Source of the DNA: Bdellovibrio sp. | GTDB taxonomy: Bacteria; Bdellovibrionota; Bacteriovoracia; Bacteriovoracales; Bacteriovoracaceae | Assembly (NCBI GenBank): GCA_020720455.1 | Contig: DYOQ01000017.1 | Span: 1 to 49,559, forward strand | Direction of reading: 5' to 3' | Length of the DNA stretch: 49,559 bases | In this document: positions 1 to 49,559 of the stretch, piece by piece | Layout of the letters: each line of letters opens with the position of its first letter | Numbering within the stretch: the stretch's first letter is position 1 | Program-made: the position numbers and the translations under genes | Notes under the pieces: model-generated | The model's database searches: none | Told to the model about the DNA's origin: nothing | What the model saw: the letters and a program-made list of their open reading frames with translations, nothing else

Positions 1-416
1 AAAAAAAGAAAACTATTGTAAAACAAAGTGACAGTGGCAAAGATGTTAGGCTTTCGGTCTCAATTTCAAAAGAGACGCTAGCTAAGATTGAGCAGGTTAG
101 AAATTTATATTCAAAGAAAAGCAACGGAGCTCAACCACTCGACTTTGACGAGGTTTTAAATATGATGGCGCAGGTGGCGCTAGAAAAATATGAAGATGAT
201 CTCATTCCAAAAAGAGGGCCGCAAAAAAACCAAGACAAAGAGATAAAACAAAAGAGCAGATACATAAGCAAGCAGACAAAATATAATATTTATAAAATCG
301 CTAATGGGAAATGTCAGCTCTGTGGTTCAACAAAAAACTTACAATATGATCATTTGAATCCTCATGCCAAAGGTGGAAATTTCGTTCGGGACGAACTTTT
401 CTGCGATCTAATTTAA
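1..416 (+). pseudogene. HNH endonuclease-like gene, 5' cut by window edge, 3' end probably frameshifted
   Basis: The reading frame is open from the left window edge (first complete codon at base 3), so the true start lies outside. The C-terminal part shows an HNH nuclease core: a CxxC zinc knuckle (CQLC) followed by YDHLNP and a KGG turn. In this family the core continues with an N-L-x-x-L-C-x-x-H-N segment that supplies the last catalytic and metal residues. Here the frame ends at base 416 before that segment. Family-like pieces appear further on in the two other frames (SNLNF near 400-415 and FCAKVVHAERKM near 412-450), which suggests small indels in a once longer gene. The N-terminal part looks like the helical region preceding HNH in the multicopy HNH proteins of Bdellovibrio-like bacteria. 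A sequencing error or a truly short protein are the alternatives. Confidence 0.55.
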
Positions 417-493
417 ATTTTGCGCAAAAGTTGTTCACGCAGAACGAAAAATGGTGACAAAACATCATCATCATTGCTAACACTAAATTAGCA

Positions 494-1744
494 ATGAAAG
501 ATCAAAAATTATTTAAAGAGTTACCACTATCATCTCAAACATTCTTAGAAATGATTACTGACAATTTACCATTCACTTTTCAAGAGACGAGGATATTAAT
601 CACAATTGAGACAGATCTTTTAATGTGGCAACAACGATCAATGGAAACGATATGGGACGAGCTAAAAAAAACAAATGAGGTCGTAGAGGCAGATAACTTA
701 GTGACAAAAAACCGTTTTTTTAAACATGTAAACAAGATTTGGAATGGGCACAAAGAATCTCTGTCTTATGGAAATGCAGAAGCTAATACAACACTTCAAA
801 AACATTTCACATTCAAAGAGATTGATAGCGGAGAAAAAATTTTTGGAATGTGTCCTGTCGCCTCAGAGAAAACTATTTGCTGTAATCTTAAAACAATCGA
901 TCCAATTCAAAACTGTGGTTATGGTTGCAACTACTGCTGCATTCAATCTTTTTATCCTGAAAATACCTGTTACGTTGAACAAAATTTAAAATCGAAACTA
1001 GATAAAATTGAGATTGATTCAAATACTCTATACCATTTTGGAACAGGGCAATCTTCTGACTCACTTATGTGGGGAAATAAAAATGGAGTGCTCGATGACC
1101 TTTGTGCTTTTGCAAAAAAACATCCAAACATATTTTTAGAGTTTAAGACAAAATCTCAAAACGTTAACTATTTTTTGGACAATATAGCAGACATTCCTAA
1201 AAACATTGTGTGCAGCTGGACATTAAATACTCCAACCATAATCACTGAAGAAGAACTTGGAACTGCAACACTTGAGGCCAGAATAAATGCCGCACTTAAG
1301 ATTGCGCAAGCGGGGAGACTCGTGGCCTTTCATTTTCATCCAATTATTCATTATCAAAACTGGAAAGATGATTATTCTAAAATGTTTAATGATGTTAAAA
1401 TTAAATTTAATCCATCCCAAATTGCCTTCATCTCATTTGGAACTCTGACTTACACAAAACCAGTTATCAAACAAATTAGGTTAACAAAAAAAAGAAGCCG
1501 TGTTCTCCAGATGCCACTAGCTGATGCTGCTGGCAAACTGTCTTACCCTGAAGAGATCAAGAAACAACTCTTCAAATTTGCTTACAATGAATTTTCAGAG
1601 TGGAAGGACCACGTTTTCTTTTACCTATGCATGGAAGAAAGAAAATATTGGGAGGCGACATTTCAGACCTGTTATGCTAACAATGAATCGTTTGAAAATG
1701 CTTTAGCAACTGCTGTTATAAACAAAACTAGGAAACTAAAATGA
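494..1744 (+). CDS. Radical SAM protein, spore photoproduct lyase (SplB) family
   Basis: This 416-residue protein carries a CxxxCxxC cluster at C141, C145 and C148 (CGYGCNYC), which binds the 4Fe-4S cluster used by radical SAM enzymes with SplB-type spacing. Further SplB-family blocks follow in order: HFGTGQSSDSL (about 181-191), EFKTKSQNV (216-224), SWTLNTP (241-247), LGTATLEARINAA (255-267), FHFHPIIHY (279-287) and ISFGTLTYT. In true spore photoproduct lyase a catalytic cysteine lies about 44 residues after the cluster; here that place is occupied by GTGQSSD with no cysteine. It is therefore a lyase-like enzyme of unknown substrate, perhaps acting on DNA. There is an N-terminal extension of roughly 120 residues before the conserved core. 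Its stop overlaps the next start (ATGA), so the two are translated together. No strong ribosome binding site is visible before this start. Confidence 0.85.
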   Translation: MKDQKLFKELPLSSQTFLEMITDNLPFTFQETRILITIETDLLMWQQRSMETIWDELKKTNEVVEADNLVTKNRFFKHVNKIWNGHKESLSYGNAEANTTLQKHFTFKEIDSGEKIFGMCPVASEKTICCNLKTIDPIQNCGYGCNYCCIQSFYPENTCYVEQNLKSKLDKIEIDSNTLYHFGTGQSSDSLMWGNKNGVLDDLCAFAKKHPNIFLEFKTKSQNVNYFLDNIADIPKNIVCSWTLNTPTIITEEELGTATLEARINAALKIAQAGRLVAFHFHPIIHYQNWKDDYSKMFNDVKIKFNPSQIAFISFGTLTYTKPVIKQIRLTKKRSRVLQMPLADAAGKLSYPEEIKKQLFKFAYNEFSEWKDHVFFYLCMEERKYWEATFQTCYANNESFENALATAVINKTRKLK

Positions 1745-2163
1745 TCTGGCATACAAAACCTACCGTAAAAGAACTAAACGATTTTTGTAAAAATAGTTTA
1801 GTTGATCACATGAGTATAGAGATAGTTGAGATTGGTGAAAATTTCATTTCTGCTAAGATGCCAATACTTGATCAAACTAAACAGCCTCATGGAATCATGC
1901 ACGGTGGTGCTTCATGCGTACTAGCAGAAACAGTGGCCAGCCTAGCATCAAATTTATGTTTAGATCAAAACGAGTACAGAGCAGTTGGTAGCAGTATTGA
2001 GACAAAACATATCAGACCTGTAAAATCAGGGATTGTAATTGGTATTACCAAGCCTATTCATCTTGGCAGAAGAAATCATATCTGGGAAATTCAAATTACC
2101 GATGAATTTAGTAAGCTAGTTTCAACGTCACAGCTTACCACAGCAATAGTGCACAACAAGTAA
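1741..2163 (+). CDS. menI: Hotdog-fold acyl-CoA thioesterase, MenI/YdiI-like
   Basis: This 140-residue protein matches the hotdog thioesterase family along its whole length and resembles E. coli YdiI (MenI), which hydrolyses 1,4-dihydroxy-2-naphthoyl-CoA in menaquinone synthesis. The N-terminal IWHTKPT, the loop TKQPHGIMHGGASCVLAE (with the Gly-Gly-Ala turn and catalytic Glu at its end), the KHIRPVKSG strand and the KPIHLGRRNHIWEIQI strand all follow the YdiI pattern. The start codon overlaps the stop of the upstream radical SAM gene by ATGA, so both are likely made from one mRNA. No other menaquinone gene lies in the window, so the natural substrate could be another aryl- or acyl-CoA. Family assignment is firm; the MenI function is inferred. 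Confidence 0.8.
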   Translation: MIWHTKPTVKELNDFCKNSLVDHMSIEIVEIGENFISAKMPILDQTKQPHGIMHGGASCVLAETVASLASNLCLDQNEYRAVGSSIETKHIRPVKSGIVIGITKPIHLGRRNHIWEIQITDEFSKLVSTSQLTTAIVHNK

Positions 2164-2288
2164 CAGTCGGCCTTTGCACAATCATTATTTTTTTCTTTTC
2201 TCATTTTTTTACGTCAAGGTATAATCACATATACTCGATAAGACGAAAGGCATACAGAAAACAACAATTAACAATAAAAGGCAGTATC

Positions 2289-3662
2289 TTGAAAATTATC
2301 TATGCTGAAGATGATGAAGATTTAAGAGAGCTTTTCTCTATGAAGCTGCAGGCCCTTAGTAATGCTGAAGTTGAAGAACATGAATCTGGTAACTCTGCAA
2401 TCTCTGCCTTAAAAAACAATAAGGAACTTGCCGTAATTGTTTCTGATTTCAACATGCCAGATGGAGATGCTACTGTCCTTTACAAATATGTCAAAGAAAA
2501 CAAGCTTAACATTCCGTTTATACTCTTTAGCCCTGAAAACCTTGAAGAACATGAGACATTTAAAACATTTAAAAATGATCACCCTGGGAATCGTCAAATA
2601 GACAAACCACCTCAAAAAGGAACGCTTGATGAAGCAATCGCTTCTGCCATTAGTTTTTTCAAAGAACAAAACCCAGATGTTGTTGCGGTAGTTCTAGAAT
2701 ATCTTCCAGTAAGGTTAAAGATGCTAGCAAAACTTACCAAAACTCCTACAGATATTTTCATTAAAATTTCTGATGCAAAATATGTAAAGATGCTCCATAA
2801 AGGGGCCCCGGTAGATGATGGGGTAATTGAAAAATACAAAGTAAAAAACATCGACAAGCTCTATATTAAAAATGATCAATATGAGGCTTTCATTAATTTC
2901 TGCATGGACTCTTTATTAGACAAACTGTTACATCTTGATGGTAAAAACCTAGACGAAGTCAAGGCCGTCCAAGCAGACATTTTTGAAATTGTTCAAAACC
3001 AGCTAATCAATATCGGAATGAGTGAAACAGTAATTGCTTTAACAAAAACAACAGTAGAGAGCTCTATTAAAATGATCGAGGCAAATCCAGATCTAACCGA
3101 TCTCCTAAAAAATATGAAAAGCGATGCTGGATACACATACGAACACAGTATGCTTGTTTCTTATGTAGCGTGCGGTATGTCTGATCATTTAGATTGGAGC
3201 ACTGAAGATACAAAAGAGAAATTATCTATTGCTGCTTTCATGCACGATATTACAATCAAAGATCAAGATATTGCTTTAAAATACGCAATGAACGATGGCG
3301 ACGACAAAGCTGCAGGTATTAAGCAAAAAGAGCTTAATGAGTTTGAAAAACATCCGTTAGATGCGGCCAAGCTTGTTTCGAATACTAAAAACTTCCCTCC
3401 TGATATAGACAAAATAGTTTCACAACATCACGAGCTTCCACTTTCAAAAGGGTTTCCACGGAAACTAACCAGTAATTTGATAACACCACTTTCTACTGTG
3501 TTTATCGTGGCCCATAAATACATTGACCTTTTATACATAAATGATTTTCAAGCTGAGAAAACTCAACAAATACTGGATACAATGAAGTCGAAATTTAAGA
3601 GCGGAAATTTTAGAAAATCATTAAATGCGCTTCTAACCTTAATCCACCAGGCAGAATTTTAA
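2289..3662 (+). CDS. Response regulator with C-terminal HD-GYP-like domain
   Basis: Residues 1-120 form a receiver domain: acidic pocket D8/D9, phospho-acceptor D53 in VSDFNMPDG, and the conserved K106. A middle region (about 155-205) links to an HD-type phosphohydrolase domain. The HD domain keeps the metal-binding residues in order: H286, H319-D320, H355 and H380-H381. The hallmark tripeptide is GFP (388-390) instead of GYP, and HDIT replaces HDIG. It is probably a cyclic-di-GMP phosphodiesterase switched by phosphorylation, although the divergence leaves room for another nucleotide substrate. The start is a TTG codon with AAAGGCAG just upstream. It stands alone, about 125 bases after the thioesterase gene; a TATAAT box lies at 2220-2225 but the -35 region is poor. 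No dedicated kinase is adjacent. Confidence 0.85.
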   Translation: MKIIYAEDDEDLRELFSMKLQALSNAEVEEHESGNSAISALKNNKELAVIVSDFNMPDGDATVLYKYVKENKLNIPFILFSPENLEEHETFKTFKNDHPGNRQIDKPPQKGTLDEAIASAISFFKEQNPDVVAVVLEYLPVRLKMLAKLTKTPTDIFIKISDAKYVKMLHKGAPVDDGVIEKYKVKNIDKLYIKNDQYEAFINFCMDSLLDKLLHLDGKNLDEVKAVQADIFEIVQNQLINIGMSETVIALTKTTVESSIKMIEANPDLTDLLKNMKSDAGYTYEHSMLVSYVACGMSDHLDWSTEDTKEKLSIAAFMHDITIKDQDIALKYAMNDGDDKAAGIKQKELNEFEKHPLDAAKLVSNTKNFPPDIDKIVSQHHELPLSKGFPRKLTSNLITPLSTVFIVAHKYIDLLYINDFQAEKTQQILDTMKSKFKSGNFRKSLNALLTLIHQAEF

Positions 3663-3887
3663 ACTACATATACACCAAAAATGGCGTACGTTTTAAGCAT
3701 ATGGCCCATAGTCTTTCAAAAAACGAACAAAGATTAGACACTCTAAATTCAAACTTTGTAAGAATTTCAAAAATCTATTTACGGTCTAAAATTTCAACTA
3801 CTATTTAAGCATTGGTCACTGAATTTAAGACTCCATTGAAGAATAAAACACAGTTCTATGCTTATATCTGCTTGTGAGGTTTTTTTA

Positions 3888-4697
3888 ATGAAAAAAAAGA
3901 ATGGATTTACAGTGATCTTAACTGCTCTTCTTTTAATGTTAATATCTTTTCAGATTGTACTGGCCGACCAACTAACACCCATCAAGAAAAATGAATTACC
4001 ACATATGCTTATTACATCTAATCCGTTGATTGTTGTCCACGCAACAACAGAGTTTGATGAAGATAGGGTTGCTGTCAAAGGGATCAATAAAGTGATTGCG
4101 AAGTACAAGGGCAACAAGAAATCCATTATTTATCTTGTCAGTGACCAATCGAAAGAAGGTTACTCTAATTGGTACACGAAGAATCGTTCACCCGACTATG
4201 AACTTTTTTCAGAGGGAGGAGAGCATAATCTGCCACTCAGAAATGATGAAGTGACTATCGTTGGTGGATTTTTCGGAAGTTATGATGGAGCAAGAGGCTG
4301 CCATACGCTTGCGATCCGCGATGCGATTAGAATGCATTTTGAATTATCAGATAATCCGTTCACCGTACACATACCTTTAGAAGCGATATATTTTTGGAGT
4401 GAAGATACTCAAACTCGCAAAAAAATTATTGATCTTAACATAAAATCACCCTCTTCTGAAATTGCTGAGATTTTTGATCGCTTTGCGGAATCTTATTTTC
4501 TTGTTGATACATGGAGTGATGTTACTGAGTTTTCCCATCCATACGTTGGAAATTTAAATAAAAAATATAAAACAGGAGGGCCTGTTAATATTGATAGATT
4601 CACATTTCGACTATATTTGAATGATGTACTCGTTGTTGAGCCATTTGGCCATGGGCCAAGACAAGTGTTGCTAAAGCTTGAAAGCGTTACGCTTTAA
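3888..4697 (+). CDS. Secreted protein of unknown function
   Basis: I do not recognise the family. The ATG at 3888 is chosen because a GAGG ribosome binding site lies about nine bases upstream and because it opens directly into a signal peptide: KKK, then a hydrophobic stretch ending near VLADQ (residues 22-28 or so). An in-frame ATG at 3858 would put ten poorly fitting residues in front. The mature protein is about 240 residues, mixed alpha/beta in appearance, without repeats or a C-terminal anchor. Notable segments are GGFFGSYDGARGCHTLAIRDAI, with a single cysteine, and a C-terminal part rich in beta-type sequence (FRLYLNDVLVVEPFG). It is followed by an AT-rich hairpin shared with the convergent kinase gene. 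It is likely periplasmic. Confidence 0.75.
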   Translation: MKKKNGFTVILTALLLMLISFQIVLADQLTPIKKNELPHMLITSNPLIVVHATTEFDEDRVAVKGINKVIAKYKGNKKSIIYLVSDQSKEGYSNWYTKNRSPDYELFSEGGEHNLPLRNDEVTIVGGFFGSYDGARGCHTLAIRDAIRMHFELSDNPFTVHIPLEAIYFWSEDTQTRKKIIDLNIKSPSSEIAEIFDRFAESYFLVDTWSDVTEFSHPYVGNLNKKYKTGGPVNIDRFTFRLYLNDVLVVEPFGHGPRQVLLKLESVTL

Positions 4698-4716
4698 TCT
4701 GGAACGACTGTTTTAT

Positions 4717-4738
4717 AAAAAATAAAATATTATTTTTT
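4717..4738. terminator. Possible bidirectional AT-rich terminator hairpin
   Basis: A nine-base inverted repeat (AAAAAATAA at 4717-4725 and TTATTTTTT at 4730-4738, four-base loop) lies between convergent genes, with T-runs in both directions. It overlaps the stop of the minus-strand kinase gene. It lacks GC pairs, so its strength is doubtful. Confidence 0.35.
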
Positions 4739-5422
4739 AGGAATCTTAATTACAAATTTTGTATTTGGTGCCGTTAGATCGATCTCAACTTTGCCTTTAT
4801 GTTCCGCTATAATCTGTTCTGACAAATAGAGCCCAAGACCTGTGCCCTTACCTTTCTCTTTAGTTGTAAAAAGTGGAGTGAAAATTTTCTTGGCAACTTC
4901 TTTATCAATTTTCCCAGAATCAGTTATACTAACAACGACATCGGCTCCAGCATCTTTTGCCTCAACTCTAACCCAACGTTCTTTAAGCTCTGCTACTGCA
5001 TCTACACCGTTATTAATCAAGTTTGAAATAACCTGCGTGATCTGAATCGGTCTACACTTTATATCAACATCAGGAATACCATCACACTGAATCTCCACTC
5101 CTGCTTTGCTTGATTTTCTGGAGGAGAACTCAACGGCCTCTTCAACTATGCCCGCAAGATTTTCCATTACCATCTCCGCAGACTGTCCATGAACAAGGTC
5201 CTGAACGCTTTTTACTATCTCTAAAATTTTAGTTGAAGCCTTCTCAATCTTGCTTCCAACTTTAGCTGCCATCTCTGGAGTAACAGTTCCATCTTGTAAC
5301 TGCTCAGCAAGGCCGTGAATAAGTGCAACTGGATTTTTAATTTCGTGGACAACTGACGATGTCATTGTACCAATAGCTGCCAATTTTCTAATAACGCCCA
5401 ACTCTTCATCACTAAGTGTCAT
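4730..5422 (-). CDS. Soluble sensor histidine kinase (DHp + ATPase only)
   Basis: This 230-residue protein consists only of the transmitter of a histidine kinase. The H-box is VVHEIKNPVALIHG with the phospho-acceptor H26. The second DHp helix follows (about 45-75). The catalytic ATPase has the N-box (NLINNGVDAV, about 137-146), a G1-like DSGK, and the G2 box GKGTGLGLYLSEQI. There is no signal peptide, membrane segment or input domain, so it is cytosolic and must receive its signal through protein contacts. It has no adjacent response regulator on its strand; the REC-HD-GYP gene lies 1 kb away. A gap of about 100 bases separates it from the small gene on its upstream side. Confidence 0.9.
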   Translation of the reverse strand: MTLSDEELGVIRKLAAIGTMTSSVVHEIKNPVALIHGLAEQLQDGTVTPEMAAKVGSKIEKASTKILEIVKSVQDLVHGQSAEMVMENLAGIVEEAVEFSSRKSSKAGVEIQCDGIPDVDIKCRPIQITQVISNLINNGVDAVAELKERWVRVEAKDAGADVVVSITDSGKIDKEVAKKIFTPLFTTKEKGKGTGLGLYLSEQIIAEHKGKVEIDLTAPNTKFVIKIPKK

Positions 5423-5517
5423 GATTAACTCCTAATTAATTACTGAATTAGAATTCTATCGCAAAAAAAGAAAAAAAGGAAAACTAATTATCGCAGATAA
5501 CCAACACTTATCGTCTA

Positions 5518-5736
5518 CTATTCATCGTCCATCTCTTCTAACACCATCAGCTTGCTAAAACTATACAACACCTGTGGAGTATCAACAATAATATCTTTGC
5601 TCGCTCGATCTGATGTTTCATCGCTTATCTGAGAGATTAATTCATCCATTCTGGCCTTTAACTCAACGGCCATCTTTTCAGGATCAATAATAATTTCACT
5701 ATTAGTTTCTTCTTCAATTAAGTCTAGTACGTTCAT
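5518..5736 (-). CDS. Small acidic protein coupled to ruvB, unknown function
   Basis: A 72-residue acidic protein that I do not recognise. The ATG at 5736 overlaps the ruvB stop as ATGA, the same coupling used between ruvC and ruvA, which favours it over a TTG two codons upstream. The sequence is mostly predicted helix (LDLIEEE, MAVELKARMDELISQ) and ends with the acidic LEEMDDE. It has no cysteine-based or membrane features. Its place as the fourth gene after ruvC-ruvA-ruvB suggests co-expression with Holliday junction processing, but nothing in the sequence proves a role there. Confidence 0.65.
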   Translation of the reverse strand: MNVLDLIEEETNSEIIIDPEKMAVELKARMDELISQISDETSDRASKDIIVDTPQVLYSFSKLMVLEEMDDE

Positions 5737-6746
5737 ACACAACCATCCAACTTTTCTAAATGTTTAATACCTTTATCCGCAATCATTCTTCCTCTAGAGG
5801 TTCTAATTAAATATCCCTCTTTGAGCAAGTATGGCTCAAATACATCTTCAATCGTTCCACGCTCTTCTCCAATCGTTGCACAAAGAGCATCTATTCCTAC
5901 TGGTCCACCAGAATAATAATCTGCAATAACTTCTAAAATTTTACGATCCATTCGTCCAAGGCCTTGATCGTCAATATCCATCATCTCCAATGCTTTTTTT
6001 ACATCATCAGTATTAACAGCACTACCACCTCTGACAAAACAGTAATCTCTGACTCTCCTTAATATTCGTATTGCTATTCTTGGAGTTCCTCTTGCGCAAG
6101 AAGCAATTAAGTATGAAGCTCCGCTCTCCAGCTTAATTCCTAATTTTTCAGCGTTATTATCAACTATCATGGATAATTCGTCGCTGCTATAAAAATCAAA
6201 ATGAAAGTGGGCCATAAACCGATCTCTTAGTGGATTAGAAATTAATCCAGATCTTGTTGTAGCTCCAACAAGAGTAAACGGTGGAATACTTATCTGCATC
6301 GTTCTAGCGCTTGGACCTTGTCCAATTACTATATCTAATCTAAAATCTTCCATCGCTGAATATAAAATTTCCTCAATAGAGATATGCATCCTGTGAATTT
6401 CATCAATAAATAGAACGTCACGAGGAGCAAGATTAGTAAGAATAGCGGCGAGATCACCTTTTTTATCTATCGCAGGCCCAGAAATCACATGAAGTTCACT
6501 GCCAAGAGATTTTGCAAGAATCATTGCTAATGATGTTTTTCCAAGACCAGGAGGGCCAGACAAAAGAACATGGTCCATGGCATCTTGTCTAAGAAGTGCA
6601 GACTTAACCATAATATCAATATTTGAAACAATTTTCTTTTGTCCAACATACTCGTTAAAATCCACTGGACGTAATGAAGGCTCGCGCGATTGCTCTTCAG
6701 ATGTGGCCTCACCAGTAATTATCTCCATCTCGTCCTGCTCAAACAT
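5733..6746 (-). CDS. ruvB: Holliday junction branch migration ATPase RuvB
   Basis: RuvB is the hexameric AAA+ motor that drives branch migration of Holliday junctions together with RuvA. The 337-residue length is normal. The N-terminus contains the typical SLRPVDFNEYVGQ, Walker A GPPGLGKT (64-71), Walker B and sensor region VLFIDEIHRM (about 111-120), the TLVGATTRSG sensor 1 block, the arginine finger region NPLRDRF, and the C-terminal winged helix ending with a TSRGR segment. It begins one base after the ruvA stop, with an AGAGG ribosome binding site inside ruvA, and its stop overlaps the next small gene. Confidence 0.97.
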   Translation of the reverse strand: MFEQDEMEIITGEATSEEQSREPSLRPVDFNEYVGQKKIVSNIDIMVKSALLRQDAMDHVLLSGPPGLGKTSLAMILAKSLGSELHVISGPAIDKKGDLAAILTNLAPRDVLFIDEIHRMHISIEEILYSAMEDFRLDIVIGQGPSARTMQISIPPFTLVGATTRSGLISNPLRDRFMAHFHFDFYSSDELSMIVDNNAEKLGIKLESGASYLIASCARGTPRIAIRILRRVRDYCFVRGGSAVNTDDVKKALEMMDIDDQGLGRMDRKILEVIADYYSGGPVGIDALCATIGEERGTIEDVFEPYLLKEGYLIRTSRGRMIADKGIKHLEKLDGCV

Positions 6747-6747
6747 A

Positions 6748-7407
6748 TCAAACCTCTTTCAAAACAAGATGCACTAGCTGTTCTGGTGAATTAAGTTTTG
6801 ACGTTGATAAAATTCTATTAATAATTGGAACAATTTGCGATTCGCTAAACCCAAGTTCCTTACACGCCATAATGGTATCATCTACGATGCTACCATCTGA
6901 TATCAAGCAATCCTCTTCGCTATTACAAACAACATTCCCATCATTAATTTCACGACTAATCTCAGCCACTGAAAACTGTAATACATCTCGATTAAATTTA
7001 TTCGAGAACATCTGAACCTTATGGATTTTCCCTGCAAGATCTAAAATTATTTGTGCCGCGGCCTTAGGCCCAACTCCTGGAGCACTTGCTAAAATCTTTT
7101 TATTCTCCGTCATAATGGCCCTGCAAACTTCATCGCTACCAATATTATTAATTAATGATGCAGAAGACTTTGGCCCAACTCCTTTTACCGTAGTCAACAT
7201 TTCAAAAAGTTTTTTATCTCTAAGCGTGACGAACCCATACAAATCTTGTGAAGCCTCTCTAATTACATGTGAAATAAATAAAGACGTATAACTTCCTTCC
7301 ATCAATATTTTTTTAAAATAGATCTGGTATCCAATACCAGAAGTCGTCTGGACAATTACTTCAGTCCCATCACTAAAAATTACTTTACCACAAATTAAAC
7401 CTATCAT
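6748..7407 (-). CDS. ruvA: Holliday junction DNA helicase subunit RuvA
   Basis: RuvA binds the four-way junction as a tetramer and loads RuvB. The 219-residue protein has the N-terminal OB domain (MIGLICGKV, TTSGIGYQIYF), the two helix-hairpin-helix motifs (VKGVGPKSSASLI and APGVGPKAAAQIILDL) and a C-terminal helical domain (about 165-219) for RuvB contact. The segment between domains II and III holds acidic residues as expected for the flexible linker. Its ATG overlaps the ruvC stop, so the three ruv genes are translated in series. Confidence 0.96.
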   Translation of the reverse strand: MIGLICGKVIFSDGTEVIVQTTSGIGYQIYFKKILMEGSYTSLFISHVIREASQDLYGFVTLRDKKLFEMLTTVKGVGPKSSASLINNIGSDEVCRAIMTENKKILASAPGVGPKAAAQIILDLAGKIHKVQMFSNKFNRDVLQFSVAEISREINDGNVVCNSEEDCLISDGSIVDDTIMACKELGFSESQIVPIINRILSTSKLNSPEQLVHLVLKEV

Positions 7408-7919
7408 AATCGTTGCTCTCTTTTTACTAGTTGCTGTTTACTACTTGCTCTACTATTAAGCGCATGACACAATGCTATCGCCAGTGCATCGCTCTCATCA
7501 TATGCCTTGAAATCAATTTTTTTTCCAAAAATCATCTCTAAGCATTTCTGAACTGATTCTTTTGAAGCATGGCCATGTCCAGCTACTGACATTTTTATTA
7601 GGTTCGGAGAATATTCAAAGAGGTTATCACACAACTTGCCACCAACAGCAGCAAGCATTGCTCCTCTTGCCTGTGCAAGCTTCATGAGAGAACTAGGATT
7701 TTTAACAAAAACCAACGATTCGACAGAGACAGTATCAGGTCGAAACTCATCCATTAATTTTATAATACTATTATATATTACAACTGGCCGTTTATAAAAC
7801 TCTACAATGTGATCGTATCTAATGACGCCAGAAGAAAGATATGTGATCTTTCTTCCTTCAACTTTAATCACAGCATACCCAGCTTTTCTTGAGCCTGGAT
7901 CAATTCCTAAAATAATCAT
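7404..7919 (-). CDS. ruvC: Holliday junction resolvase RuvC
   Basis: RuvC is the endonuclease that cuts Holliday junctions in the RuvABC complex. The 171-residue protein has the four acidic catalytic residues in their usual places: D7 (GIDPGS), E67 (SVESLVF), and D141 and D144 (DESDALAIAL). The length is typical. It is the first gene of the ruvC-ruvA-ruvB-small acidic gene operon and is transcribed divergently from gcvT with only about 90 bases between them, so the promoters of both operons must lie in that gap. Confidence 0.96.
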   Translation of the reverse strand: MIILGIDPGSRKAGYAVIKVEGRKITYLSSGVIRYDHIVEFYKRPVVIYNSIIKLMDEFRPDTVSVESLVFVKNPSSLMKLAQARGAMLAAVGGKLCDNLFEYSPNLIKMSVAGHGHASKESVQKCLEMIFGKKIDFKAYDESDALAIALCHALNSRASSKQQLVKREQRL

Positions 7920-8008
7920 ATTTAATATTACAAGTTGACCATTAGAGTGTCATTTACAATATGCTTAAAAAGTCATATAAGAGTAACATACAATTTTTGG
8001 AGTTTCAG

Positions 8009-9085
8009 ATGACAAAGAAAACCTCTTTGCACGATAAGCACATACAACTCAGCGCAAAAATGGCGCCGTTCGCTGATTATGATATGCCTATTCAATATGT
8101 ATCGGTAAAAGATGAAGTGTTGGCAGTCAGAAATAGCTGTGGAATGTTTGACGTAAGCCACATGGGTGAATTTTTCGTTGAAGGTAAAGATGCCATTAAG
8201 TTTGTAGACTATCTAATACCAAATAATTTTGAATCCGTTGAAGATCTTAAGGCCGTCTACTCTCCTCTTTGTAGAGATAATGGAACAATGGTTGATGATC
8301 TTCTCGCATATAAAGTCAGAAAAGATTTAGTTCTTATCTGTGTCAATGCTTCGAACATGGAGAAAGATTGGGCATGGATTAGTTCAAAAGTTGGAAAGTT
8401 CAATTGCAAATTAACAAATAGAAGTGAAGATTATTCACTCATTGCTCTTCAAGGGCCAAAAGCAGAAGACCATTTAATTGATCTTAAAATAATTTCTAAA
8501 AATGAAGACATTCCTTACTACTCAGTTCGTGAAAAAAAATTTAACGGAGCTGAAATAATTATTGCTCGAACAGGATATACAGGCGAAGACGGTTTTGAAA
8601 TCTTCTGCTCACATAAAACTGCGAATACTCTCTGGGATCTATTTTTAGAGAGAAAAGTTATTCCTTGTGGTCTTGCTTCACGAGATGTCCTAAGACTTGA
8701 AGTTTGTTATCCATTATATGGCCACGAACTAAATGATGAATTAACGCCACTAGATAGCGGATTACAGTGGACCGTTAAAATGAACAAACCAGATTTTTGT
8801 GGCAAAGCTGCTCTAGAAAAATATAAGCCTAAGTTTCGGCTAGCAAAACTCACAACAGAGAAAGGAATACCACGCGCAGGCTATGATGTTATTAGTGATA
8901 ATGGAAAAAAAATTGGAACAGTCGTATCTGGAACAATGTCAGTTGTAACGGGAAAAGGAATCGCTACCTGTTTAATAGAAAAAGAACTATTCCCTGAAAA
9001 TAAGAAATTTTTTATTCAAATACGAGCAAACGCTGTAGAAGCAAATTATCAAACACAACCGTTTATAATAGGAGGGCACAAGTAA
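8009..9085 (+). CDS. gcvT: Glycine cleavage system T protein (aminomethyltransferase)
   Basis: GcvT transfers the methylene group from the aminomethyl-lipoyl H protein to tetrahydrofolate, releasing ammonia. The protein is 358 residues from the ATG at 8009, which has TTGGAG eight bases upstream; an in-frame ATG at 7961 adds 16 residues unlike the family. Typical blocks are MPIQY and CGMFDVSHMGE near the N-terminus, ARTGYTGEDGFE in the middle and LRLEVCYPLYGHEL further on. The stop and the gcvH start overlap (TAATG). No glycine riboswitch fits in the short upstream gap, and the P-protein gene is not nearby. Confidence 0.96.
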   Translation: MTKKTSLHDKHIQLSAKMAPFADYDMPIQYVSVKDEVLAVRNSCGMFDVSHMGEFFVEGKDAIKFVDYLIPNNFESVEDLKAVYSPLCRDNGTMVDDLLAYKVRKDLVLICVNASNMEKDWAWISSKVGKFNCKLTNRSEDYSLIALQGPKAEDHLIDLKIISKNEDIPYYSVREKKFNGAEIIIARTGYTGEDGFEIFCSHKTANTLWDLFLERKVIPCGLASRDVLRLEVCYPLYGHELNDELTPLDSGLQWTVKMNKPDFCGKAALEKYKPKFRLAKLTTEKGIPRAGYDVISDNGKKIGTVVSGTMSVVTGKGIATCLIEKELFPENKKFFIQIRANAVEANYQTQPFIIGGHK

Positions 9086-9471
9086 TGGCTCACAAAATCC
9101 CTGGAAATTTAAAGTATACTATCGATCATGAATGGGCGCTCATTGAAGGTAACACTGTCACTATTGGTATTACAGACTTCGCCCAATCTGCACTCGGTGA
9201 TATCGTTTTTGTAGAACTCCCGGAACTTGGAAGAAAAATTGACAAGGGGGATTCATTTGGTGTCGTTGAATCTATTAAATCTGTAAGTGATTTATACTCG
9301 CCACTTTCTGGTGAAATAATTGAAGTCAACCAAAATCTTGAATCATCACCAGAATTATGTAACAAAGATCCTTACGGTTCTTGGATGATAAAGATCAAGG
9401 CTTCAAATAGCGCAGAAGCATCAGAACTTCTATCTGCACAAAAATACGAAACTCACTGTTCATCGCTCTAA
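9085..9471 (+). CDS. gcvH: Glycine cleavage system H protein
   Basis: GcvH is the lipoyl carrier that shuttles the aminomethyl group between the P, T and L proteins. The 128-residue protein has the usual LKYTIDHEWA start, the lipoylated lysine K65 in GVVESIKSVSDLYSPLSG, and the PYGSWMIKI segment near the C-terminus. A GGAGG ribosome binding site sits at the end of gcvT and the start overlaps the gcvT stop by one base. After the stop comes an AT-only hairpin (arms 9476-9485 and 9488-9497) that may weakly terminate the operon; gcvP does not follow. Confidence 0.96.
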   Translation: MAHKIPGNLKYTIDHEWALIEGNTVTIGITDFAQSALGDIVFVELPELGRKIDKGDSFGVVESIKSVSDLYSPLSGEIIEVNQNLESSPELCNKDPYGSWMIKIKASNSAEASELLSAQKYETHCSSL

Positions 9472-9562
9472 GCAAAATTTATTTTAAAAAATAAATTAAA
9501 AAATAAAATTCAAAATTCGCTTTACCTTTTACTTGTTTGGCTTCATACTTCGTGAGCTCAAC

Positions 9563-9591
9563 ATGACTTGACTACACATCGATGTTATACT
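9563..9591 (+). promoter_or_regulatory. Candidate sigma70 promoter for the 9611 gene
   Basis: ATGACT at 9563-9568 and TATACT at 9586-9591 are separated by 17 bases and lie just before a small gene with an AAGGA ribosome binding site. The -35 box is a partial match. Confidence 0.4.
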
Positions 9592-9610
9592 GAAAAGGAA
9601 TCTTGTTATC

Positions 9611-9940
9611 ATGACTGTAAGAAATCGAGAAGCTGTTCAAATATTAAATACTGCTATTATAAAAAGACGAGAGAAAAATATAAGTAGTTCATACGAGATC
9701 AGACTTTCTGAACTTTGTGAATCTCCAGTGATTCAATCTATCTCTTTAGCAATAACTCATTTGGCCGGGCAAAAAAATATCTCTCATGATCAAGCCGCTA
9801 TGGAAATAATTGACACTGTTGAAGAGCTTAATAGCATCTGGAGCGACTACATCAGCATGGAAGGAATCGGCAACCTTAAAAAACTCCTCAAGCAAAGTTG
9901 CGCCTCAAAACATGACCGCAACCCTAGGGTGAACAACTAA
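9611..9940 (+). CDS. Small helical protein, unknown function
   Basis: A 109-residue protein that I do not recognise. It appears all helical and cytosolic with no signal peptide. The C-terminal half contains IIDTVEELNSIWSDYI, a pattern that recalls the second helix of the convergent 66-residue protein (VDNAVNNLSTVWIEIKNRI), so the two may be distantly related or interact. An AAAAGGA ribosome binding site precedes the ATG and a plausible promoter lies 20-48 bases upstream. It faces the next gene tail to tail with only ten bases between the stops. Codon use looks like that of its neighbours. Confidence 0.6.
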   Translation: MTVRNREAVQILNTAIIKRREKNISSSYEIRLSELCESPVIQSISLAITHLAGQKNISHDQAAMEIIDTVEELNSIWSDYISMEGIGNLKKLLKQSCASKHDRNPRVNN

Positions 9941-9950
9941 ACCAAGATTA

Positions 9951-10151
9951 CTATTTTTTTTCTATCCTGTTTTTTATTTCAATCCAGACAGTGGATAAAT
10001 TATTAACAGCATTATCTACTAACGCAATAAATTTCTGATCTCCGCTTCCGTTTGTCAGCGCAGCTTTAATTATCTCTGTTACGTTCAGCAAACTAGAAAT
10101 TCTACCCTTAAAATCATGTAGCAATTTTTCATTATCTCGTTCATTACTCAT
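9951..10151 (-). CDS. Stand-alone DHp-like mini-protein
   Basis: A 66-residue protein made of two predicted helices. The first contains LLHDFKGRISSLLNVTEI, which resembles the H-box helix of histidine kinases with H12 followed by D13. After a short Gly/Asp turn the second helix (about 40-64) completes a hairpin of DHp size. There is no ATPase domain, sensor or membrane segment. If real, it could be a histidine phosphotransfer or Spo0B-like protein, or a decoy that binds kinases or response regulators. A related layout is found at 18264-18515. The family is not recognised by name, so the DHp reading is an inference from pattern. Confidence 0.55.
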   Translation of the reverse strand: MSNERDNEKLLHDFKGRISSLLNVTEIIKAALTNGSGDQKFIALVDNAVNNLSTVWIEIKNRIEKK

Positions 10152-10294
10152 GGAAAAGTCCTAATAATAGTGCGACACAAAAACATGGCCGGCCCTAATC
10201 ATGTACTTAGTTTAAACCTATAACATATTTGCCACAAGTGACAAATTTTGTTAATAAAAGAGCTAAAGTATCCACATTCAAAATTGAGGGAAGC

Positions 10295-10828
10295 ATGACA
10301 ATAAAATCAAAAATTAGAACAGTGCCTAACTATCCAAAAAAGGGAATTATGTTCAGAGATATAACAACACTTCTAAAAGATCCAGAAGGCCTAAAAGAAG
10401 TAATCGACACTCTTGCTCAGAGATACTCTGACAAAAAATATAGGTTTGATACAATCGTTGGTATTGAGGCAAGAGGTTTTATAATTGGAAGCGCTTTGGC
10501 CTATGCACTAGGAAAAGGGTTTGTTCCAGTTAGAAAACCAGGAAAACTTCCTGCTGAAACGATATCTATGGAGTATAATCTTGAGTATGGAACAGATAAA
10601 ATTGAGATCCACACAGATGCTCTGACCAGAGGCCAAACAGTTCTATTGGTCGATGATCTTTTAGCAACGGGAGGAACTGCATTGGCAGCTGCTTCGCTAA
10701 TTGAAAAAATTGGAGCAAAAGTTGAAGAGATATCTTTTATTGTCGATCTACCAGATGTCGGTGGCCGGAAGAGACTACAGAATAAAGGATACAACCTATT
10801 TTTTTTAACTGAGTTTGAAGGCGATTAA
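10295..10828 (+). CDS. apt: Adenine phosphoribosyltransferase
   Basis: Apt converts adenine and PRPP to AMP in purine salvage. From the ATG at 10295 the protein has 177 residues, the normal length, beginning with KIRTVPNYPKKGIMFRDITT as in the family. A GAGGGA ribosome binding site precedes this ATG; the frame could extend to a TTG at 10229, but that adds 22 residues without family support. The PRPP-binding loop VLLVDDLLATGGTA, the GIEARGF block and the PVRKPGKLP substrate loop are all present. The recD2 gene follows almost immediately. Confidence 0.96.
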   Translation: MTIKSKIRTVPNYPKKGIMFRDITTLLKDPEGLKEVIDTLAQRYSDKKYRFDTIVGIEARGFIIGSALAYALGKGFVPVRKPGKLPAETISMEYNLEYGTDKIEIHTDALTRGQTVLLVDDLLATGGTALAAASLIEKIGAKVEEISFIVDLPDVGGRKRLQNKGYNLFFLTEFEGD

Positions 10829-10841
10829 TTCGTCATTGCCG

Positions 10842-13298
10842 ATGCAACCCACACCCACCACCCAACTAGATAAGCTATCTGGAATTGTTGAACGAGTGAC
10901 TTTTCATAGTGACGAAACTGGTTGGTCTGTCTTAAAAGTAAAACCATTTGGCGCTCCTAATACGTTAGAAACTGTGACTGTACACCAGGCAAAAGTATTT
11001 GCAGGGGCCAGCATGGATTTTTTTGGTGAGTGGAGTGAGCATCCAAAATTTGGAAGACAGTTTAAAGCTCTAAATATTGTTGAACAAAAGCCGGCATCCA
11101 GTGCGGCCCTAGAAAAATATTTAGGTTCTGGACTTATAAAAGGTGTCGGCCCAAAAACAGCAAAAAAAATTGTCAAACATTTTGGAAAAAGAACTTTAGA
11201 AGTTTTTGAAAATACAATTGACGATTTACTAAGCGTTCCAACTATCGCTCAAAAAAAATTAGAAAGCATAAAAACATCATGGGAAGAACATAAATCTATC
11301 CGTGACGTCATGATCTTTCTTCAAGGCCACGGGGTAAGTACTCTTTTTGCTGTTAAAATTTTCAAGCAGTATGGGAACAACGCTATAAGCACAGTACAAG
11401 AAAATCCGTATAAACTTTCTCGTGATATTTATGGGATCGGTTTTTTCTCCGCTGATAAAATAGCGCTAAGTATCGGTATCCCACGAGATGGGGCGGCGAG
11501 AATCAGTGCAGGAATTAAGCACATCTTAGATAGCGCTAGAGAAGATGGCCATTGCTACTTATTAAAAGAGCAGGTCATTGATGGCGTGAATACTTTGCTT
11601 GAACTATCTAATGAAAAAATTATTTCTGAAATAATCATTGAGATGATTGCGAGAAATGAGATAAAAAAACGAGTTATCAACATTCTCGAACAAAATATTG
11701 TTAATAACGAATGTTTTTATGCCCCCTCACTTTTTTTTGACGAGATAAACAGTGTCAAAAAAATTAAACAGCTTCAACAGTCAAGGCACAACGTTAGTAC
11801 CGACCTAGTTACCAAACTTGTTAATAATTATTGTCAAAAAGAGAGCATAACGTTAAGTGATGAACAAATAAAAAGCGTAATACAGATACCGCAGTATGGA
11901 GTATCCGTCCTAACGGGAGGACCTGGATGTGGTAAAACAACCACTACAAAAGTTTTAGTAAAAACATTAAAGGCCCTCGGAAAAAATATTGCACTAGCAG
12001 CACCGACTGGTAGAGCTGCCAAACGAATGAGTGAAGTAATAGGAACCGAGGCCAAGACTCTCCACCGAATGTTAGAGTGGAATCCCACATCTGGCGGATT
12101 TAAAAAAAATGATACAAACCATTTGCCCAATGATTTTGTAATTATTGATGAAGCATCGATGTTAGACATCTCTCTGATCTCGTCTTTATTAAAAGCGCTG
12201 TCTCCTAATTGCCAACTTTTACTCATTGGTGATCCTGACCAGTTACCTTCAGTTGGGGCCGGTCAAGTCCTAAAGGATATTTTAGATAGTAAAGTAGTTC
12301 CAACATTTCATCTTAATAAAATTTTCAGACAAGCAGCGAAGTCAAAAATTATTCAATTCGCTCACGAACTAAACAGAGGAGAGACTCCAAATATTCCATC
12401 ACCAATTTCTAACGCTAAATTTTGGAGTGATGGCACCGACTGTTTTTTTATCGACTCTGAAGAAGCAACAAAAGAACAGCTTAAATTTATTTCTAAAGTA
12501 AAACATTTTCTTGGGAATAATATCGACGGGCGTAACGATATTGAGAATGAAGAACCTTTTTCTATTCCTGAAAAATTTAAGCATGTCGATCTTGAAAAAA
12601 TTATTCTTGCAACAACTCCAATTAACGAGTTAAAGGCGGTACTCAAAAAAATTCCACCGCACTCTACTTTGCACTATGGACATGGGGCCGTAGAGACTAT
12701 TCTTCGTCTGTACTCAAAAACAATTCATGAAAAATTCAGTAACGATATTGAAATCCAAATCCTCTCTCCACAAATTAGAGGTTCTCTTGGAACGGCGAAT
12801 CTCAATAAGACAATTCAAGAAAAAGTCAACCCCTACTCACCTAACAAATCGCAACTTATGCTCGGTGATAAAATATTTCGCGTCGGCGACAGAGTTATTC
12901 AAATTCGCAACAATTATGACCTACTAACATTCAATGGAGATATTGGTCAAATCATCCATCTTGATATTGAAGAACAGACATGCACTGTCAAGTTTAACGA
13001 CGATCATCGCTGCGTCGAATATAAAAGAGAGAATCTCAACGAACTAAATTTAGCCTACGCCATTACTGTTCACAAGTCACAAGGAAGCGAATTTGGAGCA
13101 GTGATTATTCCAGTAACATCTCAACATTTCAAAATGCTTTTTAGAAACATTATCTACACCGGATTAACAAGAGCAAAGAAAGTAGCAATCTTTGTCGGTA
13201 GCCGCAAGGCAATGGCGATGGCAATCAGAACAGTTGATAGTAAGTCGAGGCAGACAACGCTTAAAATACTTCTACAAGAGAGTGGAACCTTTCAATAA
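10842..13298 (+). CDS. recD2: RecD2-type SF1B DNA helicase
   Basis: RecD2 is a 5'-3' DNA helicase found in bacteria, related to the RecD subunit but usually working without RecBC, and linked to DNA repair. The N-terminal part (about 1-320) holds the RecD2-specific domain with helix-hairpin-helix elements such as SGLIKGVGPKTAKKIVKHFG. The motor follows with Walker A GGPGCGKTTTT (about 360), Walker B VIIDEASM (about 431), GDPDQLPSVGAG and, near the end, motif V/VI with AITVHKSQGSEF (about 740) and YTGLTRAKK. The ATG at 10842 is chosen; a TTG at 10815 would overlap apt by 14 bases and neither has a clear ribosome binding site. The segment around 530-600 is poorly conserved. Confidence 0.93.
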   Translation: MQPTPTTQLDKLSGIVERVTFHSDETGWSVLKVKPFGAPNTLETVTVHQAKVFAGASMDFFGEWSEHPKFGRQFKALNIVEQKPASSAALEKYLGSGLIKGVGPKTAKKIVKHFGKRTLEVFENTIDDLLSVPTIAQKKLESIKTSWEEHKSIRDVMIFLQGHGVSTLFAVKIFKQYGNNAISTVQENPYKLSRDIYGIGFFSADKIALSIGIPRDGAARISAGIKHILDSAREDGHCYLLKEQVIDGVNTLLELSNEKIISEIIIEMIARNEIKKRVINILEQNIVNNECFYAPSLFFDEINSVKKIKQLQQSRHNVSTDLVTKLVNNYCQKESITLSDEQIKSVIQIPQYGVSVLTGGPGCGKTTTTKVLVKTLKALGKNIALAAPTGRAAKRMSEVIGTEAKTLHRMLEWNPTSGGFKKNDTNHLPNDFVIIDEASMLDISLISSLLKALSPNCQLLLIGDPDQLPSVGAGQVLKDILDSKVVPTFHLNKIFRQAAKSKIIQFAHELNRGETPNIPSPISNAKFWSDGTDCFFIDSEEATKEQLKFISKVKHFLGNNIDGRNDIENEEPFSIPEKFKHVDLEKIILATTPINELKAVLKKIPPHSTLHYGHGAVETILRLYSKTIHEKFSNDIEIQILSPQIRGSLGTANLNKTIQEKVNPYSPNKSQLMLGDKIFRVGDRVIQIRNNYDLLTFNGDIGQIIHLDIEEQTCTVKFNDDHRCVEYKRENLNELNLAYAITVHKSQGSEFGAVIIPVTSQHFKMLFRNIIYTGLTRAKKVAIFVGSRKAMAMAIRTVDSKSRQTTLKILLQESGTFQ

Positions 13299-13365
13299 TT
13301 AGTGCTAAAATTTCTAACTAAGCAATTGGAGAAATGTGTATTTTTCACAAGGAAAGGAACATTTA

Positions 13366-15963
13366 ATGGAAGCAGCGTTAATTAGAAAGAAATTTAATAA
13401 TTTTTTTGAATCTAAAGAACACGAAAAAAAACCTTCTTCATCTCTTATTCCACATAACGATCCAACTCTTCTTTTTGCTAATGCAGGCATGAACCAATTC
13501 AAGGATTACTTTACAGGAGTAAGCAATCCAGAAAAAAGAAGGGCCGTAACAATTCAAAAATGTGTCCGCGCTGGTGGAAAACATAACGACCTTGAAAACG
13601 TTGGTCCAAGTCCACGGCATCATACTTTTTTCGAAATGCTTGGAAATTTTTCATTTGGTGATTACTTTAAAGAGGATGCAATTAAGTTCGCGTGGGAATT
13701 TCTAACTAAAGAATTGCAAATGCCAAAAGATAAACTGTTCGTTACGGTTCATCACTCAGATGATGAAGCAGCTAAAATATGGAATGAAAAAATTGGAATC
13801 CCACTAGAGAAAATCTCTAAGAAAGGTGATAAAGACAATTTTTGGGAGATGGGTGAGTATGGCCCATGTGGACCGTGTAGTGAAATTTTCTATGATCATG
13901 GCCCCGCATTCGCCACACCAAACTTCACACCAAAGACAGGGCAAGATTTTCTTGATGATGATAAAAGGTATGTGGAAATTTGGAACTTAGTTTTCATGCA
14001 GTATGAAAAATCGCCAGAAGGGACCAAACCTCTGCCAAGGCCATCGATTGATACTGGAGCAGGCCTAGAAAGAATTGCTGCGGCCATGCAGGGGAAATAT
14101 TGGAACTATGATACAGATCTTTTCACTCCTATATTTAAATCACTTGAAAAATTGACTGGAAAAAAATATTCAGATGAAAAATTTAGCACCAGTTTTCGAG
14201 TAGTGGCTGACCATATTCGCTCTTGCACAATGTTGCTTACTGACGGAATAATACCATCAAATGAAGGGAGAGGTTATGTCCTACGAAGAATCATCCGAAG
14301 AGCAATTCTGCATCTAAAAAAACTCGAAGCTCCTCCTATTTCATTTTTTAAACTAGTTCCAGTTGTATTTGAAACGCTTGGCATGGAGTACACACAAAAC
14401 AGTGCGAATGCTCCTCTTGCAGAAAAAATATTGGAACTTGAAGAAAAAAAATTCCTCGAGACATTGGAACTTGGTTTAAAATACCTTAACGATGCCATTA
14501 GCAAAGATATGGTTGGAACCGTATTAAAAGGTGACGCCGTATTTAAGCTCTACGATACCTATGGATTCCCAGTAGATCTTACCGAAGTAATCCTTCATGA
14601 AAAAGGGTTGTCAGCAGATATCGATCAATTCAATAAATTGATGAAAATAAGAAAAGAAGAATCAAGAAAAACATGGAAGGGTGGCCAAGGTGAAGATACA
14701 AAGTACTACCACGAAATTAAGGAAAAAAATGGGCCGACACTATTTGTTGGTTATGGCCATGACTGCTATGATGCCAAATTAATTGCTAAAAAAACTATCG
14801 ACGAAGAACTCGCTATACTTGTTTTTGATAAGACACCTTTTTATGGTGAATCTGGAGGACAGCTTGGAGACATTGGACAAGTTTTTCTCGGCACAACTCC
14901 TCTTGCCGAAATATATGATACTCAAAAGCCAATTGATAGCTTACATGTTCATTGTACAAAGAGTGCCGATTTACTAGACATTGGTAAAACATACACTCTG
15001 AAAATTAACATCGCAAGAAGAGAGCAGACCAGGAAACATCATTCTGCTACACATCTACTTCAGGCTGCGCTTGTCAAAATAGTTGGAAACCACGTTAAAC
15101 AATCAGGTTCGAGCGTAGCACCAGACAGACTTAGATTTGATTTTACAAATCCAACAGCAGTATCAAAAACAGATCTTTTGCTAGTTGAAAAACTTATTAA
15201 TCAAAAAATTCAAGAGAGAATTCCTGTTAATACAGAAGTACTGGCCACAGAAGAAGCGATTACAAAAGGTGCAACTGCGCTATTTGGCGAAAAATATGGG
15301 GATAATGTCCGCGTTCTTACTATGGGTGATTTTTCAAAAGAGCTCTGTGGTGGAACCCATGTTAACAATAGCAGTGAAATTGAACTTTTCTCAATTATCA
15401 GTGAAGGGGCATTAAGCTCTGGTGTTAGACGAATTGAAGCAGTCGTCGCTAATAGCGCCAAAGAGCGGTTGCAACGACGTTCTTTAATTCTTGAAGAAAT
15501 AGAGTCCGCTGTTTATTTAAAAGAGCATCAAGTACCTGAACGCATCCTATCTATGCTTGCAGATATTAAAAGCAAACAGAAAAAAATTGATGAACTAAAC
15601 GAAAGAATTCAAACATTCGAAGGTAACGCCCTCTTTGATAATTGTGAACCACTTAAAAATAATCTTGTTTTCAAATACGCTAAAGCACCAGAAGGTAGTG
15701 ACTTAAAAAAATTATCCGATATATTTATGAGCAAATATCAAAACGGAGTTTTACTTCTGATTGGGTCAAAAGGAGACAAACTATCGGTACTGCTTCGCAG
15801 GCCAAAGAGTGAATCAAGCATTGACTGTTCAAATATTTTAAAGGAAACACTTCCAGTAATCCAAGGAAAAGGAGGTGGTAATACAGACCTTGCACAAGGA
15901 TCTGCAAACGGTGGCGATATCAACATCTTTGTAAACAAAGTCAAAGAACTACTATACAAATAG
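13366..15963 (+). CDS. alaS: Alanyl-tRNA synthetase
   Basis: AlaRS charges tRNA-Ala and clears mischarged Ser and Gly. The 865-residue length is typical of the full-size enzyme. The ATG at 13366 has an AAGGAAAGGA ribosome binding site, whereas the upstream GTG in frame does not. The class II aminoacylation domain contains ANAGMNQFKDYF, HHTFFEMLGNFSFGDYF and the arginine-rich GRGYVLRRIIRRA (about 300). The editing domain has HSATHLLQAAL (about 558) and CGGTHV (about 660), both zinc-binding. The C-terminal DHHA1 domain holds GKGGGNTDLAQG. All parts are intact. Confidence 0.97.
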   Translation: MEAALIRKKFNNFFESKEHEKKPSSSLIPHNDPTLLFANAGMNQFKDYFTGVSNPEKRRAVTIQKCVRAGGKHNDLENVGPSPRHHTFFEMLGNFSFGDYFKEDAIKFAWEFLTKELQMPKDKLFVTVHHSDDEAAKIWNEKIGIPLEKISKKGDKDNFWEMGEYGPCGPCSEIFYDHGPAFATPNFTPKTGQDFLDDDKRYVEIWNLVFMQYEKSPEGTKPLPRPSIDTGAGLERIAAAMQGKYWNYDTDLFTPIFKSLEKLTGKKYSDEKFSTSFRVVADHIRSCTMLLTDGIIPSNEGRGYVLRRIIRRAILHLKKLEAPPISFFKLVPVVFETLGMEYTQNSANAPLAEKILELEEKKFLETLELGLKYLNDAISKDMVGTVLKGDAVFKLYDTYGFPVDLTEVILHEKGLSADIDQFNKLMKIRKEESRKTWKGGQGEDTKYYHEIKEKNGPTLFVGYGHDCYDAKLIAKKTIDEELAILVFDKTPFYGESGGQLGDIGQVFLGTTPLAEIYDTQKPIDSLHVHCTKSADLLDIGKTYTLKINIARREQTRKHHSATHLLQAALVKIVGNHVKQSGSSVAPDRLRFDFTNPTAVSKTDLLLVEKLINQKIQERIPVNTEVLATEEAITKGATALFGEKYGDNVRVLTMGDFSKELCGGTHVNNSSEIELFSIISEGALSSGVRRIEAVVANSAKERLQRRSLILEEIESAVYLKEHQVPERILSMLADIKSKQKKIDELNERIQTFEGNALFDNCEPLKNNLVFKYAKAPEGSDLKKLSDIFMSKYQNGVLLLIGSKGDKLSVLLRRPKSESSIDCSNILKETLPVIQGKGGGNTDLAQGSANGGDINIFVNKVKELLYK

Positions 15964-15972
15964 GTTGTGCAA

Positions 15973-17718
15973 ATGAGGCTTATTAATAAGTTTATTTTTT
16001 TACTTGCTTGTTATTTTGTACTTCTTGGTTGTCAAAAAAAAATTGATCCGATCACCCAGACCAACATACTAAGAGTACCTCTTACTAACGAAGTCTCCAC
16101 ACTTGATCCTGCTGAGTCATACGATACAATTTCTGCTTTCGTTGTATACCAAGGGTATGAAACACTCTATGAGTATCATTACTTAAAAAGACCATATGAA
16201 CTTAGGCCATTACTGGCTGAAGATATGCCTTTCGTTGAGGAAAATGGCACAAAATATACTATCAAGCTTAAAAAAGATGTATTCTATCACCCAGATCCTT
16301 CTATCACAGCAAATAGAACTGTTAAGGCAATTGATTTTGTTAATCAGATAAAACGACTAGCATACAAACCGACAAAAAGCAGCGGATGGTGGTTAATTGA
16401 CAACAAAATTGTAGGCATCAATAAATTTAGAGATGCCGCAGGTGAAAGTTTTGAGAAGTTTATTTCTACAAGCATTAAAGGGATACAGACTCCTAACGAT
16501 TATACCTTGGTCATTAAACTTACTGAACCTAATCCGCAATTTATTTTTACACTTGCAATGACGTTCACAGCTCCGATACCACTCGAATCTATAATTTACT
16601 ATAGAAACAACTTGGAAAATATCATAGTTGGAACTGGCCCATATAAATTAAAAAAATTTGACAAGGCCAACTCAATCGAGATGGTTCGATTTGAAAAATA
16701 CCACCCATGCCAATACCCTATTGTGGGTGAAGGTGACAGATACTCATATGATCATGGATTAATGAAAGATAGTGGAATGCAAGTTCCATTCCTTGATGGC
16801 ATCAATTTTATTATAGAGAGAGAGCCAACTGCAAGATGGCAAAGCTTTATAAATGACACTGTAGATTTAATCGTAGTACCAAATGATAGCAAAAACGTAA
16901 TTTCACAAGTTGATGATGGACTTAAACAAAATGCCAATGATAAAAAAACCAAAGTCCAAATTGCACCCACTATGACATATTGGTGGCTAGCATTTAATAT
17001 GAACCACCAAATCATTGGAAAAAATTTAAATCTTCGCATGGCCATTGCTCATGCTATAAACATTGATGAATTTATAACTATATTTACTAAAAGTATCGGC
17101 CTACGTGCAAACTCAATCTACCATCCTGGCATTCCAGGATATGATCCATCCCACCGACTTCCATACAAATATGACTTGGCCTTAGCTAAACAGTATCTTG
17201 AAAAAGCCGGATACCCTAATGGCAAAGGACTACCTCCTATAAATTACGATACACGTGGACAAAGCTCTACCAACCTAGAACAAGCAAACTATATTAAAGA
17301 TCAACTATCTAAAATTGGTATTAACATTAATATTGTACTCAACTCTTTTCCAGAATTCTTAGAGAAATCAAAATCAGGAAAACTTGAATTTTGGGAAGGT
17401 GGATGGACTCTCGACTATCCGGATGCTGAAAATATTTTACAGCTTCTAGTTACCAAGAACAAGTCTCCTGGTCCAAACGCAACGATGTATAGCAATAAAA
17501 AATTTGATGAACTTTTTGAAAAATTAAAATATTCTATAGATGAAATTGATAAACGTGCATTAATGACGAAAATGGAGCAAATGGTTGAGCAAGACGTTCC
17601 ATGGATTATGCAACACTACACCAGAAGCTATCTCTTGCACAATGCTAGACTCCAAAACTTTAGATTCTCAGAGATCATATACAACAGTATGAAGTATTAT
17701 AAGTTTTCAGCTGAGTAG
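15973..17718 (+). CDS. OppA-like peptide-binding lipoprotein of an ABC importer
   Basis: This is a periplasmic solute-binding protein of the family 5 (oligopeptide/dipeptide) type. From the ATG at 15973 the signal peptide ends in a lipobox LLGC with acylated C20, so the protein is a lipoprotein. The family signature appears as NEVSTLDPAESYDTISAF near the N-terminus, and further blocks are GTGPYKLKKF, WWLAFNMNH, RMAIAHAINIDEF and GWTLDYPDAEN. The total of 581 residues fits the family. It is the only transporter gene here: no permease or ATPase genes adjoin, so it must share membrane components encoded elsewhere. It starts nine bases after alaS, whose end supplies an AGG that may serve as ribosome binding site. 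Confidence 0.92.
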   Translation: MRLINKFIFLLACYFVLLGCQKKIDPITQTNILRVPLTNEVSTLDPAESYDTISAFVVYQGYETLYEYHYLKRPYELRPLLAEDMPFVEENGTKYTIKLKKDVFYHPDPSITANRTVKAIDFVNQIKRLAYKPTKSSGWWLIDNKIVGINKFRDAAGESFEKFISTSIKGIQTPNDYTLVIKLTEPNPQFIFTLAMTFTAPIPLESIIYYRNNLENIIVGTGPYKLKKFDKANSIEMVRFEKYHPCQYPIVGEGDRYSYDHGLMKDSGMQVPFLDGINFIIEREPTARWQSFINDTVDLIVVPNDSKNVISQVDDGLKQNANDKKTKVQIAPTMTYWWLAFNMNHQIIGKNLNLRMAIAHAINIDEFITIFTKSIGLRANSIYHPGIPGYDPSHRLPYKYDLALAKQYLEKAGYPNGKGLPPINYDTRGQSSTNLEQANYIKDQLSKIGININIVLNSFPEFLEKSKSGKLEFWEGGWTLDYPDAENILQLLVTKNKSPGPNATMYSNKKFDELFEKLKYSIDEIDKRALMTKMEQMVEQDVPWIMQHYTRSYLLHNARLQNFRFSEIIYNSMKYYKFSAE

Positions 17719-17739
17719 ATAGGAAAAAGATTCCATTTC

Positions 17740-17769
17740 TTGACTATTCTCTTTATTTAAAACTTTATA
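17740..17769 (+). promoter_or_regulatory. Candidate promoter for the 17837 gene
   Basis: TTGACT at 17740-17745 and TTTATA at 17764-17769 are spaced by 18 bases in the gap after the OppA-like gene. The -10 box is a weak match. Confidence 0.35.
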
Positions 17770-17836
17770 GTGAAACTTTTCCAATTTAATCCGAACTGCT
17801 TTGTGGAGGTTCATACATCCGTAAATGGAGGAGAAA

Positions 17837-18250
17837 ATGAAACCCGTTACCCTGCAAAAAAAATTTCTTGTACTCTTGATTTTGTCCCTATTTATTCAAG
17901 CATCAGTTGCCAGGGATTATGTTGTCTACAGCGTATCTCACGAGCTGCCGATGGGAGACAAAGAACCATCCAAACTTAGGAAAAATTATTATCTGAACAT
18001 TGGAAGCGAAGATGGGATTTCAATAGGAACCACGATGGACGTGTTTAGAATTATTTCACAAACTGACCAATTTAGAGATAAGAAAATGTTTAACCATAAA
18101 GTGAAAATTGGCGAGCTACAAGTTCTCCATGCAGAACCCAGTACAAGCATTGCTAATATTAAAAAAATGTATCTAGATGATAGCTATCCGCTTCTTGATA
18201 TAGAATCCGTTATGATAGGTGATCACGTCGCAATAACAATTAAAAAATAG
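17837..18250 (+). CDS. Small exported protein, FlgT-C-like beta domain
   Basis: A 137-residue exported protein. The ATG at 17837 is preceded by GGAGGAG, a very good ribosome binding site; an in-frame ATG four codons upstream overlaps that site and is rejected. A signal peptide covers about the first 25 residues (KKFLVLLILSLFIQASVA). The mature part has the pattern of small beta domains seen at the C-terminus of FlgT and in exported proteins of delta-type bacteria: NYYLNIGSEDGISIGTTMDVFR, then VKIGELQVLHAE, then a final VMIGDHVAI. A role in the periplasm or cell surface is likely, but no specific function can be named. Confidence 0.75.
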   Translation: MKPVTLQKKFLVLLILSLFIQASVARDYVVYSVSHELPMGDKEPSKLRKNYYLNIGSEDGISIGTTMDVFRIISQTDQFRDKKMFNHKVKIGELQVLHAEPSTSIANIKKMYLDDSYPLLDIESVMIGDHVAITIKK

Positions 18251-18263
18251 TTTGGATATAATA

Positions 18264-18515
18264 TCAATCTTCAGTTTGAGATTTTAAAAGCGATCTTCTA
18301 TCTTGAACTAGTTCAATCATTTTATCTACTGCTTTGCTAACCTTTTGCATTCTTTCATACTCTTTTGAACCTTCACCTGGAATTTGTTTTAATGCACCAA
18401 GAACAAACATTCCCATCCCTTGAGCGATAAGCAAACTGTTACTTATATCATGAAGAAACACTCGCTCACCCTTGATGATCTCCTTAAGTTCGTTAATTTC
18501 ATCTTCGTGTGACAC
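18264..18515 (-). CDS. Stand-alone DHp-like mini-protein
   Basis: An 83-residue cytosolic protein with a GTG start and a good AAGGAG ribosome binding site. It looks like an isolated DHp hairpin of a histidine kinase: an H-box-like helix VFLHDISNSLLIAQGMG with H22-D23, then a turn (about 40-52) and a second helix KVSKAVDKMIELVQDRRSLL. The full kinase at 4730-5422 shows the same layout with HEIKNP and a second helix ending KSVQDLVHG, which supports the reading. There is no ATPase domain. It could be a phosphotransfer protein or a regulator that pairs with a kinase. It is convergent with the preceding gene, stops 13 bases apart. Confidence 0.65.
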   Translation of the reverse strand: MSHEDEINELKEIIKGERVFLHDISNSLLIAQGMGMFVLGALKQIPGEGSKEYERMQKVSKAVDKMIELVQDRRSLLKSQTED

Positions 18516-18573
18516 CTAATAAATCTCCTTTAGCTGATGTTAAATTTTACCACAGTTTGAGATTATTCAAACC

Positions 18574-18807
18574 TTATTGTTGTATATGTTTATAGCGAAC
18601 TAATTCAGTAAACATAAATCCAGAATCCAATGAACACACAGTAAGATATAACAAATAAACTTCTCCGAGTGAAAAAGTCACGTGATTATTAAAAGACCTG
18701 ACTATTACCCTACTAATTCGCTTCCCTTTCCAAAAACCTAAAAAATGAAAATGAACATCTCCACCTTTGATTAAACTGCATTTGCTTATGACGATAACTT
18801 TGTCCAT
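18574..18807 (-). CDS. Hypothetical small protein
   Basis: A 77-residue frame that I do not recognise. The ATG at 18807 is used; an in-frame TTG at 18819 is possible, and GGGAAAGA just upstream could serve as ribosome binding site at suboptimal spacing. The sequence alternates charged and hydrophobic residues in beta-like segments (DKVIVISKCSLI, VHFHFLGFW, RISRVIVRSFNNHVTFSLG) and has no signal peptide. It lies between two genes in a place where a gene is expected, yet its coding character is less clear than in the neighbours. Confidence 0.45.
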   Translation of the reverse strand: MDKVIVISKCSLIKGGDVHFHFLGFWKGKRISRVIVRSFNNHVTFSLGEVYLLYLTVCSLDSGFMFTELVRYKHIQQ

Positions 18808-18962
18808 AAAATAAACCAATCTTTCCCATTATAATATTTTATTTTTTTGTAGTAAAATAACTATGCAAAACAGTTTTTCATAATTTAGTTTGTAACTACT
18901 ACGAACCATTATGAGTTAATACTGGTCACAATAAGAAGTGGCCACCTAACCTGGATAATCTT

Positions 18963-20774
18963 ATGAAACTTACCATCGGAGAATTTTTAAAAAAAAGGCT
19001 GGCCAGTGCTCCATCAACAAACGCTGTTGGAAGGATTGAACAGGGCCAAGTTAAATTCTACTCTATTGAGGAGTATTATCAAGAAATTGAACACATCGCT
19101 ATTGGTCTTGGACTAATTGGAATGAGTGCAGCAACCAAGGTGGCCATCCTTTCTCTTACTCGTATAGAGTGGCATCTTGTCGACATGGCCACTGTTTGTA
19201 GTGGCGGAATAGTTATACCAATATATCCAACTTATCTTCCAAGTGACATAGAATACATTCTTAATCACGCAGAAGCATCCATTCTTGTTGTTGAAGATAA
19301 GGATCAGCTTACAAAAATTTATGAGCTTCAAGAAAACATTAAGACAGTAAAAAATATTATCTGTATCAATAGAAATTTTGATTTAAACTCATTTAAGTTT
19401 AATAATATTAAAATTTACTCTCTTAGCGATATAATTCAAAAGGGGAGAGAAGAACATGGTGTTATGCAAAACTATTTAAGCGAAAAAATAGATTCGCTAC
19501 GGCCAGCAGACATCGCTACCATTATCTATACATCTGGAACAACTGGTGAGCCTAAGGGCACTATTATCACCCACGAAGCATTTTCAACAATGTTGCAAAA
19601 CATTGGTTCTTTTCTAAAAGGGGGCATAACAGCTAAAGACCGATTGTTAACATTTCTACCGCTATCTCACGTGTTTGGACGATGTGATTCAATGATACAT
19701 TTAGTATTTAATCTTGAAGATGTCTATGCTGAATCTATTGATAAAATCATAGACAACCTGGGCATTGCTAAACCAAGTATTATGCTTGCAGTTCCAAGAA
19801 TTTTTGAAAAAGTTTATTCAAAAATCATGGACCAAATTTCTAGCGGATCTTTTATAAAAAAATCTATTTTTCACTGGGCAAAAGGCGTATCAGATCAGTA
19901 TTTCGAGTATCTTGAAAAAGATCAAACTCCCCCAATGTCACTCATTACTAAGCGCAAACTCGCATACAAGCTAGTTTTTTCTAAAATCTATCAGCGGTTT
20001 GGAGGCAATGTTAGATTTTTTGTCTCTGGTGGAGCACCACTCTCTGTTACCATTATTAGATTTTTAAGAAACGCCAATTTAAATATTTTGGAAGGTTATG
20101 GATTAACTGAAACAGTTGCACCATGCACGTTAAACCCTGTCTATAAGCAAATCCCTGGGACCGTCGGCTTACCAACTGGAGATGTAGAACTAAAAATTGC
20201 TGAGGATGGAGAAATCCTTGTTAAATCAAAAGCGCTATTTTCAAACTACTACAAAAATCCAGAAGCAACTGCAGAAGTCCTTGCGAACGGTTGGTTTAAA
20301 ACAGGTGATATTGGAGAGATTACACCAGAAGGATATTTAAAAATTACAGACAGAAAAAAAGATATCATCATTACGAGCGGCGGAAAAAATGTCGCTCCTC
20401 AAAAAATTGAAAACATGCTCAAAACCAAAAAAAATATTTCGCACGCAATGATTATTGGCGATAAAATGAAATACCTCACTTGCGTTATTGGAGTCGAAAA
20501 AGAGAGATTCAAAAATAGTTTGGATAAAATGGGACTGTCTGCTAACTGCACCATTAAGGAGATAGCACAACACGAGTTTACTAAAAAACTCATTCAAAGT
20601 GACATAGACAAGGTAAATAAAAATCTTTCAAGCTTTGAAACAATTAAAAAATTCTATATAGCTCCAGTTGAATTTAGCGTTGATGGTGGAGAACTCACGC
20701 CATCCCTAAAACTAAAGAAGAAAATTCTTTTCGAAAGGTACAAAACAGAAATAGACGCCATGCAAGAGAGCTAA
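18963..20774 (+). CDS. Long-chain acyl-CoA synthetase (AMP-forming), FadD15-like
   Basis: This 603-residue enzyme belongs to the adenylate-forming family and probably activates long-chain fatty acids to acyl-CoA. Motifs are in order: the P-loop-like TIIYTSGTTGEPKGT (about 187-201), FLPLSHVFGR, GGAPLS, GYGLTET (about 377), the ATP-binding TGDIGEITPEGYLKITDRKK (about 446) and the C-terminal SGGKNVAPQKIEN hinge and lid. The length and NVAPQ motif fit the long-chain, FadD15/ACSL group rather than short-chain Acs. It stands alone, with neither beta-oxidation genes nor transport genes beside it, and could serve to recycle fatty acids taken from the environment or from prey; that last point is inference. 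Confidence 0.92.
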   Translation: MKLTIGEFLKKRLASAPSTNAVGRIEQGQVKFYSIEEYYQEIEHIAIGLGLIGMSAATKVAILSLTRIEWHLVDMATVCSGGIVIPIYPTYLPSDIEYILNHAEASILVVEDKDQLTKIYELQENIKTVKNIICINRNFDLNSFKFNNIKIYSLSDIIQKGREEHGVMQNYLSEKIDSLRPADIATIIYTSGTTGEPKGTIITHEAFSTMLQNIGSFLKGGITAKDRLLTFLPLSHVFGRCDSMIHLVFNLEDVYAESIDKIIDNLGIAKPSIMLAVPRIFEKVYSKIMDQISSGSFIKKSIFHWAKGVSDQYFEYLEKDQTPPMSLITKRKLAYKLVFSKIYQRFGGNVRFFVSGGAPLSVTIIRFLRNANLNILEGYGLTETVAPCTLNPVYKQIPGTVGLPTGDVELKIAEDGEILVKSKALFSNYYKNPEATAEVLANGWFKTGDIGEITPEGYLKITDRKKDIIITSGGKNVAPQKIENMLKTKKNISHAMIIGDKMKYLTCVIGVEKERFKNSLDKMGLSANCTIKEIAQHEFTKKLIQSDIDKVNKNLSSFETIKKFYIAPVEFSVDGGELTPSLKLKKKILFERYKTEIDAMQES

Positions 20775-20796
20775 TCTGTCACACTCTAACTTGAGA

Positions 20797-20825
20797 TTGA
20801 CAATAGGCCAAGATCACCCTATAAG
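20797..20825 (+). promoter_or_regulatory. Near-consensus sigma70 promoter of rpoZ
   Basis: TTGACA at 20797-20802 is a perfect -35 box and TATAAG at 20820-20825 is a five-of-six -10 box, with the ideal 17-base spacer. It lies 31 bases before the rpoZ start, so transcription would begin about seven bases further and give a short leader with a GGAG ribosome binding site. Confidence 0.8.
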
Positions 20826-20855
20826 TTAAGTTTCAAATATTATTGCGGAGAACAA

Positions 20856-21068
20856 ATGGCACGTACAACAGTAGAAGATTGTTTAAAATATGTAGAAAAC
20901 AGATATGAACTTGTTCACCTAACTACAAAAAGAGTTAAACAACTAAAAAATGGCGCTGATTGTATGGTCAACTCTAAAAATAAAAATATTGTCAACGCTC
21001 TTAGAGAGATTGCAAAAGGGATTATAAAACATACTCCTATTAAAGAGTACGAATCTGAAGAATTCTAA
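20856..21068 (+). CDS. rpoZ: RNA polymerase omega subunit
   Basis: Omega helps assemble RNA polymerase by holding the beta' subunit. The 70-residue protein has the family pattern: [19 protein letters not shown] at the N-terminus, then a helix and the alanine/isoleucine-rich stretch [14 protein letters not shown], with an acidic C-terminus. Omega is a little longer in many proteobacteria (about 90 residues); here the tail is short. It has its own strong promoter and converges with lon. Confidence 0.93.
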
Positions 21069-21084
21069 AATTCAAATCCTTAAA

Positions 21085-23613
21085 CTATTTTGACTTAGTA
21101 AGAGCAATTTTTAAAACTTCATGAAAATGAGTAACTGGATAAAATTTAACTCCTTTACGATGTCTTTCAGGAACCTCTTTTAAATCTTTTTGATTTGCTT
21201 GTGGAAGTATAATCTCTTTTATGCCGGCCCTTTTGGCCGCCAACACTTTCTCTTTAATTCCACCAACTGGCATAACTTTTCCAGTAAGACTAAGCTCACC
21301 CGTCATTGCAAGTCCAGCTTTGATTTTTCTATTTGTCGCCAAGCTATAAAGAGCAATGGCCATTGTTATACCTGCGCTTGGGCCATCCTTTGGTGTAGCT
21401 CCTGCTGGCAAATGTAAATGGACTTCATGTGATCCAAGAAAATCCTCCTCTTGGTCTTTTTTCAAATCTGCTTGCAAAAGTTTTTTTACGTAACTATAAG
21501 CAAGAGTGGCCGATTCATTCATGACGTCACCAAGCTGACCAGTTAGCTTGAAACCTTTCCCCTTTAATGGAATTGTTTCAATAAATAAAATATCTCCGCC
21601 AAATGATGTCCAAGCTAACCCAATCGCAACACCAGGAGCAAGAGGCGCTTCGGCCTTTTCACTTTGGAATACCTTACCGCCAATCAACTTTTCCAGATCA
21701 TCAGGATTTGGTGCAAACTTAGCGGCCTTTCCCTTGGAGCTTACTTTTAGTAGAGCTGCCTTCCTGCAAAGCTTAGCAATATACTGTTCCATTGCTCGAA
21801 CACCAGGTTCACGGGCATAATCAGAGATCAATCTTTTTAAAGTTGGGACAGAGAATGAGATATCTCTTCTTTTTAACCCATGTTTTTCTAGCTGCTTTGG
21901 AATTACCCACTTTGTAGCAATAGCAATTTTTTCTTCTAACGTATAACCACTTAACTCTATAAGCTCCATCCTATCAAGTAACGGTTCTGGGATGTTTCCA
22001 ATATAGTTTCCTGTAGCAATGAACAGAACTTTAGACAGGTCAAATGAAACATCGATATAGTTATCTATAAACGTTTTATTCTGCTCGGGATCAAGCACTT
22101 CCAAAAGAGCGGAAGCAGGATCACCCTGAAAAGAAGACCCTAGCTTATCGATTTCATCAAGCATGATAACAGGATTATTAACTTCAACTCTCTTAAGCGC
22201 CTGCATAATTTTTCCTGGCATGGCACCTATATACGTTCTCCGATGTCCCTTAATCTCAGCTTCATCTCTCATGCCACCAAGGCTAAAACGATAAAACTTT
22301 CTACCAAGAGCACTCGCTATACTTTTACCCAGAGAGGTTTTACCGACTCCTGGAGGGCCTACTAAACATAAAATTGTGCCATCATAAGAAGGTCTCAATT
22401 TCCTTACGGCCAACAGTTCTAAAATTCTCTCTTTTGGTTTTTCTAAACCATAATGATCATTTTCTAAAATCTCTTTTGCTTTTTTTATATCAACAATATC
22501 TTCTGTACTCTTATTCCACGGAAGATCTGTCATCCAGTTTAAATAAGTTCTAGCAACATTGTATTCAGGACTACTATCAGGAATAGACTCAAGTCGATTT
22601 AACTCCTCTTTAACTGTTTTTAAAACCTCTTCGGGCATATTAGCTTCTTCTATTGCTTGAGTTATCCTTTTTATATCTCTAGTTTTATCATCTTCATCCA
22701 TTCCAAGTTCATTTCGAATAACTTTAAGTTGTTCACGTAAAAAATACTCACGTTGATACTTATTAACAGTGTCATTAACTTCATCAGAGATTTTCTTCTG
22801 AATGTCTGCAACATCTTGTTCTCTTTTTAAATAAACAAGGAGTTTTGCAAATCGCTTTTTAACAACTAATGTTTCTAAAAAATCTTGGCCCTCAGCAATG
22901 TCTAAGGAAAGAGCAAACGCAACTAAATCTGCAAGTGATCCAGGTGACGGGGTATTGAGCATCGCTAATTTCATCTCTTCGTTAAAATATGGATTAATTT
23001 CGCTAAGCTTTTTAACTTGGTTTATCACAGATCTGGTGTATGCGTCTAGTTCATCATCCTCTTCTAAAATATCGTCGTAGACCTCAACTTTTGCCATCAT
23101 CAAATCTTTATTCTTGTAGATTTTATTTGCTCGATATCTTTTGATTCCATGAACTAAAACATTAACAGACCCATCTGGAAGTTTTATTTTTTTGGCAACC
23201 TTACACAACATCCCAACTCTAAAAATATCTTTGTCTTTTATATCGGTTCCGCCGACATCTACGTTTATCGCTTCTTCGTAGTCATCATCATCATCTTCAA
23301 AATCGTCTTCGTCTATGTCCCCATCATAAAGATCCGAACCATTATCTGAAGCGACAACAATTTTGACACTCTCTTCCGTCTTTTGACCTTTTATTAAATT
23401 GAGAGCAACGTAACCATATTTAGACAAATGCTCATCTAGCTCTGGAGTGAATCTATTCTCTGTGAGTATAATTGGAGCGATCATCCCCGGAAAAATTGGA
23501 CTGTTCATAATAGGAATAATCATAACCTCATCAGGAAAACTACTTTTAAGCTTCGTCTCCTCATTTTTATACCCATCAAGCTTAACTCTGTACTTATCTT
23601 TTTTTTCTGCCAT
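21085..23613 (-). CDS. lon: ATP-dependent protease Lon
   Basis: Lon degrades misfolded and regulatory proteins in the cytosol as a hexamer. The 842-residue protein has the N-terminal substrate-binding LON domain, the AAA+ module with Walker A GPPGVGKTSLGKS (about 420-432) and Walker B PVIMLDEIDKLG, and the C-terminal protease with the Ser-Lys dyad (Ser in KDGPSAGIT, about 743; Lys in GGIKEKVLAAK, about 786). The unusual feature is an Asp/Glu-rich insertion at about residues 90-119 inside the LON domain (DEDDFEDDDDDYEE), not seen in the E. coli enzyme. A GGAGAG ribosome binding site precedes the ATG. It starts 45 bases after the AMIN-domain gene and may share its mRNA. Confidence 0.96.
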   Translation of the reverse strand: MAEKKDKYRVKLDGYKNEETKLKSSFPDEVMIIPIMNSPIFPGMIAPIILTENRFTPELDEHLSKYGYVALNLIKGQKTEESVKIVVASDNGSDLYDGDIDEDDFEDDDDDYEEAINVDVGGTDIKDKDIFRVGMLCKVAKKIKLPDGSVNVLVHGIKRYRANKIYKNKDLMMAKVEVYDDILEEDDELDAYTRSVINQVKKLSEINPYFNEEMKLAMLNTPSPGSLADLVAFALSLDIAEGQDFLETLVVKKRFAKLLVYLKREQDVADIQKKISDEVNDTVNKYQREYFLREQLKVIRNELGMDEDDKTRDIKRITQAIEEANMPEEVLKTVKEELNRLESIPDSSPEYNVARTYLNWMTDLPWNKSTEDIVDIKKAKEILENDHYGLEKPKERILELLAVRKLRPSYDGTILCLVGPPGVGKTSLGKSIASALGRKFYRFSLGGMRDEAEIKGHRRTYIGAMPGKIMQALKRVEVNNPVIMLDEIDKLGSSFQGDPASALLEVLDPEQNKTFIDNYIDVSFDLSKVLFIATGNYIGNIPEPLLDRMELIELSGYTLEEKIAIATKWVIPKQLEKHGLKRRDISFSVPTLKRLISDYAREPGVRAMEQYIAKLCRKAALLKVSSKGKAAKFAPNPDDLEKLIGGKVFQSEKAEAPLAPGVAIGLAWTSFGGDILFIETIPLKGKGFKLTGQLGDVMNESATLAYSYVKKLLQADLKKDQEEDFLGSHEVHLHLPAGATPKDGPSAGITMAIALYSLATNRKIKAGLAMTGELSLTGKVMPVGGIKEKVLAAKRAGIKEIILPQANQKDLKEVPERHRKGVKFYPVTHFHEVLKIALTKSK

Positions 23614-23658
23614 CTATCTCTCCAACAATCAAATGCAACTCATCTGCTGCTATTCTAA

Positions 23659-24138
23659 TTATATCTTTAAATCAATAACCAAACGCCCAGGAGATTGCAG
23701 ATAGAAAATATCCACACTTCCCTTACTTTTCAATCTCATCTCTGCTGATAACGACTCTGGTGTAACGGGGAAAAAATTTACATCTTTTACGAAATTGCTA
23801 TTTCCAAATGAGCTAACACTTGGTGCAATCTCTGTTCCAAAAAAATCAATCGTAACAAGTTGATCTTTTCCTGAAAAATACCCATAAATTTTAGGAATCT
23901 CACTAGTCGAAAAATCAAAAACGATTCTCTCTGTTTTATCGTTTTTGTTATACGAATGACGTATGCCAACTAATTTTGACTTTACGCTACTCTCTCCATT
24001 GTGGAAAATTCCACTATCTAAATAAATAGATTTTTTGCTAGTTGTAATTTTTCTAATCTTTTCTTGTAATAAATTTTGAGCAAATGCTTGCACTGAGATT
24101 GCTAGAGAAATTAAAAGTACAAGTACAAGTTTTTTCAT
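23659..24138 (-). CDS. Exported AMIN-domain protein
   Basis: This 159-residue protein begins with a clear signal peptide (KKLVLVLLISLAISVQAFAQ); the ATG at 24138 is preceded by TAGGAGATG, a good ribosome binding site. The rest resembles one AMIN domain: IRHSYNKNDKTERIVFDFS, then IYGYFSGKDQLVTIDFFGT, then VKDVNFFPVTPESLSAEMRL and the final GRLVIDLKI strand. AMIN domains bind peptidoglycan or localise envelope proteins; one also occurs at the N-terminus of PilQ in this window. It may help organise the cell wall or pilus secretin. It lies directly upstream of lon. Confidence 0.75.
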   Translation of the reverse strand: MKKLVLVLLISLAISVQAFAQNLLQEKIRKITTSKKSIYLDSGIFHNGESSVKSKLVGIRHSYNKNDKTERIVFDFSTSEIPKIYGYFSGKDQLVTIDFFGTEIAPSVSSFGNSNFVKDVNFFPVTPESLSAEMRLKSKGSVDIFYLQSPGRLVIDLKI

Positions 24139-24218
24139 CACATCTCCTATCTTTGATGTTCCAAACAATAATTATTCTATCACTTAAATTTTATGATATC
24201 TATGACCGATGATCTATC

Positions 24219-26000
24219 TTAAATTTTTTGCCTTTTAAAAACTGGACGAAACGCCAATGTTATTCCAAGCAGTACTGTCATTACAAAACCAAAAGGTGGA
24301 AACCCTCCACCACCGCCCTCTGTCGCATCAATTGTTCCGCAAGAGAAAGCACTATCATCCTTAACCTCTTTTTTATCTTCATACTGTAGGACCGCCGCAT
24401 TTGACTTGACGCTATATGTCCCATGAGCATCCGGACAAAGCGTATTATCTCTCAGATTATCATATTTTTTTTCTGAGATTTTTGTCACAACTCCATTCTC
24501 ATATTTCACAACAGAAAATGTTAACAAATAAGATGTCAGCCTCTCTTCAAAATCATCTGCCGCTGGAAAGAAGTAGCTCTTGGATTTACCAACACGAGAC
24601 AAAAAACCAGTTAGCGAACCAGAATCATTTATCATCTCCGGTATGATATCAACCGTAAACAGATTATTGGCCTGAGTATACGACAATGGAATTCTAGCAA
24701 CAATGTCAATATTTCCAGTGTAGTCAATCGTTTCGTAATTACTTAATGGAAAACTATATCCACCTGGCCCAACTTCCATCTTTAACTTCACGCTTGAATA
24801 AAATTTTTGATTAGTAACTCTTACCTCTAAATATTGATTCGAACTTGTTACAGCATGGTCTGAAAGATCAACTAAAAAATGATCCTCCTCTTGTTGCTCT
24901 ACTTGATAGTTTGTAAAAAAACCACTGACACTATCACCTACTGATCCATTAATCGCATCAACTATATTTAGGTTTACAGTCCCACCACCTTTATTACTTA
25001 AATAATCGTTAGATAAACTAGAATCACACCTTACTGTAACATTTCCAACATTTGCATTTTTATTACTGGCAGTTAACAATGTACCTTTAGGAAACCCTTT
25101 CCTAACAGACGCACACTCATAATAAAATGAACCTATGTAATCTCCGCCAGCAAGAGTGCAAAAGTTTTTTCTTCTACTTGAGTAATATGTTGGCAATGAG
25201 GTCAATGCCTCGACTGGTGCTATATAGAGCAAGTATGTTTTATTTAAACCAAGTCCATTAATTACAAATGTTCCATCATCATCTGAGACACCTGCCCCTG
25301 AAATTTTCCCATCTTCTACTGAGTATGCTTCAACGTGAGCTCCAAACACACCAATTAAATTTTCGCCACCAATAATTTTTCCGCTAATTGATCCTAACGA
25401 TTGGTCGCTCATTGGGTACTTAGAATATATACCGGCCCTATCATCATCCGATAGCGTATATTGGCCACCAGTAAGAACATACATCATTGTCGAACCATGT
25501 ACCTGACTATGTCCTAGTCCAAGCAGATGGCCAAGCTCATGAGTAACAATGTCACCAACATAATTATTTCTTCCCCTACTTGTAGAAAGAAACTGCTTAT
25601 CGTTGACCATAATATCAGCACTAATTATCTCACCAGTATACTCTTTATACGCTACCGAAGTAACTCCAAGCACTGCCGAGCCTGGAAAATAAATATTACT
25701 CGTTGAAAAGGTTATGCTATTTCCAAGATAAAGTTCTGTTTCACTATCTGTAAAAACTTTCCTCATGTTAATATCACTAGTGGTATCATTCCACACACTC
25801 ACACTCTCATCAATAATCACTCTTAGTGCTTCATCATCTAATCCTTGTTTGTTACTTGTGCTAATATTTAATGTTATATTTGTTCCTAGGGCCCAACTGA
25901 CATTTTCACCATGCTCGCCAATCGTCCAAACATACGAATGCAAACTTAGGGGAGTAAGCGACACTATCACTAAGAATGTAACGAACTGCCACAACGACAT
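24219..26000 (-). CDS. Exported matrixin-type zinc metalloprotease with C-terminal membrane tail
   Basis: This 593-residue protein has a signal peptide (about 1-22) and a metzincin catalytic domain with HELGHLLGLGH at 154-164 and a following Met residue pair (STMMY) that fits the Met-turn. A carboxypeptidase-regulatory-like beta domain follows (GSISGKIIGGENLIGVFGAHVEAYS) and then long beta-rich regions. The C-terminus is a sorting-like tail: a Cys, a run of five glycines with FPPFG, a single hydrophobic segment and a basic FKRQKI end, similar in layout to GlyGly-CTERM or MYXO-CTERM anchors. It is probably surface-attached or processed by a rhombosortase-like protease. The start at 26000 is preferred because AGGAG is five bases upstream, while the ATG just before leaves only two bases. 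The gene directly follows its partner. Confidence 0.9.
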   Translation of the reverse strand: MSLWQFVTFLVIVSLTPLSLHSYVWTIGEHGENVSWALGTNITLNISTSNKQGLDDEALRVIIDESVSVWNDTTSDINMRKVFTDSETELYLGNSITFSTSNIYFPGSAVLGVTSVAYKEYTGEIISADIMVNDKQFLSTSRGRNNYVGDIVTHELGHLLGLGHSQVHGSTMMYVLTGGQYTLSDDDRAGIYSKYPMSDQSLGSISGKIIGGENLIGVFGAHVEAYSVEDGKISGAGVSDDDGTFVINGLGLNKTYLLYIAPVEALTSLPTYYSSRRKNFCTLAGGDYIGSFYYECASVRKGFPKGTLLTASNKNANVGNVTVRCDSSLSNDYLSNKGGGTVNLNIVDAINGSVGDSVSGFFTNYQVEQQEEDHFLVDLSDHAVTSSNQYLEVRVTNQKFYSSVKLKMEVGPGGYSFPLSNYETIDYTGNIDIVARIPLSYTQANNLFTVDIIPEMINDSGSLTGFLSRVGKSKSYFFPAADDFEERLTSYLLTFSVVKYENGVVTKISEKKYDNLRDNTLCPDAHGTYSVKSNAAVLQYEDKKEVKDDSAFSCGTIDATEGGGGGFPPFGFVMTVLLGITLAFRPVFKRQKI

Positions 26001-26008
26001 CATTACTC

Positions 26009-26728
26009 CTAATCTTTTTTCCAAGATGACATCACCGAGTAAGCACCAAGTAGTGCAAAAAGAATTACAGGCCAAATAATTGTCGACTCACTTGGCTTGT
26101 TTTCATCTAAATCTTCTGAAATAAAAGCAATCTCGCGTCCATCTTTTCTCTGTTTTTCTTTTGCTTCTGCTACAATTTTTGCTTTAGAAGATCCTGTTTT
26201 ATCAGAATGATTATCTGCTAATCTCTGGCCAATACTATTTTTAACAACCTCTTCAAAATGTTGCATAGGAATCGCATTAAGTTTTGGATTTTGAGATGCA
26301 TAACTTGAACCTAAAAAAACTTCCCCACCTTTCCTGTACAAATTGTATTTTGCTAGGCCACTGTTTGTTGGGACATACCCTACTTCACTCTTTGTCACGA
26401 GAACTACAACATTCTCTCCAATAGTAAATCTAGGAGTGCCAGATACATCATACACTACACCTTGCCAAGTACCGCCAGGATATAACAACGCAAAACTATT
26501 GTTGACTCGAATATCCATATAACTTAATCCAGCACTCCGTTCCACCTTAAAGGTGACCTCAGTAAAAACTTGATTAAATCTATAAACGCTATTTTGTTTG
26601 ATTACAGTTCCATGGATAACTGCAGACGCATCTTGCAGTTGTCTCTCTATTGCAATCGGTACAATGGTTGCAGAATTTGCTATAAAGCTAAAAAAATAGA
26701 GCGCGATAAACAAAATTGATTTTGCCAT
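26009..26728 (-). CDS. Exported protein, partner of the matrixin-like protease
   Basis: A 239-residue protein with a signal peptide (about 1-20) and a beta-rich domain of a type often encoded beside matrixin proteases in deltaproteobacteria: IERQLQDASAVIHGTVI, FTEVTFKVERS, GGTWQGVVYDVSG and FTIGENVVVLVT. The C-terminal third is charged (about 160-210), then a single membrane segment (TIIWPVILFALLGAYSVM) and a basic SWKKD end. The layout suggests anchoring in the inner membrane or by a tail signal like that of the protease. The protease gene starts eight bases after the stop, so both are co-transcribed. No enzymatic motif is visible. A GAGGAG ribosome binding site precedes the ATG. Confidence 0.75.
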   Translation of the reverse strand: MAKSILFIALYFFSFIANSATIVPIAIERQLQDASAVIHGTVIKQNSVYRFNQVFTEVTFKVERSAGLSYMDIRVNNSFALLYPGGTWQGVVYDVSGTPRFTIGENVVVLVTKSEVGYVPTNSGLAKYNLYRKGGEVFLGSSYASQNPKLNAIPMQHFEEVVKNSIGQRLADNHSDKTGSSKAKIVAEAKEKQRKDGREIAFISEDLDENKPSESTIIWPVILFALLGAYSVMSSWKKD

Positions 26729-26801
26729 ACAAACTCCTCGTTAGAGTCTGATCGGACGAACGCTGATATTACTTGAGTGATCTTATCGGGAGATAAAAAA
26801 C

Positions 26802-26830
26802 AAAAAAGGCTGAATAAATCAGCCTTTTTT
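26802..26830 (-). terminator. Intrinsic terminator after rpsI
   Basis: Arms AAAAAAGGCTG (26802-26812) and CAGCCTTTTTT (26820-26830) with a seven-base AT loop form an 11-pair hairpin with T-run, 21 bases after the rpsI stop. It works mainly for the ribosomal operon. The symmetry would let it act on the other strand as well. Confidence 0.85.
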
Positions 26831-26851
26831 GCATTATAAATATGTGAAATC

Positions 26852-27265
26852 TTATCTTTTTGAGAACTGAAAAGAACGTCTTGCACCGGCCAAACCGTAT
26901 TTCTTTCTCTCAACTTTTCTAGAGTCTCTAGTTAAGAAACCAGCTTTTTTAAGCTCCGGTCTAGATTCTGCCTCTAGCTTGATAAGCGCTCTAGCTATTG
27001 CAAGTCTTATAGCTCCTGCTTGACCAGTATACCCACCACCAGTAACGTTAACGTTAAGGTCATATTTATCTGCAATCTTCAAAAGATTGAGTGGTTGATT
27101 AACAACATACCTACAAGTTGCATTTCCAAAATAATCTGAAATATCCATTTTATTAACTTTAATTTTTCCAGAACCACCTTTTGCTAAATAAACTCTAGCA
27201 ATCGATGTTTTTCTTCTACCTATTGCATGTACATCATAACTTTTATTCTTAGTCTTAGTATTCAT
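26852..27265 (-). CDS. rpsI: 30S ribosomal protein S9
   Basis: S9 sits in the head of the small ribosomal subunit and its C-terminal tail reaches the P-site tRNA. The 137-residue protein shows [14 protein letters not shown] at the N-terminus, QPLNLL and [21 protein letters not shown] in the middle and the basic C-terminal tail [22 protein letters not shown] split here as [10 protein letters not shown] and FQFSKR. The last residues are S-K-R as in the family. It follows rplM by 13 bases and ends before a strong terminator. Confidence 0.98.
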
Positions 27266-27278
27266 AACTCAACCTTTC

Positions 27279-27719
27279 CTATTTTATTGTGTATTTTTCT
27301 AGTTTTTGAGCCTCATGTGGATGAGTCTCGCCAGCATAAACTTTACATTTGGTTAACTGCTTTCTTCCAAGAGTAGTTTTAGGCAACATCCCTTTTACTG
27401 CTTCTAACAAAATTAACTCTGGATGCTTTATCAACTGCTCCTTCGCTGTTCTTTTCTTTAAACCACCAATATGATTTGTATGCCAAAAATAGTTTTTATC
27501 GTCCCACTTTTTTCCTGTGAACTTAACTTTTTCAGCATTAACAATCACGACGTAATCACCTGAATCAGTATGCGGAGTAAATAGAGGACTATTTTTACCT
27601 CTTAGAATATCCGCAACCTCTGTCGCTACCCTACCAACGATTTTATCTTTGGCATCAATTAAAAACCACTTCTTATCAGCATCTGCTGGCTTCAAAACAT
27701 ACGATTTCTGTTTATACAT
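27279..27719 (-). CDS. rplM: 50S ribosomal protein L13
   Basis: L13 is an early-assembling protein of the large subunit. The 146-residue length is normal. It has WFLIDAKDKIVGRVATEVA near the N-terminus, then GDYVVIVNAEKVKFTGKK, and the typical KGMLPKTTLGRKQ with VYAGETHPHEAQ near the C-terminus. It is the first gene of the rplM-rpsI operon, with a promoter 43-71 bases upstream, and in many bacteria L13 represses this operon by binding its own leader. Confidence 0.98.
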   Translation of the reverse strand: MYKQKSYVLKPADADKKWFLIDAKDKIVGRVATEVADILRGKNSPLFTPHTDSGDYVVIVNAEKVKFTGKKWDDKNYFWHTNHIGGLKKRTAKEQLIKHPELILLEAVKGMLPKTTLGRKQLTKCKVYAGETHPHEAQKLEKYTIK

Positions 27720-27761
27720 AATCCACCTATAACTACAATTAACTTCTGTGTGTAATGAAAC

Positions 27762-27790
27762 TGTATATAAATATCTTGCTTATACGTCAA
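27762..27790 (-). promoter_or_regulatory. Sigma70-type promoter of rplM-rpsI
   Basis: Read on the minus strand, TTGACG (27785-27790) is followed by a 17-base spacer and TATACA (27762-27767). The boxes sit about 45 bases before the rplM ATG, with room for a short leader. Confidence 0.7.
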
Positions 27791-27800
27791 GACAAACTTT

Positions 27801-30719
27801 TTAAAACGAACCAATTGTCAGGTGGAACCTCCCGACACTCTCCCGCGCAGCATCATTCACCTGCCGCTTTAACTTGACTCCATATTCAAAGTTAAGCGAA
27901 CCAACAGGAGTAATATACTTATAACTTAGCCCAACTGAAGTTCTAACATCAAAAGGAGCAAAATGTCCAACAAAGACCCTTCCACCGTCGAAGAACAATC
28001 CCAACGCAGTACTGTCATCAAGTCGATACCTCTGCTCTATTTTAAAATTACTGAAATATGCTCTGTCCCTTATCGTTATATCACTAATATCCTCGCCAGA
28101 AGATAACATGTTCGATTCAGTATCAGAAAAACCTCTAATTTGATCAAGACCATTAATTCGAAAAACCTTTACGCTTGGAATATAACCATTAGTTTCTACA
28201 TCACCACTTTCATCATAAAGAGTTTCGCCACTTGTCCCACGTTTAACATCTCTGGCCAAGTTTTTCTCAACACCTACTGATGCAAAACAAGCAGTCGTCC
28301 AATTTTTTCCAAAAGGAATATACAACTTATTTCTGCTGATCAAACGAGTATAGTCCACAACCAAGTTAGAATCATCCATTGCTCCATATGATGGATTAGC
28401 AACTTCGTATGAAACCCCCATAAAAAGGCCCGATGTAGGATTTAGTCCATCATTGCGAAGATCCATCGATAATGATCCCATGACACCACCGATTTTAAAC
28501 ATTCCATAATCCTTCTCCTCCGTAGCATCAAACTGTCGAATACTCTCAAACTGGTAACGCAACGAGGTTGAAAAAATAGTTGATAAATTTTTATGAACAC
28601 TTCCAGAAAATCTAAAAATATCTGCATCAAACGAGTAAAATCTTTTTCTATCTCCAGAGGCAGACAACTCACCAACTAGCTCATATCCAAATAGATAGGG
28701 CTCCACATATCCAACGTTAAACATATACTCAAGTCTGCGCACTTGTTCGATCTGACGTCTCTGATCGAAACTATCGAAATCAAGCCTATCATTTAACATA
28801 CCCTTCAGGGACAACACTCTGTTCATTCCGCCAACATTGCTATATGTGACAAGTGACGAAAGCTTAACACCAATATCAGTTCGATACCCTGGAGCGATCT
28901 CAACAGCACCAAAGTTTTTTTCTTTTACATATATCACCAAATTAGCTTCAGCTTCAGCCTCAGTTTCATTTTTAGAATTATCTTTATTAACGACGACAGG
29001 AGAAATCTCTACTACAGAGAAAATTCCAAGCGAGACTAGTCGTCTTTTTATTTTCTCAATCTCTTCTTGTGAAATAACATCACCGAAATTTAAGTTAGTC
29101 GATCGAGTAATCACTTCAGATTTCGTTTCGACATTACCTGAAACAATAACTGTTCTTAGTTTTACTTTAGGGCCAAGCTTCAACGAAAAATGTAGCTTAG
29201 CTTTGGAAAAATTATAGTTATACTCTACAACTTCCCCTGTCTCACCATTTAACATCTCTGCCAACAAGTACCCATCATTTTTAGCAATTTCCAAAGCAAG
29301 ATCTAAGTCTGTTTGCAATAAAACGAGATTTAGCTCACCTCCTATTTTGTTACTTAACTTGCTTAAAATCTTTTTTACTAAATCTTTAGGAGCACTGCGA
29401 CCTGTATCAATACCATCGATATAACATTTCCGACCTTTATCAACTTCGTACTCGACCACAACTCCATTTTTACTCCAAACGACACGAGGTTGTGAAACAA
29501 GAGCTCTAACAAACCCTGTCTCAAACATTTTTTGCTCTAACTGTTTAGTGAATCTCTCGAGGTATTTCTCATCCAAACGATTTACAATGGCCAAGTCTGA
29601 CCCCTTTTCATAATAGTAGTCAGTAAACATCTCCTGTTCCTCACTACTAACTCCAGTGAATTTTATTTCGCTAACCTTTACAAAACTACCTTCAACAATA
29701 TTGAACATATAGTTTTTAAATTTTAGGCCATCACTATCAACTCCCTCTAAAACTCTAAATGTCGGAATAGTATTATATATGCCACTATCTTTATACTCGT
29801 CTACGATTGTCCTAACAACATCCTCATCTGATGTTTTCACTCCTCGATCTCGTAAAGTTTTCTTAATTACAACTTTAAGTTTTTCATCATCAACTAATAC
29901 ATTTCCGAAAAAACTGAGTGCAATTCGCGGGCCAGGGATAACCCTCACCCGCAACTTAACCACCTTAACATCGTCTTCAACTGTTAATAGTCCAGGTAAG
30001 TTTTCAACTGAAGCGAGTAAATATCCATCGGCCATCAACATTTCAACTGTTTTATCTACTGCAAGTTTCACGTCGAGCTTTTTCCAGTTTTTGCCTGCGT
30101 AATCAAAGAAAACTCTATCCAGCCGTTTTCTCATGCTTTCATTATCGGTAATTATTGACACACCACTTATTTTAACAGCTCCAGAATGTTGTACTGTATA
30201 GAGTATATTTACCATGCCGTTTTCTATATCTACCTTACTTTCAACCACAACATTTATATACCCTTGATCGAGGTACCACTGCTTTATCGCAAGAACACCC
30301 TTTGAGACATCTTCTTGGTCATAGAGCATTCCACTTTTGATATTTAAAATAGGAGTGAGTTGCTTCACATCAACAACAACAGGAGTCTTTATATCAACAC
30401 TACCTATTACCGGTCTAAATTCTAACGATAAATCCAACTTTATCTTACCCCCTTCTTTATACAGCGAATATTTGAATTTTATAATTGTAAAATCGTAGAG
30501 CAACGATCTGAGCTCATTCTTAAGCTCAGAAAATCTGTGCTCTTTATTTGCTATGTGCTCAGCAGCTTTCTCTTTGAAGCGAATACAGTATGGGCTATCC
30601 TCGCAATCGACATAAACAGAATCGACTTTAAACTTATCCCTATCGAACGATTCCGAATCATTTGCAAGGGCCGCAAACACTAATATCGAGAAAAATATAT
30701 TACACAGCAATCTTATCAT
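27801..30719 (-). CDS. tamA: Omp85-family outer membrane protein, TamA-like
   Basis: This 972-residue protein is an Omp85 barrel with a signal peptide (RLLCNIFFSILVFAALA) and a long N-terminal set of POTRA domains. Recurrent POTRA signs are PVIGSVDIKTPVV, VKISGVSI, KVSEIKFTGVS and LRTVIVSGNVETK. The final 380 or so residues match the Omp85 barrel (GMFKIGGVMGSLSMDLRNDGLNPTSG) and end in the C-terminal Phe typical of barrels (HLTIGSF). Adjacency to tamB marks it as the TamA partner. The remaining 590 residues would fit more POTRA domains than the three of E. coli TamA. The ATG at 30719 lies four bases after the tamB stop; a TTG at 30740 would overlap tamB. Confidence 0.88.
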   Translation of the reverse strand: MIRLLCNIFFSILVFAALANDSESFDRDKFKVDSVYVDCEDSPYCIRFKEKAAEHIANKEHRFSELKNELRSLLYDFTIIKFKYSLYKEGGKIKLDLSLEFRPVIGSVDIKTPVVVDVKQLTPILNIKSGMLYDQEDVSKGVLAIKQWYLDQGYINVVVESKVDIENGMVNILYTVQHSGAVKISGVSIITDNESMRKRLDRVFFDYAGKNWKKLDVKLAVDKTVEMLMADGYLLASVENLPGLLTVEDDVKVVKLRVRVIPGPRIALSFFGNVLVDDEKLKVVIKKTLRDRGVKTSDEDVVRTIVDEYKDSGIYNTIPTFRVLEGVDSDGLKFKNYMFNIVEGSFVKVSEIKFTGVSSEEQEMFTDYYYEKGSDLAIVNRLDEKYLERFTKQLEQKMFETGFVRALVSQPRVVWSKNGVVVEYEVDKGRKCYIDGIDTGRSAPKDLVKKILSKLSNKIGGELNLVLLQTDLDLALEIAKNDGYLLAEMLNGETGEVVEYNYNFSKAKLHFSLKLGPKVKLRTVIVSGNVETKSEVITRSTNLNFGDVISQEEIEKIKRRLVSLGIFSVVEISPVVVNKDNSKNETEAEAEANLVIYVKEKNFGAVEIAPGYRTDIGVKLSSLVTYSNVGGMNRVLSLKGMLNDRLDFDSFDQRRQIEQVRRLEYMFNVGYVEPYLFGYELVGELSASGDRKRFYSFDADIFRFSGSVHKNLSTIFSTSLRYQFESIRQFDATEEKDYGMFKIGGVMGSLSMDLRNDGLNPTSGLFMGVSYEVANPSYGAMDDSNLVVDYTRLISRNKLYIPFGKNWTTACFASVGVEKNLARDVKRGTSGETLYDESGDVETNGYIPSVKVFRINGLDQIRGFSDTESNMLSSGEDISDITIRDRAYFSNFKIEQRYRLDDSTALGLFFDGGRVFVGHFAPFDVRTSVGLSYKYITPVGSLNFEYGVKLKRQVNDAARESVGRFHLTIGSF

Positions 30720-30723
30720 ATCA

Positions 30724-33700
30724 TTAAAAATCAAACCCAAACTTAAAGTCAGCGCCTACCGATGACGTCGACTCACGATCCATCTCATCTTCAGATTTAA
30801 TTTCATATACTCCTTGCAATTTTACCTTGTCGCTAATTTTTAAATCTACATTCATCTCTTGTTTTTCTCTCATGGTTCCTCCAACTACACTTGATACTGA
30901 GACATCGATTTTTCTACTTATGGCCTTCTTTAGTTTAATTTTAGTTGCAGATTTAAGTCTCATTTGCGCCTTTCCTGTTTTTTGGCTTTCAAGCATACTA
31001 CTATCATCTTCTGCGTACTCTGGAAGAACGCTAACTTTAACACCAAGTTTCTCATTCAACTTCTGATTAAGCTTTAGTTGATCAACAAGCAAGCTTCCAA
31101 TACCAAGGGACGTAACCGATTTAATATCATCGTCATGTAACTCTTTTGTCATGTCAGAGGTGACTCCAATTGCTAACAATGACAATATATCTTCTTTTGG
31201 TAGCAGAGGCTCTGATGATAATAATACTGTCGCATCATCTACTCGACCAACGACTTTAACTGTAACATCATACCTGTCAATTTTGGCCACACCTGAAAAA
31301 CTAACACTCGGAAAACGCTTAACTCTATTATCATCAAAAACAATTGTCCCTTCTTTAATATTAAACTCGTGCCCCTTGAAGAAAAACTTACTATTTCCAG
31401 GAGCGACTGTTATCTCACCAGCTAACAGAGGGGTTTCCATACTACCCCTGACGACGACACCGCCACCAAGAAAAACCGATGCAAAACCATTTTTAATCGA
31501 GATTGTATCTTGTATTCTAACCTCAACATCAGCTACAAATCTATCAATGCCACTACTTCTCCCCTCACGTTTTGGAGCAAATCTTCCGACCTCAACATTT
31601 TTAATTTCATTGCGAAACAGTTCATCAAGCGAATCTTTTATCTGGCCATACTCAACAGTAACGTCTCCGGTTATCTTATATGGAACAGTATCTCCCCTCA
31701 TGTTAAGATTCGTTGACATTACAAAACTACTATCTTTCCCAATCAACAGCTTACAATCATCTGCAACCATCTTTAGGTCGACAGCAGGAAATGGAACCGA
31801 AAATTTTGCTCCGCCATCAACGGTCAACCTGCCTTTACCATAAGTCGCAGAAGCATATTTTATAAATAACTCATCATTTACTACCGAAAATGCAAAGTCA
31901 GAATTTTCAATTACCCCAGGAAGACCCGCAACCTGCAAAATCACATCTCTTCCTAACACATCCAAATGTTGCACAACTTTATCAACTCGACCTTTTATAA
32001 GATTTCGAAATCCAATTTTTCCAACACCTTGTTTAATTGTTGGAGTTATCAACTCTAGCAAAGAAGCATCAAGATTTCCTTCTGTTGTTACGCTGAAATC
32101 TTTTTCAAGCGCTCCCAAACCAAGTGATACTACCTCTGCACCAGCATCTCCACTAACACGAATATCCCAAGTATCAATTATACCATTTTTGACATTCAGA
32201 TAATTTTTGCCACTATCAATGGCCAAATGATAATTTCCATTTGAAAATTCAAATGCATTAACACGTACATGCAAATCTAACTGTCTCCAACGATCAACGG
32301 TAAAATGACTTTCCAAACTTCCTTTTAAAACACCTCTAACTAGAGGATTGATCATATTATGATCAGAGAGCAGCCCTCCAATCACATTCATATTATTGCT
32401 TTCAACATTTAATTTAACGTACGATTTCTCTGTTGGTTCTTTCAAGTTGATATTTGCATCAAGCTCAATAATCCCACCGACAAGATCACCCTTAATAAAA
32501 TAATCTGATGAGTCACTATAAACAGTCAAAAGAGAATCACCAACACTAGTTCCATTTATCTCTCCACTTGTCACCTTCAAATCCATTCTTGAGGTAAAGT
32601 CGAGGATATTGCCATTTCCGTGGAATGCACCTGTGACTTGTCCGTCATACCCTAACTTAAGCGTAGCATATGACTCAAGATCACGAAGATGACCACCATT
32701 TAATGTTACATCGTATTCAACATATTTCTTATTCGCATCATAAAGCGCATTACCTTGAAGCTTACCATTTCTTTTCATCGCAACAATATCGGTTAACTTT
32801 ATTACGTTATCACGGTAATTAAACTTCGTCTCAACATACTCTGCGCCCTCGTGAAATGCTTTAAGTCTACGACCTTTTAACAATCCATGGATCGTCATTT
32901 TAGACTCATCTATTGGTCCAATCACTTTGAACCTCGTAGCATAATCCAGACTAAACTTTGAGTACATCGCTTCATATTCTGGTGGCAGTAAAGCCGCAAA
33001 CATTTTCCGAGAATCTTCCCAGCTCGTTTTTTTAATGTTTGCCTCTATTGAAAGCAACTCATTATTTAAATCTACGTGGCCAGAAGAGTCATACTCTGTC
33101 TGCTGAAAAGAACCTAAGACATCAAATTCTAATTTAGAATTTTTTAATCCATATGAGACGCTTCCATTAATTGTTCCAAGGCCAAGACCAAGTAAAGAAA
33201 AATTTGAAACCTTCGGATTAAACGTCAACACAACATCGTCATATGGGCCACGCACAGAAAAAGGAACTTCACCAACACCAAATAACATAGTCCCACTAAT
33301 CGCTCCAAATTTTTCTAAATCGATCATATTTTCTTTAGATGTAATATCAATTCTGTCACTCGATATAATACCAGTCGCTACCACTCGTGAATTTTTAAAT
33401 GAAAAATCTACATTAAGATCAACCAACTTGTTTCCTTCAGAAAGAAGCTGGAGTTTTGCCGAATTAAATGTAATCATACTATTTTCTAAGATCACGCCCT
33501 TAGTTTTATAATCGAGAAGTTTAAAATCTCTAACGACTGCTCCACTCTTAATAAAAAAGAATTTTTCTTGATCATTGTAAACAAAATCGACTTCTCCTGA
33601 AATATTTCCTTTTATTATATCAAGTTGATTCTGGGGATCATAAAACATATTGGCAAATGTTACCGTTTCAAGACTTAGTGCAAGAGCCAAGCTCTTAACA

Positions 33701-34833
33701 ATTCCACTCTCTCGACTATACACCTGAACTGGCCGTAAAATCTTTACGGTGCCGGCATCTATCTTGAAAACAGCACCCTCAAGCGATGCAGCACCATCTT
33801 TTATAATGGCCTTCATTTCAAAGTCGTCAAATTTGGCAACAGTTGAAGTGATTTTTTTTCCTTTAATATAAACTGTAGCTACTAATGCATCTAATGGGCC
33901 CGCAACTCCAATATCAAACGACAAATGTCCATCATCAATATTTGAACAAACATGTTTAATATTTTTAAAACCTATCTCGTTTATGTTATCAAATTTATTT
34001 ATGTGCTCACACAACTCACCGACGCCACCAATAACATTAACAACTATTTTAGAATCCGCCCCTCCATCTGGATGAACCAGCAGTGAACCGCTCACACCGA
34101 TAGCGCTACTACGCGAAACAATGTTAAACTTTTTAATATCGACGGCCTTTCGATCTATAGATATGTCGAAATTAAATTCATCAACAACTTGAAGCATATT
34201 TAACAAATCAATTTTTGAGCCAATTTGTTGTTTGTTGTATACCAAACCTTTAACGTTAGTGAAGAACCTGCCAATCTCTATTTGCAATGATTTTGCCACA
34301 AAGGCATCATTACGTTTACTAAAAATAAACTCTACCCCCTGAAATGAAAGTGCTCTCACTCTACTTTTTCTCCAAGAAGAGTAGTCTTTTGTTACTTTCT
34401 GCAAAACATTATCTACTTGCTCATTTATTTTAACTTGAGACTTTAACTCGGTACTGTTTTTTTCTAGCAAACTAATAACATCTAACTTGAGAGACCCCCC
34501 ATGCATAGTAATGCTACCAGCAGAAATTTTACTAGCTAGCATATCTTGAATTCCAAAACCAACCTCAACCAATTCAAACTCACCACTGATTCGTCCGATA
34601 CCATCTATCGACGTTTCGACTGAAGCATTGTAAAAATCGATACCAGGAGGAAAGTAACTAAGCCCAATTTTTTCAAACCCAAAATTCATGCTCTGACTTT
34701 CACCCAACAAACTATTAATTTTTTTTGAAATAAAATTAGAAAATAGCTTTGTTTGAAAAAGCTGCCCAAGCGAAACGAAGCTCACAATAACGATTAAGAA
34801 AAATGTAGCAATAATTTTATTAGCGCCTCTCAA
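30724..34833 (-). CDS. tamB: TamB-type intermembrane transport protein
   Basis: TamB-like proteins (AsmA-like superfamily) span the periplasm from an N-terminal inner membrane anchor and are thought to carry phospholipids or to help outer membrane protein assembly with TamA. The 1369-residue protein has one N-terminal membrane segment (about 7-27), then a very long beta-rich region of repeated strands, and the conserved TamB C-terminal domain (about the last 350 residues: FVADVEVRIQDTISIKNGFASV, then FKGHEFNIKEGTIVFDD, then EDILSLLAIGVT). It ends in a short barrel-like segment with terminal Phe. It overlaps the upstream TPR gene by 14 bases and runs directly into tamA. Confidence 0.92.
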   Translation of the reverse strand: MRGANKIIATFFLIVIVSFVSLGQLFQTKLFSNFISKKINSLLGESQSMNFGFEKIGLSYFPPGIDFYNASVETSIDGIGRISGEFELVEVGFGIQDMLASKISAGSITMHGGSLKLDVISLLEKNSTELKSQVKINEQVDNVLQKVTKDYSSWRKSRVRALSFQGVEFIFSKRNDAFVAKSLQIEIGRFFTNVKGLVYNKQQIGSKIDLLNMLQVVDEFNFDISIDRKAVDIKKFNIVSRSSAIGVSGSLLVHPDGGADSKIVVNVIGGVGELCEHINKFDNINEIGFKNIKHVCSNIDDGHLSFDIGVAGPLDALVATVYIKGKKITSTVAKFDDFEMKAIIKDGAASLEGAVFKIDAGTVKILRPVQVYSRESGIVKSLALALSLETVTFANMFYDPQNQLDIIKGNISGEVDFVYNDQEKFFFIKSGAVVRDFKLLDYKTKGVILENSMITFNSAKLQLLSEGNKLVDLNVDFSFKNSRVVATGIISSDRIDITSKENMIDLEKFGAISGTMLFGVGEVPFSVRGPYDDVVLTFNPKVSNFSLLGLGLGTINGSVSYGLKNSKLEFDVLGSFQQTEYDSSGHVDLNNELLSIEANIKKTSWEDSRKMFAALLPPEYEAMYSKFSLDYATRFKVIGPIDESKMTIHGLLKGRRLKAFHEGAEYVETKFNYRDNVIKLTDIVAMKRNGKLQGNALYDANKKYVEYDVTLNGGHLRDLESYATLKLGYDGQVTGAFHGNGNILDFTSRMDLKVTSGEINGTSVGDSLLTVYSDSSDYFIKGDLVGGIIELDANINLKEPTEKSYVKLNVESNNMNVIGGLLSDHNMINPLVRGVLKGSLESHFTVDRWRQLDLHVRVNAFEFSNGNYHLAIDSGKNYLNVKNGIIDTWDIRVSGDAGAEVVSLGLGALEKDFSVTTEGNLDASLLELITPTIKQGVGKIGFRNLIKGRVDKVVQHLDVLGRDVILQVAGLPGVIENSDFAFSVVNDELFIKYASATYGKGRLTVDGGAKFSVPFPAVDLKMVADDCKLLIGKDSSFVMSTNLNMRGDTVPYKITGDVTVEYGQIKDSLDELFRNEIKNVEVGRFAPKREGRSSGIDRFVADVEVRIQDTISIKNGFASVFLGGGVVVRGSMETPLLAGEITVAPGNSKFFFKGHEFNIKEGTIVFDDNRVKRFPSVSFSGVAKIDRYDVTVKVVGRVDDATVLLSSEPLLPKEDILSLLAIGVTSDMTKELHDDDIKSVTSLGIGSLLVDQLKLNQKLNEKLGVKVSVLPEYAEDDSSMLESQKTGKAQMRLKSATKIKLKKAISRKIDVSVSSVVGGTMREKQEMNVDLKISDKVKLQGVYEIKSEDEMDRESTSSVGADFKFGFDF

Positions 34834-36175
34834 TCTCTTTTATCCTCTGTCTTACAAGTCTATGATCTTTACTCTTTAGTATCTCTTTATAAACTTGCAA
34901 AGCTTCTCTGTTTTTCCCAAAATTTTTCAATATTTCAGCTTTAATATACATCAAATCAGCAATGGAGTGTTCTCGCATACTTCGCTCTTTACATGCAAAA
35001 TCAATTAGTGACATGGCCTCCCTAGCATTACCCCCTCTATAAAGCACCACTACTTTTAAATAGGCAAGTAGCGCTACATCTTCATCACCCACGAGGAGAG
35101 GTTCCAACCTTGCAATCACTCCAAGTGCTGCCGTGTAACTTTCTAGCATAACAAGCGAAACAATTATATCTCGATATGATTCAATCAGTGTACGCTCACT
35201 CATATACTCAACATACTTTTCAAGAGCTATATCATGAGCATCTCTTGTTACCAATGAAGCATCGTCTTCGCGAATAACTTGGTCCACGATTGAGACGATA
35301 TCTTTTTGAACTTTATGCGACGTATGTACCGCAACCTCACTAACACTCTGTAAAGAACGCTTAAGTGAAATATATCTTTGCTCGCTTAATAACTCGGCAA
35401 CAAGTTTCGATAATTTCTGGTCATTAGGAAAACACGCAACACCCTCAAATGCATAATGATACATCTCTTGGCATAAGCTTACGACATACTGACCTGATAC
35501 TACAGAAATACTCTCTAGCAGTTTCTTTCTATAATTAATTGCATGATACAAAAACACTATCCTATACAACTCAGCGATATCTGTTCCAAGCACCTCTTTT
35601 TCGATTAGACTCCACCAAGCAGGCGTCTCTTCATCATCAAGCATCTCTGCAACTTTATCAAAGCACTCTTCCTGAGAAAGAAAAATACATGAATATTTCT
35701 TATAGATATTCTTTGCATTTACATTTTCAGTAGCACTAATGAATCGTAAAGTTTTTATACCTTGTTTAGATTTTCTTCTTAATGCTAAAAAATCTAAGTA
35801 ATCAAATATAGTATCAGTATATCTATCAATTTGATTCAAGCGCACCAAACAATCGACGATATTTAACAGGCAACCCCCATACAACGCATGATCATCTCTG
35901 GTTATGTAACACTTAGCTTTTTGCAAATAATCTCTTGCTTCGAAATAGTTTTTTGTCTCTTTAAAAACTATCGCTAAGTCTATCATCGTTTGAGCAATAA
36001 TTTTTTTATCACTCACAACAAGCTCATGAATCCTAATTAACTCTTTATATGCGGCCACTCTATCATCGCAGCTCATTCCACCGTCATATGCTAATTCATA
36101 AAGTGAGGTAATCGCTTCTTGAAATTTGTTTTCACTCAAAAAATTTTGAGCTGCAATCAATATTGAATTTTGCAA
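34820..36175 (-). CDS. TPR-like helical repeat protein upstream of tamB
   Basis: A 451-residue protein without a signal peptide, made of helical repeats of tetratricopeptide type. Clear examples are at the N-terminus (AAQNFLSENKFQEAITSLYELA), the segment about 75-90 with KNYFEARDYLQKAK and the C-terminal IKAEILKNFGKNREALQVYKEI. It would be cytosolic and act as a scaffold. The stop lies inside the tamB start region (14-base overlap), so it is translated together with tamB and tamA and may be part of that system, which is not known from E. coli. A 75-base gap separates it from accC. Confidence 0.75.
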   Translation of the reverse strand: MQNSILIAAQNFLSENKFQEAITSLYELAYDGGMSCDDRVAAYKELIRIHELVVSDKKIIAQTMIDLAIVFKETKNYFEARDYLQKAKCYITRDDHALYGGCLLNIVDCLVRLNQIDRYTDTIFDYLDFLALRRKSKQGIKTLRFISATENVNAKNIYKKYSCIFLSQEECFDKVAEMLDDEETPAWWSLIEKEVLGTDIAELYRIVFLYHAINYRKKLLESISVVSGQYVVSLCQEMYHYAFEGVACFPNDQKLSKLVAELLSEQRYISLKRSLQSVSEVAVHTSHKVQKDIVSIVDQVIREDDASLVTRDAHDIALEKYVEYMSERTLIESYRDIIVSLVMLESYTAALGVIARLEPLLVGDEDVALLAYLKVVVLYRGGNAREAMSLIDFACKERSMREHSIADLMYIKAEILKNFGKNREALQVYKEILKSKDHRLVRQRIKEIERR

Positions 36176-36250
36176 ATCATCTCCCCCTTGAGCAAATTAA
36201 CATGGCCGACCAAAACAAGTCGGTATAGTTATGAATGTACTAATTTAATT

Positions 36251-37594
36251 TTACTTCATTTTACGAAGAAGGAAGTCTGTAGCGTAATTATTGCCTCTAA
36301 AATCTTCATCGTCCAAGATTCGTTGATGCAACTCTATATTGGTAGAAATTCCGTCAACAATCATCTCTGAAAGGGCACGTTTCATTCGAAGAATTGCATG
36401 ATGTCGATCTTTTGCTAAAACTATAACTTTTGCTAGCATCGAATCATAAAACGGGGAGACTTGATATCCAGTGTAAATAAAATCATCGACCCTAACACCT
36501 AAACCACCTGGCCTATAATAATGCTTAATTTTTCCAGGTCGTGGCATAAACGTTTTAGGATCTTCAGCGTTAATTCTACACTCTATAGCGTGTCCCCAGA
36601 ATTTAATATCCTCCTGCTTAAATTTTAATTGCTCACCATTTGCTGAAGCAATTTGCTCAGATATTAAATCGATACTTGTTCTTTGCTCAGATACAGGATG
36701 TTCAACCTGTATTCTTGTATTCATCTCCATGAAGTAAAATTTGTCTTCATCCATATCGTATAAATATTCAACAGTACCAACGGAATCATATCCAACATGT
36801 TTTGCTAGCCTCACAGCAGAGTCACAAAGCTCTTTTCTTCTTTGATCACTTAGCACCATCGATGGAGATTCCTCAATAACTTTTTGATACCTTCGCTGAA
36901 TTGTACAATCCCTCTCTCCAAGGTGAATAACATTGCCATGCTTATCTGCTAAAATCTGCACCTCAACGTGTCGAGGTCTTACAATATATTTCTCTATAAA
37001 AAGTGTATCATCTCCAAACGCGGCCGCAGCCTCTTTTTTAAGTCTAGCAATTATACTAATAATATCTTTCTCATTATCAACTCTTTGCATACCCCTTCCA
37101 CCGCCTCCAGCAGAAGATTTTACTAAAACAGGAAAACCCATCTCTAAAACATCATCTAAAATTTTTTGATTGCTTCTACCATTAACCTGAATAGGTTTTA
37201 GTACAGGTAATCCGGCCTCTTCAGCAATTCGTTTAGAGACAATCTTATCGCCAAGAAGCTCAATGCATTTTGGACTTGGGCCTATAAAACAAAGATTCCA
37301 CTTCGAACAAAGTTCAGCGAACTCCTTATTTTCTGAAAGAAAACCAAATCCTGGGTGGATAGCATCGGCCCCAGTAATTTCAGCAGCGGAAAGAATTGAT
37401 TTTATATTAAGATAACTCTGAGCCGATTTTGCTGGACCTATACAAACTGATTCATCGCTCATCTTAACGTGAAGAGAATCATTGTCCGCAGTTGAATGTA
37501 CTGCGACAGTATCAATCTCGAGCTCTTTGCAAGTTCTAATTATTCGAACTGCAATCTCACCCCTGTTGGCAATCAATATTTTTTTAAAGCCCAC
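36251..37594 (-). CDS. accC: Acetyl-CoA carboxylase, biotin carboxylase subunit
   Basis: AccC carboxylates the biotin on AccB using ATP and bicarbonate, the first step of fatty acid synthesis. The 447-residue protein has KILIANRGEIAVRIIRT, the ATP-grasp glycine loop SSAGGGGRGMQRV, the catalytic block HVEVQILADKHGNVIHLGER, and FMEMNTRIQVEHPVSE. All regions are intact. It follows accB by 15 bases and is the last gene of the run before a 75-base gap. Confidence 0.97.
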   Translation of the reverse strand: MGFKKILIANRGEIAVRIIRTCKELEIDTVAVHSTADNDSLHVKMSDESVCIGPAKSAQSYLNIKSILSAAEITGADAIHPGFGFLSENKEFAELCSKWNLCFIGPSPKCIELLGDKIVSKRIAEEAGLPVLKPIQVNGRSNQKILDDVLEMGFPVLVKSSAGGGGRGMQRVDNEKDIISIIARLKKEAAAAFGDDTLFIEKYIVRPRHVEVQILADKHGNVIHLGERDCTIQRRYQKVIEESPSMVLSDQRRKELCDSAVRLAKHVGYDSVGTVEYLYDMDEDKFYFMEMNTRIQVEHPVSEQRTSIDLISEQIASANGEQLKFKQEDIKFWGHAIECRINAEDPKTFMPRPGKIKHYYRPGGLGVRVDDFIYTGYQVSPFYDSMLAKVIVLAKDRHHAILRMKRALSEMIVDGISTNIELHQRILDDEDFRGNNYATDFLLRKMK

Positions 37595-37609
37595 AACAAA
37601 ATCCCCAGA

Positions 37610-38065
37610 TTAAGGTTTAACCCTAAAAAGAACCTGGCCAAACTCAACATAAGTCTCATTCTCTACACAGACTTCCACTACTTCACCTGAAATATCAGAC
37701 TCTATTTCATTCATAATCTTCATCGCCTCGATAATGCAAAGGACTTGTCCATCGGAAATTCTTTTTCCTACAGAGACATAAGGCTCGGCATCAGGCGATG
37801 GAGATTTATAGAACGTACCGACAAATGGAGAGGTAATCTCTTTCAACCCTGAGTGAGCTGGAAGTTTATTTTCGACATTCTCAACTTTCCCAGTAACAAC
37901 AGGCCCATTGTTTGCAAGCATTGGCATCTGCTGAGCAAGAGATGACCCTGCATAAGGAAATGAGACAGAGATCTTATCACCAGTTTTTTTAGACTCATAC
38001 TCTAACTCACTAACACCTGAATTCTTAGCAAGTTCAATAAATTTTTCAATTAATTTTATATCCAT
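37610..38065 (-). CDS. accB: Acetyl-CoA carboxylase biotin carboxyl carrier protein
   Basis: AccB carries biotin between the carboxylase and transferase subunits. The 151-residue protein has the N-terminal helical MDIKLIEKFIELAKNSGVSE, a flexible Pro/Asn-containing linker (about 45-70) and the C-terminal biotinyl domain with EAMKIMNE in which K116 is biotinylated. It begins 11 bases after efp and is followed directly by accC. Confidence 0.97.
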   Translation of the reverse strand: MDIKLIEKFIELAKNSGVSELEYESKKTGDKISVSFPYAGSSLAQQMPMLANNGPVVTGKVENVENKLPAHSGLKEITSPFVGTFYKSPSPDAEPYVSVGKRISDGQVLCIIEAMKIMNEIESDISGEVVEVCVENETYVEFGQVLFRVKP

Positions 38066-38076
38066 TGGAACCTCGA

Positions 38077-38640
38077 TTATTTAACTCTTTCTATATATTC
38101 GCCAGTTCTAGTATCGATTCTTAATAACTCACCCTCTTTAATGAAAAGAGGAACGCTAATTTGTAGCCCAGTTTCCATGATTGCCTTTTTCATTCCACCA
38201 GCAGCACTATCCCCCTTTAACCCAGGATCTGTCTCTGTTACTTTTAACTCAACAAAATTTGGAGCCTCAACCGCAATAGGGAGACTATTAAAATAAAGCA
38301 CTGTTAACGTAATACCTTCTTGAAGATAATACGCTACGTCTCCAACTTGATCCTTAGTAAGATGAATTGTTTCGTAAGAAGTTTGATCCATGAAGAAATA
38401 CCCTTCTGCATCTGGATACATATAATTCATCTCTCTCTCTTCCATATCAGGCTTATTAACAGTATCAACGCCGGCCTTAAATGTCCGTTCTAACACTTGA
38501 CCTGTCTGCAAATTTTTAAGTTTAGTTTTTACAAACGCAGAACCCTTTCCAGGATTTACGTGTTGAAAATAAACGATAACATAAGGTTTACCTTCAAGTT
38601 CAATTTTCAATCCTCTTCTAAAATCAGTCGTCTTATACAT
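38077..38640 (-). CDS. efp: Translation elongation factor P
   Basis: EF-P relieves ribosome stalling at proline runs. The 187-residue protein has the three beta-barrel domains. The tip loop reads NPGKGSAF with K32, the position that EpmA/EpmB or other systems modify in lysine-type EF-Ps. The C-terminal signature is DTRTGEYIERVK. The ATG at 38640 has AGGGAAG upstream; the frame extends five more codons to another ATG that lacks a site. It is encoded between aroQ and accB. Confidence 0.96.
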   Translation of the reverse strand: MYKTTDFRRGLKIELEGKPYVIVYFQHVNPGKGSAFVKTKLKNLQTGQVLERTFKAGVDTVNKPDMEEREMNYMYPDAEGYFFMDQTSYETIHLTKDQVGDVAYYLQEGITLTVLYFNSLPIAVEAPNFVELKVTETDPGLKGDSAAGGMKKAIMETGLQISVPLFIKEGELLRIDTRTGEYIERVK

Positions 38641-38667
38641 AAAATCTTCCCTCAAAAATCATATTTT

Positions 38668-39102
38668 TTACAAGAGCTGCGACAACAACGCAAGTAAGTA
38701 ACTATTTTTCCCTTGGCCTTCTATTATTACGTCAGCGGCCATTGCCGTCAATTTTTTCTGACGAAATTCATCTCTTTTATTTGTATTACTCAGGTGAACT
38801 TCAACAATCGGTTTTTTTACAATTTTCAAAGCATCAAGAATTGCAACGCTCGTATGTGAGTATGCAGCAGGATTAATAATCAAAGCAGTAATATCTATAG
38901 ACAAGGCCGATTGTATTTTAGAGACAATCTCACCCTCAATATTAGATTGATACCATTCAACATTAAGATCAAATCCAAAATCCTTCACTCTTGTTTCTGT
39001 ATGAGCAATTATTTCATTAAGCGTAAGCGAACCATAAACATCAGGTTCTCTTAGTCCGAGCATATTCAAATTTGGACCATTGATAATTAAAAATTTTTTC
39101 AA
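38668..39102 (-). CDS. aroQ: Type II 3-dehydroquinate dehydratase
   Basis: AroQ removes water from 3-dehydroquinate in the shikimate pathway. The 144-residue protein has the usual INGPNLNMLGLREPDVYG start with catalytic Y23, the substrate-binding INPAAYSHTS, and EVHLSN with the acid-base H103, followed by REEF-like RDEF. The length is typical of this dodecameric enzyme. It sits between a TPR gene and efp, as found next to efp-accBC in several bacteria. Confidence 0.96.
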   Translation of the reverse strand: MKKFLIINGPNLNMLGLREPDVYGSLTLNEIIAHTETRVKDFGFDLNVEWYQSNIEGEIVSKIQSALSIDITALIINPAAYSHTSVAILDALKIVKKPIVEVHLSNTNKRDEFRQKKLTAMAADVIIEGQGKNSYLLALLSQLL

Positions 39103-39137
39103 AAAATCTCCTTTTCATGGAAATAGCAGAATTTGTC

Positions 39138-40403
39138 TTAACTGTTAAGGGAATTTTTTATAATCATTGCCCTGCGCGACAATCCGTCTAGAAAATCTTG
39201 GTATATAGATTCAACCTTAGCTACTAACATTTCTTGAGAATTATCAACGGCCAAACTCAACTCCTCACTTTCATCATTTATCGCAAAAGATAATTTTTCA
39301 CTGACAGATCTATCAAAATGAGACATGAGGGCATCATGTCCATCTTGAGGATCTAAATCAACCTCATCTGCAAACTCATTAACTATCTCTTTCACAATCT
39401 CTTTCGCGCTAGGTTTTAGTTCTTGAACTCTAGGAACACTTCTGCTCTTCTTATCTTTTCCTAAAAGTAATTTGATCTCCTCATGTTTCTTTAACGTGTT
39501 CTCATCCGTAGGATTAAGCTCTAAAATTTTACTTATGAGATCATATGCTTTTTCTACGTGTCCTTGAGCACAGTACAGATCAACTAGCGTGTGAGTAACC
39601 ACCGGTGTGTTTACAGAAAAATCATCTTCTTCTGAGTTCTTGTCTGATTCTTTATTTAATTCAAACTTAAAATCACCATCATCTAAAGTAGACGCCACTG
39701 ATGGAGAAAGGGTGGTCGGGGTTATATCTACGTCGTCACCAATATCACTATTCTCAATTATTTCATGTTCTACCTTCCAAGATGAGATATCATTTTTAAC
39801 TGGGGAAGGGCCAATTTTGTCTGACTGAAAATCAACTTGTGTCCAACCATCAATATCATCATCCAATGGCCCGCCCGATAAATTATCAACTTTAAACGGA
39901 GCAACGAATGAACTTGCAACATCTTCATCTTCAAAATCGGGAACCCCCTCAAGATGCTCACTCCTTGGAATTTGAAACTTGGTAATAATTCTATCTTCTA
40001 ACTCTCCAACTCTACTCTTTGCTAAACTATCTTTAGGATTTATAAAAAGTAGGTACTTATAAGTTTCTAGGGCCAAATCAAAATATCCAAGAGTGTAGCA
40101 AACATCTGCAAACAGCTCTTGTAGCTTTGTATTATCTCGATTTTTATCTACGAATGGGAGAAGTGTCTCGTAAGCATCTTTAAATCTTTTTTTATCTAAC
40201 AAGCATGCCGCATATGTTTGATGTCCAAGTGCATATTCCGGATGAACCCTCATCCCTTTTTTTAAAATGATTATCGCCTGATCAACCATCCCTGCTTTTC
40301 TATAATGCTCGGCAAGTGGTGCAAAAACTCTCGAATGAGGATTACGCTCGTACGCTTTTAAAAATTTAAGTAGAAGTGGTGATGTTATCTCTTTCTTCAT
40401 CAT
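39138..40403 (-). CDS. TPR protein encoded after pilQ
   Basis: A 421-residue protein with TPR repeats at its N-terminus (about 15-150: FAPLAEHYRKAGMVDQAI, ALGHQTYAACLLDKKRFKDA, LFADVCYTLGYFDLALETY) and again about 265-305 (LVDLYCAQGHVEKAYDLISK). The middle (about 160-260) is acidic and probably disordered. There is no signal peptide, so it is likely cytosolic. Its position right after pilQ, at a seven-base distance, links it to the pilus operon; similar TPR genes follow pilQ in related bacteria by my recollection. Two adjacent ATGs make the exact start uncertain by one codon. Confidence 0.8.
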   Translation of the reverse strand: MMKKEITSPLLLKFLKAYERNPHSRVFAPLAEHYRKAGMVDQAIIILKKGMRVHPEYALGHQTYAACLLDKKRFKDAYETLLPFVDKNRDNTKLQELFADVCYTLGYFDLALETYKYLLFINPKDSLAKSRVGELEDRIITKFQIPRSEHLEGVPDFEDEDVASSFVAPFKVDNLSGGPLDDDIDGWTQVDFQSDKIGPSPVKNDISSWKVEHEIIENSDIGDDVDITPTTLSPSVASTLDDGDFKFELNKESDKNSEEDDFSVNTPVVTHTLVDLYCAQGHVEKAYDLISKILELNPTDENTLKKHEEIKLLLGKDKKSRSVPRVQELKPSAKEIVKEIVNEFADEVDLDPQDGHDALMSHFDRSVSEKLSFAINDESEELSLAVDNSQEMLVAKVESIYQDFLDGLSRRAMIIKNSLNS

Positions 40404-40410
40404 CTATTTT

Positions 40411-42183
40411 TTACTGCCTTTCTGTTAAACCGGCCGCTTCCTGGTTTATAACTCTTGGGGTAATAAATATAACCAACTCAGACTTCTCTTCACTCGGATT
40501 AAAACTACTTCTAAAAAACCAACCGATAATTGGAACATCCTTTAAAAAAGGTATTCCCGCGTGAGACTCCTCTTTTTTATATCTGAAGACACCACCTATA
40601 ACAACCGTTGAGCCATTATCGACAAGAACTTCAGTCTTAACAGTTCTAGAATATTTATCATTAGGTGCTCCTGCAATCGCAGATTTTTGAAACTCCTCTT
40701 TCGTTACATCTACATTCATTACAATTGATCCCTCACTAGTTATATGAGGTGTAACTTTCAACTCTAATACAGCATCAGAAGATTGCCAGGTAAATGCCCC
40801 ATTTTGATCTTGGGCACCCTGATAATAAATTGTGTGTTTGCTTGAAATGTTTGCTGCAACGTTATTACTAGTTACAACTTTAGGACTAGAAATTACTCGC
40901 CCTTTTCCTTCTGTCTCCATTAAGCTCAACTGAAAATTTAAATTAGTTAGCCGCTTAAACGCAGAAACATTTAATCCTATTGCAGATGGCCCAGCTGTAG
41001 CAAAACTAAATGATCCACCAGGAGCTGCCAAGGAACTACCACTAGTTAAAGGATCATAACCAAAACTAATACCCTTATTACTTCCAGCATCAGACAAAAA
41101 ACCAATATTCTTAGAATGATTTTCACTCACCTCGACAATTTTTGCTTCAATCAACACCTGTGGAGTTTGAGTATCCAAAACCTTAATTACTTTTTGGATC
41201 TTATCCATATTTTTTTCTGTGTCTCTAACTATTAATGAATTAGTTCTTTTATCTATAGACACATTACCTCTTCCTACAGTCAAATATTTTTCTAAAGTGG
41301 GTTGAATCTCTTCTAGTTTTGCGTAACTCAGAGGAAAAACTTTCGTTACAAGCAGCTCTTCTCTGATTGCTACACTTTGTGCTCGAAGCTCATCTACTTT
41401 TGCTTCGGTCGCTTTTTCAAGAGTGGTTATCATCAAAATATTTCCATTCTTATAAGCGACGAGCTTGTTAAGTTCTAAAATAGTGTCCAGTGCTTGATCC
41501 CAGGGAATATTTGTAAGATTCAGCGTTAAAGGCTTACTATTTTTAACCTCATCTGTAATGATGATATTAAATCCAGAAGAGTCTGCTATCATTTTTAAAA
41601 TATCTTCAACTTTTGTATCTTTAATATTAAAAGATACCTTTTTCCCAATATATCTCTTGCGCCCAGAAAGAGTTAGGTTAGTTAAAATATCATCTATCGA
41701 ACCACTACTTGGAACATTTACGCTATCTTGTACTTCCTTTGAATCTTCATCGCTAAATGCAACATTTGATTCCATCTGTTGCTGTGTAAAAACTCCAAAC
41801 CTATTTTCTACCGCTATTGATATAACATTTTTATTAGTCGTTAAAATAGATCTTGCATTATCTCTTAGCTGAAGCGTTAGCCTAAGATCGTTCTTGCTAT
41901 TTGGTTTTTTGTAAGCAGAAACAAAAACAATCGCACCACTAAACTCCGATGTATCAAACGCTCTTACCACTTTATCACTTGCAACAACATTCTTAAGATC
42001 AATAATAATCTGCTTGTCGTCTGTGACTTGGAATTTTTCTGCTTTAATTCCTTCTTCGTCGAACGTTAAATCTATTTTGCTAATTTCACCACGTTGGAAA
42101 AAATTTATGTCTTTTAGTTCTGAACTAAATCCATTAAGCAGTGGCGCAAGTAAAAATAGTGAAACAAAAATTCCTTTTCTCAT
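40411..42183 (-). CDS. pilQ: Type IV pilus secretin PilQ
   Basis: PilQ forms the outer membrane channel through which the type IV pilus passes. The 590-residue protein has a signal peptide (about 1-20), one AMIN domain (about 25-110) for peptidoglycan contact, an STN domain (VSFNIKDTKVEDILKMIADS), a secretin N1 domain (VFPLSYAKLEEIQPTLEKYL) and the secretin barrel domain with GRVISSPKVVTSNN and the final VPIIGWFFR and ELVIFITPRV. It has one AMIN domain where Myxococcus PilQ has more. It lies at the end of the pilMNOPQ series. Confidence 0.96.
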   Translation of the reverse strand: MRKGIFVSLFLLAPLLNGFSSELKDINFFQRGEISKIDLTFDEEGIKAEKFQVTDDKQIIIDLKNVVASDKVVRAFDTSEFSGAIVFVSAYKKPNSKNDLRLTLQLRDNARSILTTNKNVISIAVENRFGVFTQQQMESNVAFSDEDSKEVQDSVNVPSSGSIDDILTNLTLSGRKRYIGKKVSFNIKDTKVEDILKMIADSSGFNIIITDEVKNSKPLTLNLTNIPWDQALDTILELNKLVAYKNGNILMITTLEKATEAKVDELRAQSVAIREELLVTKVFPLSYAKLEEIQPTLEKYLTVGRGNVSIDKRTNSLIVRDTEKNMDKIQKVIKVLDTQTPQVLIEAKIVEVSENHSKNIGFLSDAGSNKGISFGYDPLTSGSSLAAPGGSFSFATAGPSAIGLNVSAFKRLTNLNFQLSLMETEGKGRVISSPKVVTSNNVAANISSKHTIYYQGAQDQNGAFTWQSSDAVLELKVTPHITSEGSIVMNVDVTKEEFQKSAIAGAPNDKYSRTVKTEVLVDNGSTVVIGGVFRYKKEESHAGIPFLKDVPIIGWFFRSSFNPSEEKSELVIFITPRVINQEAAGLTERQ

Positions 42184-42276
42184 ACAACCTCATCCGTAAG
42201 GTATGATAACTTAACATCATTATATCACATGAAATAATTAGGTGCTACAATAGTTTGCATGTAACGCCAAGCGGCT

Positions 42277-42897
42277 TTATTGTTGTTCAGTAATCAACGG
42301 AATGACCGTCTCTAAATATTCATCTTGTTCATAAATATTTTTTATCTTTTGAACGAGTACAATTCCTCCAGGTAAAATGGCCTTAAGCTCCGCTTCATCT
42401 TCACCAAGCTTCATACCCTCTTTCAGTATATAGGCTTGTCCAGATAAAGACTTTGGATCATTTCCGACCTTTACCAGTGCTCGTCTTGTTTTTCCCATTA
42501 AAATTCCAACCACATAAATATTTGAGAGGGGGACATTAGAAATATCATCGATATTTGAAAAAAATCCTTTTGATTTTTCCATAAATCCTGCTTCCCAATC
42601 TGTTTTCTTCTTATCAACATTGAATGCTTTTTTCTTAAACGGGTCTCGTAAATCCATCGGGTTTTTTATTTTAGTATTCACATTAAGAAATGTATTCGAC
42701 TCGTGCACTTTCTTAATCTCAGCTGGAGTAGGTTCTGGGGCCGGGGTTTCTATTACCTTAGGTTCTTCAACAACAACATTAACATCCGTTGCCTCGACAG
42801 TTTCTAGTGTTGCAGTAGTACTTGTGGCCTCATCATCCTGTGCGAACAAGACCGGGACAAGCATTATAATAATGAGTGCACTAAATACTAATTTCAC
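42277..42897 (-). CDS. pilP: Type IV pilus assembly protein PilP
   Basis: PilP links the inner membrane PilNO complex to PilQ. The 206-residue protein has an N-terminal signal or anchor (LVFSALIIIMLVPVLFAQ) but no lipobox cysteine, unlike the lipoprotein in Neisseria and Pseudomonas. A Thr/Val/Glu/Pro-rich linker follows (about 20-65), then the MDLRDPFKKK motif and the beta-sandwich domain with NIYVVGILMGKTRRALVKV and GGIVLVQKI. Its ATG overlaps the pilO stop by four bases. Confidence 0.92.
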   Translation of the reverse strand: MKLVFSALIIIMLVPVLFAQDDEATSTTATLETVEATDVNVVVEEPKVIETPAPEPTPAEIKKVHESNTFLNVNTKIKNPMDLRDPFKKKAFNVDKKKTDWEAGFMEKSKGFFSNIDDISNVPLSNIYVVGILMGKTRRALVKVGNDPKSLSGQAYILKEGMKLGEDEAELKAILPGGIVLVQKIKNIYEQDEYLETVIPLITEQQ

Positions 42898-43553
42898 TCT
42901 TTTTTTCTCCTTTTGCCCTTTCCTTTTTCTGTTCCACCATTATCTTGATCAGATTCCTCCGCCGTAACTAAATCATCAATTCCTCTATTCTCTTTAAACA
43001 TTGGATTAAATCTGTATGCTTCTATTTCAAACTCACAGTCAATCACTTGAAATCTTCCTCGACGACCACTGGCCCGAGTAATTTTAACTGTGCTTATATT
43101 AAAAATTCTCTCTAGTTCGCCAATTTTTTCAAAGAAAATTAGTATCTGAATAAACGTACCAGAAGCTTTTACATTATATTTTTTTGAAACATAAAAATCC
43201 ACTGTGGCCTCAGGCCCCGGACTGAGTTTAGTATCTCTAAATTTAATATCTCTAGAAATATTTATAAACAGTTGGTTATTTTCCGTATCAGAAATTGTCT
43301 CTGGGAGTTTCCGTTGTAACGCCTCAACCTCTTGAGCAACCTTTTCTACACGCTCTTTGGCCTCTTCAAGTTTATCTTTAAAGGCTTTTATTTTTTCTAG
43401 TTTTTTCTGGTTTTCCTTAATTGAAGATCGCTGAATCGCCATCTGATCATTTAGCTCAAGCTTCCTATTTTCATTCGCCTCCCACATAGTATAGTAATAC
43501 CACCCAGCATAAAGAATTAGCCCGAAATGTGAAAGCTTAACTAAAGTACTCAA
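42894..43553 (-). CDS. pilO: Type IV pilus inner membrane protein PilO
   Basis: PilO pairs with PilN to form the periplasmic ring scaffold. The 219-residue protein has one N-terminal membrane segment (about 9-25), a coiled coil (about 30-85: LEKIKAFKDKLEEAKERVEK) and a ferredoxin-like C-terminal domain (VKASGTFIQILIFFEKIGELERI). An odd feature is the very basic C-terminal tail, with KGKGKRRKKE after an acidic patch. It begins 12 bases after pilN. Confidence 0.92.
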   Translation of the reverse strand: MSTLVKLSHFGLILYAGWYYYTMWEANENRKLELNDQMAIQRSSIKENQKKLEKIKAFKDKLEEAKERVEKVAQEVEALQRKLPETISDTENNQLFINISRDIKFRDTKLSPGPEATVDFYVSKKYNVKASGTFIQILIFFEKIGELERIFNISTVKITRASGRRGRFQVIDCEFEIEAYRFNPMFKENRGIDDLVTAEESDQDNGGTEKGKGKRRKKE

Positions 43554-43565
43554 ATAAAATAACCT

Positions 43566-44168
43566 TTACTCATATCTGTTAATAGTTCCCTTGATTGTAA
43601 ATATCTCTTCCCTTACTGACTTATTTCCAATACCCATTACCTCTTTGGTAGAAAAATCAGGCAATGTCAGCGATTGATTAAAATATATAGAGGCATTTGC
43701 ACCATCTTTAAAACTTCCAATACTCGCATATTGTGCAGCTCCACCCTTAATCTCAATATCTTTATTTTGAATAATAATGGAATCAATCCAGAGGTCATCT
43801 GGAATATTTCTAGCAATATGTAACAATAAATTCATCGGGTTGGTTCTTCGATTTATTACTTCCTGAGCCTGCTCCCCGCGTTTTTTTAAAAGTTCAATTC
43901 TTTGTTCAAATTTTTCAATCTCATCTTGAGTCTGCCTCTCTCTTCTAATCTCATCTTTTAACTGATTTGCTTCACCTGCTACCTTGCCTAGCTCTGTCTG
44001 AATAACGACCACTTCACCTTCAAAGAATGGAACAACGAACATTTCTGGAACAAAGAAAATCACAAGTGCAACTATCCATCCAATCATACTAACGTTAGCA
44101 AGTTCTATCCCCAAAACTTTCGGAAGTTTAAATTTAGTTTTCTTCCCGAGGAGATTTACTCGAATCAT
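43566..44168 (-). CDS. pilN: Type IV pilus inner membrane protein PilN
   Basis: PilN binds the cytosolic PilM through its short N-terminal tail, visible here as MIRVNLLGKK. One membrane segment (about 27-50) is followed by a coiled coil (about 55-100: GEANQLKDEIRRERQTQDEIEK) and a periplasmic domain with NIPDDLWIDSI. The 200-residue length is normal. Its ATG overlaps the pilM stop. Confidence 0.92.
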   Translation of the reverse strand: MIRVNLLGKKTKFKLPKVLGIELANVSMIGWIVALVIFFVPEMFVVPFFEGEVVVIQTELGKVAGEANQLKDEIRRERQTQDEIEKFEQRIELLKKRGEQAQEVINRRTNPMNLLLHIARNIPDDLWIDSIIIQNKDIEIKGGAAQYASIGSFKDGANASIYFNQSLTLPDFSTKEVMGIGNKSVREEIFTIKGTINRYE

Positions 44169-45268
44169 TCGTCAACCCTCCTCATCGCTAGGCCCATTGC
44201 TACAATACACGTATAGGCAATTTCATTGACTACTCTTTCGCCAAATTTTTTTTCATCTATTTTTATTCTATTAAATGGATTAAGCACTTCTGCTTTTAAT
44301 CCAAGTGCTTCTGAAATTCCATCAACTAAACCTGGCGTCTGAGCGCCACCACCTGTGACATAACAGTTTGTTAGTGAATCATCGGAAGAGGAGCTATTGT
44401 AAAACTCCAAAGTACTCTTTAACTCTTTAAAAAATACCTCCGCAACACCACTAATAATATCTAAAATCTCTTCCGGCAAATTTCCTTTACTATCATACGT
44501 AACCTTCAAGTCTTCAGCTTCTGCAAAATTTAAACCCATCTGACGCTGAATCTCTTCAGTCATTGCCATACTTCCAACATTGATATCTTTACTAAATACT
44601 ATCGCGCCAGAGCGAACAATTATAAAATTGGTTATACTTGAACCGATATCAAGCAACAACCATGAATCATCGCTATCAGTAAGTGCATCTTCATAAATAT
44701 GAAAAAAAATGTTTGCAAGAGCTATAGAATCTAAATCTAAAACCTTTAATGATAAACCAGCAGATCTTACAATATGCTTATATTTGTCGACAGTATCTCT
44801 GCTAACAGCAGCGCCCATCACCTCCAAACCACCACTCTCATCTTTTGCTAACAAGTCATAAGAGAACACAGCTTTTTCCGTATCAAAAGTCAAAAAACTT
44901 TCTAACTCCCATGCGACCTGATCTTCAATTTCATCTTGGGCCCCATCATTAATTTGAAGTTTTTTTGCAATGGCACCATTTCCTGCAACGCCTGCACAAA
45001 CATTATTACACGACACTTTTGACGATTTAACTATATCTTTAATTGCATCTACAACTACAGTCTCTTCATTAATGTTTCCTTCACTTATCGTACCTTCTGG
45101 AAACTCAGCGGCTGCATAAGAGACAACTCTATACTCACCCTTACTCTGTTCAAGTTTAATAAGTTTTACTGAGCTATTTCCAATATCTAGACCAAATAAC
45201 TCAGAAGAACCTAAATTAAACCGATCCTTTAAATCATCAATCAAATCATTAATACTTTGCGCCGCCAT
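44165..45268 (-). CDS. pilM: Type IV pilus assembly ATPase-like protein PilM
   Basis: PilM is an actin-like ATP-binding protein in the cytosol that forms a ring with the PilN tail. The ATG at 45268 gives 367 residues. The nucleotide fold shows FGLDIGNSSVKLIKL (phosphate 1), LLLDIGSSITNFIIV (phosphate 2) and CYVTGGGAQTPGLVDGISE (adenosine). A 12-residue N-terminal extension to 45304 is possible but looks unlike the family. Only about 45 bases separate it from pilD. Confidence 0.94.
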   Translation of the reverse strand: MAAQSINDLIDDLKDRFNLGSSELFGLDIGNSSVKLIKLEQSKGEYRVVSYAAAEFPEGTISEGNINEETVVVDAIKDIVKSSKVSCNNVCAGVAGNGAIAKKLQINDGAQDEIEDQVAWELESFLTFDTEKAVFSYDLLAKDESGGLEVMGAAVSRDTVDKYKHIVRSAGLSLKVLDLDSIALANIFFHIYEDALTDSDDSWLLLDIGSSITNFIIVRSGAIVFSKDINVGSMAMTEEIQRQMGLNFAEAEDLKVTYDSKGNLPEEILDIISGVAEVFFKELKSTLEFYNSSSSDDSLTNCYVTGGGAQTPGLVDGISEALGLKAEVLNPFNRIKIDEKKFGERVVNEIAYTCIVAMGLAMRRVDE

Positions 45269-45314
45269 ATAAAGATTATAGCTGATCGAACCAATTATTA
45301 TCAAGTAATTAATA

Positions 45315-46088
45315 TTACTTAAACTCTAGAAGAGACTCTATTATTCCAGGAAAAAATATTTGAACAAAAGCGACAACTATTATAAATGGCCCAAATGGAA
45401 TCTGTGTATCGCGCCCTTTTTTCGTTACAAGTAAAAATATTCCACCAAGAATAGCGCCTGAAAAACAACTAAAAAAAATGTTATTAATTATTCCAAGAGG
45501 ACCAAGATATAATCCTAAAGCGCCAAACAGCTTTATATCACCACCACCAAGTCCGACTACTCCTCTTACTTTGTAAAAAATCCAAGTAACAAACCATGGA
45601 AACAAAAGTCCAACCGCTCCACCAACTAACCAATAAAGTAACGACTCATGAAGAAGTGACCATGCAAGAAAAATCATGGCCAAATAAAGATTCAGTGAAT
45701 CAGGTAAAATTTTGTGTCTAAAATCTATAACAAAGTGAACGATAAAAACTGAGACAACACTAAACTTAAACAAAAAAGGCGCAATACTATCAACTCCTAT
45801 CTTTCCATCGAAAATTAAAATGGCGGCCAGGCCCATAATAAGCTCAACAATAATATACTGAATGGAAATATGAACTTTGCACTTAGCACATTTCCCTCTT
45901 AAAACAAGATAGCTGACAAGTGGAATATTCTGGTACCATTTCAGAACAGCACCACACTGTGTACAGTGTGATCTTTTAAAAACCACATCTTCATCTTTAG
46001 GTAAACGACAAATTAGTACATTTAAAAAGCTACCGATCATCGTACCGAAGATAAATACAAGAACATAAAAAAAAGTAATGACACTCAA
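45315..46088 (-). CDS. pilD: Prepilin peptidase and N-methyltransferase PilD
   Basis: PilD cuts and N-methylates prepilins in the inner membrane. The 257-residue protein has several membrane segments, the four zinc-binding cysteines C42, C45, C67 and C70 in the methylase loop, and the two catalytic aspartates of this peptidase family: D122 in FVIDFRHKILPD and D184 in GGGDIKLFG. Its start overlaps the stop of the ABC permease gene, as in the Myxococcus pil locus where pilD follows pilI. Confidence 0.95.
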   Translation of the reverse strand: MSVITFFYVLVFIFGTMIGSFLNVLICRLPKDEDVVFKRSHCTQCGAVLKWYQNIPLVSYLVLRGKCAKCKVHISIQYIIVELIMGLAAILIFDGKIGVDSIAPFLFKFSVVSVFIVHFVIDFRHKILPDSLNLYLAMIFLAWSLLHESLLYWLVGGAVGLLFPWFVTWIFYKVRGVVGLGGGDIKLFGALGLYLGPLGIINNIFFSCFSGAILGGIFLLVTKKGRDTQIPFGPFIIVVAFVQIFFPGIIESLLEFK

Positions 46089-46864
46089 TCTAGACTCTTC
46101 TTCTTAAAAATGACTGACATCACAAAACCAAGCATAAAAAGATATAAGATTGAGTAGCCAGCTGTACTAAGTAAGTACGCTACTGGCAAAGACTGTTTAT
46201 AAATTACATAATCTTTAATATTAAGTTTATCAAAACTAGGCAATACGATACCCCCAATCATCACCAACTTATGCAGCACTGGATTGCCTTTTGAAAAAAC
46301 ATTTGTCAGCGTCTCACTAATTGCATGGCCAACTATCCAAACTGTAAGAGTGAAGATTACTGACAAATAATTATTAGTAATCAACGAGAATAATACAACA
46401 ACAAACAAAACAAGCAACGCTTCAAAAAATGAAAATAACACAGTCATTAAAATTAAACTATCTAGTTCTCCACCAAGAAAGAGGTATAGCGAAATAGTCA
46501 TCATTGCTAGTATTAAAATATTAAGCAACAAAACAGCGCCTATCCCTATAAGTTTTCCTACAATAAAAGATACTCTACTAATTGGACGAGAGAGCATAAT
46601 ATAAATTGTTCTGCTATCAATCTCCTTAGACAAAAGGCCTGCACCCATAAATATAGCTATACCTACTGCCGAAAGTGAGAGCATCCCAAGTCCAAGATCT
46701 ATCGCCACCCTTCCAGGAACACCGTAAGTAAGCTCTGCTGCAACAATCGCAACAACGACTAGTCCAAGCCCTAACAAAAGAACGTTATACAAAACTTTAC
46801 TTTTAATAATCTCATTAAAAGTATATTTCGCAACGATTAGGCTCTTCACCACACTATCCATCAT
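46085..46864 (-). CDS. ABC-2 type transporter permease, PilI-like
   Basis: A 259-residue membrane protein with about six hydrophobic segments and the conserved ABC-2 permease sequence DSRTIYIMLSRPISRVSFIVGKLIG. It forms an operon with the ATP-binding gene and overlaps both neighbours by ATGA. The position directly upstream of pilD-pilMNOPQ matches pilI of Myxococcus xanthus, whose PilGHI exporter is needed for pili. The equivalence rests on gene order and family, not on a sequence comparison. The start could be the second of two adjacent ATGs. Confidence 0.85.
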   Translation of the reverse strand: MMDSVVKSLIVAKYTFNEIIKSKVLYNVLLLGLGLVVVAIVAAELTYGVPGRVAIDLGLGMLSLSAVGIAIFMGAGLLSKEIDSRTIYIMLSRPISRVSFIVGKLIGIGAVLLLNILILAMMTISLYLFLGGELDSLILMTVLFSFFEALLVLFVVVLFSLITNNYLSVIFTLTVWIVGHAISETLTNVFSKGNPVLHKLVMIGGIVLPSFDKLNIKDYVIYKQSLPVAYLLSTAGYSILYLFMLGFVMSVIFKKKSLD

Positions 46865-47712
46865 CTTCCTCGAATCTTATAAACAATCTCTTCTAGCGTA
46901 GGCCTCATTTGACTTAGTGAGTCGATCATCGCCCCAGCTTCAACTAACTCTCTCATTTTCAGATCTTTTTGTTCTTGAGAAACAGTCGTTATATTTCCGT
47001 TATGCTTTATCACATAATCAGAGTTCATATGTTTCGAAATAAGTTCATCAACCCTTCCATCATACAAGACAGTTCCTTTTTCTAATACCAAAACATTTTC
47101 GCAAATCTCTTCTACATCAGAAACAATATGACTACTAAAGAAAATAGTCTTCCCCTGTTTATGTAGCTCCACCAACGAGTCCTTAATCTCCTTTCTACCG
47201 ACTGGATCAAGGCCTGAAAGCGGCTCATCTAAAATTAAAAGTTTTGGATTATGAATAATTGCACTAATTATTCCTAGTCTTTGCAACATCCCTTTTGAAT
47301 ACCCTCTAATTTTCCTATCAAGAGCATGAGCTATTTGAAAACGTTCACTCCAAACAATAATATTTTTTGATAGATCACTCTTGCTAACATTGCACAACTC
47401 TCCAGCAAACGACAAAAACTCACGACCTGTTAGGTGAGCATAAAAATATGGCCTTTCTGGAACAAAACCTAAGTTGGAAAAAATATCTTTTTGCGTTTTA
47501 CCAAGCGATGAACCATAAAGAATGGCCCCACCACTGGCCCCAATAAACTTCATCATTATTTTGATAGAGGTTGTTTTGCCAGCACCATTTGCTCCAAGAA
47601 ATCCTGTTAGTGCTCCCTCTTTAATTGTAAAATTAACACTGTCTAGTGCTCTAAACGTCTTGGCCCAGAAATCCTGTTTAAAATTTTTTGTTATATTTTC
47701 AAAAGTAATCAT
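46861..47712 (-). CDS. ABC transporter ATP-binding protein, PilH-like
   Basis: This 283-residue ATPase has Walker A GANGAGKTT (40-48), a signature sequence YSKGMLQRLG (138-147; the usual LSGGQ is replaced as in many exporters of the CcmA/NodI type), Walker B LLILDEP (158-164) and the H-loop SSHIVSD. It is the first gene of the long run that contains the pilus assembly genes and matches pilH of the Myxococcus pil locus by position. No pilG-like gene was found upstream; the next 280 bases hold no recognisable gene. Confidence 0.88.
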   Translation of the reverse strand: MITFENITKNFKQDFWAKTFRALDSVNFTIKEGALTGFLGANGAGKTTSIKIMMKFIGASGGAILYGSSLGKTQKDIFSNLGFVPERPYFYAHLTGREFLSFAGELCNVSKSDLSKNIIVWSERFQIAHALDRKIRGYSKGMLQRLGIISAIIHNPKLLILDEPLSGLDPVGRKEIKDSLVELHKQGKTIFFSSHIVSDVEEICENVLVLEKGTVLYDGRVDELISKHMNSDYVIKHNGNITTVSQEQKDLKMRELVEAGAMIDSLSQMRPTLEEIVYKIRGR

Positions 47713-47802
47713 TTTAATAATATTACTAGAAATTTCGTAGTGATTACAACCATTTTCACGCCTAGAATATTTGAGACCCAGGGGTAGGGGTAACGCATCT
47801 TA

Positions 47803-47907
47803 TTTTCATGAAATAACATCCACTCATTGCCCCGCATCGTGGCCTTTCGTAATTTAATTGATAGATTTTCATAAAATAACGCATTTAAAAATGGAGTTTT
47901 ATGAAAA
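47803..47907. repeat. Repeated TTTTCATRAAA elements in a gene-free stretch
   Basis: The gap 47713-47996 holds no gene I can support. It contains two direct copies of TTTTCATRAAATAAC (47803-47817 and 47866-47880, one mismatch) and an inverted 11-base copy TTTTATGAAAA at 47897-47907. The last two form a perfect 11-pair hairpin with a 20-base loop. The stretch lies directly upstream of the ABC/pil operon on the minus strand and after the DUF2721 gene. The elements may be operators or a structured leader. Confidence 0.5.
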
Positions 47908-47996
47908 AGTAAAAAAAAAAAAAATCGAAATAGATCCATATTATTACTGTTTAAATTTTTAATAGTCTTTTCAATTTTATTCATACTTACTACTAA

Positions 47997-48428
47997 CTAT
48001 TCAAGAGGGTGCATTTCAAGCTTTAATGCCTCAAGAGCAAGATTGATATCTCTTAGGAAATAGATTAACGATCCAATAATAGCACACATGCTAAAAATAA
48101 AAATAGCGCTAATTAAAAGTGCTAATTCAATTTTCAAAAGTACTGAAACAAATAACGTTATAATTAAAAGCGCAGTAAGAAGAACACTCATTGATGCAAG
48201 TAGTATCGCTCTTCGAAGCAATTGTGACCGTCTCCAGAGTATTTTCACTTCATCGGTAATACGCTTACCCTCTGTAGAAGCCAACGAACTCAAGCTCCTT
48301 GCTCGATCAATAGCGCGTCCGAGACGATTAGTCATTGTTAGGAGAAGTAGGCCAATGCCAGAAATAAGAATAACTGGCCCGATTGCCGTTTGCAAAACTG
48401 GAACAAGTTCGACGTTTGAAATACTCAT
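47997..48428 (-). CDS. DUF2721 family membrane protein
   Basis: A 143-residue inner membrane protein of the DUF2721 family, whose function is not known. It shows the family layout: an N-terminal segment (VLQTAIGPVILISGIGLLLL), then a conserved NRLGRAIDRARSL loop with many Arg residues, a second basic stretch RRSQLLRRAI, and two further membrane segments (about 75-100 and 105-125). It is preceded by a possible operator-like inverted repeat. It is separated from the pil run by about 280 bases and is unlikely to be part of it. Confidence 0.85.
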   Translation of the reverse strand: MSISNVELVPVLQTAIGPVILISGIGLLLLTMTNRLGRAIDRARSLSSLASTEGKRITDEVKILWRRSQLLRRAILLASMSVLLTALLIITLFVSVLLKIELALLISAIFIFSMCAIIGSLIYFLRDINLALEALKLEMHPLE

Positions 48429-48460
48429 ATTATTTTTCCTTTAGTTCACAGGCCATAGCA

Positions 48461-48538
48461 GACAAATGTTGAGCGATTAGGCCAACATTTGTCCCAGACT
48501 TCAAACAAATTTGCTCAAGGACTTCGCTATTATTTGTC
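48461..48538. promoter_or_regulatory. Operator-like inverted repeat with extra half-site
   Basis: A perfect 11-base inverted repeat GACAAATGTTG (48461-48471) and CAACATTTGTC (48483-48493) is separated by 11 bases. A further ATTTGTC half-site is at 48532-48538. It lies between the divergent DUF2721 and RMD1-like genes, 33 bases before the first, so it could be a repressor site or a leader hairpin. A TATAAT box is at 48582-48587 for the + strand gene. Confidence 0.4.
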
Positions 48539-48661
48539 CTAACGTAATATACCCGCTTTACGTACACTCACTCCAAGGTATTATAATCCCGCTAACAAAA
48601 ATTCCAAAATTAATTATAATTAAGAAGTAAATACCTACTACTGTAGCAGTATGGGAGCATT

Positions 48662-49459
48662 ATGGAGAAGTCACAACTAAAGGCCCTTTGCACCTGTGAA
48701 TATTTTAAGATCGATGAATTAAAAGCAAGTTTTGAGTATCAATACATGCTCTTCTCCGTAAGAGATGTCACATATTTTAGCATCGGCAACGGCACCATTT
48801 TTATTTTCACATACGGTGTGATTGTGTGCTGGGGTGGCGACTCAATTATTTTACAAAATGTTTTAGAAAAAATCAGGCAATTCGAAGTAAACTCTCTTAA
48901 AGATATTGAGATAGATAAACTCACATACGTTCTTCAAGAAGATATTGATGCTACAAAAATTAATCTAGATACTATTTATCTACACTCAGATGATACCATG
49001 ATTAAATTTGCAATCTCACACGGGGTGGCCCAATCACTTAAGCTTTCTTCCTTTGAAATGTCTATTCAAAAGGCCATTGATGAAACAGAACATATTCCAC
49101 GAAACTTAAGCATCTCCGGAAGAGTTAATATGACCAGAAAAAGTATTGCCAAATTTAGAGGAATGCTTTTTTTAGAAAAGGCCAACATCCACCTACTCTC
49201 TGGCCTACTCGATACTCCTGAATTTTTCTGGGACTTTCCTGAACTAGAAAAATTTTATCAGATGACGAACAACTATCTTGATGTTGCCCCAAGGACTATT
49301 GTTTTAAATAAGAAGCTAGATATTATCCAAGAGCTTCTTCACATGCTAGCAGATGAGCAAAACCATAAATACTCCTCGACCCTCGAATGGATAATCATTG
49401 TTTTAATCGCAATTGAAATCCTCTTTACGATTTTGCACGATTTTTTAAGACTTATCTAA
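48662..49459 (+). CDS. RMD1/DUF155 family membrane protein
   Basis: A 265-residue protein of the RMD1 (DUF155) family, known from yeast and human mitochondria (RMND1) and found in scattered bacteria. The conserved parts are FIFTYGVIVCWGG near residue 55, the AISHGVAQSLKLSSFE helix, NIHLLSGLLDTPEFFWDFPELE and YLDVAPRTIVLNKKLDIIQELL, and a C-terminal membrane segment (LEWIIIVLIAIEILFTIL) that anchors the protein. RMND1 acts in mitochondrial translation; the bacterial function is not established. It is monocistronic as far as the window shows. Confidence 0.9.
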   Translation: MEKSQLKALCTCEYFKIDELKASFEYQYMLFSVRDVTYFSIGNGTIFIFTYGVIVCWGGDSIILQNVLEKIRQFEVNSLKDIEIDKLTYVLQEDIDATKINLDTIYLHSDDTMIKFAISHGVAQSLKLSSFEMSIQKAIDETEHIPRNLSISGRVNMTRKSIAKFRGMLFLEKANIHLLSGLLDTPEFFWDFPELEKFYQMTNNYLDVAPRTIVLNKKLDIIQELLHMLADEQNHKYSSTLEWIIIVLIAIEILFTILHDFLRLI

Positions 49460-49559
49460 GTTGTAACTACTCACCCCTCTTCTTATTCAGTGTAAATTGT
49501 TGATCAAGGATTTTGGTTCCAACGGGAACAGAAAGGATTTATCAGAGACACCTTTGACT

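Follow-up and report, generated by a model that had tools for sequence, protein, structure and literature searches.

C-terminal sorting tails known so far have led to their enzymes, and two such systems are the closest described counterparts of the tail analyzed here. MYXO-CTERM tails, associated with myxosortase (MrtX, CPBP family), share with it a signature Cys, a helix and a basic end, as well as their occurrence on many different secreted proteins and a connection to type II secretion (T2SS). In the available part of PMC11980579, the generic MYXO-CTERM signature is given as GCGC, as compared with C-[GA]-[ST]-[IV] here, the Cys is thought to be lipidated, with Lgt as a leading candidate, and substrates are reported to leave by the T2SS. 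GlyGly-CTERM tails, associated with rhombosortase, have the same Gly-rich stretch, helix and basic end and are found on surface proteases exported by the T2SS; their signature, however, never contains a Cys according to the available part of PMC3237569, whereas the tail described here does. A Cys adjoining a stretch rich in G/S or N/D is also described, in the available part of PMC12802150, for GspN-dependent T2SS surface lipoproteins such as InvL and PulA, in which the Cys is N-terminal (lipobox) rather than C-terminal; in A. baumannii, lipoproteins are marked for export by the T2SS through a Cys with G/S- or N/D-rich residues after it. The available part of a Halobacteriovorax paper (PMC12724312) reports a T2SS in Bdellovibrionota. 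Literature searches on MYXO-CTERM and myxosortase, on other Cys tails and on sorting in Bdellovibrio, Bacteriovorax and Bdellovibrionota returned no description of the tail in this lineage among the matches listed, and the terms looked for were absent from the available part of a comparative genomics paper on Bdellovibrionota (PMC11656739).

A matrixin operon with a Cys-type C-terminal tail

The window, the whole stretch of 49,559 nucleotides of a Bdellovibrio sp. contig that was analyzed, encodes the following features.

24219..26003, minus strand: secreted matrixin (metzincin) protease, 594 aa, PF00413 E=1e-13, with a signal-peptide-like N-terminus and a C-terminal Cys tail
25509..25541, minus strand: zinc site HELGHLLGLGH, residues 155-165, with invariant positions in 27/27 orthologues
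24222..24341, minus strand: C-terminal tail (residues 555-594) made up of the CGTI signature, a linker, a membrane helix and a basic end, present in 27/27 orthologues
24330..24341, minus strand: signature Cys555-Gly-Thr-Ile, the Cys invariant in 27/27 orthologues and also in 72/72 tabulated tails, where a Cys pattern was required for entry
24303..24317, minus strand: five-glycine run, residues 563-567, in the linker, from the sequence
24249..24293, minus strand: hydrophobic segment, residues 571-585, from the sequence
26009..26728, minus strand: operon partner of no known family, 239 aa, with a signal-peptide-like N-terminus and a C-terminal membrane segment and without a tail Cys
26030..26080, minus strand: membrane segment of the partner, residues 217-233, from the sequence
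26123..26137, minus strand: residues 198-202 of the partner, REIAF, corresponding to an R-x-[P/I/V]-A-S motif, R198 being nearly invariant in alignment A3

The initial annotation had described a matrixin and an operon partner at these positions, both with a C-terminal membrane segment and a basic end, and ORF analysis and the PF00413 match (51.9 bits against a cut-off of 24 in the Pfam scan) bear this out; residues 555-594 of the protease likewise contain the Cys, five glycines, single membrane segment and basic end that it had listed. The HExxHxxGxxH zinc site and the Met-turn (S171/M173) of matrixins are found in all 27 orthologues, with H155, E156, H159, G162, H165, S171 and M173 invariant. 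The partner precedes the matrixin, five bases upstream of its likeliest start at 26003 (MMSLW...); an alternative TTG start at 26075 would give a longer protein overlapping the partner.

The window matrixin was searched against 59 genomes, comprising the window's genome (G000), 36 others of the same family (f1) and 22 from other families of the phylum. Matches were obtained in 43 of the 59 genomes and full-length orthologues in 27 of the 37 family genomes, the window's own included, the 26 proteins from relatives being 29-39% identical to the window matrixin. In a search of named genomes, a Hymenobacter match over 37 residues was taken as spurious. The gene order partner, matrixin, AMIN-like gene and lon is kept at orthologous loci, with the partner upstream in at least 24 of 27 loci (own included), an ORF of AMIN-like size downstream in all 27 and lon-like sequence within the stretch read in 26; the AMIN-like gene of the window matches PF11741 weakly (17.1 of 20.5 bits). 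The nearest curated family of the catalytic domain, at E=6.7e-12 and 45 bits against a cut-off of 250, is the "myxosortase-dependent metalloprotease" family MXAN_2677/2678, a further likeness to the MYXO-CTERM system. Two ribosomal genes away from the operon sits a TamA/TamB-like pair (27801-34833), in which an Omp85/POTRA protein (PF01103, PF07244) adjoins a 1369-aa ORF that appears TamB-like by eye.

The matrixin ends in ...SCGTIDATEGGGGGFPPFGFVMTVLLGITLAFRPVFKRQKI, with Cys555, five glycines, one hydrophobic segment and a basic end. A Cys tail is kept in all 27 full-length orthologues, the window's included, in the form C-[G/A/N]-[S/T/M/A]-[I/V/L/W] followed by a linker rich in G/P/N/S/D, a single membrane helix and then basic residues. 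The stricter C[GA][ST][IVL] is present in 22 of the 27, the others reading CGMI (twice), CNSI, CGAI and CGTW. Alignment columns with at least 90% identity include the zinc site, Cys 282, 297, 326 and 523, and Cys555, which is the only such column within the tail and the fifth invariant Cys of the orthologues. The five-glycine run is particular to the window copy and is not kept as a run in orthologues; the conserved part of the tail is the Cys and three residues. Outside the family, three orthologue-like proteins (L028, L029, L030) end in CGTV, CGSI and CSSV tails. C[GA][ST][IVL] was found 33-70 residues from the end in none of 612 control ORFs, which were mechanically predicted in loci retrieved for unrelated purposes and have at least 80 aa and a complete C-terminus.

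Distribution of the tail across proteins and genomes

A profile of the tail (A1) was built from 24 matrixin tails, after exclusion of L010, L016, L017 and L028-L030 from the 30 first tails; the window tail, itself among these 24, matches it at E=1.0e-11. The profile finds the tail on S8 subtilases, on matrixins of about 255-290 aa and on secreted proteins without a family. Forty places matched by A1 were fetched and six more loci used, and ORFs of the stated length were read in 45 cases; L060 contained no such ORF, and L057 extends to the limit of the sequence fetched for it. Tail-bearing subtilases comprise proteins of 1350 aa (L074), 541 aa (L079), 1364 aa (L101) and 902 aa (L109), with PF00082 E-values of 5e-30 to 7e-65, and secreted proteins matching no family are represented by L078 (in Pfam and NCBIfam), L080 (in Pfam) and L103 (in NCBIfam). 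As judged by eye, most tail proteins have a signal-peptide-like N-terminus, the start being unclear in a few. L109, encoded in a genome of family f2 (G052), carries the tail signature CGTI; a lipobox-like N-terminus (LLSC) is present on this 902-aa protease in addition to the C-terminal Cys tail.

The window's genome contains two matches to the tail profile, the window protease and a second matrixin (G000:C8:8186-8290; L072:2539-3327). Looking for the same tail elsewhere in the proteome, as the initial annotation had proposed, therefore yields one other protein. The annotation had held that a tail unique to these proteins would speak against a sorting system; such uniqueness is false, since the tail occurs on unrelated secreted proteins and in most genomes of the family. 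A second profile (A2), built from 69 tails with L016, L029 and L030 excluded, finds matches at E<=0.02 in 116 of 129 family genomes, in 69 of the 73 with a completeness of 90% or more and a contamination of 5% or less, and in 84 of the 92 from which no tail entered the profile. Tail matches are near universal across the genomes of the family. Similarity of the catalytic domain led to 17 shorter matrixins not already obtained via the tail profile; 10 of them end in a C-x-[S/T] tail, two have another Cys tail and five lack a Cys in their last 65 residues, so the tail is not universal among these relatives. The distribution supports the view that the tail is a shared C-terminal signal, GlyGly-/MYXO-CTERM-like in architecture, on several unrelated secreted proteins.

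The properties of the tail were tabulated for 72 instances, leaving out L060 (no ORF) and L099, L110 and L111 (Cys with other spacing). Because entry required the Cys pattern and 42 of the 72 tails were found by profile, the resulting figures describe the tail rather than test it. The residue preceding the Cys is S, A or G in 66 tails; position +1 is G in 59 and A in 10, +2 is S in 37 and T in 31, +3 is I in 38, V in 28 and L in 5, and +4 is D in 30 and E in 7. Residues G, P, N, S, D and Q make up 76% of the linker, and the most hydrophobic window lies a median of 16 residues (range 10-23) from the Cys. A 17-residue window with a mean Kyte-Doolittle value of at least 1.6 is present in 70 of the 72 tails and a net positive end in 71.

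Comparison with known sorting systems and search for processing enzymes

Scans of the 69 tails against NCBIfam and Pfam named no sorting family convincingly. The MYXO-CTERM model TIGR03901 matched three of the 69 (best E 0.014) and gave no match to the whole window protein at E<=10, while Loki-CTERM, a GlyGly-CTERM family and VPDSG-CTERM matched one tail each, weakly. The MYXO-CTERM arrangement of signature Cys, helix and basic end is present in the window tail; the CPBP enzyme of that system, however, is lacking, with no match to PF02517 (CPBP, myxosortase-type) at E<=1 in the window's genome, an assembly that is 96.85% complete. With regard to GlyGly-CTERM, a Cys is present in 27 of 27 orthologue tails and the cut-off of the rhombosortase model TIGR03902 is exceeded in none of the 59 genomes. 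The tail thus fails the tested MYXO-CTERM features (model, enzyme) and GlyGly-CTERM features (absence of Cys, enzyme). The likeness to both systems suggested by the initial annotation stands for the overall architecture and for the Cys, which is of the MYXO type, and does not extend to the curated models and expected enzymes. The linker next to the tail Cys is similar in composition to the G/S- or N/D-rich export stretch described for A. baumannii in the available part of PMC12802150, a resemblance only, and GspN, on which InvL and PulA depend, was not identified here with NCBIfam or Pfam.

Weak rhomboid matches (E<=0.01) occur in 43 of the 59 genomes, the window's genome not among them, and CPBP proteins exceed the PF02517 cut-off in 38. 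Within the family, 12 of 37 genomes have no rhomboid match and 14 no CPBP over cut-off, and six (G000, G001, G026, G028, G030, G031) are without both. Of these six, G000, G026 and G028 combine tails with a completeness of at least 90%: G028 (91% complete) has neither a rhomboid nor a CPBP match, and G026 (99% complete) has no rhomboid match and a sub-cut-off CPBP match only (E=0.029). Of 18 CPBP loci tried in relatives, 16 gave an ORF and 10 were scanned, none of which reaches the myxosortase-type cut-off (best 42 of 130 bits). No sorting enzyme was noticed by eye among the neighbors of tail proteins in the loci read. Rhombosortase and CPBP/myxosortase were both rejected as the tail enzyme for the window's genome as assembled. 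The statement that no sorting enzyme is encoded nearby consequently holds genome-wide for the two classes searched; the rhombosortase-type protease that the annotation had suggested looking for did not turn up, and the absence of a sorting enzyme from the genome, which it had regarded as adverse to a sorting system, is observed for the rhomboid and CPBP classes. Extra LspA copies are found in relatives; the window's genome encodes one LspA, and a paralogue of this enzyme was discarded as a candidate for lack of an extra copy.

Tail cysteine and type II secretion

Beyond residue 30 of the open frame, 13 of the 72 tail proteins, including the second one of the window's genome, have no Cys other than that of the tail, and the other Cys are even in number in 66 of the 72. 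The tail Cys is therefore without an obvious partner, which favors modification over an intramolecular disulfide; a disulfide role was considered and is unlikely on the same counts.

A type II secretion operon (GspC-D-E-F-G) is present in the window's genome on contig C86 (L248), where GspD, GspE, GspF and GspG exceed their NCBIfam cut-offs and GspC_delta (114.8 of 150 bits) and GspK (46.7 of 130 bits) remain below theirs. A search with PF03934 (GspK) was uninformative, its matches in family f1 being ORFs of 670-839 aa and Bacillus subtilis matching as well. GspG is present in 57 of the 59 genomes and absent from G031 and G056, and G031 (86% complete) carries a tail without a GspG match. Within the window, a prepilin-peptidase-like ORF (45315-46088) lies beside pilM/N/O/P/Q-like ORFs (40411-45304), as read from the sequence, and could also serve the pseudopilins of type II secretion.

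Proposed function of the tail and alternative explanations

The balance of the evidence tips slightly towards a C-terminal sorting tail of the Cys type that is particular to the lineage, functions in the manner of MYXO-CTERM, is probably lipidated and serves type II export. We infer lipidation, cleavage, route and surface location along the following lines. The protein would be exported by Sec via its N-terminal signal peptide, and the C-terminal helix would halt in the inner membrane, leaving the basic end on the cytoplasmic side and the unpaired signature Cys in the periplasm. There the Cys would receive a lipid, with an Lgt-type enzyme as the likeliest catalyst; a peptidase would then remove the tail helix, or the helix would be retained, and the protease would be exported by type II secretion to the cell surface. 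Several observations count against this reading. The window's genome has no CPBP or rhomboid match, and with no processing enzyme found the tail might act simply as an anchor; the Cys precedes the most hydrophobic window by 10-23 residues, a greater distance than that of a lipobox Cys from its hydrophobic stretch; and there remain the tail of G031 without a GspG match and the five shorter matrixins without a tail Cys. A plain inner-membrane anchor, in which a stop-transfer helix holds periplasmic proteases and the Cys has a structural or contact role, would agree with the missing rhomboid and CPBP enzymes and with the partner ending in an ordinary helix without Cys. For anchoring alone, however, there would be no need to keep C-[GA]-[ST]-[IV] invariant across unrelated proteins, and this reading leaves unaccounted for a Cys without an obvious partner and a signature that is fixed where linker and helix vary freely; we regard it as rather unlikely, with an appreciable minor share of the probability. 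A true MYXO-CTERM/myxosortase system, whose CPBP enzyme would have escaped detection through divergence or through a gap in the assembly, appears quite improbable. The Cys-type tail, the fact that TIGR03901 is the only NCBIfam sorting model matching more than one tail and the frequency of CPBP proteins over cut-off in the 59 genomes fit it, but no CPBP match at E<=0.1 is found in 12 of the 37 family genomes, 10 of which have a tail match at E<=0.02, among them G016 (100% complete, four tail matches) and G005 (92%, six tail matches). Conversely, G003 and G018 encode CPBPs and have no tail match at E<=0.02, and the CPBPs scanned in relatives fall short of the myxosortase type.

A further explanation concerns the Lgt paralogues of the family as candidates for tail lipidation. 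At least two PF01790 (Lgt) matches are present in 31 of 37 f1 genomes and in 111 of 129 family genomes, with three in the window's genome. Phylogenetic analysis of 80 Lgt sequences, with a bootstrap that had not settled, gave two main classes (A and B), class C, which is divergent, and class D. Class C occurs in 27 genomes, beside an LspA match in 25 of the 27, and in 26 it has a GRxGCxxAGCCYG-type motif in place of RxGNxxNxE. The three Lgt genes of the 2.7 Mb window genome (L162, L163, L164) include one with a Cys-rich GRLGCLLAGCCYG motif that adjoins lspA. A second Lgt, either the lspA-linked class C or class D, acting as a dedicated enzyme of tail lipidation would be in keeping with the combination of a main (A or B) and a second (C or D) Lgt in 31 of 37 f1 genomes, and with the ten f1 genomes without class C, six of which (G002, G010, G012, G026, G027, G033) carry class D and all of those six tails. 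Neither class is found in G003, G008, G018 and G030, yet tails are present in G008 and G030. Across the 129 genomes, a main but no second Lgt is found in 4 of 13 genomes without a tail match versus 4 of 116 with one (p=0.0036), "no second Lgt" being called from E-values and bit scores outside the 37 genomes of the tree; moving G030 changes the counts to 3/12 versus 5/117 (p=0.027, uncorrected for phylogeny or completeness), and restriction to good genomes gives p=0.11. As nearly every genome of the family has both traits, the power of the test across it is low. A Cys-motif Lgt beside an LspA match also occurs in G050 and G054, which belong to other families, so it may be an ordinary lipoprotein enzyme, and a dedicated role of the second Lgt is considered improbable.

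A more far-reaching reading, to which we give somewhat less than even odds, is that the tail belongs to a new C-terminal sorting system of the Cys type, shared by all or nearly all of the family, whose anchor would be made without rhombosortase or myxosortase. This would require either a new class of intramembrane peptidase or lipoprotein machinery (Lgt, perhaps a dedicated second one) acting on a C-terminal Cys, generating C-terminal lipoproteins exported by type II secretion. The tail spans the family, marks secreted proteases and occurs in genomes that have no match to either enzyme class of the tails most similar to it; an enzyme search can thereby start from a collection of substrates and from several genomes that are candidate negatives, and it bears on which enzyme lipidates MYXO-CTERM cysteines.

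The operon partner and a possible second envelope-sorting motif

The partner ends in ...STIIWPVILFALLGAYSVMSSWKKD, a membrane segment and basic end with neither a Cys nor a Gly run. The similarity of the two operon products noted in the initial annotation hence holds for the membrane segment and basic tail, and not for a common tag, the Cys being absent. The pair might lie at the surface and act on prey or matrix proteins, as that annotation had proposed. Sixteen partners, the window's P0002 and 15 of 22 partner sequences, were aligned (A3); none of the 16 matched a Pfam family, and the search of PDB sequences gave no relative, its two matches having E-values of 0.7 and 1. A single-sequence structure model of the partner has a pLDDT of 40.5. 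The R-x-[P/I/V]-A-S motif of the partner family sits upstream of the C-terminal helix. In 930 predicted ORFs, exact R.PAS occurs 15 times versus 1.7 expected by composition, its carriers comprising 11 partners, two lipoproteins and one unrelated ORF in L129. In both lipoproteins (L167:300-2013 and L181:2762-4559), which are apparently related, the motif directly follows the lipobox Cys, and both adjoin a class D Lgt. Motifs of the R.PAS type may represent another signal for sorting within the envelope. A small secreted-looking protein likewise lies ahead of the second matrixin, with 119 aa in the window's genome (L072:2131-2490, contig C8) and 107 aa in G016 (L267:4116-4436); these proteins contain cysteines and match no Pfam family, and matrixins seem to travel with a small partner.
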